Virus record (IMG/VR): IMGVR_UViG_3300026518_000017
Coordinates: 1-45,671 of that record
Strand: one strand, 5' to 3'
DNA from: a virus
Length of the DNA stretch: 45,671 nucleotides
In this document: one piece after another, positions 1 to 45,671 of the stretch
Numbering within the stretch: position 1 is the stretch's first letter
Layout of the letters: each line of letters opens with the position of its first letter
The notes under the pieces: model-generated
Told to the model about the DNA's origin: nothing
Seen by the model: only the letters and a program-made list of their open reading frames with translations
Database searches by the model: none
Program-made: the position numbers and the translations under genes

Positions 1-93
1 AAAAAAAGAGTACACGGAGAGCGTGTCCGACTATGGATAAAAAAGAACCCAGAGAAAAAGCCGGAGGACGAGGGTAAAGAGATAGATTTTTAA
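1..93 (+). CDS. 3' end of primase-helicase gene (duplicate of the end of the window)
   Basis: In-frame tail, ending in TAA, of the large primase-helicase gene that is complete at 43135-45636. It appears again here because the contig starts and ends inside the same gene. The first codon is AAA (Lys) here and AGA (Arg) in the other copy. This is not a separate gene. Confidence 0.95.
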   Translation, partial: KKRVHGERVRLWIKKNPEKKPEDEGKEIDF

Positions 94-128
94 CCACGAA
101 AGGAAAAGCCATGATAGACCTTGACCAC
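3..128. repeat. terminal direct repeat, left copy
   Basis: Positions 3-128 are identical to 45546-45671 (126 bp). The match extends to position 1 with one mismatch at position 2 (A here, G at 45545). This is the signature of a circular or circularly permuted molecule assembled with an overlap, giving a unit length of about 45,543 bp. A true short terminal repeat on the virion DNA is less likely because the repeat lies inside a coding sequence. Confidence 0.9.
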
Positions 129-485
129 AAAAAACAAAGTAATTGGCCTAAAATAATTGAGGCGAGCATATACACGATGAGCGCACTCGCCAGAAAGCAC
201 GGAATAAATAAGCGCACCATGCAATCATGGTTATGCAGTGAGACTCGCGACTGGCACAGTAAGCCGAGTAAAGAAAACCGCAAAAAAATGCTCAAAGCCA
301 TGCGTGACGCGAAGAAAAACCCAGCCCCACCGTTTTCGCCGTCTTATGGGTATGCTTATCCGGAGCAGATTGACCAAATAAGAAGCGCCGGAATCTCTCC
401 GGAGAGAGATAAAATAATTTCTGAGCTTAAATTCCAAAACAGGCGCAAAGGGAAGATATACAGGGAGCAAAGATCATGCGCCTAA
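111..485 (+). CDS. small putative helix-turn-helix protein
   Basis: 124 residues, basic, not assigned to a family. Residues ~24-41 (ALARKHGINKRTMQSW) read like a helix-turn-helix with a recognition helix, as in small terminase or phage DNA-binding proteins. The rest is Lys/Arg-rich and probably partly disordered. The ATG at 111 follows a good ribosome site (AAAGGA) in a TAACCAC-AAAGGA leader box shared with three other genes. It lies 17 bp after the primase-helicase stop and upstream of the SF2 helicase, so it is probably part of the replication operon. A DNA-binding role is an inference from the motif. Confidence 0.75.
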   Translation: MIDLDHKKQSNWPKIIEASIYTMSALARKHGINKRTMQSWLCSETRDWHSKPSKENRKKMLKAMRDAKKNPAPPFSPSYGYAYPEQIDQIRSAGISPERDKIISELKFQNRRKGKIYREQRSCA

Positions 486-514
486 GTGATGCAATCAAAA
501 AAACAAACACATAA
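476..514 (+). CDS. possible 12-residue leader ORF before the helicase gene
   Basis: ATG at 476, overlapping the end of the preceding gene in another frame, lies 8 nt after a strong AGGGAG ribosome site and runs 12 codons (MRLSDAIKKTNT) to TAA at 514. The helicase ATG at 531 has its own site (GGAG). Either this is a leader peptide for translational coupling or the AGGGAG is fortuitous. No function can be given. Confidence 0.3.
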   Translation: MRLSDAIKKTNT

Positions 515-530
515 TAAATCCGGAGTGAGT

Positions 531-1982
531 ATGATTAACCTGTATGACGACCAAGCTGCATTGATAGGCAGAGCAAAAAAGAAAATAGCTGGAGGGTGCA
601 AAAATTTATTGATTCAGGCGGCGACCGGATCGGGAAAATCCATGATGGCGACCTCAATGATACACGGTGCAAACAACAAAGGGAATCGCTGCGCTTTTCT
701 CGTACCGCGCAGAGAATTGCTGCACCAAATGGCCGCAACATTTAGGCGCTTTAGTTTAGAATATTCTTATGTTGCGTCTGGTGAGTTTTTCTCTCCGGAC
801 TCGATAAATCACATTTGCTCAATGCAAACTCTTGTCCGGAGGCTGGACGACATTAACCCCAGAATATTGTTTGTCGACGAGACTCACTACGGGGAAGGTC
901 AGCTCAATAAAATTATTGAGCACTTTAAGGCTCTGGGGGTGCTCGTCATAGGGCTGAGCGCGACGCCGATGAAAATGTCCGGAAAGGGTCTCGGTGTGTG
1001 GTACGACGATATGGTGCAGGGTGAGTCGATTCGTTGGCTTATTGATAACAAACGCCTAAGCGATTACAAGCTATTCGGCATATCAAATCCAGACCTCTCT
1101 CAAATAAAAATTGTAAATGGCGATTATTCCGGCAAGCAACTCAGGGAGAAAATGGAGAGCGACCGGATATTGATCGGCGACGCCGTTGGTCATTACAAAA
1201 AACACGCCCTAGGAAAGAGAAACGTGACGTTTTGCACGTCAATAAAGCATTCAAAAATGACATGTGAGGCGTTTAGGAATGAGGGAATCGAGGCCGTACA
1301 CATGGACGCCGAAACACCTAAGCACGTAAGGAGGCAAATGATTGTAGATTTTGCCTTGAGAAAAATTGACGTTATCACGTCGGTCGACCTCCTTTGTTTT
1401 GGTTTTGACCTCGGCTCTCAAGTTGACGATATACCGGAGTGTAAGGACGTGACCGTCGAGTGTATGAGTGACCTGAGACCGACTCGCTCTTTACCGCTTC
1501 AAATGCAGAAATGGGGGCGCGTTCTCAGAATGAAGCCATACGACGCTTTAATATTTGACCACGCGAGCAATTACATAACACACGGTATCCCCTGCCTTGA
1601 TCGAAACTGGTCTCTTGAGGATAAGGAGCGCAAAAGGCGAGACGTTGAAGATGAGGAAATGAGGGAGCAAACGAAATATTGCCCTGACTGCTACCACGCT
1701 CACACCCCAGCGCCAAGGTGTCCAAATTGCGGCCATGTCTACAAAAAGAAAGAGGAGAAACCTATCGAGCAGGTCGACGCCGAATTGCAAGAGATAATGA
1801 TTGAGAGGGAGCGCAGGGCAAAGCGGCGCGAGGAGGGTATGTGCGAAACCCTTGACGATTGGAAAGCTCTCGCTGACGAGCGTGGTTATAAAGACGGCTG
1901 GGCGGAAATGAGATACAAAGAGCGCCAGAAAAAAGAGGCCAACAAGAAAACGGACGATATAAATATGGAGTTGTTTGGATGA
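531..1982 (+). CDS. SF2 DEAD/DEAH-box helicase with C-terminal zinc ribbon
   Basis: 483 residues from ATG 531, chosen because CGGAG lies just upstream and the typical N-terminal YDDQ (motif Q-like) begins there. An in-frame GTG at 486 also exists. Superfamily 2 motifs are clear: Walker A AATGSGKS (~30-37), Walker B variant DETH (~116-119), SATP (~143), and a motif VI-like QKWGRVLR (~325). Near residues 384-400 a CxxC...CxxC (CPDC, CPNC) should bind zinc. The C-terminal 80 residues are charged and helical. ATP-driven unwinding or remodelling in phage replication or recombination is expected. The next gene starts in a 4-bp overlap. Confidence 0.93.
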   Translation: MINLYDDQAALIGRAKKKIAGGCKNLLIQAATGSGKSMMATSMIHGANNKGNRCAFLVPRRELLHQMAATFRRFSLEYSYVASGEFFSPDSINHICSMQTLVRRLDDINPRILFVDETHYGEGQLNKIIEHFKALGVLVIGLSATPMKMSGKGLGVWYDDMVQGESIRWLIDNKRLSDYKLFGISNPDLSQIKIVNGDYSGKQLREKMESDRILIGDAVGHYKKHALGKRNVTFCTSIKHSKMTCEAFRNEGIEAVHMDAETPKHVRRQMIVDFALRKIDVITSVDLLCFGFDLGSQVDDIPECKDVTVECMSDLRPTRSLPLQMQKWGRVLRMKPYDALIFDHASNYITHGIPCLDRNWSLEDKERKRRDVEDEEMREQTKYCPDCYHAHTPAPRCPNCGHVYKKKEEKPIEQVDAELQEIMIERERRAKRREEGMCETLDDWKALADERGYKDGWAEMRYKERQKKEANKKTDDINMELFG

Positions 1983-2152
1983 TTGTCGCCAGAGGGGTTG
2001 TTATATACGCGGCCTGTAAAGGATACCATGAGGATGATAGGCAAGCGGCTATAGATCACGCCAAGAATCACGGACTCACACAGCAGGACGTTGCTATAAG
2101 GGAGCTGGATGATATGTTCATAATTAAAACCAAAAAGGAGATTGAGCTTTGA
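1979..2152 (+). CDS. small conserved-looking protein between helicase and nuclease
   Basis: 57 residues, ATG at 1979 overlapping the helicase stop (ATGA) and ending in a TTGA overlap with the VRR-NUC gene, so translation is coupled on both sides. The sequence MIVARGVVIYAACKG... is a compact alpha/beta-looking protein ending in a basic-acidic tail. No family was recognised. Tight coupling suggests an accessory role to the helicase or nuclease. Confidence 0.8.
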   Translation: MIVARGVVIYAACKGYHEDDRQAAIDHAKNHGLTQQDVAIRELDDMFIIKTKKEIEL

Positions 2153-2637
2153 GTGAATTTAACCGTATGCAGAGGGTTATAAAGCACGCCTCAAAACTTG
2201 GTGCGCGACTTTTCAGGAACAACATAGGGGAAACGTGGATCGGTAAATCTCAATATATTACCAAGACCGATTTTGTAAAAGTTGAGCGTGGCGACGTTGT
2301 GATCCGGAAAGCTCGTCGCTTCCATGCTGGACTCGCTGATTTTTCCGGCGATGCTGTGGGATTCACCCCTGTTATTGTGACTCAAGAAATGGTCGGACAG
2401 ACACTTGCTGTATTTACAAATGCAGAGGTAAAGAAAGACGAAAAGGCCGCAAAAGCGGCCTATAATTCAAAACAAAAAAGAGAAACCGGACAAAGAAAAT
2501 TTATAGAATTTGTCGTAAAAATGGGGGGCATTGCCGGATTTGTAGGCTCTGAGGACGACCTTGATAAATTACTCTCCGGATACCATATCGCCGATAATGC
2601 AAAAAAGCACAAAACACCAAACGATAGGCCAGAATAG
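2149..2637 (+). CDS. VRR-NUC domain nuclease
   Basis: 162 residues starting at a TTG (2149), supported by AAGGAG 8 nt upstream and the 4-bp overlap with the previous gene. The residues GLADFSG... and VFTNAEVKKDE fit the VRR-NUC pattern (G-x-x-D followed by a beta strand and E-V-K), part of the PD-(D/E)XK superfamily. The segment after residue ~105 (RETGQRKFIEFVVKMGG) matches the closing helix of stand-alone phage versions. Such proteins cleave branched DNA such as Holliday junctions or flaps. Its 3' end overlaps the convergent gene 2569-2814. Confidence 0.85.
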   Translation: MSEFNRMQRVIKHASKLGARLFRNNIGETWIGKSQYITKTDFVKVERGDVVIRKARRFHAGLADFSGDAVGFTPVIVTQEMVGQTLAVFTNAEVKKDEKAAKAAYNSKQKRETGQRKFIEFVVKMGGIAGFVGSEDDLDKLLSGYHIADNAKKHKTPNDRPE

Positions 2638-2814
2638 AGAAGAAATAACAACGGCGGCGATGATAATAAAATCAGGGTGATTTTTCATGTGCTCGCGCTG
2701 GTCTCTTGTCTCTTGCGGAAAGTAAACCTCAAGCTCCTCGTCATTTTCTACAGACCAGAGGACAAAACCAAGAATCAAAAATGTGAAGGCGTACCCGCAA
2801 AAATAGAGCATCAT
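2569..2814 (-). CDS. two-segment membrane protein, embedded antisense gene
   Basis: 81 residues on the minus strand inside an otherwise plus-strand block. Two hydrophobic segments (residues ~1-22 and ~50-76) flank a charged middle region (ENDEELEVYFPQETRDQREHM). The ATG overlaps the stop of 2811-2990 (ATGA), so the two are co-translated. Its last ~70 bp overlap the VRR-NUC gene tail to tail. A small membrane protein paired with a small DNA-binding-like protein could be a superinfection-exclusion or toxin-like unit; no family was recognised and this role is a guess. Confidence 0.7.
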   Translation of the reverse strand: MMLYFCGYAFTFLILGFVLWSVENDEELEVYFPQETRDQREHMKNHPDFIIIAAVVISSLFWPIVWCFVLFCIIGDMVSGE

Positions 2815-2990
2815 TTATCGGCGTTAAACCTCTCGACCTCTTTACGCATTAAAAGCTCGACCTCTCCGCCTATTGAGGCGTTTGGTGAAAGCTCTCCGGC
2901 CTCTTTTCTTTTTTCGATGGTCTCGACATAATTATCAAAGACCTCTTTGTTTGGCCTAAAACCAAAATATCTAGTGTTTTTTGTTGACAT
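2811..2990 (-). CDS. small ribbon-helix-helix-like protein, candidate regulator
   Basis: 59 residues, ATG at 2990. The N-terminal RYFGFRP strand is followed by two predicted helices separated by a turn (SPNAS), resembling the ribbon-helix-helix (Arc/CopG) layout, though with longer helices than usual. The gene diverges from 3072-3293, and its start lies beside two TTGACA boxes and the operator-like motif at 3005-3021. A regulator next to its own operator is a natural reading, but DNA binding is inferred. No clear ribosome site was checked beyond A-rich upstream sequence. Confidence 0.6.
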   Translation of the reverse strand: MSTKNTRYFGFRPNKEVFDNYVETIEKRKEAGELSPNASIGGEVELLMRKEVERFNADK

Positions 2991-3005
2991 ACTTATAACT
3001 CCATG

Positions 3006-3034
3006 TTGACAATATGTTTACATTATTATATCAC
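3006..3034 (+). promoter_or_regulatory. sigma-70-like promoter with early operator motif
   Basis: TTGACA (3006-3011), 17-nt spacer, TATATC (3029-3034; TTATAT at 16 nt also fits). The operator-like GTTGACAATATGTTTAC covers 3005-3021. A second TTGACA at 2984-2989 lies upstream. It would drive 3072-3293 and the recombination genes. Confidence 0.65.
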
Positions 3035-3071
3035 TGTGTATGCAATGTCAAACATAATAAAGAGGATTCTT

Positions 3072-3293
3072 ATGGGATTTACAAAAAAAATTAAATTAGC
3101 ATGGGCAATAATGAACATGAGCGCTCGCGGGCGTTCTAAGCTAGTGAAAGCCTATAATGCAACACTTAAAACCTCAGACGATGAATCTTTGTATGTTTGC
3201 CGTCGCGTATCTTTTGGGGTCAATGGAAACTTTGAAAGATACGTCCCTATAACCACAATACAGGAGTCAACAAATGACAGCGCAACTAATTGA
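3072..3293 (+). CDS. small basic protein of unknown function upstream of exonuclease
   Basis: 73 residues from ATG 3072, after AAAGAGG. The N-terminus is basic (GFTKKIKLAWAIMNMSARGRSK). A C-terminal beta-rich part (SLYVCRRVSFGVNGNFERYVP) follows. Its 3' end overlaps the next gene by 20 bp, indicating coupling to the RecE-like gene. It is the first gene after the early promoter at 3006. No family was recognised. Confidence 0.75.
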   Translation: MGFTKKIKLAWAIMNMSARGRSKLVKAYNATLKTSDDESLYVCRRVSFGVNGNFERYVPITTIQESTNDSATN

Positions 3294-4158
3294 GAATATG
3301 AGTAACGACGATTATCACGACCATAAGGCCGTGAGTCGCTCAATGCTTATGGAGTTAAAAAAATCTCCGAAAAAATTTCACTACAAATATTTATCAGGAA
3401 GGTACGAGAAAGAGGACACAATGCCGCTCAAAATTGGCAGTGCATTCCATACGCTTATTCTTGAGCCTGAGCTATTCACCGAGAAAGCGGCGATTATGCC
3501 GGACTACCTGAAAAAGCCCTCCATAACACAAATAAACGCAAAGAACCACTCAGACAGCACCCTACTGCAAATTGAGCAATGGGATAAATTTCACGAGGAA
3601 AACGAGGGTAAAGCTCACCTCAAAAAAGACGACGTTGAAAAGCTCAGGGAAATGGCCGCAGCCATACGAAAAGAGCCAGCAACACAAAAACTTATAGGAC
3701 AAAAGGGTCTCATTGAGCCGTCAATATTTTGGACAGACGAGGAGACTGGCGTACAGGTAAAGGTGAGGATTGATTTTCTGACTCTCGATTACAGGTACAC
3801 AATGGACGTAAAATCAACGGCGGACTGTGATGAGGAGAAATTTTCTCGGTCTATTATTAACTACGGGTACGACGTTCAGGCTTTTATGCAACAAGAGGCT
3901 GTATTCCAACTCACAGGCGAGCGACCGGACGCGACAATCTTTCTTTGTTGTGAAAAAGACGACCCGTATGACACTGGTTTTTATATGGCCGATGATACAG
4001 TATTGCGTCGCGGAGAGCTTTGGTATCGCGAGCTATTAAAGCGCCTCGCCGCTTGTCGTGTAAATGACGTCTGGCCGTCACAGGGAGGCGGTAAAATTAG
4101 GCCGATAGGAATCCCAGCATGGGAGATAAAGAGACTTGAGGAAATCGGAACAAGCTAG
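3274..4158 (+). CDS. RecE-like exonuclease VIII (PD-(D/E)XK)
   Basis: 294 residues, ATG 3274 preceded by CAGGAG. It matches the phage/RecE C-terminal exonuclease pattern: N-terminal YHDHKAVSRSMLMEL and MPLKIGSAFHTLILEP, then VKVRIDFL (~167) and the DVKST core (~177) that supplies the metal-binding Asp and catalytic Lys, and QAFMQQEAV (~200). The enzyme degrades the 5' strand of double-stranded DNA to give 3' overhangs for RecT annealing; recT is encoded two genes downstream. Length fits stand-alone phage RecE nucleases. Confidence 0.9.
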   Translation: MTAQLIENMSNDDYHDHKAVSRSMLMELKKSPKKFHYKYLSGRYEKEDTMPLKIGSAFHTLILEPELFTEKAAIMPDYLKKPSITQINAKNHSDSTLLQIEQWDKFHEENEGKAHLKKDDVEKLREMAAAIRKEPATQKLIGQKGLIEPSIFWTDEETGVQVKVRIDFLTLDYRYTMDVKSTADCDEEKFSRSIINYGYDVQAFMQQEAVFQLTGERPDATIFLCCEKDDPYDTGFYMADDTVLRRGELWYRELLKRLAACRVNDVWPSQGGGKIRPIGIPAWEIKRLEEIGTS

Positions 4159-4267
4159 AGTCCCACCTCAATCCTAGGGGTTACGGGGGGAGACCCAGCG
4201 AACAAAGGGGCTATGATATCAGTGCGGTGGTGGAGGACTCTGCATAGTTGGCCGCCAGAATAGCCCC
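4159..4267 (+). other. structured non-coding stretch after the exonuclease gene
   Basis: A gene-free stretch rich in G and C tracts. GGGGCTAT (4207-4214) pairs perfectly with ATAGCCCC (4260-4267), and GCGG/CCGC can pair inside. GAGTCC just after the stop can pair with GGACTC at ~4234-4239, competing with the first fold. A T-run follows at ~4276-4282. It may be a complex terminator, a 3'-UTR RNA or a small structured RNA. It is not a tRNA because D and T arms are missing. Confidence 0.5.
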
Positions 4268-4283
4268 GACCCTCATTTTTTTG

Positions 4284-4311
4284 TTGACATTGTGTTTACA
4301 CTTATTGTAAA
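4284..4311 (+). promoter_or_regulatory. promoter with early operator motif
   Basis: TTGACA at 4284-4289 inside the 17-bp operator-like GTTGACATTGTGTTTAC (4283-4299). The -10 is weak (TGTAAA at 4306-4311, 16-nt spacer). It lies 38 bp before the Spo11-like gene. The TAACCAC-AAGGA leader box follows at 4328. Confidence 0.6.
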
Positions 4312-4348
4312 ACAGTCAAGACCATACTAACCACAAGGAAAAAGCGAT

Positions 4349-5260
4349 ATGCTTATAAAGTACGTTCACCATAAATTTAGAAATGATAGTCTTGAGCTTA
4401 TTGCTCTGGCGAATCAGATTATTAAAGACATGTCGGCGCAGGGCTACGACCTTACGCTCCGTCAATTATATTACCAGTTTGTTGCTCGTGACCTCATAGA
4501 AAACTCAGAGAGAAGTTACAAGAGAATCGGCGCCATGCTCAACAAGGCCAGACTGTCCGGTCTCGTTTCATGGTATGCTATTGAGGATCGTGGTCGACAC
4601 TGCACGAGATACAGTTTTCAAGAGGATGAGCATGAGGTTTTGAACGGCCTACAGTATGGTGTCAACATAGACCACTGGGCGCGTCAGGATACCTATATCG
4701 AGGCATGGGTTGAAAAGGACGCTCTTATCGGTGTTTTAAAAAAACCGTGCGAACGATATGACGTCCCTCACATGGCTTGCAAGGGTTATGTTTCTGCATC
4801 TGAGGCGTGGAGAGCTGGGCGCAGATTTAAGCAAAAGCGCGAAGAAGGTAAGAACTGCGTATTGATACACCTCGGAGACCATGACCCCAGCGGCCTTGAT
4901 ATGACAAGAGATAATCGTGACAGGCTCACACTATTCTCAGAATCTAACGGCGTTGAGGTTATCAGGCTCGCCTTAAATATGGATCAAATTGAGGAACTCA
5001 AGCCGCCGCCGAATCCCGCGAAACTAACTGATAGCCGTTGCGGTGGATACATATCCCAGTACGGAAAATCATCATGGGAGCTTGACGCGCTCGACCCGAA
5101 ATATATCGACAATATTGTCACCAACGAAATCGAGAAACATATTGATTTCGACGAGTGGGAAAGATGCACCGATATACAAGAGGAGCGCAGACAATACCTG
5201 TCACGCCTATACGGTAGCTGGGACGAGGTTAAAGACTTTTTAGATGAGAATGGACTATAA
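4349..5260 (+). CDS. Spo11/topoisomerase VI subunit A-like Toprim protein
   Basis: 303 residues, ATG 4349 after AAGGA. Residues ~36-44 (TLRQLYYQF) resemble the catalytic-tyrosine motif of the winged-helix (5Y-CAP) domain of TopoVI-A/Spo11, and the following YKRIGAMLNKARLSGLVSW looks like the rest of that domain. A Toprim domain follows with the Glu in WVEKDAL (~121) and the DxD in GDHDPSG (~177-179). This domain order is the TopoVI-A/Spo11 order. No partner resembling TopoVI-B was recognised here. Position between the RecE-like exonuclease and RecT suggests a role in making or processing DNA breaks. The assignment rests on motif reading; strand cleavage is not shown. Confidence 0.75.
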   Translation: MLIKYVHHKFRNDSLELIALANQIIKDMSAQGYDLTLRQLYYQFVARDLIENSERSYKRIGAMLNKARLSGLVSWYAIEDRGRHCTRYSFQEDEHEVLNGLQYGVNIDHWARQDTYIEAWVEKDALIGVLKKPCERYDVPHMACKGYVSASEAWRAGRRFKQKREEGKNCVLIHLGDHDPSGLDMTRDNRDRLTLFSESNGVEVIRLALNMDQIEELKPPPNPAKLTDSRCGGYISQYGKSSWELDALDPKYIDNIVTNEIEKHIDFDEWERCTDIQEERRQYLSRLYGSWDEVKDFLDENGL

Positions 5261-5262
5261 TC

Positions 5263-6141
5263 ATGGGAAACAATTTACAGGTAATAGGCAACACCTTAAG
5301 AAGCGCCGAGACTCAAGGTAAGTTAATGCTTGCTCTTGGTGTCAATAACCCGAAAAGCACAGAGGCGAAAAATGAGGCAAAAAAATACTGCGCCTCAGTC
5401 CTCGCCGAGGTTGAAAAGTCAGCCGGATCAAAGAACGACCTGACGACATGTAACCCTGACAGCATTGTAAAGTGCATGATTGACGCAGCTCAATTTCGCC
5501 TAATGATCGACGGGCGACAACACGCGCACCTCATAAAATACGGTAACGCCGTGAGTCTACAGATAGGTTATAGGGGGTATCTCGCAAAAATTGCAGAGCA
5601 TTACGAGGACGCTGACATAAACGTCTTTCCGGTTTATAAGGGGGACACCCTAGAGATATCAGGGAAAGGCGGTTTTGACGATTACGAGTACAAACGCGCC
5701 AATAATTTCCCGTCTGACAATGATTTCGAGGGTGTATGTGCCGCTCTTTATTACAAGAAAGGCGGGCGTGAGTTTCAAAAGGTCATAACCATGTCGGCGT
5801 CTGAGATACAAAAAATCAGGAACGTCGCAAAGCAGGACTTTATCTGGAAAGCGTGGTTTATCGAGAAAGCAAAGGCGGCGGCGATTAAGCGGTTGTGCAA
5901 GGTGCAATTCTCAAGCATGACCCTCATTCAGGACATGATAAACTATGACAATAAGGAGGGCTTTGACATGGATAAGCAGAATATGAACAGCGGCTCTCGG
6001 TCTATTCTTGATAATCTAAACGAGGGAATTGATAAGGTTTTACCGAAAAAGGACGAGCAACCCACCAGCGACGACCAGCCGGACGATGAGGATATCATTG
6101 AGGGCGAGATCATAAACGACGATGGGAGCATGGTGATATGA
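5263..6141 (+). CDS. recT: RecT-family single-strand annealing protein
   Basis: 292 residues, ATG 5263 immediately after the previous stop. It carries the RecT signature: an N-terminal helical region, MIDGRQHAHLIKYGNAVSLQIGYRG (~85-108), a central beta region, and WKAWFIEKAKAAAIKRLCK near residues 195-215. The C-terminal ~60 residues are disordered and strongly acidic (SDDQPDDEDIIEGE). It anneals complementary single strands exposed by the exonuclease and is the standard partner of RecE. Its stop overlaps the next start by 4 bp. Confidence 0.94.
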   Translation: MGNNLQVIGNTLRSAETQGKLMLALGVNNPKSTEAKNEAKKYCASVLAEVEKSAGSKNDLTTCNPDSIVKCMIDAAQFRLMIDGRQHAHLIKYGNAVSLQIGYRGYLAKIAEHYEDADINVFPVYKGDTLEISGKGGFDDYEYKRANNFPSDNDFEGVCAALYYKKGGREFQKVITMSASEIQKIRNVAKQDFIWKAWFIEKAKAAAIKRLCKVQFSSMTLIQDMINYDNKEGFDMDKQNMNSGSRSILDNLNEGIDKVLPKKDEQPTSDDQPDDEDIIEGEIINDDGSMVI

Positions 6142-6740
6142 GTGGAAAAATTATTCTTGATTTATGTGGCGGGACAGGCGCTTGGTCAAAGCCGTACGCT
6201 GACGCCGGGTACACCGTTTACAATATAACACACCCGCATGACGACGTTTTCGACTATGAAGGGTACAAAGATTTACCGTCTGTTTACGGCATTCTGGCCG
6301 CTCCGACTTGCACAATGTTTTCTCTGGCAAGAACAACGGCAAAAACACCACGGGATTTAGAGGGTGGGTTTAAGCTCGTGCATAGGTGTTTAGAAATTAT
6401 TTGGTATTGCCGATTCCATAAAGACCTTAAATTTTGGGCTTTGGAAAACCCTATGGGGTATTTACGTCAAATACTTGGCAAGCCTCCCTTAACAATGAAC
6501 CCGGCAGACTACGGAGCAAACTATACAAAAAGAACGGACATATGGGGATATTACAACATGCCGAGAAAATCGCCGCGTATAATGACAGACGAAGAAAAAG
6601 AAAGGTGCGCAACCAATAATAGAAAGTTGCCACCCCTGCCGGATGGCTATGTTTTACCTGATAATTTTAGGCCACAACAAGCAAGGCGCAGCATAACGGA
6701 CAACCATTTTGCGCAAGCATTTTTTAAAGCGAATAAATAG
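6138..6740 (+). CDS. C5-cytosine-type DNA methyltransferase (short phage form)
   Basis: 200 residues, starting in an ATGA overlap with recT. SAM-binding motif I is DLCGGTGAWSKP (~8). The PTCTMFS segment (~56) corresponds to the motif IV P-C loop with catalytic Cys, here with Thr in place of the second Pro. ALENPMGYLR (~105) corresponds to motif VI (EN-V/P). KRTDIWG (~131) fits motif VIII. It lacks a full target-recognition domain, so specificity is unknown. It likely modifies phage DNA against restriction. Other possibilities such as a hypermodification enzyme cannot be excluded. Confidence 0.85.
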   Translation: MSGKIILDLCGGTGAWSKPYADAGYTVYNITHPHDDVFDYEGYKDLPSVYGILAAPTCTMFSLARTTAKTPRDLEGGFKLVHRCLEIIWYCRFHKDLKFWALENPMGYLRQILGKPPLTMNPADYGANYTKRTDIWGYYNMPRKSPRIMTDEEKERCATNNRKLPPLPDGYVLPDNFRPQQARRSITDNHFAQAFFKANK

Positions 6741-6769
6741 TTGACAATGTGTAAACACCGTGTTATCGT
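6741..6769 (+). promoter_or_regulatory. promoter with early operator motif
   Basis: TTGACA (6741-6746), 17-nt spacer, TATCGT (6764-6769). The 17-bp operator-like GTTGACAATGTGTAAAC occupies 6740-6756, with near-perfect dyad arms. It drives the three small genes 6799-7498. Confidence 0.75.
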
Positions 6770-6798
6770 GTAAGAGTAAAATATAAGGAGCACGAAAA

Positions 6799-7125
6799 AT
6801 GCAGAATTTACAGGAATACTATGAGGAGCTGAGCAATAGACTCGATGACGCTGAGGAGGTTGACGAGGCGTATAAGATTTTAGACGAGGCTCACGAGGTT
6901 TCAGAGCACTGTGGTACGATACGGAGAGTTTTTGACACAAATGTGCCTGAGGGCTTTTCTGGTGCTATAGACGCAGATATGGAGCATTACGAGGGTCTTT
7001 TCCTTGAGCTTTCCCAGAGAGCCGATTCTGTGGCCGACGATATTCAGGCCGAAAAGGATGACGAGGAAAAATACGGCTCTTATCAAGATCAAGTCAGGTC
7101 ACAATATTACGGGAGTATTTTATAA
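6799..7125 (+). CDS. acidic helical protein of unknown function
   Basis: 108 residues, ATG 6799 after AAGGAG. Very acidic, predicted mostly helical (LQEYYEELSNRLDDAEEVDEAY...). No family recognised. First gene of a three-gene operon behind an operator-controlled promoter. Small acidic early phage proteins often inhibit host enzymes or mimic DNA, but nothing in the sequence proves that here. Its TAA overlaps the next ATG by one base. Confidence 0.8.
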   Translation: MQNLQEYYEELSNRLDDAEEVDEAYKILDEAHEVSEHCGTIRRVFDTNVPEGFSGAIDADMEHYEGLFLELSQRADSVADDIQAEKDDEEKYGSYQDQVRSQYYGSIL

Positions 7126-7289
7126 TGGCAATCGACGATCAAAGAACTCGCGTTTTTGTAGAAATAGAGCTTTTCGATGATCGTCACCCTTGCGAGGTGC
7201 AGGACGAAATATACAAGCTCCTCAATGAGAACGGCTTCGAGGTTATGACTTGCTCAGGCAAGGGAATTTACGGAATGGAAAAACCATGA
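7125..7289 (+). CDS. small protein of unknown function
   Basis: 54 residues, ATG at 7125 sharing one base with the previous stop, preceded by GGGAG. Sequence pattern TRVFVEIELFD...DEIYKLLNENGFEVMTC suggests a small beta-alpha-beta fold. No family recognised. It ends in an ATGA overlap with 7286-7498, so all three genes of this operon are coupled. Confidence 0.75.
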   Translation: MAIDDQRTRVFVEIELFDDRHPCEVQDEIYKLLNENGFEVMTCSGKGIYGMEKP

Positions 7290-7498
7290 CAGAATCTTTG
7301 ATAGAGACACGACCACCAACGGCGATTGAGGCGCGGGCGGCTTTCAGATATCAGAAAAGACAACTCAATTATTATCGGGGGAAAATGAGTGAAGCTCCTC
7401 CGGAGAGAAAAAGGACGTATTCGAAAAAAATTGAAAAAATTCAATCATCTTTACGAATTATTGACCTTTACCTGATATCAATAAACGGACACGAATAA
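7286..7498 (+). CDS. small basic helical protein of unknown function
   Basis: 70 residues from ATG 7286 (ATGA overlap with the previous stop). Arg/Lys-rich helices (AAFRYQKRQLNYYRGKM, KRTYSKKIEKIQSSLR), so nucleic-acid or protein binding is conceivable. It is the last gene of the plus-strand block and its stop is at the edge of the terminator hairpin. Confidence 0.75.
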   Translation: MTESLIETRPPTAIEARAAFRYQKRQLNYYRGKMSEAPPERKRTYSKKIEKIQSSLRIIDLYLISINGHE

Positions 7499-7525
7499 AA
7501 AGGGGCTTCCCACACACCCCTTTTT
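7497..7525 (+). terminator. bidirectional intrinsic terminator between convergent blocks
   Basis: AAAAAGGGG - 11-nt loop - CCCCTTTTT. The stem is followed by a T-run on both strands, so it can stop transcription from the plus early block and from the minus lysis genes. Confidence 0.85.
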
Positions 7526-7526
7526 A

Positions 7527-7570
7527 GACCCGTCGGCCTTTCCCCACACACACAAAACGGTCGGCGGGTC
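7527..7570 (-). terminator. second long hairpin at the convergent junction
   Basis: Segments 7527-7538 and 7559-7570 can form a 12-bp stem; two positions are wobble pairs when read as plus-strand RNA. It contains the stop region of the spanin gene and precedes the 7497 hairpin in the minus direction, giving a tandem terminator. Confidence 0.6.
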
Positions 7571-7787
7571 ACTCTTTACAGTTTTTGTCCTCAGGCTCGT
7601 CGGAACACAGACAGTCATACACGGCGGCCTCATCAAGAGAACCGACCCACTCCGGCCTCATAATCAGGCAATAATCATTTTTTGAGGCCGTACTTTTTAA
7701 GCAACCGCTCAGACAAAGACTCATCGTTGCGAGCGCGATTGATTGCGCCGTGAGACTTCTCAATGTCCTTGATCGTTTTTTCTGCAT
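7569..7787 (-). CDS. outer-membrane spanin lipoprotein (Rz1-like)
   Basis: 72 residues, ATG 7787 after AAAGG. A basic N-terminus (KKRSRTLR), hydrophobic stretch and lipobox LSGC (Cys ~29) mark a lipoprotein. The mature part is short and contains four further Cys residues. It overlaps the end of the inner-membrane spanin gene in another frame by 113 bp, the classical overlapping Rz/Rz1 arrangement. Together they fuse inner and outer membranes in the last step of Gram-negative lysis. The mature part is acidic rather than proline-rich, which is less usual. Confidence 0.8.
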   Translation of the reverse strand: MQKKRSRTLRSLTAQSIALATMSLCLSGCLKSTASKNDYCLIMRPEWVGSLDEAAVYDCLCSDEPEDKNCKE

Positions 7788-7893
7788 TTTTAAGCCTTTC
7801 CTTTCTGCGACCAGAACCCCAGAAAAAAGCCCTCCCCGCCAGCCCTACAAGGGCGACAAAGAGGGTAACAATTACATACAATGTCGTCGACAT
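7675..7893 (-). CDS. inner-membrane spanin (Rz-like)
   Basis: 72 residues. N-terminal transmembrane segment (LYVIVTLFVALVGLAGRAFF), then a charged helical, coiled-coil-like periplasmic part (RRKERLKNAEKTIKDIEKSHG). Short compared with lambda Rz, but typical of compact spanins. It sits between the holin candidate and the lipoprotein gene that overlaps it. Confidence 0.78.
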   Translation of the reverse strand: MSTTLYVIVTLFVALVGLAGRAFFWGSGRRKERLKNAEKTIKDIEKSHGAINRARNDESLSERLLKKYGLKK

Positions 7894-7894
7894 A

Positions 7895-8209
7895 TTACTC
7901 AGGTCTCAATGAGATAAAAATAGAGCTGCTCGTAATCATTCTCAGATACACGCCGACCGTGGAAACCGCCGTCATAAACATGGCCGCGTATTTAATGACC
8001 TTGCTTGCGCACTCAGTACCAGCCTCAGCCGCAACCTCAGCGCCCTCCGCTGCGGTACGAGCCAGCTCAAGGAACTCAAGCTCTGTCTGCGGGTCTACAT
8101 GGCAAACCATAGGTAAGAGAATAGCCTCAAGGTCAAAGCCCTCAAGGGCGACAACCAAGCTCGAAAGACCGAGCAAAGTAAAGAAAATAAATGTCTTAAA
8201 TCCTGACAT
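7895..8209 (-). CDS. membrane protein, holin candidate
   Basis: 104 residues with an N-terminal hydrophobic segment (FKTFIFFTLLGLSSLVVALEG), an Ala/Glu-rich middle helix and a second hydrophobic stretch (KVIKYAAMFMTAVSTVGVYL). Position between the lysin and the spanins and two membrane segments fit a holin. There is no recognised family match, so holin is inferred from context. Confidence 0.65.
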   Translation of the reverse strand: MSGFKTFIFFTLLGLSSLVVALEGFDLEAILLPMVCHVDPQTELEFLELARTAAEGAEVAAEAGTECASKVIKYAAMFMTAVSTVGVYLRMITSSSIFISLRPE

Positions 8210-8233
8210 GGGAAAACCTTTCTTTTGTTTGGG

Positions 8234-8776
8234 TTAGGATTCATTTTCCGATATGTTACCACGTCCGGACAATTTAATCACCCTCACATTTTCAGGCTGT
8301 CTCACGCGCCACTCACAGCGGCGGGCTGATATCAGTCTGCTTTTTCTGATTCGCATTATATTGACGGCGTCGCTCTGGTTTCCTCCGAGCACATGGTAGA
8401 ACTCATCGTCCTCACCAACGTAAAAGCCGACGTGACCACCGCCTGAGCGTGAAAAAACAAGAACGTCGCCGAGGCTTGGCTTATCAGATTCCCGACCCCA
8501 CTCGACCCATGACCGAGCAGAGAGCATTTTCTGACTATGTGGAAACCCTGCTCTTTTTGCGCAGATACCGACAAACAAACCACACCAAGGGATTGAGTCC
8601 TCTGTGTACCATCCACCAATCCAGCCACCTATTTCTTTCGCCCATTCTATTATGAGGGGGTTGTTTTCTTCTCCGGAGAACTCGTACACTCCATAGCAAT
8701 TTAACGCCTCAACCAGTATTTTTGGGGATTTCTCCCACAATAACCATTTATATTGATCGTCAAGAGCTGCAAACAA
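8234..8776 (-). CDS. NlpC/P60-like peptidoglycan hydrolase (TIGR02594 type), endolysin
   Basis: 180 residues if translation starts at TTG 8776 (AAGAAAGAG upstream). A GTG at 8836, behind GGGGAGG, would add 20 residues encoded inside the neighbouring gene. Family features are clear: ALNCYGVYEFSGEENNP at the N-terminus, catalytic Cys in IPWCGLFVG (~65), GDVLVF and the His of GGGHVGFYVG (~117), then LGGNQSDAVNI. Such proteins cleave peptide bonds in peptidoglycan. No secretion signal is evident from the TTG start, so release through the holin is expected. Confidence 0.88.
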   Translation of the reverse strand: MFAALDDQYKWLLWEKSPKILVEALNCYGVYEFSGEENNPLIIEWAKEIGGWIGGWYTEDSIPWCGLFVGICAKRAGFPHSQKMLSARSWVEWGRESDKPSLGDVLVFSRSGGGHVGFYVGEDDEFYHVLGGNQSDAVNIMRIRKSRLISARRCEWRVRQPENVRVIKLSGRGNISENES

Positions 8777-8789
8777 GGATTTCTCTTTC

Positions 8790-9497
8790 TTAGATAATAA
8801 TAACAGCAATACCCGCCGCCAGATACGCGAAAACACCAGTCAAAGCCTCCCCGATTTCCGTAGGCTCATCAAAGTCCCCGTCATTATCCCCATCATAAGA
8901 CAGTAAAATCTCTCCAACGGCATAAGATGGGGCTTTCATTAAACCCCCCATTAAAACGGTCAAGGCCGCGTAGACATTAACAAACAATAAGGAAACAAAA
9001 AGGCCAGAAACAGCGGTAAAGCCCACGAGAGCGAGACCTGTAAAATTTCGCCAATAGAGGCGGTTTTCGCCGTACTCGGCAATATCCTGCGCTATCTCGC
9101 CAGCAATCTCCTCAGGCGCATTTTTCCACTTATCGTCCCTCCACTCAGAATATTTATTAAATGTGCGCGGGTCTTTTCCGAAAATCATCCTGACAATAAA
9201 GTCGAGTTTTTCCGGAGTTATTGCGATAATCATGCCATACAAGAACCATTGACCATGCCCCGTTGTTTTACCCAAAAAGCACAGAGCCATAGACACAACA
9301 AAAGCGGCGGCTGACCAGTACCAGTCATAACCTAAGGAATGGAATCCCCACAAGGAAACCAAAGCCAGCGGGAGAGACCATGCTATATTTTTAATGGCCT
9401 TTGAAAACGAGAAAAAACCCCCGCCATGCCAACGGGAAACAAAGCCGCCATATAAAAAGGCAAAGAGCAACATAATAGCTTTTATGTATTTATTCAT
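8790..9497 (-). CDS. multi-pass membrane protein next to the lysin
   Basis: 235 residues with about six hydrophobic segments (near residues 5-20, 38-57, 60-76, 85-97, 150-180 and 215-235) and a charged cytoplasmic-looking loop (~105-150). An Asp-rich turn (DGDNDGDFDEP) precedes the last segment. Position next to the lysin suggests a lysis or envelope role, but no family was recognised. Confidence 0.75.
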   Translation of the reverse strand: MNKYIKAIMLLFAFLYGGFVSRWHGGGFFSFSKAIKNIAWSLPLALVSLWGFHSLGYDWYWSAAAFVVSMALCFLGKTTGHGQWFLYGMIIAITPEKLDFIVRMIFGKDPRTFNKYSEWRDDKWKNAPEEIAGEIAQDIAEYGENRLYWRNFTGLALVGFTAVSGLFVSLLFVNVYAALTVLMGGLMKAPSYAVGEILLSYDGDNDGDFDEPTEIGEALTGVFAYLAAGIAVIII

Positions 9498-9498
9498 A

Positions 9499-10191
9499 CT
9501 AAGCCCCTAGAACGTCAGAGAGTGCAGTGTCAAAGGCTTCCTCAACTTCTTGTATGGTCGTAAGCCCGTCAAGACTAACGCCGGACTCTGCGGTAAAGCA
9601 ATTCTGAATATGATTAAAGATAGCGTCAGATATAGCGATAATCTGCTCAGCCGTAAGGTCAACAAATGAACCGCTAACTTTCCACTTAAACGTAAAGTCT
9701 GGGTCTAAGTCTGCCTTGATCCTCGCGCCAGTGATTCGGCTCACAGTAAGATCGTCAGTTGGGATCGTAATGTCATTAACTTCAATTCCAGCATAAACAA
9801 ATTGATCTCTATATGATGATAGGTATTTCGTGAGGTCGACCGCCCACTCCTCTGCGTCAGCGTCCCAGCTCTCAAACTCAACCCCTTGAGGCTTTTTGTT
9901 TGTGTATCCAGTCTCATCAAAATCAAAAGAGGTGGCCACAATTTTACGGCCAGTCTCAAGGTCATAAAATTCCAGTCCGGTCTTGTCGTCAACCTGAGAC
10001 CAAACCTCTGTTTCCTTGTCAAAAACCCTGACTTTTCCTTTTTTCTCTGACGGCGGTTTCACCGTTGTCGCATGTGCTGGGATTCTGTAAACGGTTTCCT
10101 TGTCCTCAGATTTTTCGGTCTCTCTCTTGTCGACCTTAGCCTCAGACTCGCCTTTATAGACGCCGTTTCTATTGTAGTGGTAAATTTTCAT
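9499..10191 (-). CDS. tail fibre assembly-like protein with DUF4376-like C-terminus
   Basis: 230 residues. The N-terminal half (KIYHYNRNGVYKGESEA...) resembles the start of tail fibre chaperone-like proteins, with a central PQGVEFESWD linker. Residues ~140-205 (IEVNDITIPTDDLTVSRITGA... DLTAEQIIAISDAIFNHIQNCF) match the DUF4376 pattern common in phage tail-tip and fibre proteins. It follows the collar fibre gene and probably helps its folding or attaches to it. Confidence 0.75.
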   Translation of the reverse strand: MKIYHYNRNGVYKGESEAKVDKRETEKSEDKETVYRIPAHATTVKPPSEKKGKVRVFDKETEVWSQVDDKTGLEFYDLETGRKIVATSFDFDETGYTNKKPQGVEFESWDADAEEWAVDLTKYLSSYRDQFVYAGIEVNDITIPTDDLTVSRITGARIKADLDPDFTFKWKVSGSFVDLTAEQIIAISDAIFNHIQNCFTAESGVSLDGLTTIQEVEEAFDTALSDVLGA

Positions 10192-10203
10192 TTCAAGATT
10201 CTC

Positions 10204-11103
10204 CTATTGATACTTGATGCAGTACATCATGGACACATTTCGGGGGCGCGTCTCATTTCCACCCTCGTCAATAAATGGGGCAGACGCAGGGTTTGTTCCC
10301 TCGCGTAAACTCGCGCCTTGAACCGCGTACCTGTTACCGCCCACCGCATTACCACCGATATAGAAATCATGTACGTGGCTCTCGAACTCATCGGCCTGTT
10401 TCGTACCGACATTGTCGCCAGTTGTAGCACCGTCGCCCGCGTCGGTACGGCTCGCAGCGTCGGGGTCGTTCCCCGCACCGTTGTCATAACCACGAATAAA
10501 TTCGCCTCGGAGGTCTGGGAGGTTGAATGTTGTAGAGCCATCCCCTACACCGTACAAAGTGCCAATAACAGCGAAAAGCTCCGCGTATGTTGTCCGACTT
10601 ATAGCCGAACCGTCACACTCAAAGAAATCTGTAGGCTCTGTGTCCGTTGAAAATGAAACAACCGTCCCAACCGGAACACCTCCGGAGCTTAAGACTGCCA
10701 AATCTCCCAAATACTGCCAGTTTGCGTCATCCGTCTGGACTGGGAGAGCGTTCCCTGTATTTGTGTTAATCTTAGAACCGTAAAGCTCATACGTTCCTGA
10801 TTTCCTCACTATGCTGTTTTGGTAGTATTCAGCCTCGGAGCTGTACTCAGGAATACCCTCTTGAAACAAATAAGCAATCTGACGCGTTGTAATAAAGTGG
10901 AGGGCTTGCATTTCCTCAAGGGTTGGCAGTTTCGCCGACGATATTGTCGCGTCGTTCCAGCCGTTATCAAAGGCCGCAAGAGCCTGTAAAGTGTCAGGAT
11001 CATTTGATAGAACTTTCGTTCCGGCCTGAGCTGATCCAAATTGTCCGTTATTCGCAGCGCTCCCCGCAAATACTTTTTGGTGTTTTCTTGTAATTCTTGC
11101 CAT
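10204..11103 (-). CDS. tail fibre with phage tail-collar domain
   Basis: 299 residues. Residues ~150-215 show the tail collar signature (PVGTVVSFS... DFFECDGSAISRTTYAELFAVIG, YGVGDGSTTFNLPDLRGEFIRG). The C-terminal HVHDFYIGG... and NVSMMYCIKY complete the collar/fibre tip pattern. The N-terminal part (FAGSAANNGQFGSAQAGTK) would dock to the baseplate. It is a likely receptor-binding fibre. Confidence 0.9.
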   Translation of the reverse strand: MARITRKHQKVFAGSAANNGQFGSAQAGTKVLSNDPDTLQALAAFDNGWNDATISSAKLPTLEEMQALHFITTRQIAYLFQEGIPEYSSEAEYYQNSIVRKSGTYELYGSKINTNTGNALPVQTDDANWQYLGDLAVLSSGGVPVGTVVSFSTDTEPTDFFECDGSAISRTTYAELFAVIGTLYGVGDGSTTFNLPDLRGEFIRGYDNGAGNDPDAASRTDAGDGATTGDNVGTKQADEFESHVHDFYIGGNAVGGNRYAVQGASLREGTNPASAPFIDEGGNETRPRNVSMMYCIKYQ

Positions 11104-11106
11104 TTT

Positions 11107-11853
11107 TTAAACCTCTAAAAGTTGCAAATAACGGAGGGTATTCCCCTCCTTTGTATCATAATCGGCGTATGTCGTAAATCCCGACGTGTACTCGTGCGCC
11201 TCATCCTCTGAGTAAGTCGTAAACCCAAACCACGGAGGATCAATCTCAATAAAATAATTCAGCTTTACAGCGGCGGGTCGAGGGAGAGCCTCTTTCTGGA
11301 ATGCTATAAAAGCAAATTCAGTCACCTCCTCAGTTATGAAATAATTCATAACCATATTTCCACCACTATCAGGAATCAGGGTGGCCTCAAAAAACTCATA
11401 TACAGCGTCGTCGATTTCCTTGTGCGAGTGATTTGAGTTGTTTTGTATGATTCTCAGCTTTATAAGCTGCCTGAAATCCTCGTCCGGCAATATAAAATCA
11501 TCGGACACGAGCTTGATATAATTCAACCAAGCCCCCTCTTTTGTCTCAAAATCTGCGTACGTTGTGAATCCCTCTCTATCACTCGGAGGGGCGTCAACCT
11601 CGTCATAAAGTAGTAACCCGAAATTTCCGGAAAAGTCCTGCCCTTGGTAAAAGCGATCAATATCCTCATATTTTCCCAAAACGTCGAGCTGTGTACCGAC
11701 CGCCGTGTCTAAGTCATATCCGTCGCGCACATCTGTGTATATCCCGCTCGCAATTAACGAGGTGACAAGAGCCTCAATCGTGGCCTTGGCGTTTGGCTTA
11801 TTGTGATACTGTATAATAAGCAGATTTACATAATAAGATATAAGCTCAAGCAT
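11107..11853 (-). CDS. baseplate protein, DUF2612-like
   Basis: 248 residues. N-terminal LLIIQYHNKPNAKATIEALV... VGTQLDVLGKYEDIDR is the DUF2612 pattern of baseplate proteins located after gpJ (functionally gpI-like). A segment GFTTYADFETKEG-x-W-x-x-Y-x-K-L (~125) recurs near the C-terminus (GFTTYADYDTKEG-x-x-L-R-Y), an internal duplication. Its start codon shares one base with the gpJ stop. Confidence 0.85.
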   Translation of the reverse strand: MLELISYYVNLLIIQYHNKPNAKATIEALVTSLIASGIYTDVRDGYDLDTAVGTQLDVLGKYEDIDRFYQGQDFSGNFGLLLYDEVDAPPSDREGFTTYADFETKEGAWLNYIKLVSDDFILPDEDFRQLIKLRIIQNNSNHSHKEIDDAVYEFFEATLIPDSGGNMVMNYFITEEVTEFAFIAFQKEALPRPAAVKLNYFIEIDPPWFGFTTYSEDEAHEYTSGFTTYADYDTKEGNTLRYLQLLEV

Positions 11854-13049
11854 TAAAGCTCCGTTATAGTGATTCTGGTCGTGTCCAGAGTGAATTGATT
11901 GTCTTTTGCTGTGGTGTCAAGGTAATCAAACCAATCAGCTCCGTTTTTCGAAATCTCAAGGTTGACCGGAACACCTCCGCCACCATTCGCATTTATAGCG
12001 GCGAGCGCGATTGCTGTCAGGCTGGACGTCTCAGCATAATCGCCGACATTGTAAGACTTTAGGTCAACGATTGATTGCTTGATAGCGGCCTGATCGTAAA
12101 CAGGACTCACACTCACGTCTTGAATGCCAAATCTGATATGAAGATTCTCAGCCGTCGGCCTATCAAATTGAGCTGTAAACACCCCTCCGGACGCCGTCTC
12201 AATATCGACCGTGACGTCACCTTTCATATTCGCTCCGTATGTTTTCCGAGAGTATATAATTCCCGCGATATCTTCATTTGATCCACCCTCGACAATACAC
12301 CAAATCCCATGAGCGGGGATACCGTCCGCGTCAACTACATTTGTGAAATTCTCATATACACGAGCCTCTGATACACCATCAAGCGCCAAAAGAGCGCCCT
12401 GTATCCCGTTCAAGTATCCGGCGGACGATAGGGCAACCGATTGCTGTCTCCTCACCCTCAGCTCGGCGTCCGTCTCCTCGTCAGTGCCAACCGAAAGCGC
12501 TCCGGAGGTGTTGTCTATGCTTGTGACGCCGAGAACGACCGTAACCTGATTCTGTACCGTCCCGATTGTGGTCTCAACCTTACCGACCGTTTTCGCTCTG
12601 AAATTCTTTGTATAAGTGCCAGCCGTCAAGGTCGTGCTGTCGATCAAAATAAACTGGTTTCCGGCGTCGTCCTGAATTGTGTATCCAGTGCCGTCAGGGT
12701 CGTTAAAGTCATCGTCCAGCCCCTCAAGATTTACGGTACGATCCACGACAATCTCAATCGGCTGAATTGTGTAAGTGCCGCCCTGTCTTGCGATATTGTT
12801 AAGGGCTACCCTTTGGTCAAGAATTACACCGACCGCTTGATCCGGATCAAATCCGGCGTTTATCTCTGTGAGTAACTCCCTCAAGTCAGTCGCGGCCTGT
12901 GCGAATATTCCAATCATTTGACCGTCTGGGCTGTTTTGGTCGAGGTTTATGTCGTTCCCGTATATATCGCGGAAAGCCGTCTCAAGGTTTGTCGTAATTT
13001 CCTCAAGGGTTAAAACGGATAGTCCATTTTCGTCCAGTAAATCAGCCAT
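11853..13049 (-). CDS. baseplate J-like protein
   Basis: 398 residues. GpJ-family features: LEEITTNLETAFRDIYGNDINLDQNSPDGQMIGI at the N-terminus, ILDQRVALNNIARQGGTYT (~75-95), and the central TDEETDAELRVRRQQSVALSSAGYLNGIQGAL region. Forms baseplate wedges in contractile tails. It follows the gp25-like gene by 3 bp, the usual W-J-I order. Confidence 0.93.
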   Translation of the reverse strand: MADLLDENGLSVLTLEEITTNLETAFRDIYGNDINLDQNSPDGQMIGIFAQAATDLRELLTEINAGFDPDQAVGVILDQRVALNNIARQGGTYTIQPIEIVVDRTVNLEGLDDDFNDPDGTGYTIQDDAGNQFILIDSTTLTAGTYTKNFRAKTVGKVETTIGTVQNQVTVVLGVTSIDNTSGALSVGTDEETDAELRVRRQQSVALSSAGYLNGIQGALLALDGVSEARVYENFTNVVDADGIPAHGIWCIVEGGSNEDIAGIIYSRKTYGANMKGDVTVDIETASGGVFTAQFDRPTAENLHIRFGIQDVSVSPVYDQAAIKQSIVDLKSYNVGDYAETSSLTAIALAAINANGGGGVPVNLEISKNGADWFDYLDTTAKDNQFTLDTTRITITEL

Positions 13050-13052
13050 TTT

Positions 13053-13406
13053 TTAAATCTCCACGGTCAAAGAATCTTGGAAATCCTTCGAGTAAATTGT
13101 GTTCACGCTATAATCTGCGGTAAAATCGCGAGCGTTTAATATAGTATCAAAACTCACTATAGCCGTCACGCCCTCAGTTTGCAGGATAACTCTCCGTAAG
13201 TCCAACTCTAAAAGAGAGCGCTGGTTTTTGTTTCCCAGCCGATTGAGCCAGTCTATTCCGGCTTGCTGGTCGAAAAAACAGTCACCAACCCACGAGAGGA
13301 TTCGCGTCTTAATATTCAGACCGATAGCCTCTTGCTCTTTCGTATAATTTTGTATACCAGCTCCGAACGTCCAGTCATGTTGAGCTGTTAAGTTTCTGAA
13401 TATCAT
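13053..13406 (-). CDS. baseplate wedge protein, gpW/gp25-like
   Basis: 117 residues. DWTFGAGIQNYTKEQEAIGLNIKTRILSWVGDCFFDQQAGIDW and LELDLRRVILQTEGV fit the lysozyme-fold gp25-like wedge proteins of myoviruses. It lies between spike and gpJ in conserved order. Confidence 0.85.
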   Translation of the reverse strand: MIFRNLTAQHDWTFGAGIQNYTKEQEAIGLNIKTRILSWVGDCFFDQQAGIDWLNRLGNKNQRSLLELDLRRVILQTEGVTAIVSFDTILNARDFTADYSVNTIYSKDFQDSLTVEI

Positions 13407-14144
13407 TTAGCTACCTCCCACGACAATCCCGTCCACAACCGTTACAACGTCAAACGATCCAGTCGCCCCATTGCCCGCGTGAATTGATTTTCCTGATTCT
13501 TGGACAATATCGTCCTTTATAATCCACTCTCCCGCCCCATTACCAAAGGTTTCGCCGTCAATCGTCAAATTCCCCTCGATCCGGACGTCTCCCTCGACTC
13601 GCATATCGCCCTCATGGACAAACAAATCGGCGATTGTGGTTATCAGGTCGTCCGTCAAATCCATTTGAGCGCTACCCCCGCCGTGACTTAATCTTATGCC
13701 ATTCGCCAGATAATTCGCTATTGAGTTTGTGAGCGGCCTTACCCCTACGATAGCAATCGCGTCGGAAATATCGTGAGCGCGGGAAACTGAGGGCGCTAGG
13801 CCGTCTCCGGATACGAGCCAGTTGTCTATCTGCCTGTCATTGAAAAACAACAAACAGTTGTCTCCGGACTGAATCGGCATAGACAGGAAATCCACCCCAC
13901 CAAAAAGCGTTATGACTGGCACTTCCAACAAAACAGGGTAGTCTTTTACCGTCCTGACCTCGTTTTCATCTATGGACACAACCTGCTTTATGGATATTTT
14001 CACAGAGGCAAGCTGCGTCGCGGTATCGAAACTCTGGATTGTCCCGATTTTCACGCAATTTAGTGTATTTTTTAGGTCTCTTTTCGTCCGGTCGAGCAAG
14101 TTTGTCATGTCCGGCGTAGTGACTGGCGCTCGTCTTTCTGCCAT
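13407..14144 (-). CDS. baseplate spike (gpV-like puncturing protein)
   Basis: 245 residues. N-terminal OB-fold region (VKIGTIQSFDTATQLASVKISIKQVV... YPVLLEVPVITLFGG, GDNCLLFFNDRQIDNWL) matches the gp138/gpV spike family. The C-terminal DMRVEGDVRIEGNLTIDGETFGNG is a beta-helix repeat that forms the needle. It pierces the outer membrane on tail contraction. Confidence 0.9.
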   Translation of the reverse strand: MAERRAPVTTPDMTNLLDRTKRDLKNTLNCVKIGTIQSFDTATQLASVKISIKQVVSIDENEVRTVKDYPVLLEVPVITLFGGVDFLSMPIQSGDNCLLFFNDRQIDNWLVSGDGLAPSVSRAHDISDAIAIVGVRPLTNSIANYLANGIRLSHGGGSAQMDLTDDLITTIADLFVHEGDMRVEGDVRIEGNLTIDGETFGNGAGEWIIKDDIVQESGKSIHAGNGATGSFDVVTVVDGIVVGGS

Positions 14145-15002
14145 TTATACACTCTCCACAATCTGAAATTTGTTGTTACCGACCCAAAGCTCTATGGTTG
14201 TCACAAAGCTACCAGCCACAGCCTCCGAAATAGTACCTTGGTGCTGTATCCCGACGACCTGATATTCCCCATTATATATGGGTTGCACTAAACTTTGAAG
14301 CTCAACGCTCTGTTTTATGGTTATTCGAGGCTCAAACAGGGTTGAGATACTCAAGAAACCGTCGTCCCGCCTTGGTGTTTCGAGCAGTCCTGTGTCGACA
14401 TTGAGTAACGGAATGTCTCCGGTTATGACCTCATTGTCCTTTAGAACGAAAACCCTGTTTTTGTCGATAAACACCTGACCGTCGCTGTATTCTTTGAGCA
14501 GGTCGTAAGTGTTGCCGTTCAATGTCACTGGCCTTTGCAGCACCTCGTCATAGTTTCCAATAGCCCCTTTTTCAAGGTTGGGAAATTGCCCGATCAAAAA
14601 CTCAAAAACGTCCTTTAGAGTTTTCCCCTTACTGATTGTCTGGAATGTGCGAGTCTGCATGACGTCGAAATTTCCGTCCCTCGCCTCTATGCGCGTCACT
14701 ATTTCAGTGCCCTCGCGAGAGCTTCCAGCCTCGAATATGTAGCCCTTGAACATAAGAGAGAGGGAGTCATACCCGCCCTCAAGCGTTATCGTCCGGTCTC
14801 TATATTCAAACCTGTCTTGAAAAATCCTATCCCGAACACGTGGCGAGAGGTTATGTATATCAATCGTCAGATAGTTGAGAGACGCCATTTGTGACCGCCT
14901 CATCCATATTTGACACGTCAAAGGGAGGCCGATGACGATAGGGTCTTGCCCGTCGGCTGGGTCGATTGTGACTCGGTAACTGCGCCCTAATTTATCAGCC
15001 AT
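14145..15002 (-). CDS. baseplate hub protein
   Basis: 285 residues. N-terminal GRSYRVTI, LTIDIHNLSPRVRDRIFQD and ITLEGGYDSLSLMFKGYIFEAGSSREG are typical of hub proteins (gp44/gpD-like fold) in Mu-like and related myoviruses. It lies directly upstream of the spike gene in transcription order, which attaches to the hub. Confidence 0.82.
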   Translation of the reverse strand: MADKLGRSYRVTIDPADGQDPIVIGLPLTCQIWMRRSQMASLNYLTIDIHNLSPRVRDRIFQDRFEYRDRTITLEGGYDSLSLMFKGYIFEAGSSREGTEIVTRIEARDGNFDVMQTRTFQTISKGKTLKDVFEFLIGQFPNLEKGAIGNYDEVLQRPVTLNGNTYDLLKEYSDGQVFIDKNRVFVLKDNEVITGDIPLLNVDTGLLETPRRDDGFLSISTLFEPRITIKQSVELQSLVQPIYNGEYQVVGIQHQGTISEAVAGSFVTTIELWVGNNKFQIVESV

Positions 15003-15337
15003 TAGTAAATGCTCTCCTCGACCGTACTGACCTCATCCTCATCAAGCAAGTAAAGGCTTGCATTCTGATTTGAGAAGTCATCCACGAAAACAGGGTCAAG
15101 ACCGTCCCTTGTAACACATTGTAAGCCAAACGGGAATATATTCCTGAATTTCCTCAGAATATTCGGAGAGTTTACGATACGGACTGAATTGATACTCCGC
15201 CCCTCATACTCAAAGTCTGCATACCAAGCCTCTTGAGACGGCCTGTATTTCAGTGTCATCGTGATAGACTGCCCCTTATTCCCCGTAAGGTTAAATCTTT
15301 GGTGTGCGCTCGCTGATATTTTATTCAGATATCTCAT
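15002..15337 (-). CDS. small baseplate/hub-associated protein
   Basis: 111 residues, beta-rich: QRFNLTGNKGQSITMTLKYRPSQEAWYADFEYEG resembles the small cyanophage-type baseplate plug proteins found in front of the hub gene. It shares one base with the hub start and overlaps the upstream gene by 4 bp, so it is co-translated with both. Confidence 0.7.
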   Translation of the reverse strand: MRYLNKISASAHQRFNLTGNKGQSITMTLKYRPSQEAWYADFEYEGRSINSVRIVNSPNILRKFRNIFPFGLQCVTRDGLDPVFVDDFSNQNASLYLLDEDEVSTVEESIY

Positions 15338-16179
15338 TCAAAAGGATTCCCACTTGCTAAAAATTCCGCCTGTGCATCACGCGCCGCTTGCCACCTTGCG
15401 ACCGGATCGTCCTCCGGTAAGCCGTCCATATTCCCGACCTGCCTGAGAGCCTCCTCTTGATACTGGCGACGACCTTGGTATATATCCTCTGGCGACGCCT
15501 CTGTGACAGTGTACTGCGTATCATTGGCCTCAGCATTAAGAACGGACACGGTGCGAATTTCTTTGAGCACGATTGTAAAATCACTGACGAACCTTGACCC
15601 CTCGTCCTGCTTTGCGGAAACGGATTCTATGGCCATGCGATTCATAAACTCAAAAGGAGTTTGCACAGAAACAAGGAATTTCCCCTCATGCAGTGCCTTA
15701 AAATACATATATGCTTGCTGTTGTTTACTCACAGGCGTAAGGACATTTCTCGCAAAAGCGTAATAGTCTGTTATGCGGTTAATACTATCAAGGCGCACGT
15801 CCTCAAGGGATACGCCATCCTCAAGAGCTTCGCGCTTTGCGTCCTGTATCTGCTTTGTAGCGGCGGAAAGTGTCGGTAGGTACTGAGACGCAACGGTCAG
15901 CTTTTGCGTGACCTTTTGGATTATCGCCCCATCCTCCTCCTCATTGCGGTGGACAAGCTCCCCCACATACCCCTTTAGGGTTAGTTTTTTGGGTCTTATG
16001 GCGATATGATCCTGCACCGCGCTATTATCTTCGAGATAATGGTCGGTAATCTCAGCGGTTAAATTGACGGAGGTTTCCCCCTCAACGTCAAAGAGGAATC
16101 CGCCAAAGCCGAAAGCATTCAGCGGCGTCACAATATACCCGTTTAGAGCTTCGCCGAATAAGTCGAGATTTGTTGTCAT
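15334..16179 (-). CDS. baseplate/distal tail-like protein
   Basis: 281 residues. N-terminal FGFGGFLFDVEGETSVNLTAEITDHYLEDNSAVQDHIAIRP is characteristic of Dit-like proteins of contractile-tail phages (symmetrisation of tube and baseplate). A helical middle and a charged tail follow. It follows the tape measure, as expected. Confidence 0.8.
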   Translation of the reverse strand: MTTNLDLFGEALNGYIVTPLNAFGFGGFLFDVEGETSVNLTAEITDHYLEDNSAVQDHIAIRPKKLTLKGYVGELVHRNEEEDGAIIQKVTQKLTVASQYLPTLSAATKQIQDAKREALEDGVSLEDVRLDSINRITDYYAFARNVLTPVSKQQQAYMYFKALHEGKFLVSVQTPFEFMNRMAIESVSAKQDEGSRFVSDFTIVLKEIRTVSVLNAEANDTQYTVTEASPEDIYQGRRQYQEEALRQVGNMDGLPEDDPVARWQAARDAQAEFLASGNPFE

Positions 16180-16391
16180 AGCGCCCCCTCATGGTGGTAA
16201 AGTAAGTCGAGAGCCTTGTCGGACAAATGGACTTGAATTTTTGATCCGTCCCCAGTCTTGACGAAAAGCTCGTTTTCCTCATTCATCTTTACAACATTAT
16301 CATGCACAGCGGAATTTTTCGCGGCTATATCCATAAGTTTTTGGATCATAGGGTCGTAACTCACAGATATAGAAAACAGGATTCTAGCCAT
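16176..16391 (-). CDS. small protein between tape measure and Dit-like gene
   Basis: 71 residues. The stretch MIQKLMDIAAKNSAVHDNVVKMNEENELFV is helical, then SKIQVHLSDKALDLL. No family recognised. ATGA-type overlap at its end and one-base sharing with the tape measure stop show co-translation, so it is probably a minor tail part or assembly factor. Confidence 0.75.
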   Translation of the reverse strand: MARILFSISVSYDPMIQKLMDIAAKNSAVHDNVVKMNEENELFVKTGDGSKIQVHLSDKALDLLYHHEGAL

Positions 16392-17602
16392 TAAAAGCGC
16401 CCCCCGTTACCTTGGTCAGCCGCCGCCGCTTTCAACATTCTCGATTGCTGCTCGATAAGCACGTCGGACAGACCGTTGAGGTCTTGACTGCTCTGAATGT
16501 TCCACACATTTGTAAAGTTTATATTGCTGTTTTTTTGCATTCTCGCGAAATCGCTCTCAGCTCCGCCACCGAAAAGGCCGGACATAAAATCAACCTGAGC
16601 CATTTGTATAGCGCTCAGCTTATTAACAAGATTTTGAGGTGCGGCGCGTATTGTCTGCGCCGCTTTATATAGGTTGCTGTTCTCAAGGTCTCTCCATGCC
16701 TTCCCGACCTCATACAGCGCCCACGCAAGGCCGACAAAAAGCGTCTTGACCGGATTGAACCATACAACCAAACCAATCGCCAGAGCCTTGAGCGCAGTTT
16801 TATCTCTCGGCTCAAGGTTGTCCCACAAGTTAGATAGCGCTTTCCATGTGGCCACAAGCTCGTTTTTGAACCCGACCACCATCGGGATTACTTTATCGAG
16901 GTACTCGATCAAATACGGAGCAATCTCGGCGGAAACTGTGTCCTTAAATAAATTCCACTCAACACGTATCCGAGCAAAGGACTCACTGAGTTTTACAAGC
17001 CTGTCAATTTGCTCTTGTTTCAAAAACTTATTTTTCGATAAGGAGTCAAATTCCTTTTTTGACAGCCGGAGCGCCTGAATCATCGACGGATCGAAACCAA
17101 TTTGTGACAGTAGGCCGCCACGTCCAAAAACAGCCGCCACTTTCCCGTTTCTCGTCCACTCGTCGAGGTTTCTGTCAATTTTAACCCTCAGCTCCTCAAG
17201 GACGTCACCAACATCACGACCGCGCACGTCTGTAATTCCGAGCATAGAAAATGCGGCTGGGTTTCCCTTGCCCATTTCAACGTCGGCGATTGCCTGAGCC
17301 ATAGCCTTAAATGATTCGGTCACTTGGTCGGCGGACATTGCGGGGTTTTTCATCACAGCGACACGTTGCCATTTTTGCAAGGTCTCTATTGAGTTTCCTG
17401 TTTCTGTGTTGAAATTGCGCATTGATAGAGCTGCGTCGACCGATCCGGCCACAAATCTATTCACAGCAAAAACGCCAGCCGCAGCAACCGCCGCGAGCTT
17501 TATTACGTTGTTTCTTGCCGTGGTAATTCGGTCATTGAACCCCTTGAGTTTATCCTCGTCAACGTCAAATCCCAGCGCTACAAATAACTCACCGACTTTC
17601 AT
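16391..17602 (-). CDS. tape measure protein (short)
   Basis: 403 residues. N-terminal VGELFVALGFDVDEDKLKGFNDRITTARNNVIKLAAVAAAGVFAVNRF is the usual tape-measure start; hydrophobic segments lie near residues 35-50 and ~265-300 (LAIGLVVWFNPVKTLFVGLAWALYEVG). Its position after the frameshifted chaperone pair is diagnostic. At about 1.5 A per residue it predicts a tail of roughly 60 nm, short for a contractile tail. Confidence 0.88.
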   Translation of the reverse strand: MKVGELFVALGFDVDEDKLKGFNDRITTARNNVIKLAAVAAAGVFAVNRFVAGSVDAALSMRNFNTETGNSIETLQKWQRVAVMKNPAMSADQVTESFKAMAQAIADVEMGKGNPAAFSMLGITDVRGRDVGDVLEELRVKIDRNLDEWTRNGKVAAVFGRGGLLSQIGFDPSMIQALRLSKKEFDSLSKNKFLKQEQIDRLVKLSESFARIRVEWNLFKDTVSAEIAPYLIEYLDKVIPMVVGFKNELVATWKALSNLWDNLEPRDKTALKALAIGLVVWFNPVKTLFVGLAWALYEVGKAWRDLENSNLYKAAQTIRAAPQNLVNKLSAIQMAQVDFMSGLFGGGAESDFARMQKNSNINFTNVWNIQSSQDLNGLSDVLIEQQSRMLKAAAADQGNGGRF

Positions 17603-18218
17603 TATTGCTCCCCTTCTGAGATTAAAGCGTCTTGAGCAAGCTCGTAATCATATTCGAACCTCTCAAAGTGTATCACATTCATAACGATATCAATAGGGGA
17701 GTGCAAAACCCTGTGCGGGTCTCCGCCGAAGTATCCAGACTTTGCCAACCGAGCGGCGTAAAACGCGGCCTCGTCGTCTATTCTGACTTTGGGTTTTCTG
17801 CCTCGCCTATCTTTGACATTTTGTCCAGAAACGGGGACAACTTCGAAAGGAGAGGCTTGAAAAAAGGGGTAAGATTGACCTTAAAGCAAGACAGGACAAT
17901 GTCATAATAATCCTCACGCGCCTCGATATCGTCAAAAGTCTCTTTTGTGATTTTCTCCCCGCCTCTTGTGCATCGTGTCAAGCATTTAAAGGCGCACTCT
18001 TGTACGTCTTTATCACTGTCAACGGTCAAGGCCGTTTTAATCAGTCCGGACAAATCAATATCCTGATCCATAAGCTCGGCGCTCAGGCTTGTCGGGATAT
18101 CAAGGCCGGACGCAATGGCCGCCTTTTGTATAGCATTCTTGAGGTCAAGAACGTCACAAAAGTCAGCGGGGTTAATAACGATTTTCTTTCCTGAGGGAGC
18201 TTTAAATTCCTCGGACAT
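17602..18218 (-). CDS. tail assembly chaperone, -1 frameshift (G-T-like) product
   Basis: Predicted fusion: residues 1-144 of the 17778-18218 gene, then a -1 slip at the C CCA AAG heptamer (17787-17793) into an open frame of 61 codons starting VRIDDEAAFYAARLAKSG and ending GEQ at TAA 17602-17604. The total is about 205 residues. The -1 frame has no stop until it meets the tape measure start (TAATG), reads as real protein and has no start codon with a ribosome site. This is the lambda G/GT arrangement: the longer form bridges tape measure and tube protein. Confidence 0.85.
17778..18218 (-). CDS. tail assembly chaperone, short (G-like) form
   Basis: 146 residues, start ATG 18218. FKAPSGKKIVINPADFCDVLDLKNAIQKAA and a helical C-terminal half are typical of tail chaperones between tube and tape measure in Mu-like myoviruses. 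It ends at TAG 17778, three codons past the slippery heptamer. Most ribosomes should make this form and a minority the extended one. Confidence 0.85.
   Translation of the reverse strand: MSEEFKAPSGKKIVINPADFCDVLDLKNAIQKAAIASGLDIPTSLSAELMDQDIDLSGLIKTALTVDSDKDVQECAFKCLTRCTRGGEKITKETFDDIEAREDYYDIVLSCFKVNLTPFFKPLLSKLSPFLDKMSKIGEAENPKSE
17787..17793 (-). promoter_or_regulatory. programmed -1 ribosomal frameshift site CCCAAAG
   Basis: Read on the minus strand as C CCA AAG: CCA and AAG tRNAs can re-pair to CCC and AAA after a one-base back slip. It fits the X XXY YYZ rule in the correct zero frame, just before the stop of the short chaperone. Confidence 0.85.
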
Positions 18219-18219
18219 G

Positions 18220-18675
18220 TTATCTCATTCCTCTCTTAACTGACGCGAATACCATTGTATAAACGGCTACCGCTTGGTCTGTGTCCCCCTCCACATTTTC
18301 CTTTGCGTCCACACGACGCATTATCATACCGCCTTGTAAGCGATAAGAATCATTTATAACGCTACCAGAACCGTCACCCATGCGCTTTATAAATTCACCG
18401 TCAGCCAGAACAGTCGCGGCGAAATCCTTGTCAGTATCAGCTTGTTTTTGCTGTAAGAACCTGTCGTCCGCCGATCCGCGCAATAAACGGATTGTAATAG
18501 TTGCGTTGTTGCCCTTCTCGTTTTTGGCGAAAATGGTGTTTTGATTTTTACCAGTGCTCGCAGCGACCAAGTCCTCACCATAAGCAATGGTAAGGTTATC
18601 AGCGTCAGCGAAATCGTTAAACGTGCGCCCGAAAATTGTAAAGGTATCGCTACCAGAAACGGAATATGTGTTCAT
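18220..18675 (-). CDS. tail tube protein (DUF3277-like)
   Basis: 151 residues, beta-rich. FTIFGRTFNDFADADNLTIAYGEDLV, ATITIRLLRGSADDRFL and the C-terminal VYTMVFASVKRG fit the small tube protein that follows a DUF3383 sheath. It polymerises into the inner tail tube. Confidence 0.85.
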   Translation of the reverse strand: MNTYSVSGSDTFTIFGRTFNDFADADNLTIAYGEDLVAASTGKNQNTIFAKNEKGNNATITIRLLRGSADDRFLQQKQADTDKDFAATVLADGEFIKRMGDGSGSVINDSYRLQGGMIMRRVDAKENVEGDTDQAVAVYTMVFASVKRGMR

Positions 18676-18689
18676 GCTCTCATTCTCCT

Positions 18690-20159
18690 TTAATCATTAA
18701 CAAGCACAATAACGTCGCTTGAGTGGATTGCACCAGCTCTCTTGACGGCTATCTGCACGAGCGGGGCTTCCCTTGCTTCTCGCTCAGACGCCGCTTGCTG
18801 TGTAATCGGCTCGCTGTAAACGTAATAACCAGCCTCAAGCACAGCCTCGTCGAAAATCTCCGGATCACCGAAACGCTCGCTCGAAGTCCATGACCCTGCG
18901 GCGATAACGCCAGCCTTTACAAATCGCTCAAGGACAGTTGCGTACGCCGTTTTAAGGCCATTCATACCCTGCTCTGTCTGAGGTACTTTTGTGTTTGTCT
19001 GGCGGAGGAAATTAAAACCCCCAGCCTCAAGCGCGAATTTCAGCGCGAGGTCATTGTAGACATTGTCAAAGAAGTCGTTACCACCATTCGAAACAACCGA
19101 AACGACACCCTCGAAAGACACATACAAATCAGCTCCGGCGGTTTTCGCCTGTTCAAATAATGTTTGTGTGATCCCGTTGTCCTGCGTAATCGTTGCCAAC
19201 TGTTTCAAATTCATCGTCTGGCTTGTCAACGATCCTTGGAAATTCACAGAGAAAGCTCGACCAGCATAGGCCGCCTTGAATAGATTTGCTTTCGCTGGTG
19301 ACTCTGTGTAAAGCAAACAGCGGGTTTTCGTATTCGCAGCATTCTGCACCGTCGTGATAACCCCAGCAATATCAGCCGTACTGACAAAGTGGTGTAGGAA
19401 AATTTTATCCATAGCTTGAACGGCGTTTGACGTGGTCACAAGGACGTCGTCCTCAATTTCAAGTGTGGTGATAAACGGAACAAAGCCAACCGAACCGCCA
19501 ACGCGAGCAATAGCGTCGACGAGCGTTTCTCCGGAGCTATCCGCTCCGCTTGTGGCTGTGCCGCCCGCAGCATTAAAGTATCCAGCGCCCTCCATAGCAG
19601 TACCAGTCCCAGCGGGTACGGCGGCGATTGTGACGTCGCTGTCATCCCCAACCTTTTTGGAGGTGATTTTAATACCGTTTGCAGTGGCCGTCACAATGCC
19701 ATTCGACAACCGAGCATCAAGCAAGGCCGCCACGTCATCCCAGTCAGTTGCAGCCGTGAAATTCAGTGACGTAAGGTCGTAATTTACCGAGTCGATTGTG
19801 ACACGTAAATCCCCGTCAGTAACGAGAATGATATCCGCGAGATTTGCGTCAATATCTGCGGTCGTAAAGTCGCCCTGTGTAGCGCTTACCGCACCCTCAA
19901 GAGGGGCAATAACGAGGCGACCATCACCAGTGCGCAAATTCGGAGACTGTGCGAAAATGGCGTTTGCCATTTGATACGTTACCGAGCTTGTACCGTAAAC
20001 CTCAGCAACCTGAGAGGGGCTGATAAATATGTCGTAAGAGTTGAGGCTGTCAGGGGTCTCATGCGTGAAAAGCATAAGGCTGTTTACGTTCTTCTCTGTC
20101 AAACCTGACGGCGTATTCGTAATGCTGACATTGATAATATTAGAGACAGGCAATTCCAT
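18690..20159 (-). CDS. contractile tail sheath protein (DUF3383-like)
   Basis: 489 residues. PVSNIINVSITNTPSGLTEKNVNSLMLFTHE at the N-terminus, SPSQVAEVYGTSSVTYQMANAIFAQSPN (~47-75), and a C-terminal ASEREAREAPLVQIAVKRAGAIHSSDV fit the DUF3383 sheath family. Its presence makes the phage a myovirus. Gene order sheath-tube-chaperone-tape measure is standard. Confidence 0.93.
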   Translation of the reverse strand: MELPVSNIINVSITNTPSGLTEKNVNSLMLFTHETPDSLNSYDIFISPSQVAEVYGTSSVTYQMANAIFAQSPNLRTGDGRLVIAPLEGAVSATQGDFTTADIDANLADIILVTDGDLRVTIDSVNYDLTSLNFTAATDWDDVAALLDARLSNGIVTATANGIKITSKKVGDDSDVTIAAVPAGTGTAMEGAGYFNAAGGTATSGADSSGETLVDAIARVGGSVGFVPFITTLEIEDDVLVTTSNAVQAMDKIFLHHFVSTADIAGVITTVQNAANTKTRCLLYTESPAKANLFKAAYAGRAFSVNFQGSLTSQTMNLKQLATITQDNGITQTLFEQAKTAGADLYVSFEGVVSVVSNGGNDFFDNVYNDLALKFALEAGGFNFLRQTNTKVPQTEQGMNGLKTAYATVLERFVKAGVIAAGSWTSSERFGDPEIFDEAVLEAGYYVYSEPITQQAASEREAREAPLVQIAVKRAGAIHSSDVIVLVND

Positions 20160-20161
20160 TT

Positions 20162-20758
20162 TTATAGCTCCGTATTTTCGTCAATAGTAAATTCGAAAAG
20201 ACCCTCAGCGCCGCCGATTGTGTCCTCGTCGTCCACTCTCGTCCCGAATGAGTCGTAATATTCCGACGAGTCCGCAGAGAGCAACGTATCTTTTTTATAA
20301 CACACAAGAGTCGCAAATGATAGTGTGTACCTATTCAACTGTGACCCACCCTCGGCGGCTGAGGTGTCCAGAAAACTGTTAGGGATTTTTAAAATCTTAA
20401 AATCATGCTGGTTTTGCTTTTGCTGTGAATAAATAGACCCCAGCGCAGCAATAACCTCCCAGCGTCGTGACATGGCGTCATTGTTTGCGTCCACACCCTC
20501 AACGGCGCTCATTATGTCTACAACGACATTCTGCCTCACAGTCACAGCCGAGCGCTCATATACATCACCAGAATCCTCGTGTATATGGCTTGTCGATGAT
20601 ATCACAATCCCCTCGGTCGGCCTGACCGTCACTTGTAAATTCGCCGTCGTGTCGATATTGTGGTTTTTGTTCTCGATAAATACGAGCTGGCTATCAAGAT
20701 TCATGTGAGTCTTGATAATATCAACGATAATCTGAGCGATTTTTAGTCCGTTATCCAT
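20162..20758 (-). CDS. probable tail terminator/neck protein
   Basis: 198 residues. N-terminal GLKIAQIIVDIIKTHM and the central TVRPTEGIVISSTSHIHEDSGDVYERSAVTVRQNVVVDIM suggest an alpha/beta minor tail-terminator fold. Position immediately before the sheath supports this. No precise family is claimed. Confidence 0.7.
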   Translation of the reverse strand: MDNGLKIAQIIVDIIKTHMNLDSQLVFIENKNHNIDTTANLQVTVRPTEGIVISSTSHIHEDSGDVYERSAVTVRQNVVVDIMSAVEGVDANNDAMSRRWEVIAALGSIYSQQKQNQHDFKILKIPNSFLDTSAAEGGSQLNRYTLSFATLVCYKKDTLLSADSSEYYDSFGTRVDDEDTIGGAEGLFEFTIDENTEL

Positions 20759-21126
20759 TATCTCGCATAATCCTCAATCGCATGATATTCAATATAGCCG
20801 TTTAAGGTGTAGTTTCTTTTTGCCATAACCTTGAGCTTGAGGCCATTATACACTATTCGGTCGTCCGGTATAAGCTCGACCGGAGCGTTTATGTCAATGT
20901 GTATTTGCCACCATGACCATGATCGTTGACCCTCATCCTTGAGCTTGATTTGCTGAGGGCTGAGAGGTTGAACAGTGCCGCTATATTCGTGCTCTGTCTC
21001 GGTCGGCGTCGACACCCCGTCCGTGATTGTCCGGCTTAGCTTCACGAGAGTTATGTCATGTTTCCAGCCCTCAAGCGTTCCGGAGACGTCTGGCATACCA
21101 CTAATTTGATTTACTTTTACAGTCAT
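20758..21126 (-). CDS. probable head-tail joining protein
   Basis: 122 residues, largely beta: TLVKLSRTITDGVSTPTETEHEYSGTVQPLSPQQIKLKDEGQRSWSWWQIH resembles minor head-closure proteins seen between the gpG-like and terminator genes. Start shares a base with 20162-20758, and its 5' end overlaps the gene before it by 4 bp. Confidence 0.7.
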   Translation of the reverse strand: MTVKVNQISGMPDVSGTLEGWKHDITLVKLSRTITDGVSTPTETEHEYSGTVQPLSPQQIKLKDEGQRSWSWWQIHIDINAPVELIPDDRIVYNGLKLKVMAKRNYTLNGYIEYHAIEDYAR

Positions 21127-21617
21127 TTGACCTCCGAAGCGTTTACAACGTCGCTTGTGATAGAGCGGCGGAGCTGAGCGGAATCGATCAATATTGCTGA
21201 CGATCCTTTACGCTCTGCGGTTGATTGTGCAAGCTCAGGCCAGTGACCAAATCCGCCAGACGCGAAAGCATCTTGCACGATATTCTCGGCCTTGATACCC
21301 ATAAGCTCATGTACCTTTTTATATTCGCCTTTTTCAAAGAAATGTCCAGAAAATCCGCTCTTAATGCCCTTAAGAAATTCCTTTGACTTGAACTCAAGCG
21401 GAAACCTTAAGAAGTCGCGAGCGGGTATGTTTCTCGATACGCTACCGAATAAATGGACAAGACCTATTTCAGCGTTTCCGAGCGCATCATCCCCAGAGCG
21501 AGCACCGTCCTGACCCAAAATCCCGACGCGGGTTACATACTTCCCGCCCATTTCCTTGACGATCTCATTGAGGCCGTCGAGGTTAAAGTCTATTTTTGTG
21601 CGATTCTTTGAGGTCAT
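21123..21617 (-). CDS. virion morphogenesis/tail completion protein (HK97 gp10/Mu G-like)
   Basis: 164 residues. YVTRVGILGQDGARSGDD... LGNAEIGLVHLFGSVSRNIPARDFLRFPLE is the recognisable pattern (small beta hairpin, then NIPARDFLR), with the C-terminal PELAQSTAERKGSSAILIDSAQLRRSITSDV. Acts at the head-tail interface. It overlaps both neighbours by 4 bp. Confidence 0.85.
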   Translation of the reverse strand: MTSKNRTKIDFNLDGLNEIVKEMGGKYVTRVGILGQDGARSGDDALGNAEIGLVHLFGSVSRNIPARDFLRFPLEFKSKEFLKGIKSGFSGHFFEKGEYKKVHELMGIKAENIVQDAFASGGFGHWPELAQSTAERKGSSAILIDSAQLRRSITSDVVNASEVK

Positions 21618-22258
21618 GCCTGTGTCGCTCCGGCAACTGCCACGACATTCCCGACCATGCGAGGGAGTACCATAGACAGGTATTTGTTGCCGTAAGCGGT
21701 TTGGCTGTAAAATTGGACAATAGGGTCGCTCTTAAACGCGTCCGGTATGGCGTAGCTTTCAGACACAGAGCCAGCGGTCTTTGACGACACAATAAAATTC
21801 GGCTTACTGTTTAGGCCGCCTTTTGCAGCCCTGAGGTCATTCACAAGGTAATGGGCTGTCAGGTAATTGTAAGCGAGAGTTATATGAGAATCCTGAGAAA
21901 ACAGCGATTGATTGAGCTGCATTTCCGCCTCAGCTTGTGCTCTCGTGATATCGGCGTCAAGCACATAGTTGAGCGTGCTGTCCTCATTCGTAACAGTCCA
22001 TACAGCCGTATTCGTCGGGAGAATGCCTGTAATGCTATTGGCCGAGGCCACGGTGTCAAAATCACCACTATCAAAATCACCAGAGTCGAAATCAGACGTT
22101 GAGGGGATTGTCGTGACCTTATAAAAATTTCCGGTGTCTGAATAATAAACTATGTCGCCAAGGAAATACGTCTTTGTGTTGTCGTATTCCGGCAAATATG
22201 CGAAATCCCGATAAAACAAGTCTTTAAAATCATCGGCTGATATCGTTGACAAGTCCAT
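21614..22258 (-). CDS. head-tail connector (DUF4054-like) with Asp-Phe repeat insertion
   Basis: 214 residues. N-terminal SADDFKDLFYRDFAYLPEYDN and C-terminal FYSQTAYGNKYLSMVLPRMVGNVVAV match DUF4054-type adaptor proteins. Residues ~20-95 form an insertion containing DFDSGDFDSGDFD, encoded by near-identical 15-bp tandem units (about 22066-22102). Such short units can change in number by slippage. Confidence 0.85.
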   Translation of the reverse strand: MDLSTISADDFKDLFYRDFAYLPEYDNTKTYFLGDIVYYSDTGNFYKVTTIPSTSDFDSGDFDSGDFDTVASANSITGILPTNTAVWTVTNEDSTLNYVLDADITRAQAEAEMQLNQSLFSQDSHITLAYNYLTAHYLVNDLRAAKGGLNSKPNFIVSSKTAGSVSESYAIPDAFKSDPIVQFYSQTAYGNKYLSMVLPRMVGNVVAVAGATQA

Positions 22259-22300
22259 CGGGATTCCTCTCTCATTTCCTTAACCACAAGGAATCTTTAT

Positions 22301-22726
22301 TTATTTGGTTTTTTTGGCGTCTGCTTTGCCCTCCGCATCAGCGTCGGCGTCCGGCTTTGTCGCCTCGTCGAGAGCCTCTTTAAGCTCAGCGACTTCTTTC
22401 GATAGAGCCTCTTTTTCTGACTCAAGCTCTTTAACCTGCTCAGTCAGCGCCTCGTTAGCTTTTTGAAGCTCCTCAGCGCCTTCGTCAGAAATCTCACTGA
22501 TTTTTTTTTCCAGCTCTGCGATTTGAGCCTTTAGGTCTTTCTTTTCATCATCAAGACCGTCAACTTGCTCTTTCACGTCAGAAATCTCACCAGCGAACAG
22601 CTTTTGAAGTTTTTCAGCCTCCTCAACGGGGACTTTCATAGACTTCTTAGGCTCTAATTCACCAGCGGAACACGCAATAACGCGAGCGCCGTGGTTGTGG
22701 ATTACTGTGGTTTTCTCTTTTGACAT
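22301..22726 (-). CDS. coiled-coil protein downstream of capsid
   Basis: 141 residues: an N-terminal ~45-residue globular part (VIHNHGARVIACSAGELEPKKSMKVPVEEAEKL), a long predicted coiled coil (~50-120, regularly spaced Leu/Ile with Glu/Lys), and an Ala/Asp/Lys-rich tail. The N-terminal part resembles small head proteins found after the major capsid. Possibly a head-associated fibre. Confidence 0.75.
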   Translation of the reverse strand: MSKEKTTVIHNHGARVIACSAGELEPKKSMKVPVEEAEKLQKLFAGEISDVKEQVDGLDDEKKDLKAQIAELEKKISEISDEGAEELQKANEALTEQVKELESEKEALSKEVAELKEALDEATKPDADADAEGKADAKKTK

Positions 22727-22762
22727 ATCAAAAGTTTCCTTTCTTTCTTTCAGGCGTTAAGA

Positions 22763-23803
22763 CTATGCAGCCCAGTCGAAATATAGCATTTCTTTAGGGC
22801 GGTAGGCTTTAACACCAGTGAATTGACCGTAAGCGCCATTTTGGAACTGTACGCCATTAAGCGTGTTCTGCAATGTGCTTGTGTAATCTACAGGAATATC
22901 CATTCTCACGCTATCCTCATCGTGATTCATAAGGACATAGCGGTTTTTGTTTAGACCTGTAATGTCGGCGTTATTCGCTTGGTCGGCATACGCAAGAGGG
23001 AGAATTTCAAACTTGTCGTTTTGCGTAATCAAGCGGAAAGCCTCAAGCAAGCGCTGTAATTTCGACTTAAGACCGAAATTCTCGTCCACAGATACCGCAA
23101 GGCCGTTATAGTCAAGCTCTGGGATGATAAAGCGCGACGGCATTGCTGTAAATGCGCAGTTTGTACGGTAAGCACCAACCACACCCGCGACAAATGTTTC
23201 AAACTCTGTGTCCGTCATTGAGCTAATTGTCTTTGTAATCAGCGTCGTGTTTGACGTCACGTCGGTTTGAGTCAAAAGGCCGTTTACATCGGCGCGAGCA
23301 TTCATGCCAAAGAAAGCGATTTTCTGGATACCTAAGTCCCAGTTTTTCTTTCTTGAGCGCTCTTTTGAGCTTACCAAGTCCCAGTTTCCTGCTTGAGAGG
23401 CATGTTTCAGGTCAAAGATTGACCATGTGATAGCCTTCGCCCAGTTGATTACTGGTACTTTGATAGGATCAACCGCAGCGTCTACCTCAGAAAGTCGGGA
23501 ATTGTCCGCCGCTGTGTTCATGATACCAGTTTCGAAGTCGTCACCAGTTGAGAACTCGCGATACTTCAAAAGCTCAACTGACCAAGCACCCTCGCCGACA
23601 ACGACGGGCATGTACTTAGCAGGGGCAACCTGAAAGAACTTTTGTTCCGTGATCGACTTAATGATCGTTGTCAGTGTAGTGACGTCAACCTCAATCCCGA
23701 AATTAGAGTTACGGATTTGCTGAGCTACATAATCAGAGTTATGCTGCTCCGCTTCATTCAAAAGGATAGGGTCTCCTTTAGAATTTAAAACTTGGTGTCT
23801 CAT
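22763..23803 (-). CDS. major capsid protein (DUF2184-like)
   Basis: 346 residues. RNSNFGIEVDVTTLTTIIKSITEQKFFQVAPAKYMPVVVGEGAWSVELLKYREFSTGDDFETG and the C-terminal DIPVDYTSTLQNTLNGVQFQNGAYGQFTGVKAYRPKEMLYFD are the DUF2184 (HK97-fold) capsid pattern. It follows the protease and decoration genes, with a strong upstream AAAGGAAA ribosome site. Confidence 0.92.
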   Translation of the reverse strand: MRHQVLNSKGDPILLNEAEQHNSDYVAQQIRNSNFGIEVDVTTLTTIIKSITEQKFFQVAPAKYMPVVVGEGAWSVELLKYREFSTGDDFETGIMNTAADNSRLSEVDAAVDPIKVPVINWAKAITWSIFDLKHASQAGNWDLVSSKERSRKKNWDLGIQKIAFFGMNARADVNGLLTQTDVTSNTTLITKTISSMTDTEFETFVAGVVGAYRTNCAFTAMPSRFIIPELDYNGLAVSVDENFGLKSKLQRLLEAFRLITQNDKFEILPLAYADQANNADITGLNKNRYVLMNHDEDSVRMDIPVDYTSTLQNTLNGVQFQNGAYGQFTGVKAYRPKEMLYFDWAA

Positions 23804-23833
23804 ATCTTTCTTTCCTTTTCCTTATATGAATGA

Positions 23834-24295
23834 TTAACGAGCGAAAGCGTAAGGCGTTTCGATATACACTCGGATCAAATCACCATCGGCGGCGGCCTTA
23901 TCCAAAGCCCAACCGACTTTGGGGTTTGTCCCTGCCTCTGTGATGACCTTCTCCTCAGATACGTCGTACTCAACCTCTGCGCCGCGAGCAATGGCCGCGC
24001 CAGCGGTCATATACATAATCGTGCCTTTTATGGCAATCTCAAGAGCCTCACCAGCCTCATAAGAGCCTTTTTTGAAGTTGTGGACAACAAAACCGAGAAC
24101 CTCGTCAGCATCGGCGGTCGTCTTTGTGACTTGAGGCATCTTGCCCGCGACGTCGGCCATCTTGACAGCCGTACCCGCTGGGAGTGTTGCTGTACCCGCA
24201 GCCGCCAGCACTGACATGACGTTGCTTGCACCGCCTTGTAGGTCGATATCACCAACCTCGGCATTTTGTGAGAACTGGTTAGGATTCTGTCCCAT
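23834..24295 (-). CDS. capsid decoration/cement protein
   Basis: 153 residues, Gly/Ala-rich beta barrel pattern: GTATLPAGTAVKMADVAGKMPQVTKTTADADEVLGFVVHNFKKGSYEAGEALEIAIKGTIMYMTAGAAIARG. Typical of head-decoration proteins between protease and capsid. Confidence 0.85.
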   Translation of the reverse strand: MGQNPNQFSQNAEVGDIDLQGGASNVMSVLAAAGTATLPAGTAVKMADVAGKMPQVTKTTADADEVLGFVVHNFKKGSYEAGEALEIAIKGTIMYMTAGAAIARGAEVEYDVSEEKVITEAGTNPKVGWALDKAAADGDLIRVYIETPYAFAR

Positions 24296-24325
24296 GATTT
24301 AAATCTCCTTTTTCGACCTTCCTAA

Positions 24326-25441
24326 TTAACCATAACGCTCTTGACCGCGCTGCACCTTACGGGACTGCGAGTCAATTACGTTGACAACCTGACCTTTATC
24401 GCCAGCATTCTTGAGGGCTTTAAAGTGCTTTTCATCTTTCTCAGACTTGGCGTTCTTTTTCTCGTCCTCATTATCATCGGAGTTTTTCTTTTCGTCCTTC
24501 TCCTCAGATTCGTTTTTCTTTTCATCCTCATCGTCGCCCTCGTTAGACTTCTCGTCCTCATCGTCGGCGTTCTTTTTGGATGACATTTTCTGATAGCGAT
24601 TAGCAAGCTCTTTGAGGGACATTTCCTCGTCGCCAACCTTTACCATTTGATCCATGTTGCACTTTTGCTCTTTTTCGTCGTCTTCATTCTTTTTATTTTG
24701 GACGGCATCAACCATGTTTTTAAATGAGACAGTATCAACAACCTCGCCGTTGTCGTTCTTGATCTCGATCATTGTGTCCTCGTCGATCTCCGAGACTTCC
24801 TCACGTTTGTTTTTGTAAAATGAAAACATTCTCAAACCTTTCTTTGACTTGCTGTTTACGAGTTGCTTTTGCTCCTCGCGCTTATCTTCACAATATTTTT
24901 TAAATTCGTCCGGAGACATCACACAACTAGATTCATACCTCGGATTTGGAACGATTGCAAGGTGCGTAAATTCTGCGTCGAAAATTTCGCGGTCATATCT
25001 GCAATTATGATGAGTACCTCCGCGACCTGATTTCGTTGGTACGTACGCATTTGATACAGCCCAGCCTTTCGCGATTGCCTCGAATGCGAGGTCATCCACA
25101 ACGATAAATTTCGACCACACCCAGCCGTCAAGGTCAAGAAAGAACGTCTCAACAACATAACCGTGAGCCTCGTTTTGGATATTCTCAAGGTCAACCTCTT
25201 CGACGTGATCGACATAGACGGGCTTCCCTTGAAATGAGGGCATCATTTTTTTAATACAATCGTGACCCACAAGGATCGTCTCGCTTTCGTAACCTGCGAG
25301 ACCTGCCTCCATGTGGCGACAATAAAATATTTTCGGATATTGTAGGGCGTTTTTTTTCTGGTCGTCAATGTTTAGGGCGGCCATAATTGCCGAAACCTGA
25401 CTCTCAGATAATCCCACACTATTGTCGATTTTCTTTTCCAT
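24326..25441 (-). CDS. prohead protease (DUF2213-like) with acidic scaffold-like tail
   Basis: 371 residues from ATG 25441, favoured over an in-frame TTG at 25468 because GGGGAAATC lies just upstream and a promoter at 25468-25496 would place the transcript start between them. Residues ~15-190 match DUF2213 (FYCRHMEAGLAGYESETILVGHDCIKKMMPSFQGKPVYVDHVE; THLAIVPNPRYE). The C-terminal ~120 residues are an acidic-basic low-complexity tail with repeated DEKKN units, as expected for a fused scaffold domain removed on maturation. Confidence 0.85.
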   Translation of the reverse strand: MEKKIDNSVGLSESQVSAIMAALNIDDQKKNALQYPKIFYCRHMEAGLAGYESETILVGHDCIKKMMPSFQGKPVYVDHVEEVDLENIQNEAHGYVVETFFLDLDGWVWSKFIVVDDLAFEAIAKGWAVSNAYVPTKSGRGGTHHNCRYDREIFDAEFTHLAIVPNPRYESSCVMSPDEFKKYCEDKREEQKQLVNSKSKKGLRMFSFYKNKREEVSEIDEDTMIEIKNDNGEVVDTVSFKNMVDAVQNKKNEDDEKEQKCNMDQMVKVGDEEMSLKELANRYQKMSSKKNADDEDEKSNEGDDEDEKKNESEEKDEKKNSDDNEDEKKNAKSEKDEKHFKALKNAGDKGQVVNVIDSQSRKVQRGQERYG

Positions 25442-25467
25442 GATTTCCCCGTTAGGACTTTCTATCA

Positions 25468-25496
25468 AGAATACAGTTAATCACCAGTAAAATCAA
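25468..25496 (-). promoter_or_regulatory. promoter for the protease-capsid genes
   Basis: On the minus strand: TTGATT (25491-25496), 17-nt spacer, TATTCT (25468-25473). The predicted start at ~25461 lies 20 bp before the protease ATG. It lacks the early operator motif. Confidence 0.5.
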
Positions 25497-25510
25497 TATG
25501 GCTTATTGTG

Positions 25511-25539
25511 TTGACATGGTGTTTACGTTTGTATATTAT
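25511..25539 (+). promoter_or_regulatory. plus-strand early-type promoter inside the late region
   Basis: TTGACA (25511-25516), 17-nt spacer, TATTAT (25534-25539), the best -10 match of the early promoter set. Operator-like GTTGACATGGTGTTTAC at 25510-25526. It points against the flanking structural genes. Confidence 0.8.
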
Positions 25540-25545
25540 TTGATT

Positions 25546-25656
25546 ATTGGTATATCAACACTTGCACAAGGAGTCTCGCCATGAAAAAACTATAGTTAAG
25601 GTTTTGCTTTGAACAAATTTATATTTCAAACCTCAGCCTTGAGCTGGGGTTTTTAT
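25546..25656 (+). ncRNA. short stand-alone transcript with 4-codon ORF
   Basis: Predicted transcript of ~110 nt from the promoter above to the terminator at 25631-25654. It contains a perfect AAGGAG (25568-25573) and ATG AAA AAA CTA TAG (25581-25595, MKKL). AGGTTT (25599-25604) can pair with AAACCT (25628-25633), which would compete with the base of the terminator stem. The unit fits between two minus-strand genes without overlapping more than a few bases. It could be a small regulatory RNA or a minimal-peptide unit that stalls ribosomes or drains tRNA. Confidence 0.6.
25631..25654 (+). terminator. intrinsic terminator of the short transcript
   Basis: CCTCAGC - CTTGA - GCTGGGG stem (one G-T pair) followed by TTTTT. 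Confidence 0.8.
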
Positions 25657-26591
25657 TTGAATAGCGGAATGGCGACACACCTGCAACCAAAATCCTCACC
25701 CGCATGAGCGCGGCGTCCTGATTTCTTGTCTACTATCGGCGGATCGTCCCAGCGCACGACTTTTCCCTCAAGGTCTTTATGGTCGTCGCGCACCTTCCCG
25801 TCGCCAGAGGTCGACCACTTGTAACCGTAGCTCCCCATTGTTTTATAACGCTGCTCGCGAAACTTACTCATAAGGAGGGACGTTTCCTGACGGGCGAGCG
25901 ATTTTGCTTTTCTCTCACTCACCTGATAACTGCGAGTAATATGGGCGACAAGCGACTCGGCTCTGTTTCCCTTGAACACATTCCCCTCAATTTCATCCCT
26001 TAGCTTTTTGATATTCTTGTCAAGCCAGCCCTTTATGTGCAACTCCATATTGTCAGACCATTCTTTCGCGATTATATCCCTCGCGTCGTCTGTTATTTGA
26101 GGAGGAATCATTATCCGGCTCGCCGCCGTGTATATGTCCTTATCCATTGTTTTGACTGTTTTCTGGTAAGCCTTATTTAAAGAGTCGGTCAAGACCGAGT
26201 TTTGTGCAATCTTATCCAGAGCGATAACGGCGGAGGCGCGAGCCGAGTTATATTGCGACACAGCAAAAACCTGTGCTGAGCTGATTTCTGGGGGTAAAGT
26301 ACCGTTAAAATACCATGATTTTGACCTTTTATCGTAAGTTGCACCCATTTTTCGCAACTCTTTGCTTATTTTTGAGTTAAATTGACCGTAAAACCTGTTT
26401 CCGTCGTGCCATACAGTCCCTTTTCGCACTGCGGCGGCCAAAATTGAGCTTGAGTTTTTAATTTCAGGGATTCTCATGGACATGGCGTCGAGTAAAGGGA
26501 TATACAAGACGTCAACAAAAACCTTAAGAACCTCTTTCTCTATGTCCTCAAAGTAATCGCTCATCAGTCTGATAGGGTCGATTTGTTTCAT
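25653..26591 (-). CDS. Mu gpF/SPP1 gp7-like minor head protein
   Basis: 312 residues. The C-terminal part has the head morphogenesis signature: SERKAKSLARQETSLLMSKFREQRYKTMGSYGYKWSTSGDGKVRDDHKDLEGKVVRWDDPP...AGEDFGCRCVAIPL. An N-terminal segment (GTVWHDGNRFYGQFNSKISKELRKMGATYDKRSKSWYFNG) is an extra small domain. Acts inside the procapsid. Overlaps the previous gene by 4 bp. Confidence 0.9.
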   Translation of the reverse strand: MKQIDPIRLMSDYFEDIEKEVLKVFVDVLYIPLLDAMSMRIPEIKNSSSILAAAVRKGTVWHDGNRFYGQFNSKISKELRKMGATYDKRSKSWYFNGTLPPEISSAQVFAVSQYNSARASAVIALDKIAQNSVLTDSLNKAYQKTVKTMDKDIYTAASRIMIPPQITDDARDIIAKEWSDNMELHIKGWLDKNIKKLRDEIEGNVFKGNRAESLVAHITRSYQVSERKAKSLARQETSLLMSKFREQRYKTMGSYGYKWSTSGDGKVRDDHKDLEGKVVRWDDPPIVDKKSGRRAHAGEDFGCRCVAIPLFK

Positions 26592-26893
26592 CCTGCTCCA
26601 CTAAAGAATTTCGCAAACATTGCCCCAGCCCCTCCGGACAGGAATCCCCCGCCAAACATAAAGCCCAGAGCTTTGTTTTTTGTCCTCTTGTAATCCTCTA
26701 TATGATCGTCGTGAGTGTCAATTCTTTTGTGCGCCGACTTAATCGCTGCGCCATGCTCGATTGTCCTTTCATTGATCTCGGAAACCTTGACCTCTGTTTT
26801 TTCGGCGGTCTCCTTAACCTGTTTAAGAATCTCCTCGACGCGTATGAGTGAGTTATTCATTTTTGTGAGGTGGTCTTTTTCATTATCGGGCAT
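26588..26893 (-). CDS. coiled-coil protein with C-terminal membrane segment
   Basis: 101 residues: helical coiled coil (~10-72, SLIRVEEILKQVKETAEKTEVKVSEINERT) and a Gly-rich hydrophobic C-terminus (ALGFMFGGGFLSGGAGAMFAKFF). The layout resembles XhlA-type haemolysin/holin-associated proteins, but it is located in the head gene cluster. Its start lies inside the end of the large secreted protein gene (11-bp overlap). Confidence 0.7.
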   Translation of the reverse strand: MPDNEKDHLTKMNNSLIRVEEILKQVKETAEKTEVKVSEINERTIEHGAAIKSAHKRIDTHDDHIEDYKRTKNKALGFMFGGGFLSGGAGAMFAKFFSGAG

Positions 26894-29800
26894 TGGCGGC
26901 TCTCAAATATGTTGGAAGGTGATTGTCATTCGATGCGAACTTGGTCGGTGGCATGGTGTAAGTGTTAAAACTTAAATTAGTCCATGTCCCGCCAAAGTCT
27001 GTGGCAAGCTGGTTCATCACGTTGTTCTTCATTTCCGTGGTGAGCGTGCTGTCAAACCCAAGGAACGCACCAAACGCACCATCCTGAAAGTCTGAATTAT
27101 CGTACTCACCAAAGAACCTTAAATCCTCAGATGTGTTCACGATACCACCTAATGCCGTGATTGTCGTATCCCCTGTCAAAGTGCCGTTGATCCAGACTTT
27201 AACCGTTGTTTCAGTAATCTCGATTAAAATGTGATACATTCCTGCGGCGAGTGACCCCGATAACATATTATCGAAAAGAATAATCCCCTCAGTGTTACCG
27301 TACACAAAGAAATCAAACCCGTCCGCGTTTGCACGTAAACCCATACCCGCTGATCCGTCTGAATTATCTAATAGGTAATCATAGAATGGTAGAGCCTGTA
27401 CGGAGTCCATGTAGAAGCTATAGGCAATCGTTACACCCGTTGATGTGTCATAAACCGAGCTATCACTGATATCGACATTAGAGCCATAATTCTGACTGTC
27501 TGCATCCTCCATATCAATAGCGGTTGTACTGTTTAATGTGCGAACACCGACATGTCCTTGTCTGCTAACAGTTCCTTGGAATAGGCTTGTGGATGTTCCG
27601 AGAATACCCTCAATACTTCGTACATCCGTTGTGGCGGCGATTGTCTCAGCCGCATCTTCCCACAAGTTTGAACGACCCGTGTGAATAGCATCGACAAGTG
27701 TTCCCGCATCATCAAAATCAGAATAAGAGCTGGCCGCTGCAATCGGACCCGCCGCCGCTGATTCAGCCGTGGCCGATCCTTCACTGTTTGTGGCCGTGAC
27801 AACACAAGTCAGCGTGTCACCTTCGTCAGTTGCTTGATAAGTATAGGTTGCAGACGTTGCGCCTGATATTTCTACGCCTTCATTTTCCCATTGATAGCTA
27901 TATGTTGGTGTTGGTAAACCTGTCCATGTCCCTGTTGAACATGTGCCCTCTTGCCCGACCTGCTCAAGCCCTGATATCGCAGGAAGAACCGTATTAACGG
28001 GGACGCTCAACGCTTCGGTAATCGTGGCCGTGTTTAAACTTCTTGCCGTGTTAGGAAGGTTTAATTCATTATCGCCCACAACCTCGACATAGATAGTGTC
28101 GCCTTCATACGCCGCGTCGATAGTATAGGTTGAGCTTGTCGCCCCTGAAATGGCCGTCCCGTCATCCTGATACCATTGATAGGTATATGTGATAGGAGCA
28201 GTCCCCGTCCACGTTCCTAAATCTGCGGTTAAGGTTTCACCAACCGCCGCCGTCCCTGTGATAGAAACTAGCTCTGTATTGCGCGCCCGCTCCTTAACAC
28301 CATCCAGTGTAAATCGTGACGAAACATAAGAATAAAAATCATCTATCTCAGCTTGTCCAATCGCCCCTGTAGATGATCCGTAATAATCGGCGTAAACATC
28401 CACCTGTCCAGTTGCATGTGCGGCAATAGAGTTAAGAATAAAGTGATTTACACTTGTTCCGCTTGACGATCCCGTATCGCCTTTATTCTCACCTGTGTCG
28501 ATACGCCATTGGAAAACACCATCCACATAGTAATCTATAACCGCGACGCTCTCAGCGGGGTCATTCCTATCCGCGACCCATACGTGATGATGAACGCCCT
28601 TCGGAAGTTTCTTCGCTGGTCTGCCACCGTTTCCTATTGAAGAATCGATTGCATATTTAAACATGATGCCTTCGTCTTCATATTTAAACTGCACCTCACC
28701 GTTACCGTCATCGGTAAACTTAATCGCAAGATCGCTATCATCCACATCGCAGTTTGTCGCTGCGTCGGCTATGGCATCGGCTTCGTTGTCGTAAAGAGCT
28801 TGACGGCAAGTGCCCGTACCGCCTCCGAAGTAGTAGATGCCGCTTTCCATTGGCTCGCCCGTGTCAGCGCGGACTGGTGGGTCAGCATCGGCGGGAAACC
28901 ACAAACGAACACGCGAAAGTTTTTCCGCTTGCATCGTCGGCCAGCGCCCATTTTGTGCGCCGCTTGTAATCAGGATTGCATCACTGGTGTAATCAATAAC
29001 CCCACGATCCGTATCGAAGTTATGCTCCGTTGCAATCGTCAATAGGTTTGCATCAAACGATCCGTCCTCATCTGCGCCTGTAATCTCAGCCAGAAATGCA
29101 TGCCTATTACCATCACCCACACGCTGCGTGGCATAAGCCGTGGCTGTTCCTGATCCGACCGTGGTGATATCAATCGCACCTGTTCCCGCAATCGCATCAG
29201 CGGAGCTTGTGTGTACGGTGTCATTCGTTGCGCTGTAATAATAATCAGTATCCTCAAGTAAGGGGCTTGGCAGTGTGCCAGAACCGTTAATGATGAATTT
29301 AAAACGATCTCCGTCATTAAGCGATCCAAGCGACAAAGTATCTGCACCCGTGTCCACCTCATCAGGCATATTCAGAGTAGTTTTAGGATTGCCGAAATTT
29401 GAATGCTCTGGGAATCTGCCGACGATAGAGCGGACGATTGTTCTCTTTTCTGCTGTGGCCTGTTTAAGATTCCCTCTTTGCGTAATATCCCCGCTTAGGG
29501 TGAAGACCTTACCGAATCCCGCATAACTGGCCGTGTTATTATCCCGCACCATGACACGGGATTTACGGTATGTGCCGTAAGCATCATCGCGCAGCTCAAT
29601 CCATGTATTCCTGTTATCTACGTCATTCGGTGTATGCTCATATTGATCCACCATGTCATAAAAGATTTGCGCCGTCTTAACGCTGGACATGGTATGTGTG
29701 CCACTACCTGTATCGGTAAAATCGATCTTTTGCTCTTGTACGGCAAAGGCTTGCGCTTCGTATATGTTTTCTTCGGGCGTGGTATAAGACAGGCGTGTGG

Positions 29801-30227
29801 CGGGGTTTTCTTCTATTTTAGGATAGACTTCAAATTCTGATCCGCTCACTTGCGAAACGTAATACTCCGTTCCCTCCTCCAATCCTGCGGGAAGTGTTCC
29901 TGTAGATGAGAAAGTAACAGGCAAACCAAGGGAAGATGATGATAGATTGACATAGGGGTCGAAGCCGATATTAGACCCGAAATCGATTGTATCCGCACTT
30001 GTATCAACATCGCTTGTCGTGAAGTCATGGGTAATCGGGGCGGCGCTGTTGTAGGTGGTATCACCAAATTCAAATGCTGCGTAAATAAAATCCAACTCTG
30101 ATAGCTCAGTGCTTTGACCAAACTGCAAATAAGGATTCCCAACAAAATTTGCCTTAGCTGCGCTGAGGTAAAGGCCAAGCGATAAAAACAAGCCAAAAAC
30201 AAATACCTTAAATTCTCTATTTTTCAT
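26883..30227 (-). CDS. large secreted protein with Ig-like repeats and lectin-like domains
   Basis: 1114 residues. A clear Sec signal peptide (NREFKVFVFGLFLSLGLYLS) ends at AKA-N, residue ~26. Two similar modules with STGTLPAGLEEGTEYY and SGTLPSPLLEDTDYY lie in the first third. Residues ~400-650 read like a LamG/lyase-like beta sandwich (KGVHHHVWVADRN... IDYYVDGVFQWRID). Two tandem Ig-like repeats (~655-740, ~740-830) share TYxYQWxxxG...ISGATS-x-TY. The C-terminus (~840-1090) is another concanavalin-like domain. A signal peptide is unusual for a virion part, so it may be exported by the infected host or attach to polysaccharide. Exact role unknown. Confidence 0.8.
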   Translation of the reverse strand: MKNREFKVFVFGLFLSLGLYLSAAKANFVGNPYLQFGQSTELSELDFIYAAFEFGDTTYNSAAPITHDFTTSDVDTSADTIDFGSNIGFDPYVNLSSSSLGLPVTFSSTGTLPAGLEEGTEYYVSQVSGSEFEVYPKIEENPATRLSYTTPEENIYEAQAFAVQEQKIDFTDTGSGTHTMSSVKTAQIFYDMVDQYEHTPNDVDNRNTWIELRDDAYGTYRKSRVMVRDNNTASYAGFGKVFTLSGDITQRGNLKQATAEKRTIVRSIVGRFPEHSNFGNPKTTLNMPDEVDTGADTLSLGSLNDGDRFKFIINGSGTLPSPLLEDTDYYYSATNDTVHTSSADAIAGTGAIDITTVGSGTATAYATQRVGDGNRHAFLAEITGADEDGSFDANLLTIATEHNFDTDRGVIDYTSDAILITSGAQNGRWPTMQAEKLSRVRLWFPADADPPVRADTGEPMESGIYYFGGGTGTCRQALYDNEADAIADAATNCDVDDSDLAIKFTDDGNGEVQFKYEDEGIMFKYAIDSSIGNGGRPAKKLPKGVHHHVWVADRNDPAESVAVIDYYVDGVFQWRIDTGENKGDTGSSSGTSVNHFILNSIAAHATGQVDVYADYYGSSTGAIGQAEIDDFYSYVSSRFTLDGVKERARNTELVSITGTAAVGETLTADLGTWTGTAPITYTYQWYQDDGTAISGATSSTYTIDAAYEGDTIYVEVVGDNELNLPNTARSLNTATITEALSVPVNTVLPAISGLEQVGQEGTCSTGTWTGLPTPTYSYQWENEGVEISGATSATYTYQATDEGDTLTCVVTATNSEGSATAESAAAGPIAAASSYSDFDDAGTLVDAIHTGRSNLWEDAAETIAATTDVRSIEGILGTSTSLFQGTVSRQGHVGVRTLNSTTAIDMEDADSQNYGSNVDISDSSVYDTSTGVTIAYSFYMDSVQALPFYDYLLDNSDGSAGMGLRANADGFDFFVYGNTEGIILFDNMLSGSLAAGMYHILIEITETTVKVWINGTLTGDTTITALGGIVNTSEDLRFFGEYDNSDFQDGAFGAFLGFDSTLTTEMKNNVMNQLATDFGGTWTNLSFNTYTMPPTKFASNDNHLPTYLRAANAR

Positions 30228-30254
30228 AATAAACCTCTTGCTTACTGCTTTAAA

Positions 30255-31004
30255 TTACTGGTTTCCGATCAAAGTTATCTTTAAACCCTCACCCGCAACC
30301 GTAGAGCCGACGGCGTCAATGTCGATGGTGATCTCGGCGTCGTCCGCGAGTGCGGAATCGGATATAACAACCGGAGTCGCTGCCGTTGTGGACGTCTTTT
30401 CCGTGGCGTCAATCGTTAATTCCGTGGATAAAACACTCACTCCGCCCTCATTGATATCGACCGTCACAGTCGATCCGGTCGGAGCTGTGCCAACTGACGC
30501 CCGCACACCCGTAAGCGTGAACGCGTAAGGCATACGAAACTTAACCACACCCGTCCCAGTTGTGAGGTTTCCTGACTCAGCTGACGCTGGGATGATAAAA
30601 CTCTCCGTTATCGTTGAGGGCAGTCCTGAGAGCTTGGTCTGCTCTGCGTCTGTAAAGGCGTTTGTGTCGGACTCCGCCTCGTAAAGCGCCTTGATTTCCG
30701 CTCCTGTCTGGTCGGCGGTAGCGCTGGCCTCAATTCCTGAGAGCTTTGAGCGTTCTGACGTTGTCATAAGGAGTTTTGTCGCACCCTCCGTCAAATCGTC
30801 GCTTGTCTCATCATTAATGAAAAAGCAGCTATCTGACAAGTCTGTGATTTCCTTACGCAACTCGGCGGCTGTGATTGTTGTGCCAGACGCAAGGTTTGAC
30901 GTAACCCCACTCTGAAATGTAGACCTATCCTCTTGAGCCGCGTGAGCAGCCCCGACCATAAGAGCAAAAGAGGCAATTAAGCCACAAGTTAGTAATCTTT
31001 TCAT
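30255..31004 (-). CDS. secreted protein with tail-fibre-like repeats
   Basis: 249 residues. Signal peptide RLLTCGLIASFALMVGAAHA with cleavage at AHA-A. Two repeats of the T-x-x-x-x-KLSGI/L type (TTSERSKLSGIEASATADQTG and TDAEQTKLSGL), common in phage fibre and collagen-like proteins, flank EIKALYEAESDTNAF. The C-terminal half is a beta-rich domain. It lies directly upstream of the 1114-residue gene, and both carry signal peptides, so they may work together. Confidence 0.78.
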   Translation of the reverse strand: MKRLLTCGLIASFALMVGAAHAAQEDRSTFQSGVTSNLASGTTITAAELRKEITDLSDSCFFINDETSDDLTEGATKLLMTTSERSKLSGIEASATADQTGAEIKALYEAESDTNAFTDAEQTKLSGLPSTITESFIIPASAESGNLTTGTGVVKFRMPYAFTLTGVRASVGTAPTGSTVTVDINEGGVSVLSTELTIDATEKTSTTAATPVVISDSALADDAEITIDIDAVGSTVAGEGLKITLIGNQ

Positions 31005-31016
31005 AGTCTTTCCTTT

Positions 31017-31172
31017 CTATGACTCTGTATCAAAATCGTCTGACAAAAAGTCAGTCTCACTAAAATCTGGAATTACTGGCTCAGGTTGTAATGGATTTTT
31101 ACTGAGAGAGCCAACTTTTAAGCCTCCGCCGGACGCAGTATTCGAAATACTAACATTAACGATCACGCCCAT
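31017..31172 (-). CDS. 51-residue protein before the secreted pair
   Basis: ATG 31172 with GGAG 8 nt upstream, 51 codons. An N-terminal Gly/Ser/beta part (VIVNVSISNTASGGGLKV) and an acidic C-terminus PDFSETDFLSDDFDTES. The latter closely resembles the end of the early protein 40132-40308 (PDFSVTDFLNNDFET). Located between portal and the secreted fibre-like gene. No family recognised. Confidence 0.75.
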   Translation of the reverse strand: MGVIVNVSISNTASGGGLKVGSLSKNPLQPEPVIPDFSETDFLSDDFDTES

Positions 31173-31184
31173 CAAGATAGCTCC

Positions 31185-32564
31185 TTATCCATCGACGGAA
31201 TCACCCTCGCCAACGGTAAACTGACCGTCTAAAGGCTCAAGCGCTTCCTGATTTTCGTCAACCTCTACCTCTAATAGATTCCCCTTATTTATGTTTTCCT
31301 TTGCCTCTTGAGCGGTAATCAAACCAGACTGATACGCGCTCATTGTGCGGTTAAATTTATGGTTTTTGACCGTTTGCTCCTCCTCGGCGGATAGCTCACG
31401 GAGCGGAGACCAGTCGAGATTGAGGTCGGTCGGGACATAACCGAATTTCTTTTGACAGACAATCGCCACAATATCAAGAACGATAAATTTAACCTTTGCA
31501 CGTATCTCAGACTCAAGCATTGAGTTGTAATTCTCAATATCATCCTCGCCTGAGTTAAATCCTGCACTTGATATGCCGAATAGCTTTGTGACTGGCATTT
31601 TCAGGTCAGCGGCGATCCCCTCACGTATGACTTTCATAACGTCCGCGAGACCCGTGAAATTCATTTGCTTTTGTGCGTAGTCGTCCTCTGCGTCCATTGT
31701 CAGGGCGGACAGGTAATTCTTGACCTGATTCGCCATTTCGACGCGCTTGGCGATTTTCTCAGTGCTGTCCCTCTGCATAAGAGAGGACGTAAAATTCTTG
31801 ATCTTGTAAACGTCGATTTTCGCCTCATCGAGAAGCTCGTAAAGCACGTCCTGATTTTTGAAATACTTGTTTATCGAACGTATCAGACGCTCAATCTCGG
31901 ACATACCCCACCCTCTAAGGCGCGGACGGATAAAGCTGGGGGCTTCCTTGCCGTGTATTTCGTACACTCGTGAACGGTGCAAGCGGATACCATAATAATC
32001 ATAATAGTCATTATTATCCCCATACATCGGCGTGATTGCTGGGTCTGTGTTTGTTGTATTTCCATAAAGCTCCCACATATCGACGGCACGAAATTCGAGG
32101 TTGTCGTCCTCACTGATTTGCTCGATATCGAGGGGTGTGTCAGGCTTTTGGTCTGTCATAATGACGATTGCACCACCGCCGAACAGTCTTGACCATTTTA
32201 CCGCTTGAATGATCCGGCGTACAGCCCCGTCGCGCTCAAGTGTGGTCATAAGGTCGTCGATTTCATTACCGTCAAGCTCTCCGGACTTAATCTCGAATCC
32301 CTTTCGGAACGCGTCGTCTACGGGCTGGTCGATGAGGGTCTGCACGATCCCATGCTCCACATAGAGCTGAGCGAGCAACTGCCTCATGTTTGAGATAAGA
32401 TACCAGCGATTTGACGACCAGAGCGTGTCCGCCTGTGAAAGCTGCGTCGTCGTAAGCGGAGAACCAGCAATCGACCCAAGGAATAGGCCGTATGAGTTTG
32501 TAATTTCTGTCATTGAGGTGTTTTGGACTTCGCTGTCCGCTGTGTTTGTGATTTCTTTTGTCAT
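31185..32564 (-). CDS. portal protein (DUF1073-like)
   Basis: 459 residues. SNRWYLISNMRQLLAQLYVEHGIVQTLIDQPVDDAFRKGFEIKS, WSRLFGGGAIVIMTDQ, and the long KLFGISSAGFNSGEDDIENYNSMLESEIRAKV are the DUF1073 portal pattern. It forms the dodecameric DNA gate. Start overlaps the large terminase stop by 4 bp. Confidence 0.93.
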   Translation of the reverse strand: MTKEITNTADSEVQNTSMTEITNSYGLFLGSIAGSPLTTTQLSQADTLWSSNRWYLISNMRQLLAQLYVEHGIVQTLIDQPVDDAFRKGFEIKSGELDGNEIDDLMTTLERDGAVRRIIQAVKWSRLFGGGAIVIMTDQKPDTPLDIEQISEDDNLEFRAVDMWELYGNTTNTDPAITPMYGDNNDYYDYYGIRLHRSRVYEIHGKEAPSFIRPRLRGWGMSEIERLIRSINKYFKNQDVLYELLDEAKIDVYKIKNFTSSLMQRDSTEKIAKRVEMANQVKNYLSALTMDAEDDYAQKQMNFTGLADVMKVIREGIAADLKMPVTKLFGISSAGFNSGEDDIENYNSMLESEIRAKVKFIVLDIVAIVCQKKFGYVPTDLNLDWSPLRELSAEEEQTVKNHKFNRTMSAYQSGLITAQEAKENINKGNLLEVEVDENQEALEPLDGQFTVGEGDSVDG

Positions 32565-34195
32565 AGCACGTCCAAAATTGAGAGCTGTCTCGTCGGATGA
32601 TAACAGATGACAACCATGTCGGCAAGGTTAGGCGACGTCGCACCGTCTGGTTTTTTATCAACCTGAAACTTAAGAGACCCTTTTTTCACGGTAGCCTGTG
32701 AGAGCTGTAACTCAAGCTCGTGAATGCGCGGCATATCCGAATCAAGGGAAATCAGCTCGTGCGCCTCATAAACTGCGCCCTGCTTTACAGCCTTGTGGGT
32801 TTTTTCGAAACGGATACGCAGCTCCCACCAGCCTTGATCCTTGAGATTTTTAAGGAAATCCTTGATTATTGGCGACTCTGTGTCATTCGCGATTAGGTGC
32901 TCATCTTTCCTCAGGGGGCTGTTACCAGCGAGCCACGGATAAATTCTGAGGTTTTCAGGTAGCTCGCCAGCTTCCTTGAGCCTGTTTGTCTCCGACTTCA
33001 CGCCAGCACCAACGCCGACACCATCGTAATAAAACTCCTCAACACCGTGCTCGCGACATGTGCGTATATGCTTTCTTGTGGTTTCGCCAGTGTCGCCCTC
33101 ACCCCAGTGCTCACAGTGATACAGCACAGTACCATCACGCACACCCTCGGCGTTTTTGTCCCCGCCCTCATCGGCAACGTCGAGAGCTGATATCTTTTTC
33201 CCAGTTTTCCACCCTGTTATCGGGTTTTCCGCTCTCTCTGACAGGATTTTATGAGCGTCAATCGCAGACTTAACCCAGTCCGGCGGGATGATGATCCCCT
33301 CAATCGCAGACGTATAGTCACGGTCAACCTCTTGCGCGAACATGTGGAGGAGACCCTCGCGGGCAGCTCGTGCGCGTCTGGTGTCATACCATTCTTGCGT
33401 CTTATTCGGGTGGTCACGCCAGTCCATAACGAAAATCCGCGTCATGCCCTTGGTGCATTTCTGCCCCCTGACCCAGTCCTCTCCGGCCATACGACGACGA
33501 TAAAACACGTTATTCGTTCCGTTGACCGAGGAAATATCTATCTGCACGTCCGTGTTGTCACCGAGCGCGGCCTCAATGTTGTCCGGTCTCTCATAGTGGG
33601 CGGACTCATCCTTGAAATATATCGAGGTACGACCACCACGACCAATATTGTCGCCAGCCTCTCCGGTTATGGTCGATCCGTTGTCGTGGTTAATGATTTT
33701 CATGTACGACGTAGAGTAATCCTGTGGTTTCATCCACGTCGGGAGGTATTGGATTATTTGCCTGATTTTATGGAATATTGACTTTGGATCGCCAATTTTA
33801 TCGACATACTCCTCCTTACGAGAGCCAAAACCACACGCGGACTCGGTCTCAAACAGCCATAAGTGAGTGGCGAATGCGCAAGCAATCCATGACGCACCCA
33901 TGTCCCTAGATTTTTCAATAAGGCCGTTTTCTCCGTCGTCGTAACACCCGCCCATAAAGTCGAGCAAATCTATTTGACGGTCAAATGGATATAGCGGCAA
34001 GAGCTTAGGCTCTGGGGATTTTTTTCGAGGGTCATAGGTAACACACCAATCCCTGACCCAGTCAGCGCGATTGTATTTATAGTGCGTCATTATCTGGCGA
34101 CGCAGCTCAAAATCCTGCTCAAGCTCCTTACTGAATTTCAGGCGCTCGATAAATATTTCTCTGTAATCTGGCGGCCATTGCGCTTGAGTGTTCAA
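32561..34195 (-). CDS. terL: terminase large subunit
   Basis: 544 residues. Starts at TTG 34195 with AAGGGGGG upstream. ATPase motifs: Walker A variant EKSRDMGAS (~94-102) and Walker B SIYFKDES (~191-198). C-terminal RNase H-like nuclease: ALDVADEGGDKN (~340), FYYDGVGVGAG (~375), SPNLADMVV (~525). Drives packaging with the portal; the small subunit gene lies 4.2 kb away at 38432. Confidence 0.94.
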   Translation of the reverse strand: MNTQAQWPPDYREIFIERLKFSKELEQDFELRRQIMTHYKYNRADWVRDWCVTYDPRKKSPEPKLLPLYPFDRQIDLLDFMGGCYDDGENGLIEKSRDMGASWIACAFATHLWLFETESACGFGSRKEEYVDKIGDPKSIFHKIRQIIQYLPTWMKPQDYSTSYMKIINHDNGSTITGEAGDNIGRGGRTSIYFKDESAHYERPDNIEAALGDNTDVQIDISSVNGTNNVFYRRRMAGEDWVRGQKCTKGMTRIFVMDWRDHPNKTQEWYDTRRARAAREGLLHMFAQEVDRDYTSAIEGIIIPPDWVKSAIDAHKILSERAENPITGWKTGKKISALDVADEGGDKNAEGVRDGTVLYHCEHWGEGDTGETTRKHIRTCREHGVEEFYYDGVGVGAGVKSETNRLKEAGELPENLRIYPWLAGNSPLRKDEHLIANDTESPIIKDFLKNLKDQGWWELRIRFEKTHKAVKQGAVYEAHELISLDSDMPRIHELELQLSQATVKKGSLKFQVDKKPDGATSPNLADMVVICYHPTRQLSILDVL

Positions 34196-34212
34196 AAACG
34201 TCCCCCCTTAAC

Positions 34213-34271
34213 GAAAACCCGCCTATCGTGTTGAGACCTCCTTGAGCGCCTCTCAGATACGACGGGTTTTC
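34213..34271 (-). terminator. hairpin in the terL leader
   Basis: GAAAACCCG (34213-34221) pairs with CGGGTTTTC (34263-34271), with further pairing inside (TCGT/ACGA, TGAGA/TCTCA). On the minus strand the TTTT of the last stem strand gives a terminator-like tail. It lies between the terL promoter and its start codon, so it could be an attenuator. An AAGGAGG is held in the loop. Confidence 0.55.
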
Positions 34272-34323
34272 TTTTCGTGCTGGGTTTTTTATGCTGTGAA
34301 TGTGTTGCAACGCACTCAAGGAA

Positions 34324-34353
34324 ATCCTATCCGAATAAACAGGGTGTTGTCAA
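34324..34353 (-). promoter_or_regulatory. putative late promoter before terL
   Basis: On the minus strand: TTGACA (34348-34353), 18-nt spacer, TAGGAT (34324-34329). It overlaps the 3' end of 34350-34550 and lacks the early operator arm spacing. It would drive terminase, portal and further. Confidence 0.6.
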
Positions 34354-34550
34354 GGGCTGAGACGTTTGACAAATATAGAGAGGGAATCGTAGTCGGCTTG
34401 TGTTTTTCCGCCGCTTATTCTCCGAAAATGCTTTCCGTCCCAGAACAGGCGATCCTTGATATTAAAAGCGCCGTTATTCCATGTCACTTGATACCAACCC
34501 TTTTTGAGAATTAAGCGCCAAATGAGATTTTTGAGGCTTATTTTTTTCAT
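34350..34550 (-). CDS. small basic protein upstream of terL
   Basis: 66 residues from ATG 34550, after AAGAAAGG. Basic, aromatic-rich: KKISLKNLIWRLILKKGWYQVTWNNGAFNIKDRLFWDGKHF. No family recognised. Starts in an ATGA overlap with the membrane protein gene and ends within the terL promoter. Confidence 0.7.
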   Translation of the reverse strand: MKKISLKNLIWRLILKKGWYQVTWNNGAFNIKDRLFWDGKHFRRISGGKTQADYDSLSIFVKRLSP

Positions 34551-34732
34551 GAGCGAGCCTTTCTTATGTACGAGATTAAAAACCAAAACAGGAAACAAAG
34601 CCCGATAGGTAGCCAAAAAATACCGCACAGCAATGCGAACCATCCCGCCCAGTTTGTTGATTCGAGTATCCCGCCCCAGACAAACAGGGCGACAATAACA
34701 TATATGACTGTCAATATTATGGTAAGTATCAA
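34547..34732 (-). CDS. small two-helix membrane protein
   Basis: 61 residues, TTG start at 34732 (GGAG upstream). Two transmembrane segments: ILTIILTVIYVIVALFVWGG and WFALLCGIFWLPIGLCFLFW, ending in SYIRKARS. No family recognised. Coupled with its neighbours on both sides. Confidence 0.65.
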   Translation of the reverse strand: MILTIILTVIYVIVALFVWGGILESTNWAGWFALLCGIFWLPIGLCFLFWFLISYIRKARS

Positions 34733-34842
34733 GATATCGTCTCCGTCGTGTATGCGGTTGAGGATAAAAGTTTCATCTTAAACGGCGTTTGGATCGCACA
34801 GACAAACTTTACAATAGGGTGGATTATTTTCTCATTTTTCAA
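34729..34842 (-). CDS. possible 37-residue small protein (TTG start)
   Basis: TTG at 34842, 7 nt after a good AAGGAG, opens a 37-codon frame overlapping the end of the gene before it and ending in a TTGA overlap with the membrane protein start. The sequence (KNEKIIHPIVKFVCAIQTPF...) has no recognised family. Weak support: start context and position only. Confidence 0.35.
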   Translation of the reverse strand: MKNEKIIHPIVKFVCAIQTPFKMKLLSSTAYTTETIS

Positions 34843-35152
34843 CTGTTTTCTCCTTTGGGATGAATTTTTGAACACAGTCAGTGTTATGCTCTTGCTCGCA
34901 CCTGATTTCCTCTTTCTTGTCATAAATCTCTTTCGTGACAAAGGATATTGCGCCGAAAAACACGAACGTCATGACAATGGTGACAACCACGGCCTCGCCC
35001 TTTTCTGATTTCCTGTTTTTCGAGGGCTTTGGCTTATTCCGTGCCTTGTCCTTTTTCATGTGCTTAATGGCGGCGTTTGACATGCCGAGCAAAATGGTCG
35101 GGGTGTTGTCCTTGTCGTTGTTGGCGACTGCAAAAAATACCTTATCTGTCAT
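34832..35152 (-). CDS. single-pass membrane protein
   Basis: 106 residues, ATG 35152 one base after the clamp stop, preceded by GAGGG. A basic N-terminal half (HMKKDKARNKPKPSKNRKSEKG), one transmembrane segment (AVVVTIVMTFVFFGAISFV, ~54-72), then a charged part with two Cys. Orientation by charge suggests the N-terminus is inside. No family recognised. Confidence 0.75.
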   Translation of the reverse strand: MTDKVFFAVANNDKDNTPTILLGMSNAAIKHMKKDKARNKPKPSKNRKSEKGEAVVVTIVMTFVFFGAISFVTKEIYDKKEEIRCEQEHNTDCVQKFIPKEKTVEK

Positions 35153-35153
35153 A

Positions 35154-36092
35154 TCAAAAAACCCTCACAGGCATTAAAACCGCAATCTGACCCATATAAT
35201 CCTTGCCCCTAACCAATAGAGGGGAGGAGGAGTCTCCATACTCAGCGTCTCCGGAGCATATTTCACACAGGTAATTTATGTTAAACCCTGCCTTGAGCGG
35301 GATCGTTGTGTCCCAATCGACTCCGGTCTTATGAAAGTCTCCGGATACCGTAATTTTTCCACCCTCAATGATAACAGCCGCTTTTTTGGGTTTTTGACCG
35401 TTGATTTTCGCAATAACATGCACATGAGGGCGTATTTTTATAAAATCACCGATATCAATTTCACAGCGCCCGTCATTTTCAGGGATAACTCTTTCCCATT
35501 GTGGGAATTTGCCGTCAATCGTGCGGCCATAAATTCGCGCTCCGGCTATGTGAGCAATATAGTGGTTACAATCGAAAAACTCCAAAGTGACCGCGTTGGC
35601 TCTCAGCTCTTTCGCGAGTGAGGTGATGAGGCTCACAGCCTTTCGAGGCAATATCGGGCGTCCCTCAATCGCGGCGTTTACGTCTACAACGTGGAGAAAG
35701 TGCCCGTTAGTTGCGACGGCCTTGTCGTGATCGAAACAAATGCCATTGAGATAATAGCGGGTCTCCTCAGTGCTCTGCGCTCGACCGACCCATGACAAGG
35801 CTTGTAACTTTCCAGCATCCAAAGACACAGAGCCAAGTGATTCGCCTTTTATGTTTTCCTCAATATTTGGGAAATCTCCGGAATCCTCACCAGCCTCAAT
35901 AAATAGGCCGACCTTAAAGCCCTCGTTAAAATACACGCCATTATCAAGGTGTGTCGGTACTGTGACATAGTGATCCATATCGGTTGAGGTGGCCATGCCA
36001 TCCTTTACGAGAACCCTGTCCAAAACTGGGATAGTGTTCCGCTTGTAAATGTTGCTTACAAGGGTTTTTGATTTTGTGGTTTTAATATCCAT
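35154..36092 (-). CDS. dnaN-like: DNA polymerase III beta sliding-clamp homologue
   Basis: 312 residues from ATG 36092, chosen because AAAGGA lies 8 nt upstream; an in-frame start at 36125 lacks this. Beta clamp landmarks: GKFPQWERVIP (~185-195; compare GKFPDYxRVIP in DnaN) and the C-terminal AVLMPVRVF (compare VLMPMRL). Somewhat shorter than bacterial clamps (~370). It should encircle DNA and tether polymerase. No phage polymerase was recognised, so host polymerase III is the likely client. Preceded by a structured leader and an operator-controlled promoter. Confidence 0.88.
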   Translation of the reverse strand: MDIKTTKSKTLVSNIYKRNTIPVLDRVLVKDGMATSTDMDHYVTVPTHLDNGVYFNEGFKVGLFIEAGEDSGDFPNIEENIKGESLGSVSLDAGKLQALSWVGRAQSTEETRYYLNGICFDHDKAVATNGHFLHVVDVNAAIEGRPILPRKAVSLITSLAKELRANAVTLEFFDCNHYIAHIAGARIYGRTIDGKFPQWERVIPENDGRCEIDIGDFIKIRPHVHVIAKINGQKPKKAAVIIEGGKITVSGDFHKTGVDWDTTIPLKAGFNINYLCEICSGDAEYGDSSSPLLVRGKDYMGQIAVLMPVRVF

Positions 36093-36119
36093 GATTTTAA
36101 ATCCTTTGTGGTTAATTGT

Positions 36120-36182
36120 GGACACAGCGAGAGCATATCTTTCTGATAGGCGCGGAATCTTACCGACGACCTCGCTGTGTCC
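36120..36182 (-). other. structured 5' leader of the clamp gene
   Basis: A perfect 12-bp inverted repeat (36120-36131 with 36171-36182, loop 39 nt) ends ~28 nt before the clamp ATG. Further hairpins (GAGC-GGTTT-GCTC and CCCT/AGGG pairs) lie upstream in the ~145-nt leader. It could control translation of the clamp. No known riboswitch recognised. Confidence 0.55.
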
Positions 36183-36244
36183 TTGGCGATCCCCTTACAG
36201 GGTGAGGGTCTGGAAAACCCCCTGAGCAAACCGCTCGCATATTC

Positions 36245-36273
36245 TGTATAACGTGACGTTTACAGCCTGTCAA
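36245..36273 (-). promoter_or_regulatory. clamp promoter with operator motif
   Basis: On the minus strand: TTGACA (36268-36273), 17-nt spacer, TATACA (36245-36250), close to consensus. Operator-like GTTGACAGGCTGTAAAC at 36258-36274 overlaps the -35. Confidence 0.8.
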
Positions 36274-36280
36274 CTGTTTT

Positions 36281-36829
36281 CTACGTATCACCGCCTTTCA
36301 GGGCTTCTATCAACTCTGTAACAGGCGAAATACTCCTAGCAGCACAGGCATATATTTCTTTTTCTATAGCAAGCTCAAGCTCCGCAATCCTCTTATCCTT
36401 TTGGGATAGCTCTGCGGCTTGGTTGGATATTCTGCGAAACTCTTTGATAATCTTGCGAGCCATATCTACGGAAATATCAAGGCTTGTATTCATGTTTTCT
36501 TGAGCTTCATAAATACCGTCAATGATATCGACAAATACATATTCCTTGACACTCCCAACATCCCCCGTTTCACTGGTGGGGTATTCCTCAATCTCTCGGC
36601 TTATCTGACCATCTGAATACAGGACAGGTTCGCCTATTTTGTCATCATCCTTCAAACTCTCCACATCAACCGCTTTCGGTTGTGTGCCTTTCATGTCCTG
36701 TAAATCCGTTAAATACCTCACTATGTCCTGCAAAAGGTGATCTTTTGGATTATCACGTAAGGCTTCTCTAACTCTATAGATTGTATAAGCAAGTTTTGCG
36801 GATTTAGGCTTTATTGGTGATTCACTCAT
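36281..36829 (-). CDS. helical protein of unknown function
   Basis: 182 residues, mostly helical, with a C-terminal coiled-coil-like part (SNQAAELSQKDKRIAELELAIEKEIYACAARSI) and an acidic middle. No family recognised. It is the last of a run of small minus-strand genes between terS and the clamp, and starts in an ATGA overlap. Confidence 0.75.
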   Translation of the reverse strand: MSESPIKPKSAKLAYTIYRVREALRDNPKDHLLQDIVRYLTDLQDMKGTQPKAVDVESLKDDDKIGEPVLYSDGQISREIEEYPTSETGDVGSVKEYVFVDIIDGIYEAQENMNTSLDISVDMARKIIKEFRRISNQAAELSQKDKRIAELELAIEKEIYACAARSISPVTELIEALKGGDT

Positions 36830-37110
36830 CTGTTTAAGTCCTTCTCTAGTGTGTTGGTGTATAACTTTGTAACCTTCGCACCCTTGAATTCCTTTGATCT
36901 TTCAATCAAATATTCCACATAATCCTTTTGATCTGCTGTGAATGCATATTTACACCCGTTTGCTACGCATTCCACTAAATACCCCGCCTCCCTTGCCTCT
37001 AGGAGTAGGGCGTAGGATTTGGCGGCTTCTCTCAATATATGCTGTGTTTGTGGATTGCCGTGACCGTGTGCATCAAGTTCAATCGCATTCATTATGTCAT
37101 CTAGTTTCAT
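36826..37110 (-). CDS. small protein of unknown function
   Basis: 94 residues. MKLDDIMNAIELDAHGHGNPQTQHILREAAKSYALLLEAREAGYLVECV: helical N-terminus, then GCKYAFTADQKDYVEYLIERSKEF. No family recognised. Coupled to 36281-36829 by 4-bp overlap. Confidence 0.72.
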   Translation of the reverse strand: MKLDDIMNAIELDAHGHGNPQTQHILREAAKSYALLLEAREAGYLVECVANGCKYAFTADQKDYVEYLIERSKEFKGAKVTKLYTNTLEKDLNR

Positions 37111-37118
37111 TGTTCATC

Positions 37119-37355
37119 TCACTTGTCTTTTGGCCAATCAATACCAAGAACGCAGTAACCTCTTTCGACCATAAATGTTGACTTGTAGATAACCTCAACA
37201 GCAATCGACCTTGCCCCACACTGCAATCGCAACCAATCACCTACCTGATAGTCGCGGTCATCTTTTCTGACCTCAAATCTCTTGCGACCACTTAAAACAT
37301 TTTCGAAGTATTGTTCTTCGATTTTTATGTTGTGTGTTCTGCTGTATTCAATCAT
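37119..37355 (-). CDS. DUF3850 protein (ASCH/PUA-like fold)
   Basis: 78 residues from ATG 37355 (GGAAGG 8 nt upstream); an ATG two codons earlier has poor spacing. THNIKIEEQYFENVLSGRKRFEVRKDDRDYQVGDWLRL is the DUF3850 motif; the last third GYCVLGIDW closes the small beta barrel. Members resemble ASCH/PUA RNA-binding domains and are frequent in phages. A role in RNA binding is a family-based guess. Confidence 0.85.
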   Translation of the reverse strand: MIEYSRTHNIKIEEQYFENVLSGRKRFEVRKDDRDYQVGDWLRLQCGARSIAVEVIYKSTFMVERGYCVLGIDWPKDK

Positions 37356-37461
37356 TCTCATATCCTTCCATAATTAACCTTGTTGTCTCTATCCCCAGCC
37401 CTATAGCCGTGGCGGTTAAGCCTATCGCTGCTGCGGCTGTGTTGAAGAGAGGGGATATCAT
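37348..37461 (-). CDS. 37-residue single-helix membrane peptide
   Basis: ATG 37461 after AAGGAA. One hydrophobic helix (PLFNTAAAAIGLTATAIGLG), then a short charged tail GYEND. It overlaps the DUF3850 start by 8 bp, so it is coupled to it. Function unknown. Confidence 0.65.
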   Translation of the reverse strand: MISPLFNTAAAAIGLTATAIGLGIETTRLIMEGYEND

Positions 37462-37470
37462 TCTTGTTCC

Positions 37471-37947
37471 TTAATAGTCGTTCATATAAAGGTTTTCTAT
37501 GTCACACCCGCATTCAATGTCTGATATTGTTTTATTTAACTCTTCATAATCCCTTTGTGCCCGTTCGAATTCACGCTTGCGCTTACTCAAAGCATGTTTA
37601 GCAATATCAAGCATGGCTTCACGACTGCGTTTCGCACCCTTCTTTTTGTATATTGTGGCTTTCGTTCTGTTGGCATGGGTCATATCAACGATATCTTTAG
37701 GGTTGTAATACTCCTTGTTATCGCGAATGGGTTCTAAGTCATTGAGGTTGCCTTTAAACTCAAGAATAAGCTTTTCTCTAGCTTCCTTTTCAGTCCATGC
37801 TTTTTCATGTTCACTTGCGTAGCCCCAGTAACAATCCCGAAGTTTTCCGTTGGTAAACACGGCTTTCTGAGACATGCACCAATAAGCCGTAGACGTATGC
37901 TCGGGCATGACCTTCCACCGCCAAAAATATATATCGCCTTCATTCAT
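37471..37947 (-). CDS. protein of unknown function
   Basis: 158 residues. An aromatic-rich N-terminal domain (GDIYFWRWKVMPEHTSTAYWCMSQKAV... CYWGYASEHEKAWTEKEA) and a basic helical C-terminal part (KRSREAMLDIAKHALSKRKREFERAQRDYEEL). No family recognised. The last two Cys sit in a CGCD motif. ATG overlaps the end of 37940-38200. Confidence 0.75.
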   Translation of the reverse strand: MNEGDIYFWRWKVMPEHTSTAYWCMSQKAVFTNGKLRDCYWGYASEHEKAWTEKEAREKLILEFKGNLNDLEPIRDNKEYYNPKDIVDMTHANRTKATIYKKKGAKRSREAMLDIAKHALSKRKREFERAQRDYEELNKTISDIECGCDIENLYMNDY

Positions 37948-38200
37948 AATCTTTCCTTTCTGTTTTGGTGGGGGTGGCAGGAATTTTTAGCCCTGCACTT
38001 GCACTATGATCTGATACCAGCATAGCTATAGACCCCCTGATTTTATTCACCTCAGCTATTGACGCCTCAGACACGATAGTAACATTTACGTTACTACCCA
38101 TTGAGTAAGTTTTTGAGGTAACACTAACCTTAACAGACGGGACGTTTTCCTTAATCTCTTTTCTGATTAGCTTCGCTGCTTGTGCTGCCTGATTTGTCAT
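37940..38200 (-). CDS. LPD29-like small protein
   Basis: 86 residues. QAAKLIRKEIKENVPSVKVSVTSKTYSMGSNVNVTIVSE resembles the LPD29 domain (large polyvalent protein-associated domain: helix, then F/V-P-x-V-K-F/V-S-V strand, then G-S-x-x-x-V). Such domains occur as stand-alone phage proteins of unknown function. First gene after the strong palindromic operator at 38248-38268. Confidence 0.7.
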   Translation of the reverse strand: MTNQAAQAAKLIRKEIKENVPSVKVSVTSKTYSMGSNVNVTIVSEASIAEVNKIRGSIAMLVSDHSASAGLKIPATPTKTERKDYE

Positions 38201-38236
38201 TTTTGTAAATCCTGTGTTTTCTGTTTAACTGATACC

Positions 38237-38265
38237 TTTATATCACCGTGTTTACACTGTGTAAA
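38237..38265 (-). promoter_or_regulatory. promoter under a perfect palindromic operator
   Basis: On the minus strand: TTTACA (38260-38265), 17-nt spacer, TATAAA (38237-38242). The palindrome GTTTACACTGTGTAAAC (38250-38266), perfect over 21 bp (38248-38268), covers the -35 and upstream half of the spacer. It would drive the genes 38200 down to 36281. Confidence 0.75.
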
Positions 38266-38271
38266 CACATT

Positions 38272-38364
38272 TTATTGAAAAAGATCAACCAACCACAAAA
38301 CAGGCGGCGCGAGGATCAAGGCCAGAATAACCATATTGATAAAATCTATAAATTTAAAAAACAT
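38272..38364 (-). CDS. 30-residue membrane peptide
   Basis: ATG 38364 with AAAGGAG upstream, 30 codons: FFKFIDFINMVILALILAPP then VLWLVDLFQ. Almost entirely hydrophobic, so a small membrane peptide. Flanked by operator-like sites on both sides. Function unknown. Confidence 0.7.
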   Translation of the reverse strand: MFFKFIDFINMVILALILAPPVLWLVDLFQ

Positions 38365-38410
38365 TTCGTTGTCTCCTTTGTTTAACGTGGGGAGACAATA
38401 TCAAGTAATA

Positions 38411-38427
38411 GTTAACACAGAGTTAAC
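38411..38427. promoter_or_regulatory. operator-like GTTAACACAGAGTTAAC
   Basis: A 17-bp element with self-complementary GTTAAC arms at the same 5-bp spacing as the early operators. It lies 47 bp before the membrane peptide gene and just before the end of terS. A promoter on the minus strand here is weak (TTAACT-17-TGATAT). Confidence 0.5.
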
Positions 38428-38431
38428 AGGT

Positions 38432-38875
38432 TTATTTTTTTGATTTCATGCGATCCGAATACACTCGCGACGCTTCCTCAGCCGTTGTCAGGTCGTTGTA
38501 ATCGAATCGCTCGTCCTTAATGACCTGATCCGTTTCAACTCTATCGGCGTATCCGTGCTTAGCAAGGACGAGCTTTGTAATGGTCGCGTTAAATCCTCCG
38601 GAGAGGCCACCAGAGATGAGTGTTTGTTGTTGAATGTCTTTGAGGACGTCTAATATATGTAAAAAGTCCTCATTTTCTTCTTTCTCAGCCCAGTTGTAAA
38701 TCGTCTTTTGTGAGACGCAAAACACAGAGGTCGCAAGGCCAACGATGGACGGAATGATATGTCCGTGGTCTTGATAACCTCCGGTCATGTATTCAATCGT
38801 CTTAGGGATTGTCTCCTCATTGTACTTGGTAGGTCGCCAAGGGGGACGAGGTGCTTTGTCAGTATCTTCGCTCAT
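38432..38875 (-). CDS. terS: terminase small subunit
   Basis: 147 residues from ATG 38875 (GAGG 6 nt upstream; another ATG four codons earlier). RPTKYNEETIPKTIEYMTGG, IPSIVGLATSVFCVSQKTIYNWAEKEENEDFLHIL (helix-turn-helix) and LISGGLSGGFNATITKLVLAKHGYADR match the phage DNA-packaging small subunit family (gp3-like). Recognises the pac/cos site. Separated from terL by 4.2 kb of small genes and the clamp. Confidence 0.88.
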   Translation of the reverse strand: MSEDTDKAPRPPWRPTKYNEETIPKTIEYMTGGYQDHGHIIPSIVGLATSVFCVSQKTIYNWAEKEENEDFLHILDVLKDIQQQTLISGGLSGGFNATITKLVLAKHGYADRVETDQVIKDERFDYNDLTTAEEASRVYSDRMKSKK

Positions 38876-38904
38876 GTGTGTCCTCATATTAACGTGGTGT
38901 TTAC

Positions 38905-38933
38905 ATTATGAGGTGAAAATCGTGGGTCGTCAA
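38905..38933 (-). promoter_or_regulatory. promoter before terS
   Basis: On the minus strand: TTGACG (38928-38933), 17-nt spacer, CATAAT (38905-38910). An operator-like half-site GTGTTTAC lies just downstream (38897-38904). Confidence 0.6.
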
Positions 38934-39026
38934 ACATTGAAAAACATAGTAAACACTGTGTTGTATTTTCATAATCTGTCCCAGTGGTCAGTTTTGTTTT
39001 ATTTCAGTGACTTAACTATGGTCGCG

Positions 39027-39053
39027 TGGGACAGGCTGGGACAGCTTGGGACG
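39027..39053 (-). repeat. three tandem TGGGACA iterons at 10-bp spacing
   Basis: TGGGACA at 39027 and 39037 and TGGGACG at 39047: exactly one helical turn apart, so a protein would bind the same DNA face three times. Confidence 0.8.
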
Positions 39054-39170
39054 TTTTATGAAAAATCGTTACGCGCAACTCTTTGTTTTTATTATATTTT
39101 ATATAAAAGTAGTATAAAAATATACTCTGTCCCAACGTAAAAAGGAAAACTGTATAATTTTTGGGGGGAT

Positions 39171-39199
39171 GGGGGGTTCGTGAAAATGGAGCACCCCCC
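39171..39199 (+). terminator. GGGGGGT/ACCCCCC hairpin followed by T-run
   Basis: GGGGGGT (39171-39177) pairs with ACCCCCC (39193-39199). A run of six T follows at ~39205. It may stop transcripts from upstream or be structural in the origin region. The same stem recurs at 39460. Confidence 0.55.
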
Positions 39200-39419
39200 A
39201 CCCACTTTTTTAAAAGTCTTGGTCTTTTTTATTTTTTTGTGGGACATTTATAGGTATTGTTTTATTTCAGTGGTTTAATATATATTCGTTTTCCGTAATC
39301 TGTCCCAATTATACATAATAAATTAGTGTTGTATTTTCATAACAGGGGGAAATGGGGGAAATCAGTTAAAAAAACGTGTATTTTTCGCGTATTTAAAAAC
39401 ACTGGAAAAAATTATTTTG

Positions 39420-39448
39420 TTGACACTGTGTTTATATGGTGTTAGCGT
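39420..39448 (+). promoter_or_regulatory. promoter of the rightward block with operator motif
   Basis: TTGACA (39420-39425), 17-nt spacer, TAGCGT (39443-39448). Operator-like GTTGACACTGTGTTTAT at 39419-39435. A TGTCCCA element (39450-39456) falls at the expected transcription start. Confidence 0.65.
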
Positions 39449-39459
39449 TTGTCCCAGTA

Positions 39460-39489
39460 GGGGGGTCGGCGATTTTCGGATCACCCCCC
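39460..39489 (+). repeat. second GGGGGGT/ACCCCCC hairpin, in the leader of 39509
   Basis: GGGGGGT (39460-39466) pairs with ACCCCCC (39483-39489), loop of 16 nt, ending ~8 nt before the AAAGGA ribosome site of the next gene. Same stem as 39171-39199 with a similar loop. Confidence 0.6.
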
Positions 39490-39508
39490 CCAACAGAAAG
39501 GATATGAA

Positions 39509-39694
39509 ATGTTAAAAATTGCAACAATTATGGATTGGCTGACGCTCGGATTTTTCCTCGGAATGTCTGTGCAGTCGATTGTATGGTACGGCGACGAGTG
39601 GCTCGCGATTGGATATTTTGCGTTATTCTCGCTCTGGTGTATCAGTGTGACCCTGTATCAAATACTTGAGGCTGTGAAAGGTGATGAGGAATGA
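39509..39694 (+). CDS. small two-helix membrane protein
   Basis: 61 residues, ATG 39509 after AAAGGA. Two hydrophobic segments (IMDWLTLGFFLGMSVQSIVWY and WLAIGYFALFSLWCISVTLYQIL), acidic C-terminus. First gene of the rightward operon and coupled (ATGA) to the SleB-like hydrolase, so it may assist it or act in the membrane. Function unknown. Confidence 0.75.
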   Translation: MLKIATIMDWLTLGFFLGMSVQSIVWYGDEWLAIGYFALFSLWCISVTLYQILEAVKGDEE

Positions 39695-40128
39695 AAACAC
39701 TCTTGATATTTTTGGCATCCGTGACGATGAATTTTCCGTCGGTACAGGATGACCCTGACGAAATTATGTGCATGGCGACGGCCATTTATCACGAGGCCAG
39801 AGGCGAGCCGATTATGGGTCAGGTGGCCGTCGGATATGTGATCCTCAATAGAAAGGTGTCGGACAGATATCCGGACACGATTTGCGAGGTGGTATATCAG
39901 CCGAATCAGTTTACAGATGTGCATAAGGCGCGACCGAATTACAAGTCGAAAGCATGGGAAACGGCGGCGATGGTTGCGGCTCATGTGTCTGTAGGATTAC
40001 CGGACAACGAAACGAACGGGGCGACCATGTATCACAATCCGGTAAAAGCGCCCGCCCCGCGCTGGGATTTCGGTAAGCTGGTGCTTGTCGGAGAATTGGA
40101 AAACCATAGATTTTATAAGGAGATTTAA
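39691..40128 (+). CDS. SleB-type cell wall hydrolase
   Basis: 145 residues. CMATAIYHEARGEPIMGQVAVGYVILNRKVSDRYPDTICEVVYQPNQFTD is the hydrolase_2 (SleB) signature with catalytic Glu in HEARGE; AWETAAMVAAHVSVGLPDNETNGATMYHNP and ENHRFYKEI complete it. A short hydrophobic N-terminus (TLLIFLASVTMNF) could direct export. It belongs to the early operon, not the lysis cassette, so it may remodel the wall during infection rather than lyse. It could also act inside another process; only the enzyme family is clear. Confidence 0.88.
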   Translation: MKTLLIFLASVTMNFPSVQDDPDEIMCMATAIYHEARGEPIMGQVAVGYVILNRKVSDRYPDTICEVVYQPNQFTDVHKARPNYKSKAWETAAMVAAHVSVGLPDNETNGATMYHNPVKAPAPRWDFGKLVLVGELENHRFYKEI

Positions 40129-40131
40129 ATT

Positions 40132-40308
40132 TTGAATACAGCAGAAATAAGACCCGCAGAGAATGGGTTTATCGTAAAGGTGACGTCAGAGGATGGTGGA
40201 GAGACTGAGTATGTATCAAACAGCGTTGAGAGCGCCTTGATATTTGCGGGTCAGGCATTTCCTGACTTTAGTGTAACTGACTTTTTAAACAATGATTTCG
40301 AAACATAA
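40132..40308 (+). CDS. 58-residue early protein
   Basis: TTG start at 40132 after AAGGAG, 58 codons to TAA 40308. N-terminal beta part (EIRPAENGFIVKVTSEDGG... EYVSNSVESALIFAGQAF) resembles the beginning of the next gene (QKQKNGWTIDIE... TYVSESTQGVTEIIGGFM). The C-terminus PDFSVTDFLNNDFET resembles that of 31017-31172. Function unknown. Confidence 0.75.
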   Translation: MNTAEIRPAENGFIVKVTSEDGGETEYVSNSVESALIFAGQAFPDFSVTDFLNNDFET

Positions 40309-40320
40309 GGAGATAGAGCT

Positions 40321-40785
40321 ATGGAAATCACAATACAAAAACAAAAAAACGGCTGGACGATTGACATTGAGGACGGCGAGAGTTTTGGGACTTACGTGTC
40401 CGAAAGCACTCAGGGCGTTACTGAGATTATCGGTGGATTTATGGAGAGCCTTGAGCCTCCGGTCGTGTCCGAGGCGAAAATCGACCCTGATAAAATTGTC
40501 GGTATTGCTATGACAAATATTGAAAAGGGCGTCGGCGTCTATGCTGTTAATGAGCTGGCGAGTAAGCCGCGCCTGAGGCGTGGGATCGTGATCGAAAGAC
40601 CGTGCAACGACACGCCGAATTTAAAGTCACGCGTTTACCATGTGTCAAAGGAGGATTTAAAGGCCGCCCTCGTCAATAATGAGCGCATGAGCGAGGATTA
40701 TGCTGATTCTCAGATATCCGATTTATTGTCCGGAAATATTGAGGCCATAGGCACACGTTACGGCGTTTACAGGTTGGCGAGGTAG
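40321..40785 (+). CDS. early protein of unknown function
   Basis: 154 residues. Beta-rich N-terminus as above, then a second domain (VGIAMTNIEKGVGVYAVNELASKPRLRRGIVIERPCNDTPNLKSRVYHVSKEDLKAALVNNERMSEDYADSQISDLL). No family recognised. GGAG upstream supports the ATG. Confidence 0.78.
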   Translation: MEITIQKQKNGWTIDIEDGESFGTYVSESTQGVTEIIGGFMESLEPPVVSEAKIDPDKIVGIAMTNIEKGVGVYAVNELASKPRLRRGIVIERPCNDTPNLKSRVYHVSKEDLKAALVNNERMSEDYADSQISDLLSGNIEAIGTRYGVYRLAR

Positions 40786-40787
40786 TT

Positions 40788-41042
40788 ATGGGGAGCACAT
40801 TAAAAAGTCAATGGGTTTCTTTTCTTGAGACCTCTATGCCAAAAGACGCAGGGGTCGTCCAGTACACGGAGACAAAGAGGGCGTTTTACGCTGGGGCGAT
40901 AAGCTGCCTCACCTGTGTCGTTGACGGAGTGAGCGCCGAAACCAGTCCGGAGGATTTCTTTAAGGAAATAAAGGGTAACATGAGAAATATATATCGAGAG
41001 CTTGAGGGTTTTTCCGAGGACGTGAAAGGGGGTAAGGCATGA
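40788..41042 (+). CDS. small helical early protein
   Basis: 84 residues: WVSFLETSMPKDAGVVQYTETKRAFYAGAISCLTCVVDGVSAE... FFKEIKGNMRNIYRELEGFSEDVKGGKA. A type of small helical protein that occurs in many phages of proteobacteria, without known function. Overlaps the next start by 4 bp. Confidence 0.78.
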   Translation: MGSTLKSQWVSFLETSMPKDAGVVQYTETKRAFYAGAISCLTCVVDGVSAETSPEDFFKEIKGNMRNIYRELEGFSEDVKGGKA

Positions 41043-41407
41043 GAAAGCCCCTCATATATTGGTGTACCATGTCATTGTTTAATGGTCTTATGTGGGACGC
41101 ATTGTCCGACACGCTGTCCGGCTATGACATGGTCAGCGACCTGTTTCGCGTTTTCTCGTGGGTTTTCTTTATGCTGGCCGCAGTGATTTATTTCAACATG
41201 CACAGTCAGCACGACGAAACCGTCAGCGAGATCGAGAAAAAGGACAGAATCATAGAAACGGCGAAAGCCCCACTCCTCAGGTTTTCACGGTACACAGCCG
41301 GAAAAGACCAGACAAGCGAGGAGTTTGAGGAAACTGGCTGTAATTGTGCCAGATACCACTCGGAGATGGCACTTAAGAAAATAAAAGAGATAGAAAGGAG
41401 TACATAA
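41039..41407 (+). CDS. membrane protein with cytosolic tail
   Basis: 122 residues: two hydrophobic segments (LIYWCTMSLFNGLMWDAL and VFSWVFFMLAAVIYFNM), then a charged helical tail with CNCARYH near the end. ATGA overlap with the previous gene. No family recognised. Confidence 0.72.
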   Translation: MRKPLIYWCTMSLFNGLMWDALSDTLSGYDMVSDLFRVFSWVFFMLAAVIYFNMHSQHDETVSEIEKKDRIIETAKAPLLRFSRYTAGKDQTSEEFEETGCNCARYHSEMALKKIKEIERST

Positions 41408-41410
41408 AAA

Positions 41411-41776
41411 ATGTCGGAAAAGACTGTAAAAATTCAAGAGGATACACACGAGGAACTTATCGAGACCGCCGATAAATTCGGGTTTAAGGTCGCGGCCTTT
41501 ACTGACCTGTGCATAAAATTCGCGTGTGGTCATTTCAGAGAAAAGGGAATCAGTCTTGACCGTGTAAATCTCGGCCTTAATGCCCGATATCGTGAAAAGC
41601 TCGTCGAAGATTCGGCGGCGATGGCGAAACGCGGCATTAAGGAGTATTCCGAATGGCTGTCAATGCAGACACCGCAACAACAGGAAATCCTCAAGCATTG
41701 CTCTGGAATACACAAACAGGAAGCGATTGACGCGACCGCGAGGAAAAAAATGGAGCAATCACTCGATACAAGTTGA
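41411..41776 (+). CDS. ribbon-helix-helix-type protein
   Basis: 121 residues. KTVKIQEDTHEELIETADKFGFKVAAFTDLCIKFACG: N-terminal strand (TVKI), helix, turn, second helix, the ribbon-helix-helix pattern. A helical C-terminal half follows. It ends directly at operator 41772-41788 (stop 41774-41776 inside it), so it is a good candidate for the repressor of the early operators, though nothing shows binding. Confidence 0.7.
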   Translation: MSEKTVKIQEDTHEELIETADKFGFKVAAFTDLCIKFACGHFREKGISLDRVNLGLNARYREKLVEDSAAMAKRGIKEYSEWLSMQTPQQQEILKHCSGIHKQEAIDATARKKMEQSLDTS

Positions 41777-41801
41777 CACTGTGTTTACTAAGTGATACCG
41801 T
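41773..41801 (+). promoter_or_regulatory. promoter with early operator motif
   Basis: TTGACA (41773-41778), 17-nt spacer, TACCGT (41796-41801). Operator-like GTTGACACTGTGTTTAC (41772-41788). Drives 41839 onwards; the TAACCAC-x-AAGGA leader box is at 41816. Confidence 0.7.
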
Positions 41802-41838
41802 TTTTTATCTTTAATTAACCACACAAGGAAACAATACT

Positions 41839-42069
41839 ATGTCAATCGAATATTCAAGGTCTTTCTCTGCGGAGGGTTTTGAGGACGCAGACCACACAAT
41901 GTCCCTTAACTTTGAGGGTGATGTTTTACGAGTGACGGCGGGATATGACCCAAATAACACCGCCACAATAACGCTCGAACAATTTGACGAAATGGCTCGT
42001 CAGGTCGAGGTTTACAGGGAAATGAGACATATAGTTGCAAAATCAGATTTAGGGAGAATCGAGGAATGA
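41839..42069 (+). CDS. small early protein
   Basis: 76 residues: SRSFSAEGFEDADHTMSLNFEGDVLRVTAGYDPNNTATITLEQFDEMARQVEVYREM. Beta-strand-rich with a C-terminal helix. No family recognised. ATGA overlap with the GcrA-like gene, so co-translated with it. Confidence 0.75.
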   Translation: MSIEYSRSFSAEGFEDADHTMSLNFEGDVLRVTAGYDPNNTATITLEQFDEMARQVEVYREMRHIVAKSDLGRIEE

Positions 42070-42515
42070 CAGACCCAAAAAAAACGCGGTGGAATAAAAA
42101 GAGGGATGACGTTCTCACGAGCATGATTGAGAGCGGTCACGATATAAAAAAAGTCGCGTTTTCTCTCGGTTGTTCCGTTGAGGCTGTGGAGATAAGGGCT
42201 AGAAAACTCGGTGTTTTAAAGTCGAAAAATCCCATAGTGACAGACAGTCGCACGACCCCACAAAACCCGAAATCAAATCGAAAAAAAGCCCTTGAGGATG
42301 ATTATGAGACGCCCGTTTCAGGTCTTAAGTCAATGGCCGAGCTTGGCGCTCGTGATTGCTGTTTCCCTATTGGAGACCCGAAAAAAGAGGGGTTTGGATT
42401 TTGTGGTAAGCGGCGGGAATCACACCGAGTATATTGTGACGAGCATAAAAAGGTCGCATATCGCGGAGTGACGTCGTATGACGATTTTATGATAAAGCCA
42501 ATCAAGAGAAAATAA
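42066..42515 (+). CDS. GcrA-like regulator
   Basis: 149 residues. N-terminal helix-turn-helix-like WNKKRDDVLTSMIESGHDIKKVAFSLGCSVEAVEIRARKLGV corresponds to the GcrA N-terminal DNA-binding region; a basic linker follows; the C-terminal CCFPIGDP...GFGFCGKRR...YCDEHKKVAY (~97-135) is the GcrA core. GcrA binds sigma-70 RNA polymerase and activates promoters bearing methylated GANTC in alphaproteobacteria. A phage copy may redirect host polymerase or tune phage promoters. The wide spacing between GDP and FCG is an added loop. Confidence 0.88.
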   Translation: MTDPKKTRWNKKRDDVLTSMIESGHDIKKVAFSLGCSVEAVEIRARKLGVLKSKNPIVTDSRTTPQNPKSNRKKALEDDYETPVSGLKSMAELGARDCCFPIGDPKKEGFGFCGKRRESHRVYCDEHKKVAYRGVTSYDDFMIKPIKRK

Positions 42516-43066
42516 TGAGCAAAAGATCGAATTTTAAAAGACGCAAAAATGACGCCTATTTTACCCCATACTCTCCGGCCGTCCCCGCGCTATTGCCGTA
42601 CCTGCCAAAGAAAACGGACTTTATTGAACCATGCGCAGGAAATGGACAGCTTATAGACCACCTCACAAAGCACGGTCACAGGTGTGTCGGGGCGTATGAC
42701 ATTGATCCCCAGCGTCGAGACATTACAAAGGCCGACTCAAGGGTAATAAAAAACCATGAGCATTGCGTGTATATTACCAACCCGCCTTGGACAAGGGAAA
42801 TACTGCACCCGATGATCGAGAATTTATCAAGCCAGAGGGCGACGTGGTTACTTTTTGACGCTGACTGGAAATACACTATTCAGGAAAAAATGGCCAAAAG
42901 AATCGGGTGCAAGACAGTGCCGGAGCTTATGGAATACTGTGCCAAGGTCGTCGCCGTTGGCCGCGTGTCGTGGGAGGAGAACGGCGTATCCGGTAAGGAC
43001 AACACCGCATGGTATCTGTTTGTCCCGTACAAAACACAAACAATTTTCGAACCCCGCCCGTTATAG
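42515..43066 (+). CDS. adenine-type DNA methyltransferase-like protein
   Basis: 183 residues. NDAYFTP at the N-terminus, SAM motif I FIEPCAGNGQLIDHL (~37), AYDIDP (~61), and catalytic motif IV ITNPPWTREIL (~88) are typical of N6-adenine methyltransferases. Short, lacking a clear target-recognition domain. With GcrA next to it, the two may form a methylation-dependent control pair. It shares one base with the previous stop. Confidence 0.85.
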   Translation: MSKRSNFKRRKNDAYFTPYSPAVPALLPYLPKKTDFIEPCAGNGQLIDHLTKHGHRCVGAYDIDPQRRDITKADSRVIKNHEHCVYITNPPWTREILHPMIENLSSQRATWLLFDADWKYTIQEKMAKRIGCKTVPELMEYCAKVVAVGRVSWEENGVSGKDNTAWYLFVPYKTQTIFEPRPL

Positions 43067-43068
43067 TG

Positions 43069-43096
43069 TTGACAACCCGTCAACACAGTGTAATAT
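43069..43096 (+). promoter_or_regulatory. primase-helicase promoter with dyad operator
   Basis: TTGACA (43069-43074), 16-nt spacer, TAATAT (43091-43096). GTTGACAACCCGTCAAC (43068-43084) has fully complementary arms. Confidence 0.75.
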
Positions 43097-43134
43097 AAAA
43101 ATGCTTGTCACGAATCATAATAATAAGGCTCTAA

Positions 43135-45636
43135 ATGTCACAGGACTATATCACAGAATTTATAGAATTTTTGCAGTCTCACGGCTTTCAGCCTAACGAC
43201 CAGATTCAAGGTGATGACAAAATACACAGGATCAAGGTCAACGGAGAGCGAAAGGCTGACCTGAGGTATAAGCTCAAGGTTGGCGCGGATCATGCTTTCG
43301 GGTGGTTTATATACTCAAAACACGGCGAAACTATAGGCTGGCATTCAAAGACAAAGAAAACAATGACCAAGGCGGAAAGGGAAGCCCTTAACGCAAGAAT
43401 TGAGGCCGACCGGATAGCAAATGAGCAAGCCCGCGAGAAAGAAATGCTTGAGATTGCGGAGAAGGCTCGCAGACTATGGGCGAGTTATGGTCAGGCCGAC
43501 CCAGAGCACCCATACCTCAAGAAAAAGGGTATTGAGCCTCTGGCTATAAGACAAAACAACGAAACGCTCGTCGTCCCGATATATGTCAGCGGCCAGTTGT
43601 GGAGCTTGCAATATATAGACAAAGACGGAAACAAAAGGTTTTTGTCCGGAGGAAAAACAAAGGGCGGATATGCGACCCTTATATTTAAAAACGATTCCAT
43701 TGACACCATTGTGATATGTGAGGGGTACGCGACAGGAGTATCTGTCAGAATGGCCACAGGACTTCCCGTTGTTGTCGCGTTCAACGCCGGAAATATTACA
43801 GAGGTCGCCAAACACATAAGGGGAAAATTTAAGGAATCGCGGATCATTATAGCGGCGGATAACGACCTCTTTACGATGAAACCTGAGCACCAAAAAGACC
43901 ACCCGAATTATAAGGATACTGACGGGGCGGCTGACGTGTGGAATGAGTGGCGCGAGGCTGGGTATCTGATAAACGCGGGACTTGAGAAAGCTATCGAAGC
44001 GGCGAAAATATGTGACTGTGAGATTTCTGTACCGGAGTTTGAGGATTTATCCGAAAAGCCCACGGACTACAATGACCTCCATAGTAAAGAAGGCCTTGAC
44101 CGATTAAGAACACAAATTCACCTGACAAAAAAGCCCTCTGAGCTTGAGTCGGTTGATAGGGGCGTCGAGGGGACACCTGAGCAGAGCCAGAGTGACAAGC
44201 AACCCCTCGACGTTCCGCCTGATTTTGAAATCCCACCGACTCACATATATGAGGAAGCGTATAAAGAGGAGACGCAGAGGGTCAGGGACTTGTATGACAT
44301 TGACCAGCAACCGACATATGAGGGCGGCGAGGTTTACTCCCCTCCGGTCGACGAGCAGGATTCACACGCGACGGACTGGGTCGGGAGCTTAGTGACAAAC
44401 AAAGACGGGAAGCCTATAAGCACAAGCCTAACAAATATAGATTTAATTTTGAGATACCACCCGTCATTTAAAGACCTGTTTTGTTATGACGAGTTTGCTC
44501 ACCAAAAAACCTTGGTCACATGCCCGCCGTGGGAGAGTGTTGATAAATTTAAGGTCAGGGTCATGACAGACGAGGATATCACAAGGCTCGCGATTGAAAT
44601 GGAGAAGCGGGCAAACGGTATTAAGCCGTCCCTCACAAATCTTAAAAAAGTGCATGATTCGGTTGTAATGAAGAAACGCAGACACCCAGCGAGGGAGTAT
44701 TTCTCGCGCCTTGAGTGGGATGGTGTCGAGAGGCTTAAAGACTGGCTGACGGTGTATTGTGGCGCAGATTATGACCATAAGGATTATATTTCCGCCGTCG
44801 GTATAAAATGGCTCACTGCGGCGGTCGCTCGTGTGTTTGAGGGTGGGATAAAATTCGACCATATTTTAATTTTCGAGGGGGAGCAGTCCGCTGGTAAATC
44901 GACCATGCTGAGGGAGCTTGCGACAATTCGAGGGTGCGAATACTTCATTGACGATATGGAAGTCACAAAGCTAGGAAATGACGAGGAAGTGCCAAAAATG
45001 CAGGGCAAACTCATTATTGAGCTGGCCGAGCTTTCCGGCATGAGGAAGCGGGACTCTGACAGCTTGAAACAGGCAATTACAACGCAAAAAGACACGATCA
45101 TACGAAAGTACGCGAATGAGCCGACAACCTACCCCAGACAATTCGTTCTCGCTGGAACTATCAACCCTAAAGACGGATATTTACGAGACAGCACAGGAAA
45201 CCGCCGTTTTTGGCCTGTAAAGGTAAATGGAAAAATCGACGTTGCTGGTATCAAGAGGGATAAGGAGCAGCTCTGGTCTGAGGCCGTTCACAGATATAAA
45301 AACGGCGAAAAATTATTCCTTGATCCGGAGATCGAGGCGCTCGCGAAGGTGGCGCAGGAGGATAGGCGCTCCGTTGATCCGTGGTTTGCTCGCGTCAAAA
45401 AGGTGGCGGGTAATCGTAAAGAGCTTAATGACGAGGATATGGAGGAAATATGGACGTCAATCGGCGTAAAAATAAACAATCGCGACGGATACACAGCCTC
45501 AAGATTGACGGACATACTGATACAACTCGGATACGAGTGGAGCAGAAAAAGAGTACACGGAGAGCGTGTCCGACTATGGATAAAAAAGAACCCAGAGAAA
45601 AAGCCGGAGGACGAGGGTAAAGAGATAGATTTTTAA
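43135..45636 (+). CDS. Toprim primase - VirE-type helicase fusion
   Basis: 833 residues. An N-terminal zinc-free primase-like region (HGFQPNDQIQGDDKIHRIKV... DHAFGWFIYSKHGETIGWHSK) and helix, then Toprim with VICEGYATG (~193) and IIAADND (~239). A low-complexity linker (~350-420) is followed by the VirE-like helicase: YHPSFKDLFCYDEFAHQ (~440), Walker A EGEQSAGKST (~581), Walker B-like LIIELAEL (~627), RKYANEPTTYPRQFVLAGT and RRFWPVKV. Should prime and unwind phage DNA. It is the gene in which the contig was opened. Confidence 0.93.
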   Translation: MSQDYITEFIEFLQSHGFQPNDQIQGDDKIHRIKVNGERKADLRYKLKVGADHAFGWFIYSKHGETIGWHSKTKKTMTKAEREALNARIEADRIANEQAREKEMLEIAEKARRLWASYGQADPEHPYLKKKGIEPLAIRQNNETLVVPIYVSGQLWSLQYIDKDGNKRFLSGGKTKGGYATLIFKNDSIDTIVICEGYATGVSVRMATGLPVVVAFNAGNITEVAKHIRGKFKESRIIIAADNDLFTMKPEHQKDHPNYKDTDGAADVWNEWREAGYLINAGLEKAIEAAKICDCEISVPEFEDLSEKPTDYNDLHSKEGLDRLRTQIHLTKKPSELESVDRGVEGTPEQSQSDKQPLDVPPDFEIPPTHIYEEAYKEETQRVRDLYDIDQQPTYEGGEVYSPPVDEQDSHATDWVGSLVTNKDGKPISTSLTNIDLILRYHPSFKDLFCYDEFAHQKTLVTCPPWESVDKFKVRVMTDEDITRLAIEMEKRANGIKPSLTNLKKVHDSVVMKKRRHPAREYFSRLEWDGVERLKDWLTVYCGADYDHKDYISAVGIKWLTAAVARVFEGGIKFDHILIFEGEQSAGKSTMLRELATIRGCEYFIDDMEVTKLGNDEEVPKMQGKLIIELAELSGMRKRDSDSLKQAITTQKDTIIRKYANEPTTYPRQFVLAGTINPKDGYLRDSTGNRRFWPVKVNGKIDVAGIKRDKEQLWSEAVHRYKNGEKLFLDPEIEALAKVAQEDRRSVDPWFARVKKVAGNRKELNDEDMEEIWTSIGVKINNRDGYTASRLTDILIQLGYEWSRKRVHGERVRLWIKKNPEKKPEDEGKEIDF

Positions 45637-45671
45637 CCACGAAAGGAAAAGCCATGATAGACCTTGACCAC
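45546..45671. repeat. terminal direct repeat, right copy
   Basis: Identical to 3-128 (see left copy). Contains the end of the primase-helicase gene, the TAACCAC leader box and the first 18 bases of gene 111-485. Confidence 0.9.

Follow-up and report, generated by a model that had tools for sequence, protein, structure and literature searches.

The gap between two divergent gene blocks at 38888-39508 is most probably a replication origin of the iteron type whose reader would be the VapE helicase that the phage itself encodes, as argued here from the arrangement of its sites and from related loci. The DNA, a virus record from IMG/VR, is one stretch of 45,671 bases, and all of it is called the window below. 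The preliminary description had left the region as either a replication origin or a binding array for a phage protein; the comparative evidence favours the origin and points to the predicted winged helix at the C-terminus of VapE as the likely binder. The candidate initiator (Toprim-VapE) is encoded by the same replicon, and its binding to the repeats is suggested by covariation in relatives.

Gene layout and structure of the gap

The first and last 128 bases of the window (1-128 and 45544-45671) are identical but for one mismatch. This overlap of the record ends makes a circular or circularly permuted, near-complete genome probable. A gap of about 620 bases separates two opposed gene blocks. 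The leftward block runs from 38887 and includes the terminase small subunit, other genes, the terminase large subunit and structural genes. The rightward block runs from 39509 through a small ORF, a cell-wall hydrolase, RHH-like and GcrA-like proteins, a methyltransferase and Toprim-VapE, and continues across the record ends with helicase, exonuclease, topoisomerase-like and RecT genes. The window is not a satellite of the PICI type lacking its own virion genes, since it carries TerS, TerL and a tail lysozyme-like gene. The cumulative GC-skew minimum at 38545 coincides with the switch in gene direction and is hence confounded. The genes bearing on the argument are the following.

38432..38887, minus strand: terminase small subunit (GP3_package), first leftward gene
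39509..39694, plus strand: first rightward ORF, 61 aa, no family match
41411-41776, rightward block: RHH-like protein (assigned by eye)
42066-42515, beside the replication gene: GcrA-like protein whose N-terminal end is HTH-like
42515-43066, next to the replication gene: DNA methyltransferase, after the GcrA-like gene
43135..45636, plus strand: Toprim-VapE primase-helicase, 833 aa, proposed initiator
45487..45585, plus strand: recognition helix and wing of the predicted C-terminal winged helix (model residues 70-102), proposed iteron reader

Two further observations concern the window as a whole. A sliding-clamp-like protein (DNA_pol3_beta_2, 35154-36125) is encoded in the leftward block amid late genes. 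The heptamer CTCCGGA occurs at 35 window positions (e.g. 397, 7398, 8671 and 38596), with about 5-6 expected for a 7-mer, and many of its copies lie within the palindrome CTCCGGAG.

The features of the gap are listed from left to right.

38888..39508, no strand: putative origin region, intergenic, between divergent operons, delimited from ORFs and composition (GC 0.36 against 0.47 for the genome)
38905..38933, minus strand: leftward promoter-like site TTGACG-17-CATAAT, for the terminase operon (consensus match)
38958..38974 and 39326-39342, plus strand: 17-bp duplicated block, copies identical
38972 and 39296: duplicated block TAATCTGTCCCA
38977..38983, plus strand: iteron TGTCCCA, left group
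38991..39015 and 39254-39278, plus strand: 25-bp duplicated block, 88%
39027..39033, minus strand: iteron TGTCCCA, left group, first of the 10-bp triplet
39037..39043, minus strand: iteron TGTCCCA, left group, second of the triplet
39047..39053, minus strand: degenerate iteron TGGGACG, one mismatch, third of the triplet
39083..39142, no strand: putative AT-rich DNA unwinding element, least stable 60 bp of the genome (nearest-neighbour duplex energies)
39128..39134, plus strand: iteron TGTCCCA, right group
39163..39205 (within 39155-39215), plus strand: G-rich hairpin followed by a T run (TTTTTT), facing right
39223..39422, no strand: second AT-rich stretch, where the genome's stability minima for 100-bp and 200-bp windows lie
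39240..39246, minus strand: iteron TGTCCCA, right group
39301..39307, plus strand: iteron TGTCCCA, right group
39450..39456, plus strand: iteron TGTCCCA, right group, just ahead of the first rightward gene
39460..39490, plus strand: second GGGGGG/CCCCCC hairpin, presumed leader of the first rightward gene

Within 480 bp (38977-39456) there are seven exact TGTCCCA/TGGGACA sites and one single-mismatch site. Eight copies in both orientations, three of them at exact 10-bp spacing, had been described earlier; the two orientations and the spacing hold, but only seven copies are exact, the eighth (39047) having one mismatch, so that the triplet consists of two exact sites and TGGGACG. A genome-wide search for the motif, proposed at the same time, found no equal frequency elsewhere: only three exact copies lie outside the gap, at 16819, 24288 and 35309. 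Of the genome's 7,370 canonical 7-mers, TGTCCCA forms the densest 500-bp cluster, and no other attains seven copies per 500 bp. First-order Markov simulation of the region gave a mean of 0.12 copies and a maximum of 2 in 2,000 runs. The whole-window count (10 seen, 4.3 expected) is weak on its own, while the clustering is extreme. The gap therefore contains a short repeat clustered in one place, as is expected of an iteron origin.

The second feature expected of such an origin, an AT-rich unwinding element beside the repeats, is also present. By nearest-neighbour energies, no other 40 bp of the genome form as unstable a duplex as 39086-39125 (z 4.6, with 3.6 for the runner-up); the AT-rich tract noted previously thus proves to be the genome's extreme in duplex instability. 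Four sites lie to the left of the least stable tract (38977-39053) and four to the right (39128-39456). DnaA boxes (TTWTNCACA), which would indicate a DnaA-dependent origin, are absent from 38888-39508, and motif scans of the gap region for GANTC and IHF-like motifs gave no matches.

The remaining elements of the preliminary description fared variously. Its duplicated blocks are there, at 17 bp identical, 25 bp at 88% and TAATCTGTCCCA. So are both GGGGGGT/ACCCCCC hairpins, with folding energies of -23.9 and -19.3 kcal/mol, only a little more stable than shuffled sequence (z about -1.7, plus strand); no clear function emerged from the folding of the two. The hairpin at 39163..39205 is possibly a rightward terminator, and the consensus scan did not list it; if it is one, a short transcript may begin inside the origin. 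Of the divergent promoters placed at the edges, the left one (TTGACG-17-CATAAT) is supported, but the consensus scan found no plus-strand promoter near 39420 on the right, where an isolated TTGACA is visible by eye only. The term "master control region" is apt in that the region lies between divergent operons but goes beyond the evidence as wording; a side role of the gap in the control of the two operons is likely.

An operator array bound by the RHH-like (41411-41776) or the GcrA/HTH (42066-42515) regulator, with no origin role, is an alternative reading of this arrangement. Divergent operons begin at both gap edges, one site is located just upstream of the first rightward gene, and the promoter-like site faces left. 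RHH proteins commonly bind phased direct repeats, and the L091 clade encodes a small protein, RHH by eye, beside its array. Such an operator would have no need for the genome's least stable duplex.

Repeat arrays beside replication genes in other viruses

An exact search of IMG/VR for three TGGGACA at 10-bp spacing, with the reversed motif as control, found the triplet in 59 stretches against 3 for the reversed motif, with a 30-bp tandem repeat in one of the latter. Further TGGGACA copies in both orientations occur in most of the 59 stretches. By local similarity, the viral matches represent about 27 mutually unrelated neighbourhoods. Many array-side genes with an annotation serve replication. 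A PrimPol-AAA_25 gene of one cluster lies within or beside the array in 35 of the 59 stretches; other annotated array-side genes are VapE, DUF927+HTH_56, DUF3987 and DUF5906. In some phages the array is located inside DnaD-like or initiator genes (an initiator in L109, L121 and L131), and in L117 (G042), L108 and L123 it overlaps the VapE gene's end or comes immediately after it. VapE itself was rejected as the common factor of array phages: it was found in only 5 of 35 records, one of which (MW202485) has no array.

Arrays were also surveyed through the replication genes. With a VapE alignment, and ignoring the motif, 80 IMG/VR loci were fetched; a repeat cluster of at least six copies was present in 45 non-redundant VapE loci, a few of which came from earlier, separate searches. 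The gene end was defined as the last 150 bp of vapE, the first 700 bp after it or the 700 bp before it. The array lies there in 37 of the 45 loci against 22% expected, with a binomial p of 1.8e-17 that is optimistic in treating loci as independent once near-identical C-terminal ends were removed. The TGGGACA/GGGAC forms are the commonest repeats at VapE loci, which also carry GGTGACA, GGTTGGACA, GGGTACA, GCCCACA and others; a tendency of the repeats to end in ACA is seen by eye only. The window array, 4.1 kb upstream of the vapE start, differs in position from most VapE arrays.

Among loci fetched by PrimPol alignment, 41 of 42 have a 7-mer repeated at least five times just after the PrimPol gene (TGGGACA in 26, GGTAACA in 7, others in 8), a sample that is biased to TGGGACA, the query alignment coming from TGGGACA-carrying phages, and that was not de-duplicated. 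That arrays in these unselected samples, VapE and PrimPol alike, track the replication gene and often sit at the 3' end of that gene instead of at a promoter speaks against an operator.

The gap region had no match in a DNA similarity search against phage records, and scans with TerS and primase yielded no close relatives. The searches turned up no close relative that carries TGTCCCA in the corresponding gap, and none of 80 TerL-related loci carries at least three TGTCCCA in 500 bp. The nearest primase relatives, at no more than 44% identity, have other repeats. In these relatives the corresponding slot holds an origin-like region. In L219 and L225, TerL- and TerS-like genes (labelled by eye from size, order and sequence) run leftward, a gap with repeats (TGGACGGGTA and GATGTGAAAG) and AT-rich DNA follows, and the primase is encoded rightward. 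For MW202485 and PP438406, the stability minimum over 40 bp of the stretch that was fetched lies in this divergent gap (z 4.7 and 6.4, respectively), and their repeats are weak. Marinobacter phage vB_MalS-PS3 (MF959999) encodes a VapE-like primase and has a strong iteron array (GGTCACCCC) right after that gene; it differs from the window in the repeat and in the downstream position. The PS3 stretch (L194:6744-6990) holds seven GGTCACC in both orientations directly after the primase gene and is probably the origin of that phage.

The C-terminal domain of the helicase and the repeat

In one VapE clade, wing residues and iteron vary jointly. A W-x-R-Y-R/K wing pairs with GGGAC, a W-x-R-Y-Q wing with GGTGAC (L261, L269, L242 and L275) and a W-x-K-Y-R wing with GGTTGGAC (L271 and L268), while L252 and L270 break the rule (GGAAAC, 2.8 kb away). 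The wing/iteron classes are interleaved on the tree of the helicase core. Core identity between L278 and L268 is about 96%, against only 64% for the C-terminal domain, and their iterons differ. In L268 and L271, the core is about 77-80% and the C-terminal domain 88% identical, with a common iteron. L255 and L261, with cores about 82-86% identical, have WERYR and WERYQ wings with GGGAC and GGTGAC, respectively. The L278/L268 pair is, as judged from these sequence comparisons, a natural exchange of domain and putative origin. The array and the C-terminal domain are thereby shown to travel together, and the case that one reads the other is strong but indirect. Since the array and the domain adjoin in the DNA, one recombination could move both.

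The C-terminal domain of the window protein was predicted by AlphaFold2 with a mean pLDDT of 86 (93-96 by block over residues 41-100) as a helix-helix-helix-strand-strand wing fold. Comparison of the predicted domain with the PDB matched many winged-helix proteins, none of them significantly. At a position where most GGGAC readers have R or K, the domain has R, and its wing, Y-E-W-S-R, is one position off the W-x-R-x-R pattern.

The joint change of the iteron and the helicase C-terminal domain is a further point against an operator served by the RHH-like or GcrA-like protein, which is considered unlikely overall. In the preferred reading, that of an origin, the Toprim-VapE primase-helicase would use its C-terminal domain, the predicted winged helix, to bind the TGTCCCA sites and would assemble on the two site groups on either side of the AT-rich tract. 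Melting of this tract would let helicase rings load on the separated strands, where the primase domain of the same protein would start synthesis.

On a wider scale, it is conceivable, and suggested here tentatively, that unrelated initiators (VapE, PrimPol-AAA_25 and possibly others) share a vocabulary of origin iterons, 7-8 bp long and in many cases with ACA at the end, of which TGGGACA is the commonest and which exchangeable winged helices would read. The C-terminal domain and the array would then form a mobile specificity cassette, of which the window may be one instance.

Other readings, known origins and significance

A packaging start (pac or cos) recognised by the adjoining terminase small subunit is very unlikely. 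The TerS gene starts at the left gap edge, and in L126 and L138 the array lies in or beside a TerS-like gene; the surveyed arrays, however, associate with replication genes, many of them far from any terminase, and packaging would leave both the low-stability tract and the link with the helicase C-terminal domain unexplained.

The same triplet search in bacterial genomes gave 37 matches, many in chromosomal gaps. In L196-L215, TGGGACA/TGTCCCA pairs form dispersed, REP-like hairpin repeats in several bacterial genomes, the taxa being Coriobacteriaceae, Oscillospiraceae, Mucilaginibacter and acidobacterial MAGs. The motif alone is no proof of an origin, because TGGGACA pairs constitute dispersed hairpin repeats in some bacterial chromosomes, and the notion that all TGGGACA arrays are origins was dropped, as the chromosomal matches resemble such repeats. 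For the window itself, a host-type REP/hairpin repeat or a minisatellite with no phage function is scarcely credible: genomes of Coriobacteriaceae, acidobacteria and other taxa do contain TGGGACA pairs as scattered inverted repeats, and some matches in the collection (L106 and L161) are plain tandem repeats, but the window's sites stay within one gap, where most stand singly and both orientations occur, and phage arrays keep a fixed place relative to the replication genes of two helicase families.

As for the origin reading, no description of TGGGACA, TGTCCCA or GGGACA as an iteron or origin was found in the open-licence literature. Comparable layouts are known. Origins of SaPIs and Gram-negative PICIs lie just downstream of rep and have an AT-rich region with an iteron set on either side (PMC6092414; PMC7581432), and the SaPI origin with its Rep helicase and iterons is credited to Ubeda 2007 as cited in PMC7581432. 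The window resembles them in its two sets of short repeats that flank an AT-rich stretch; their initiator helicase has a DNA-binding C-terminal domain, and that of VapE is predicted to be a winged helix. It is unlike them in that its iteron is 7 bp long and is carried by a complete phage. The PICI origin lies immediately 3' of rep, whereas the window array lies upstream of vapE, in the divergent gap between terminase and early genes. Because the position immediately 3' of the helicase gene does not apply, the region is described as an iteron-type phage origin and not as a PICI origin. In SCCmec, the C-terminal domain of the Cch2 helicase binds short direct repeats in an intergenic region (PMC7581432). 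Cch2 differs from the window protein in its helicase family, its AAGTG iterons and a separately encoded primase.

Phage lambda has the iterons of its O protein inside gene O, together with an AT-rich tract, and O is not a helicase. The lambda origin is similar to the window as a phage origin with iterons and an AT-rich tract; an array inside an initiator gene is a feature that L109, L121 and L131 share with it, while the window's array is intergenic.

Judging by the loci compared here, a similar layout may be frequent in full phages with VapE helicases. For this uncultivated phage, the gap provides a testable candidate origin. The survey also offers a rule for finding origins, namely a clustered 7-mer at the ends of vapE or PrimPol genes or in the divergent gap before them. 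The joint change of wing residues and repeat suggests that origin specificity may be predictable, and can be tested, in a large family of phage helicases.
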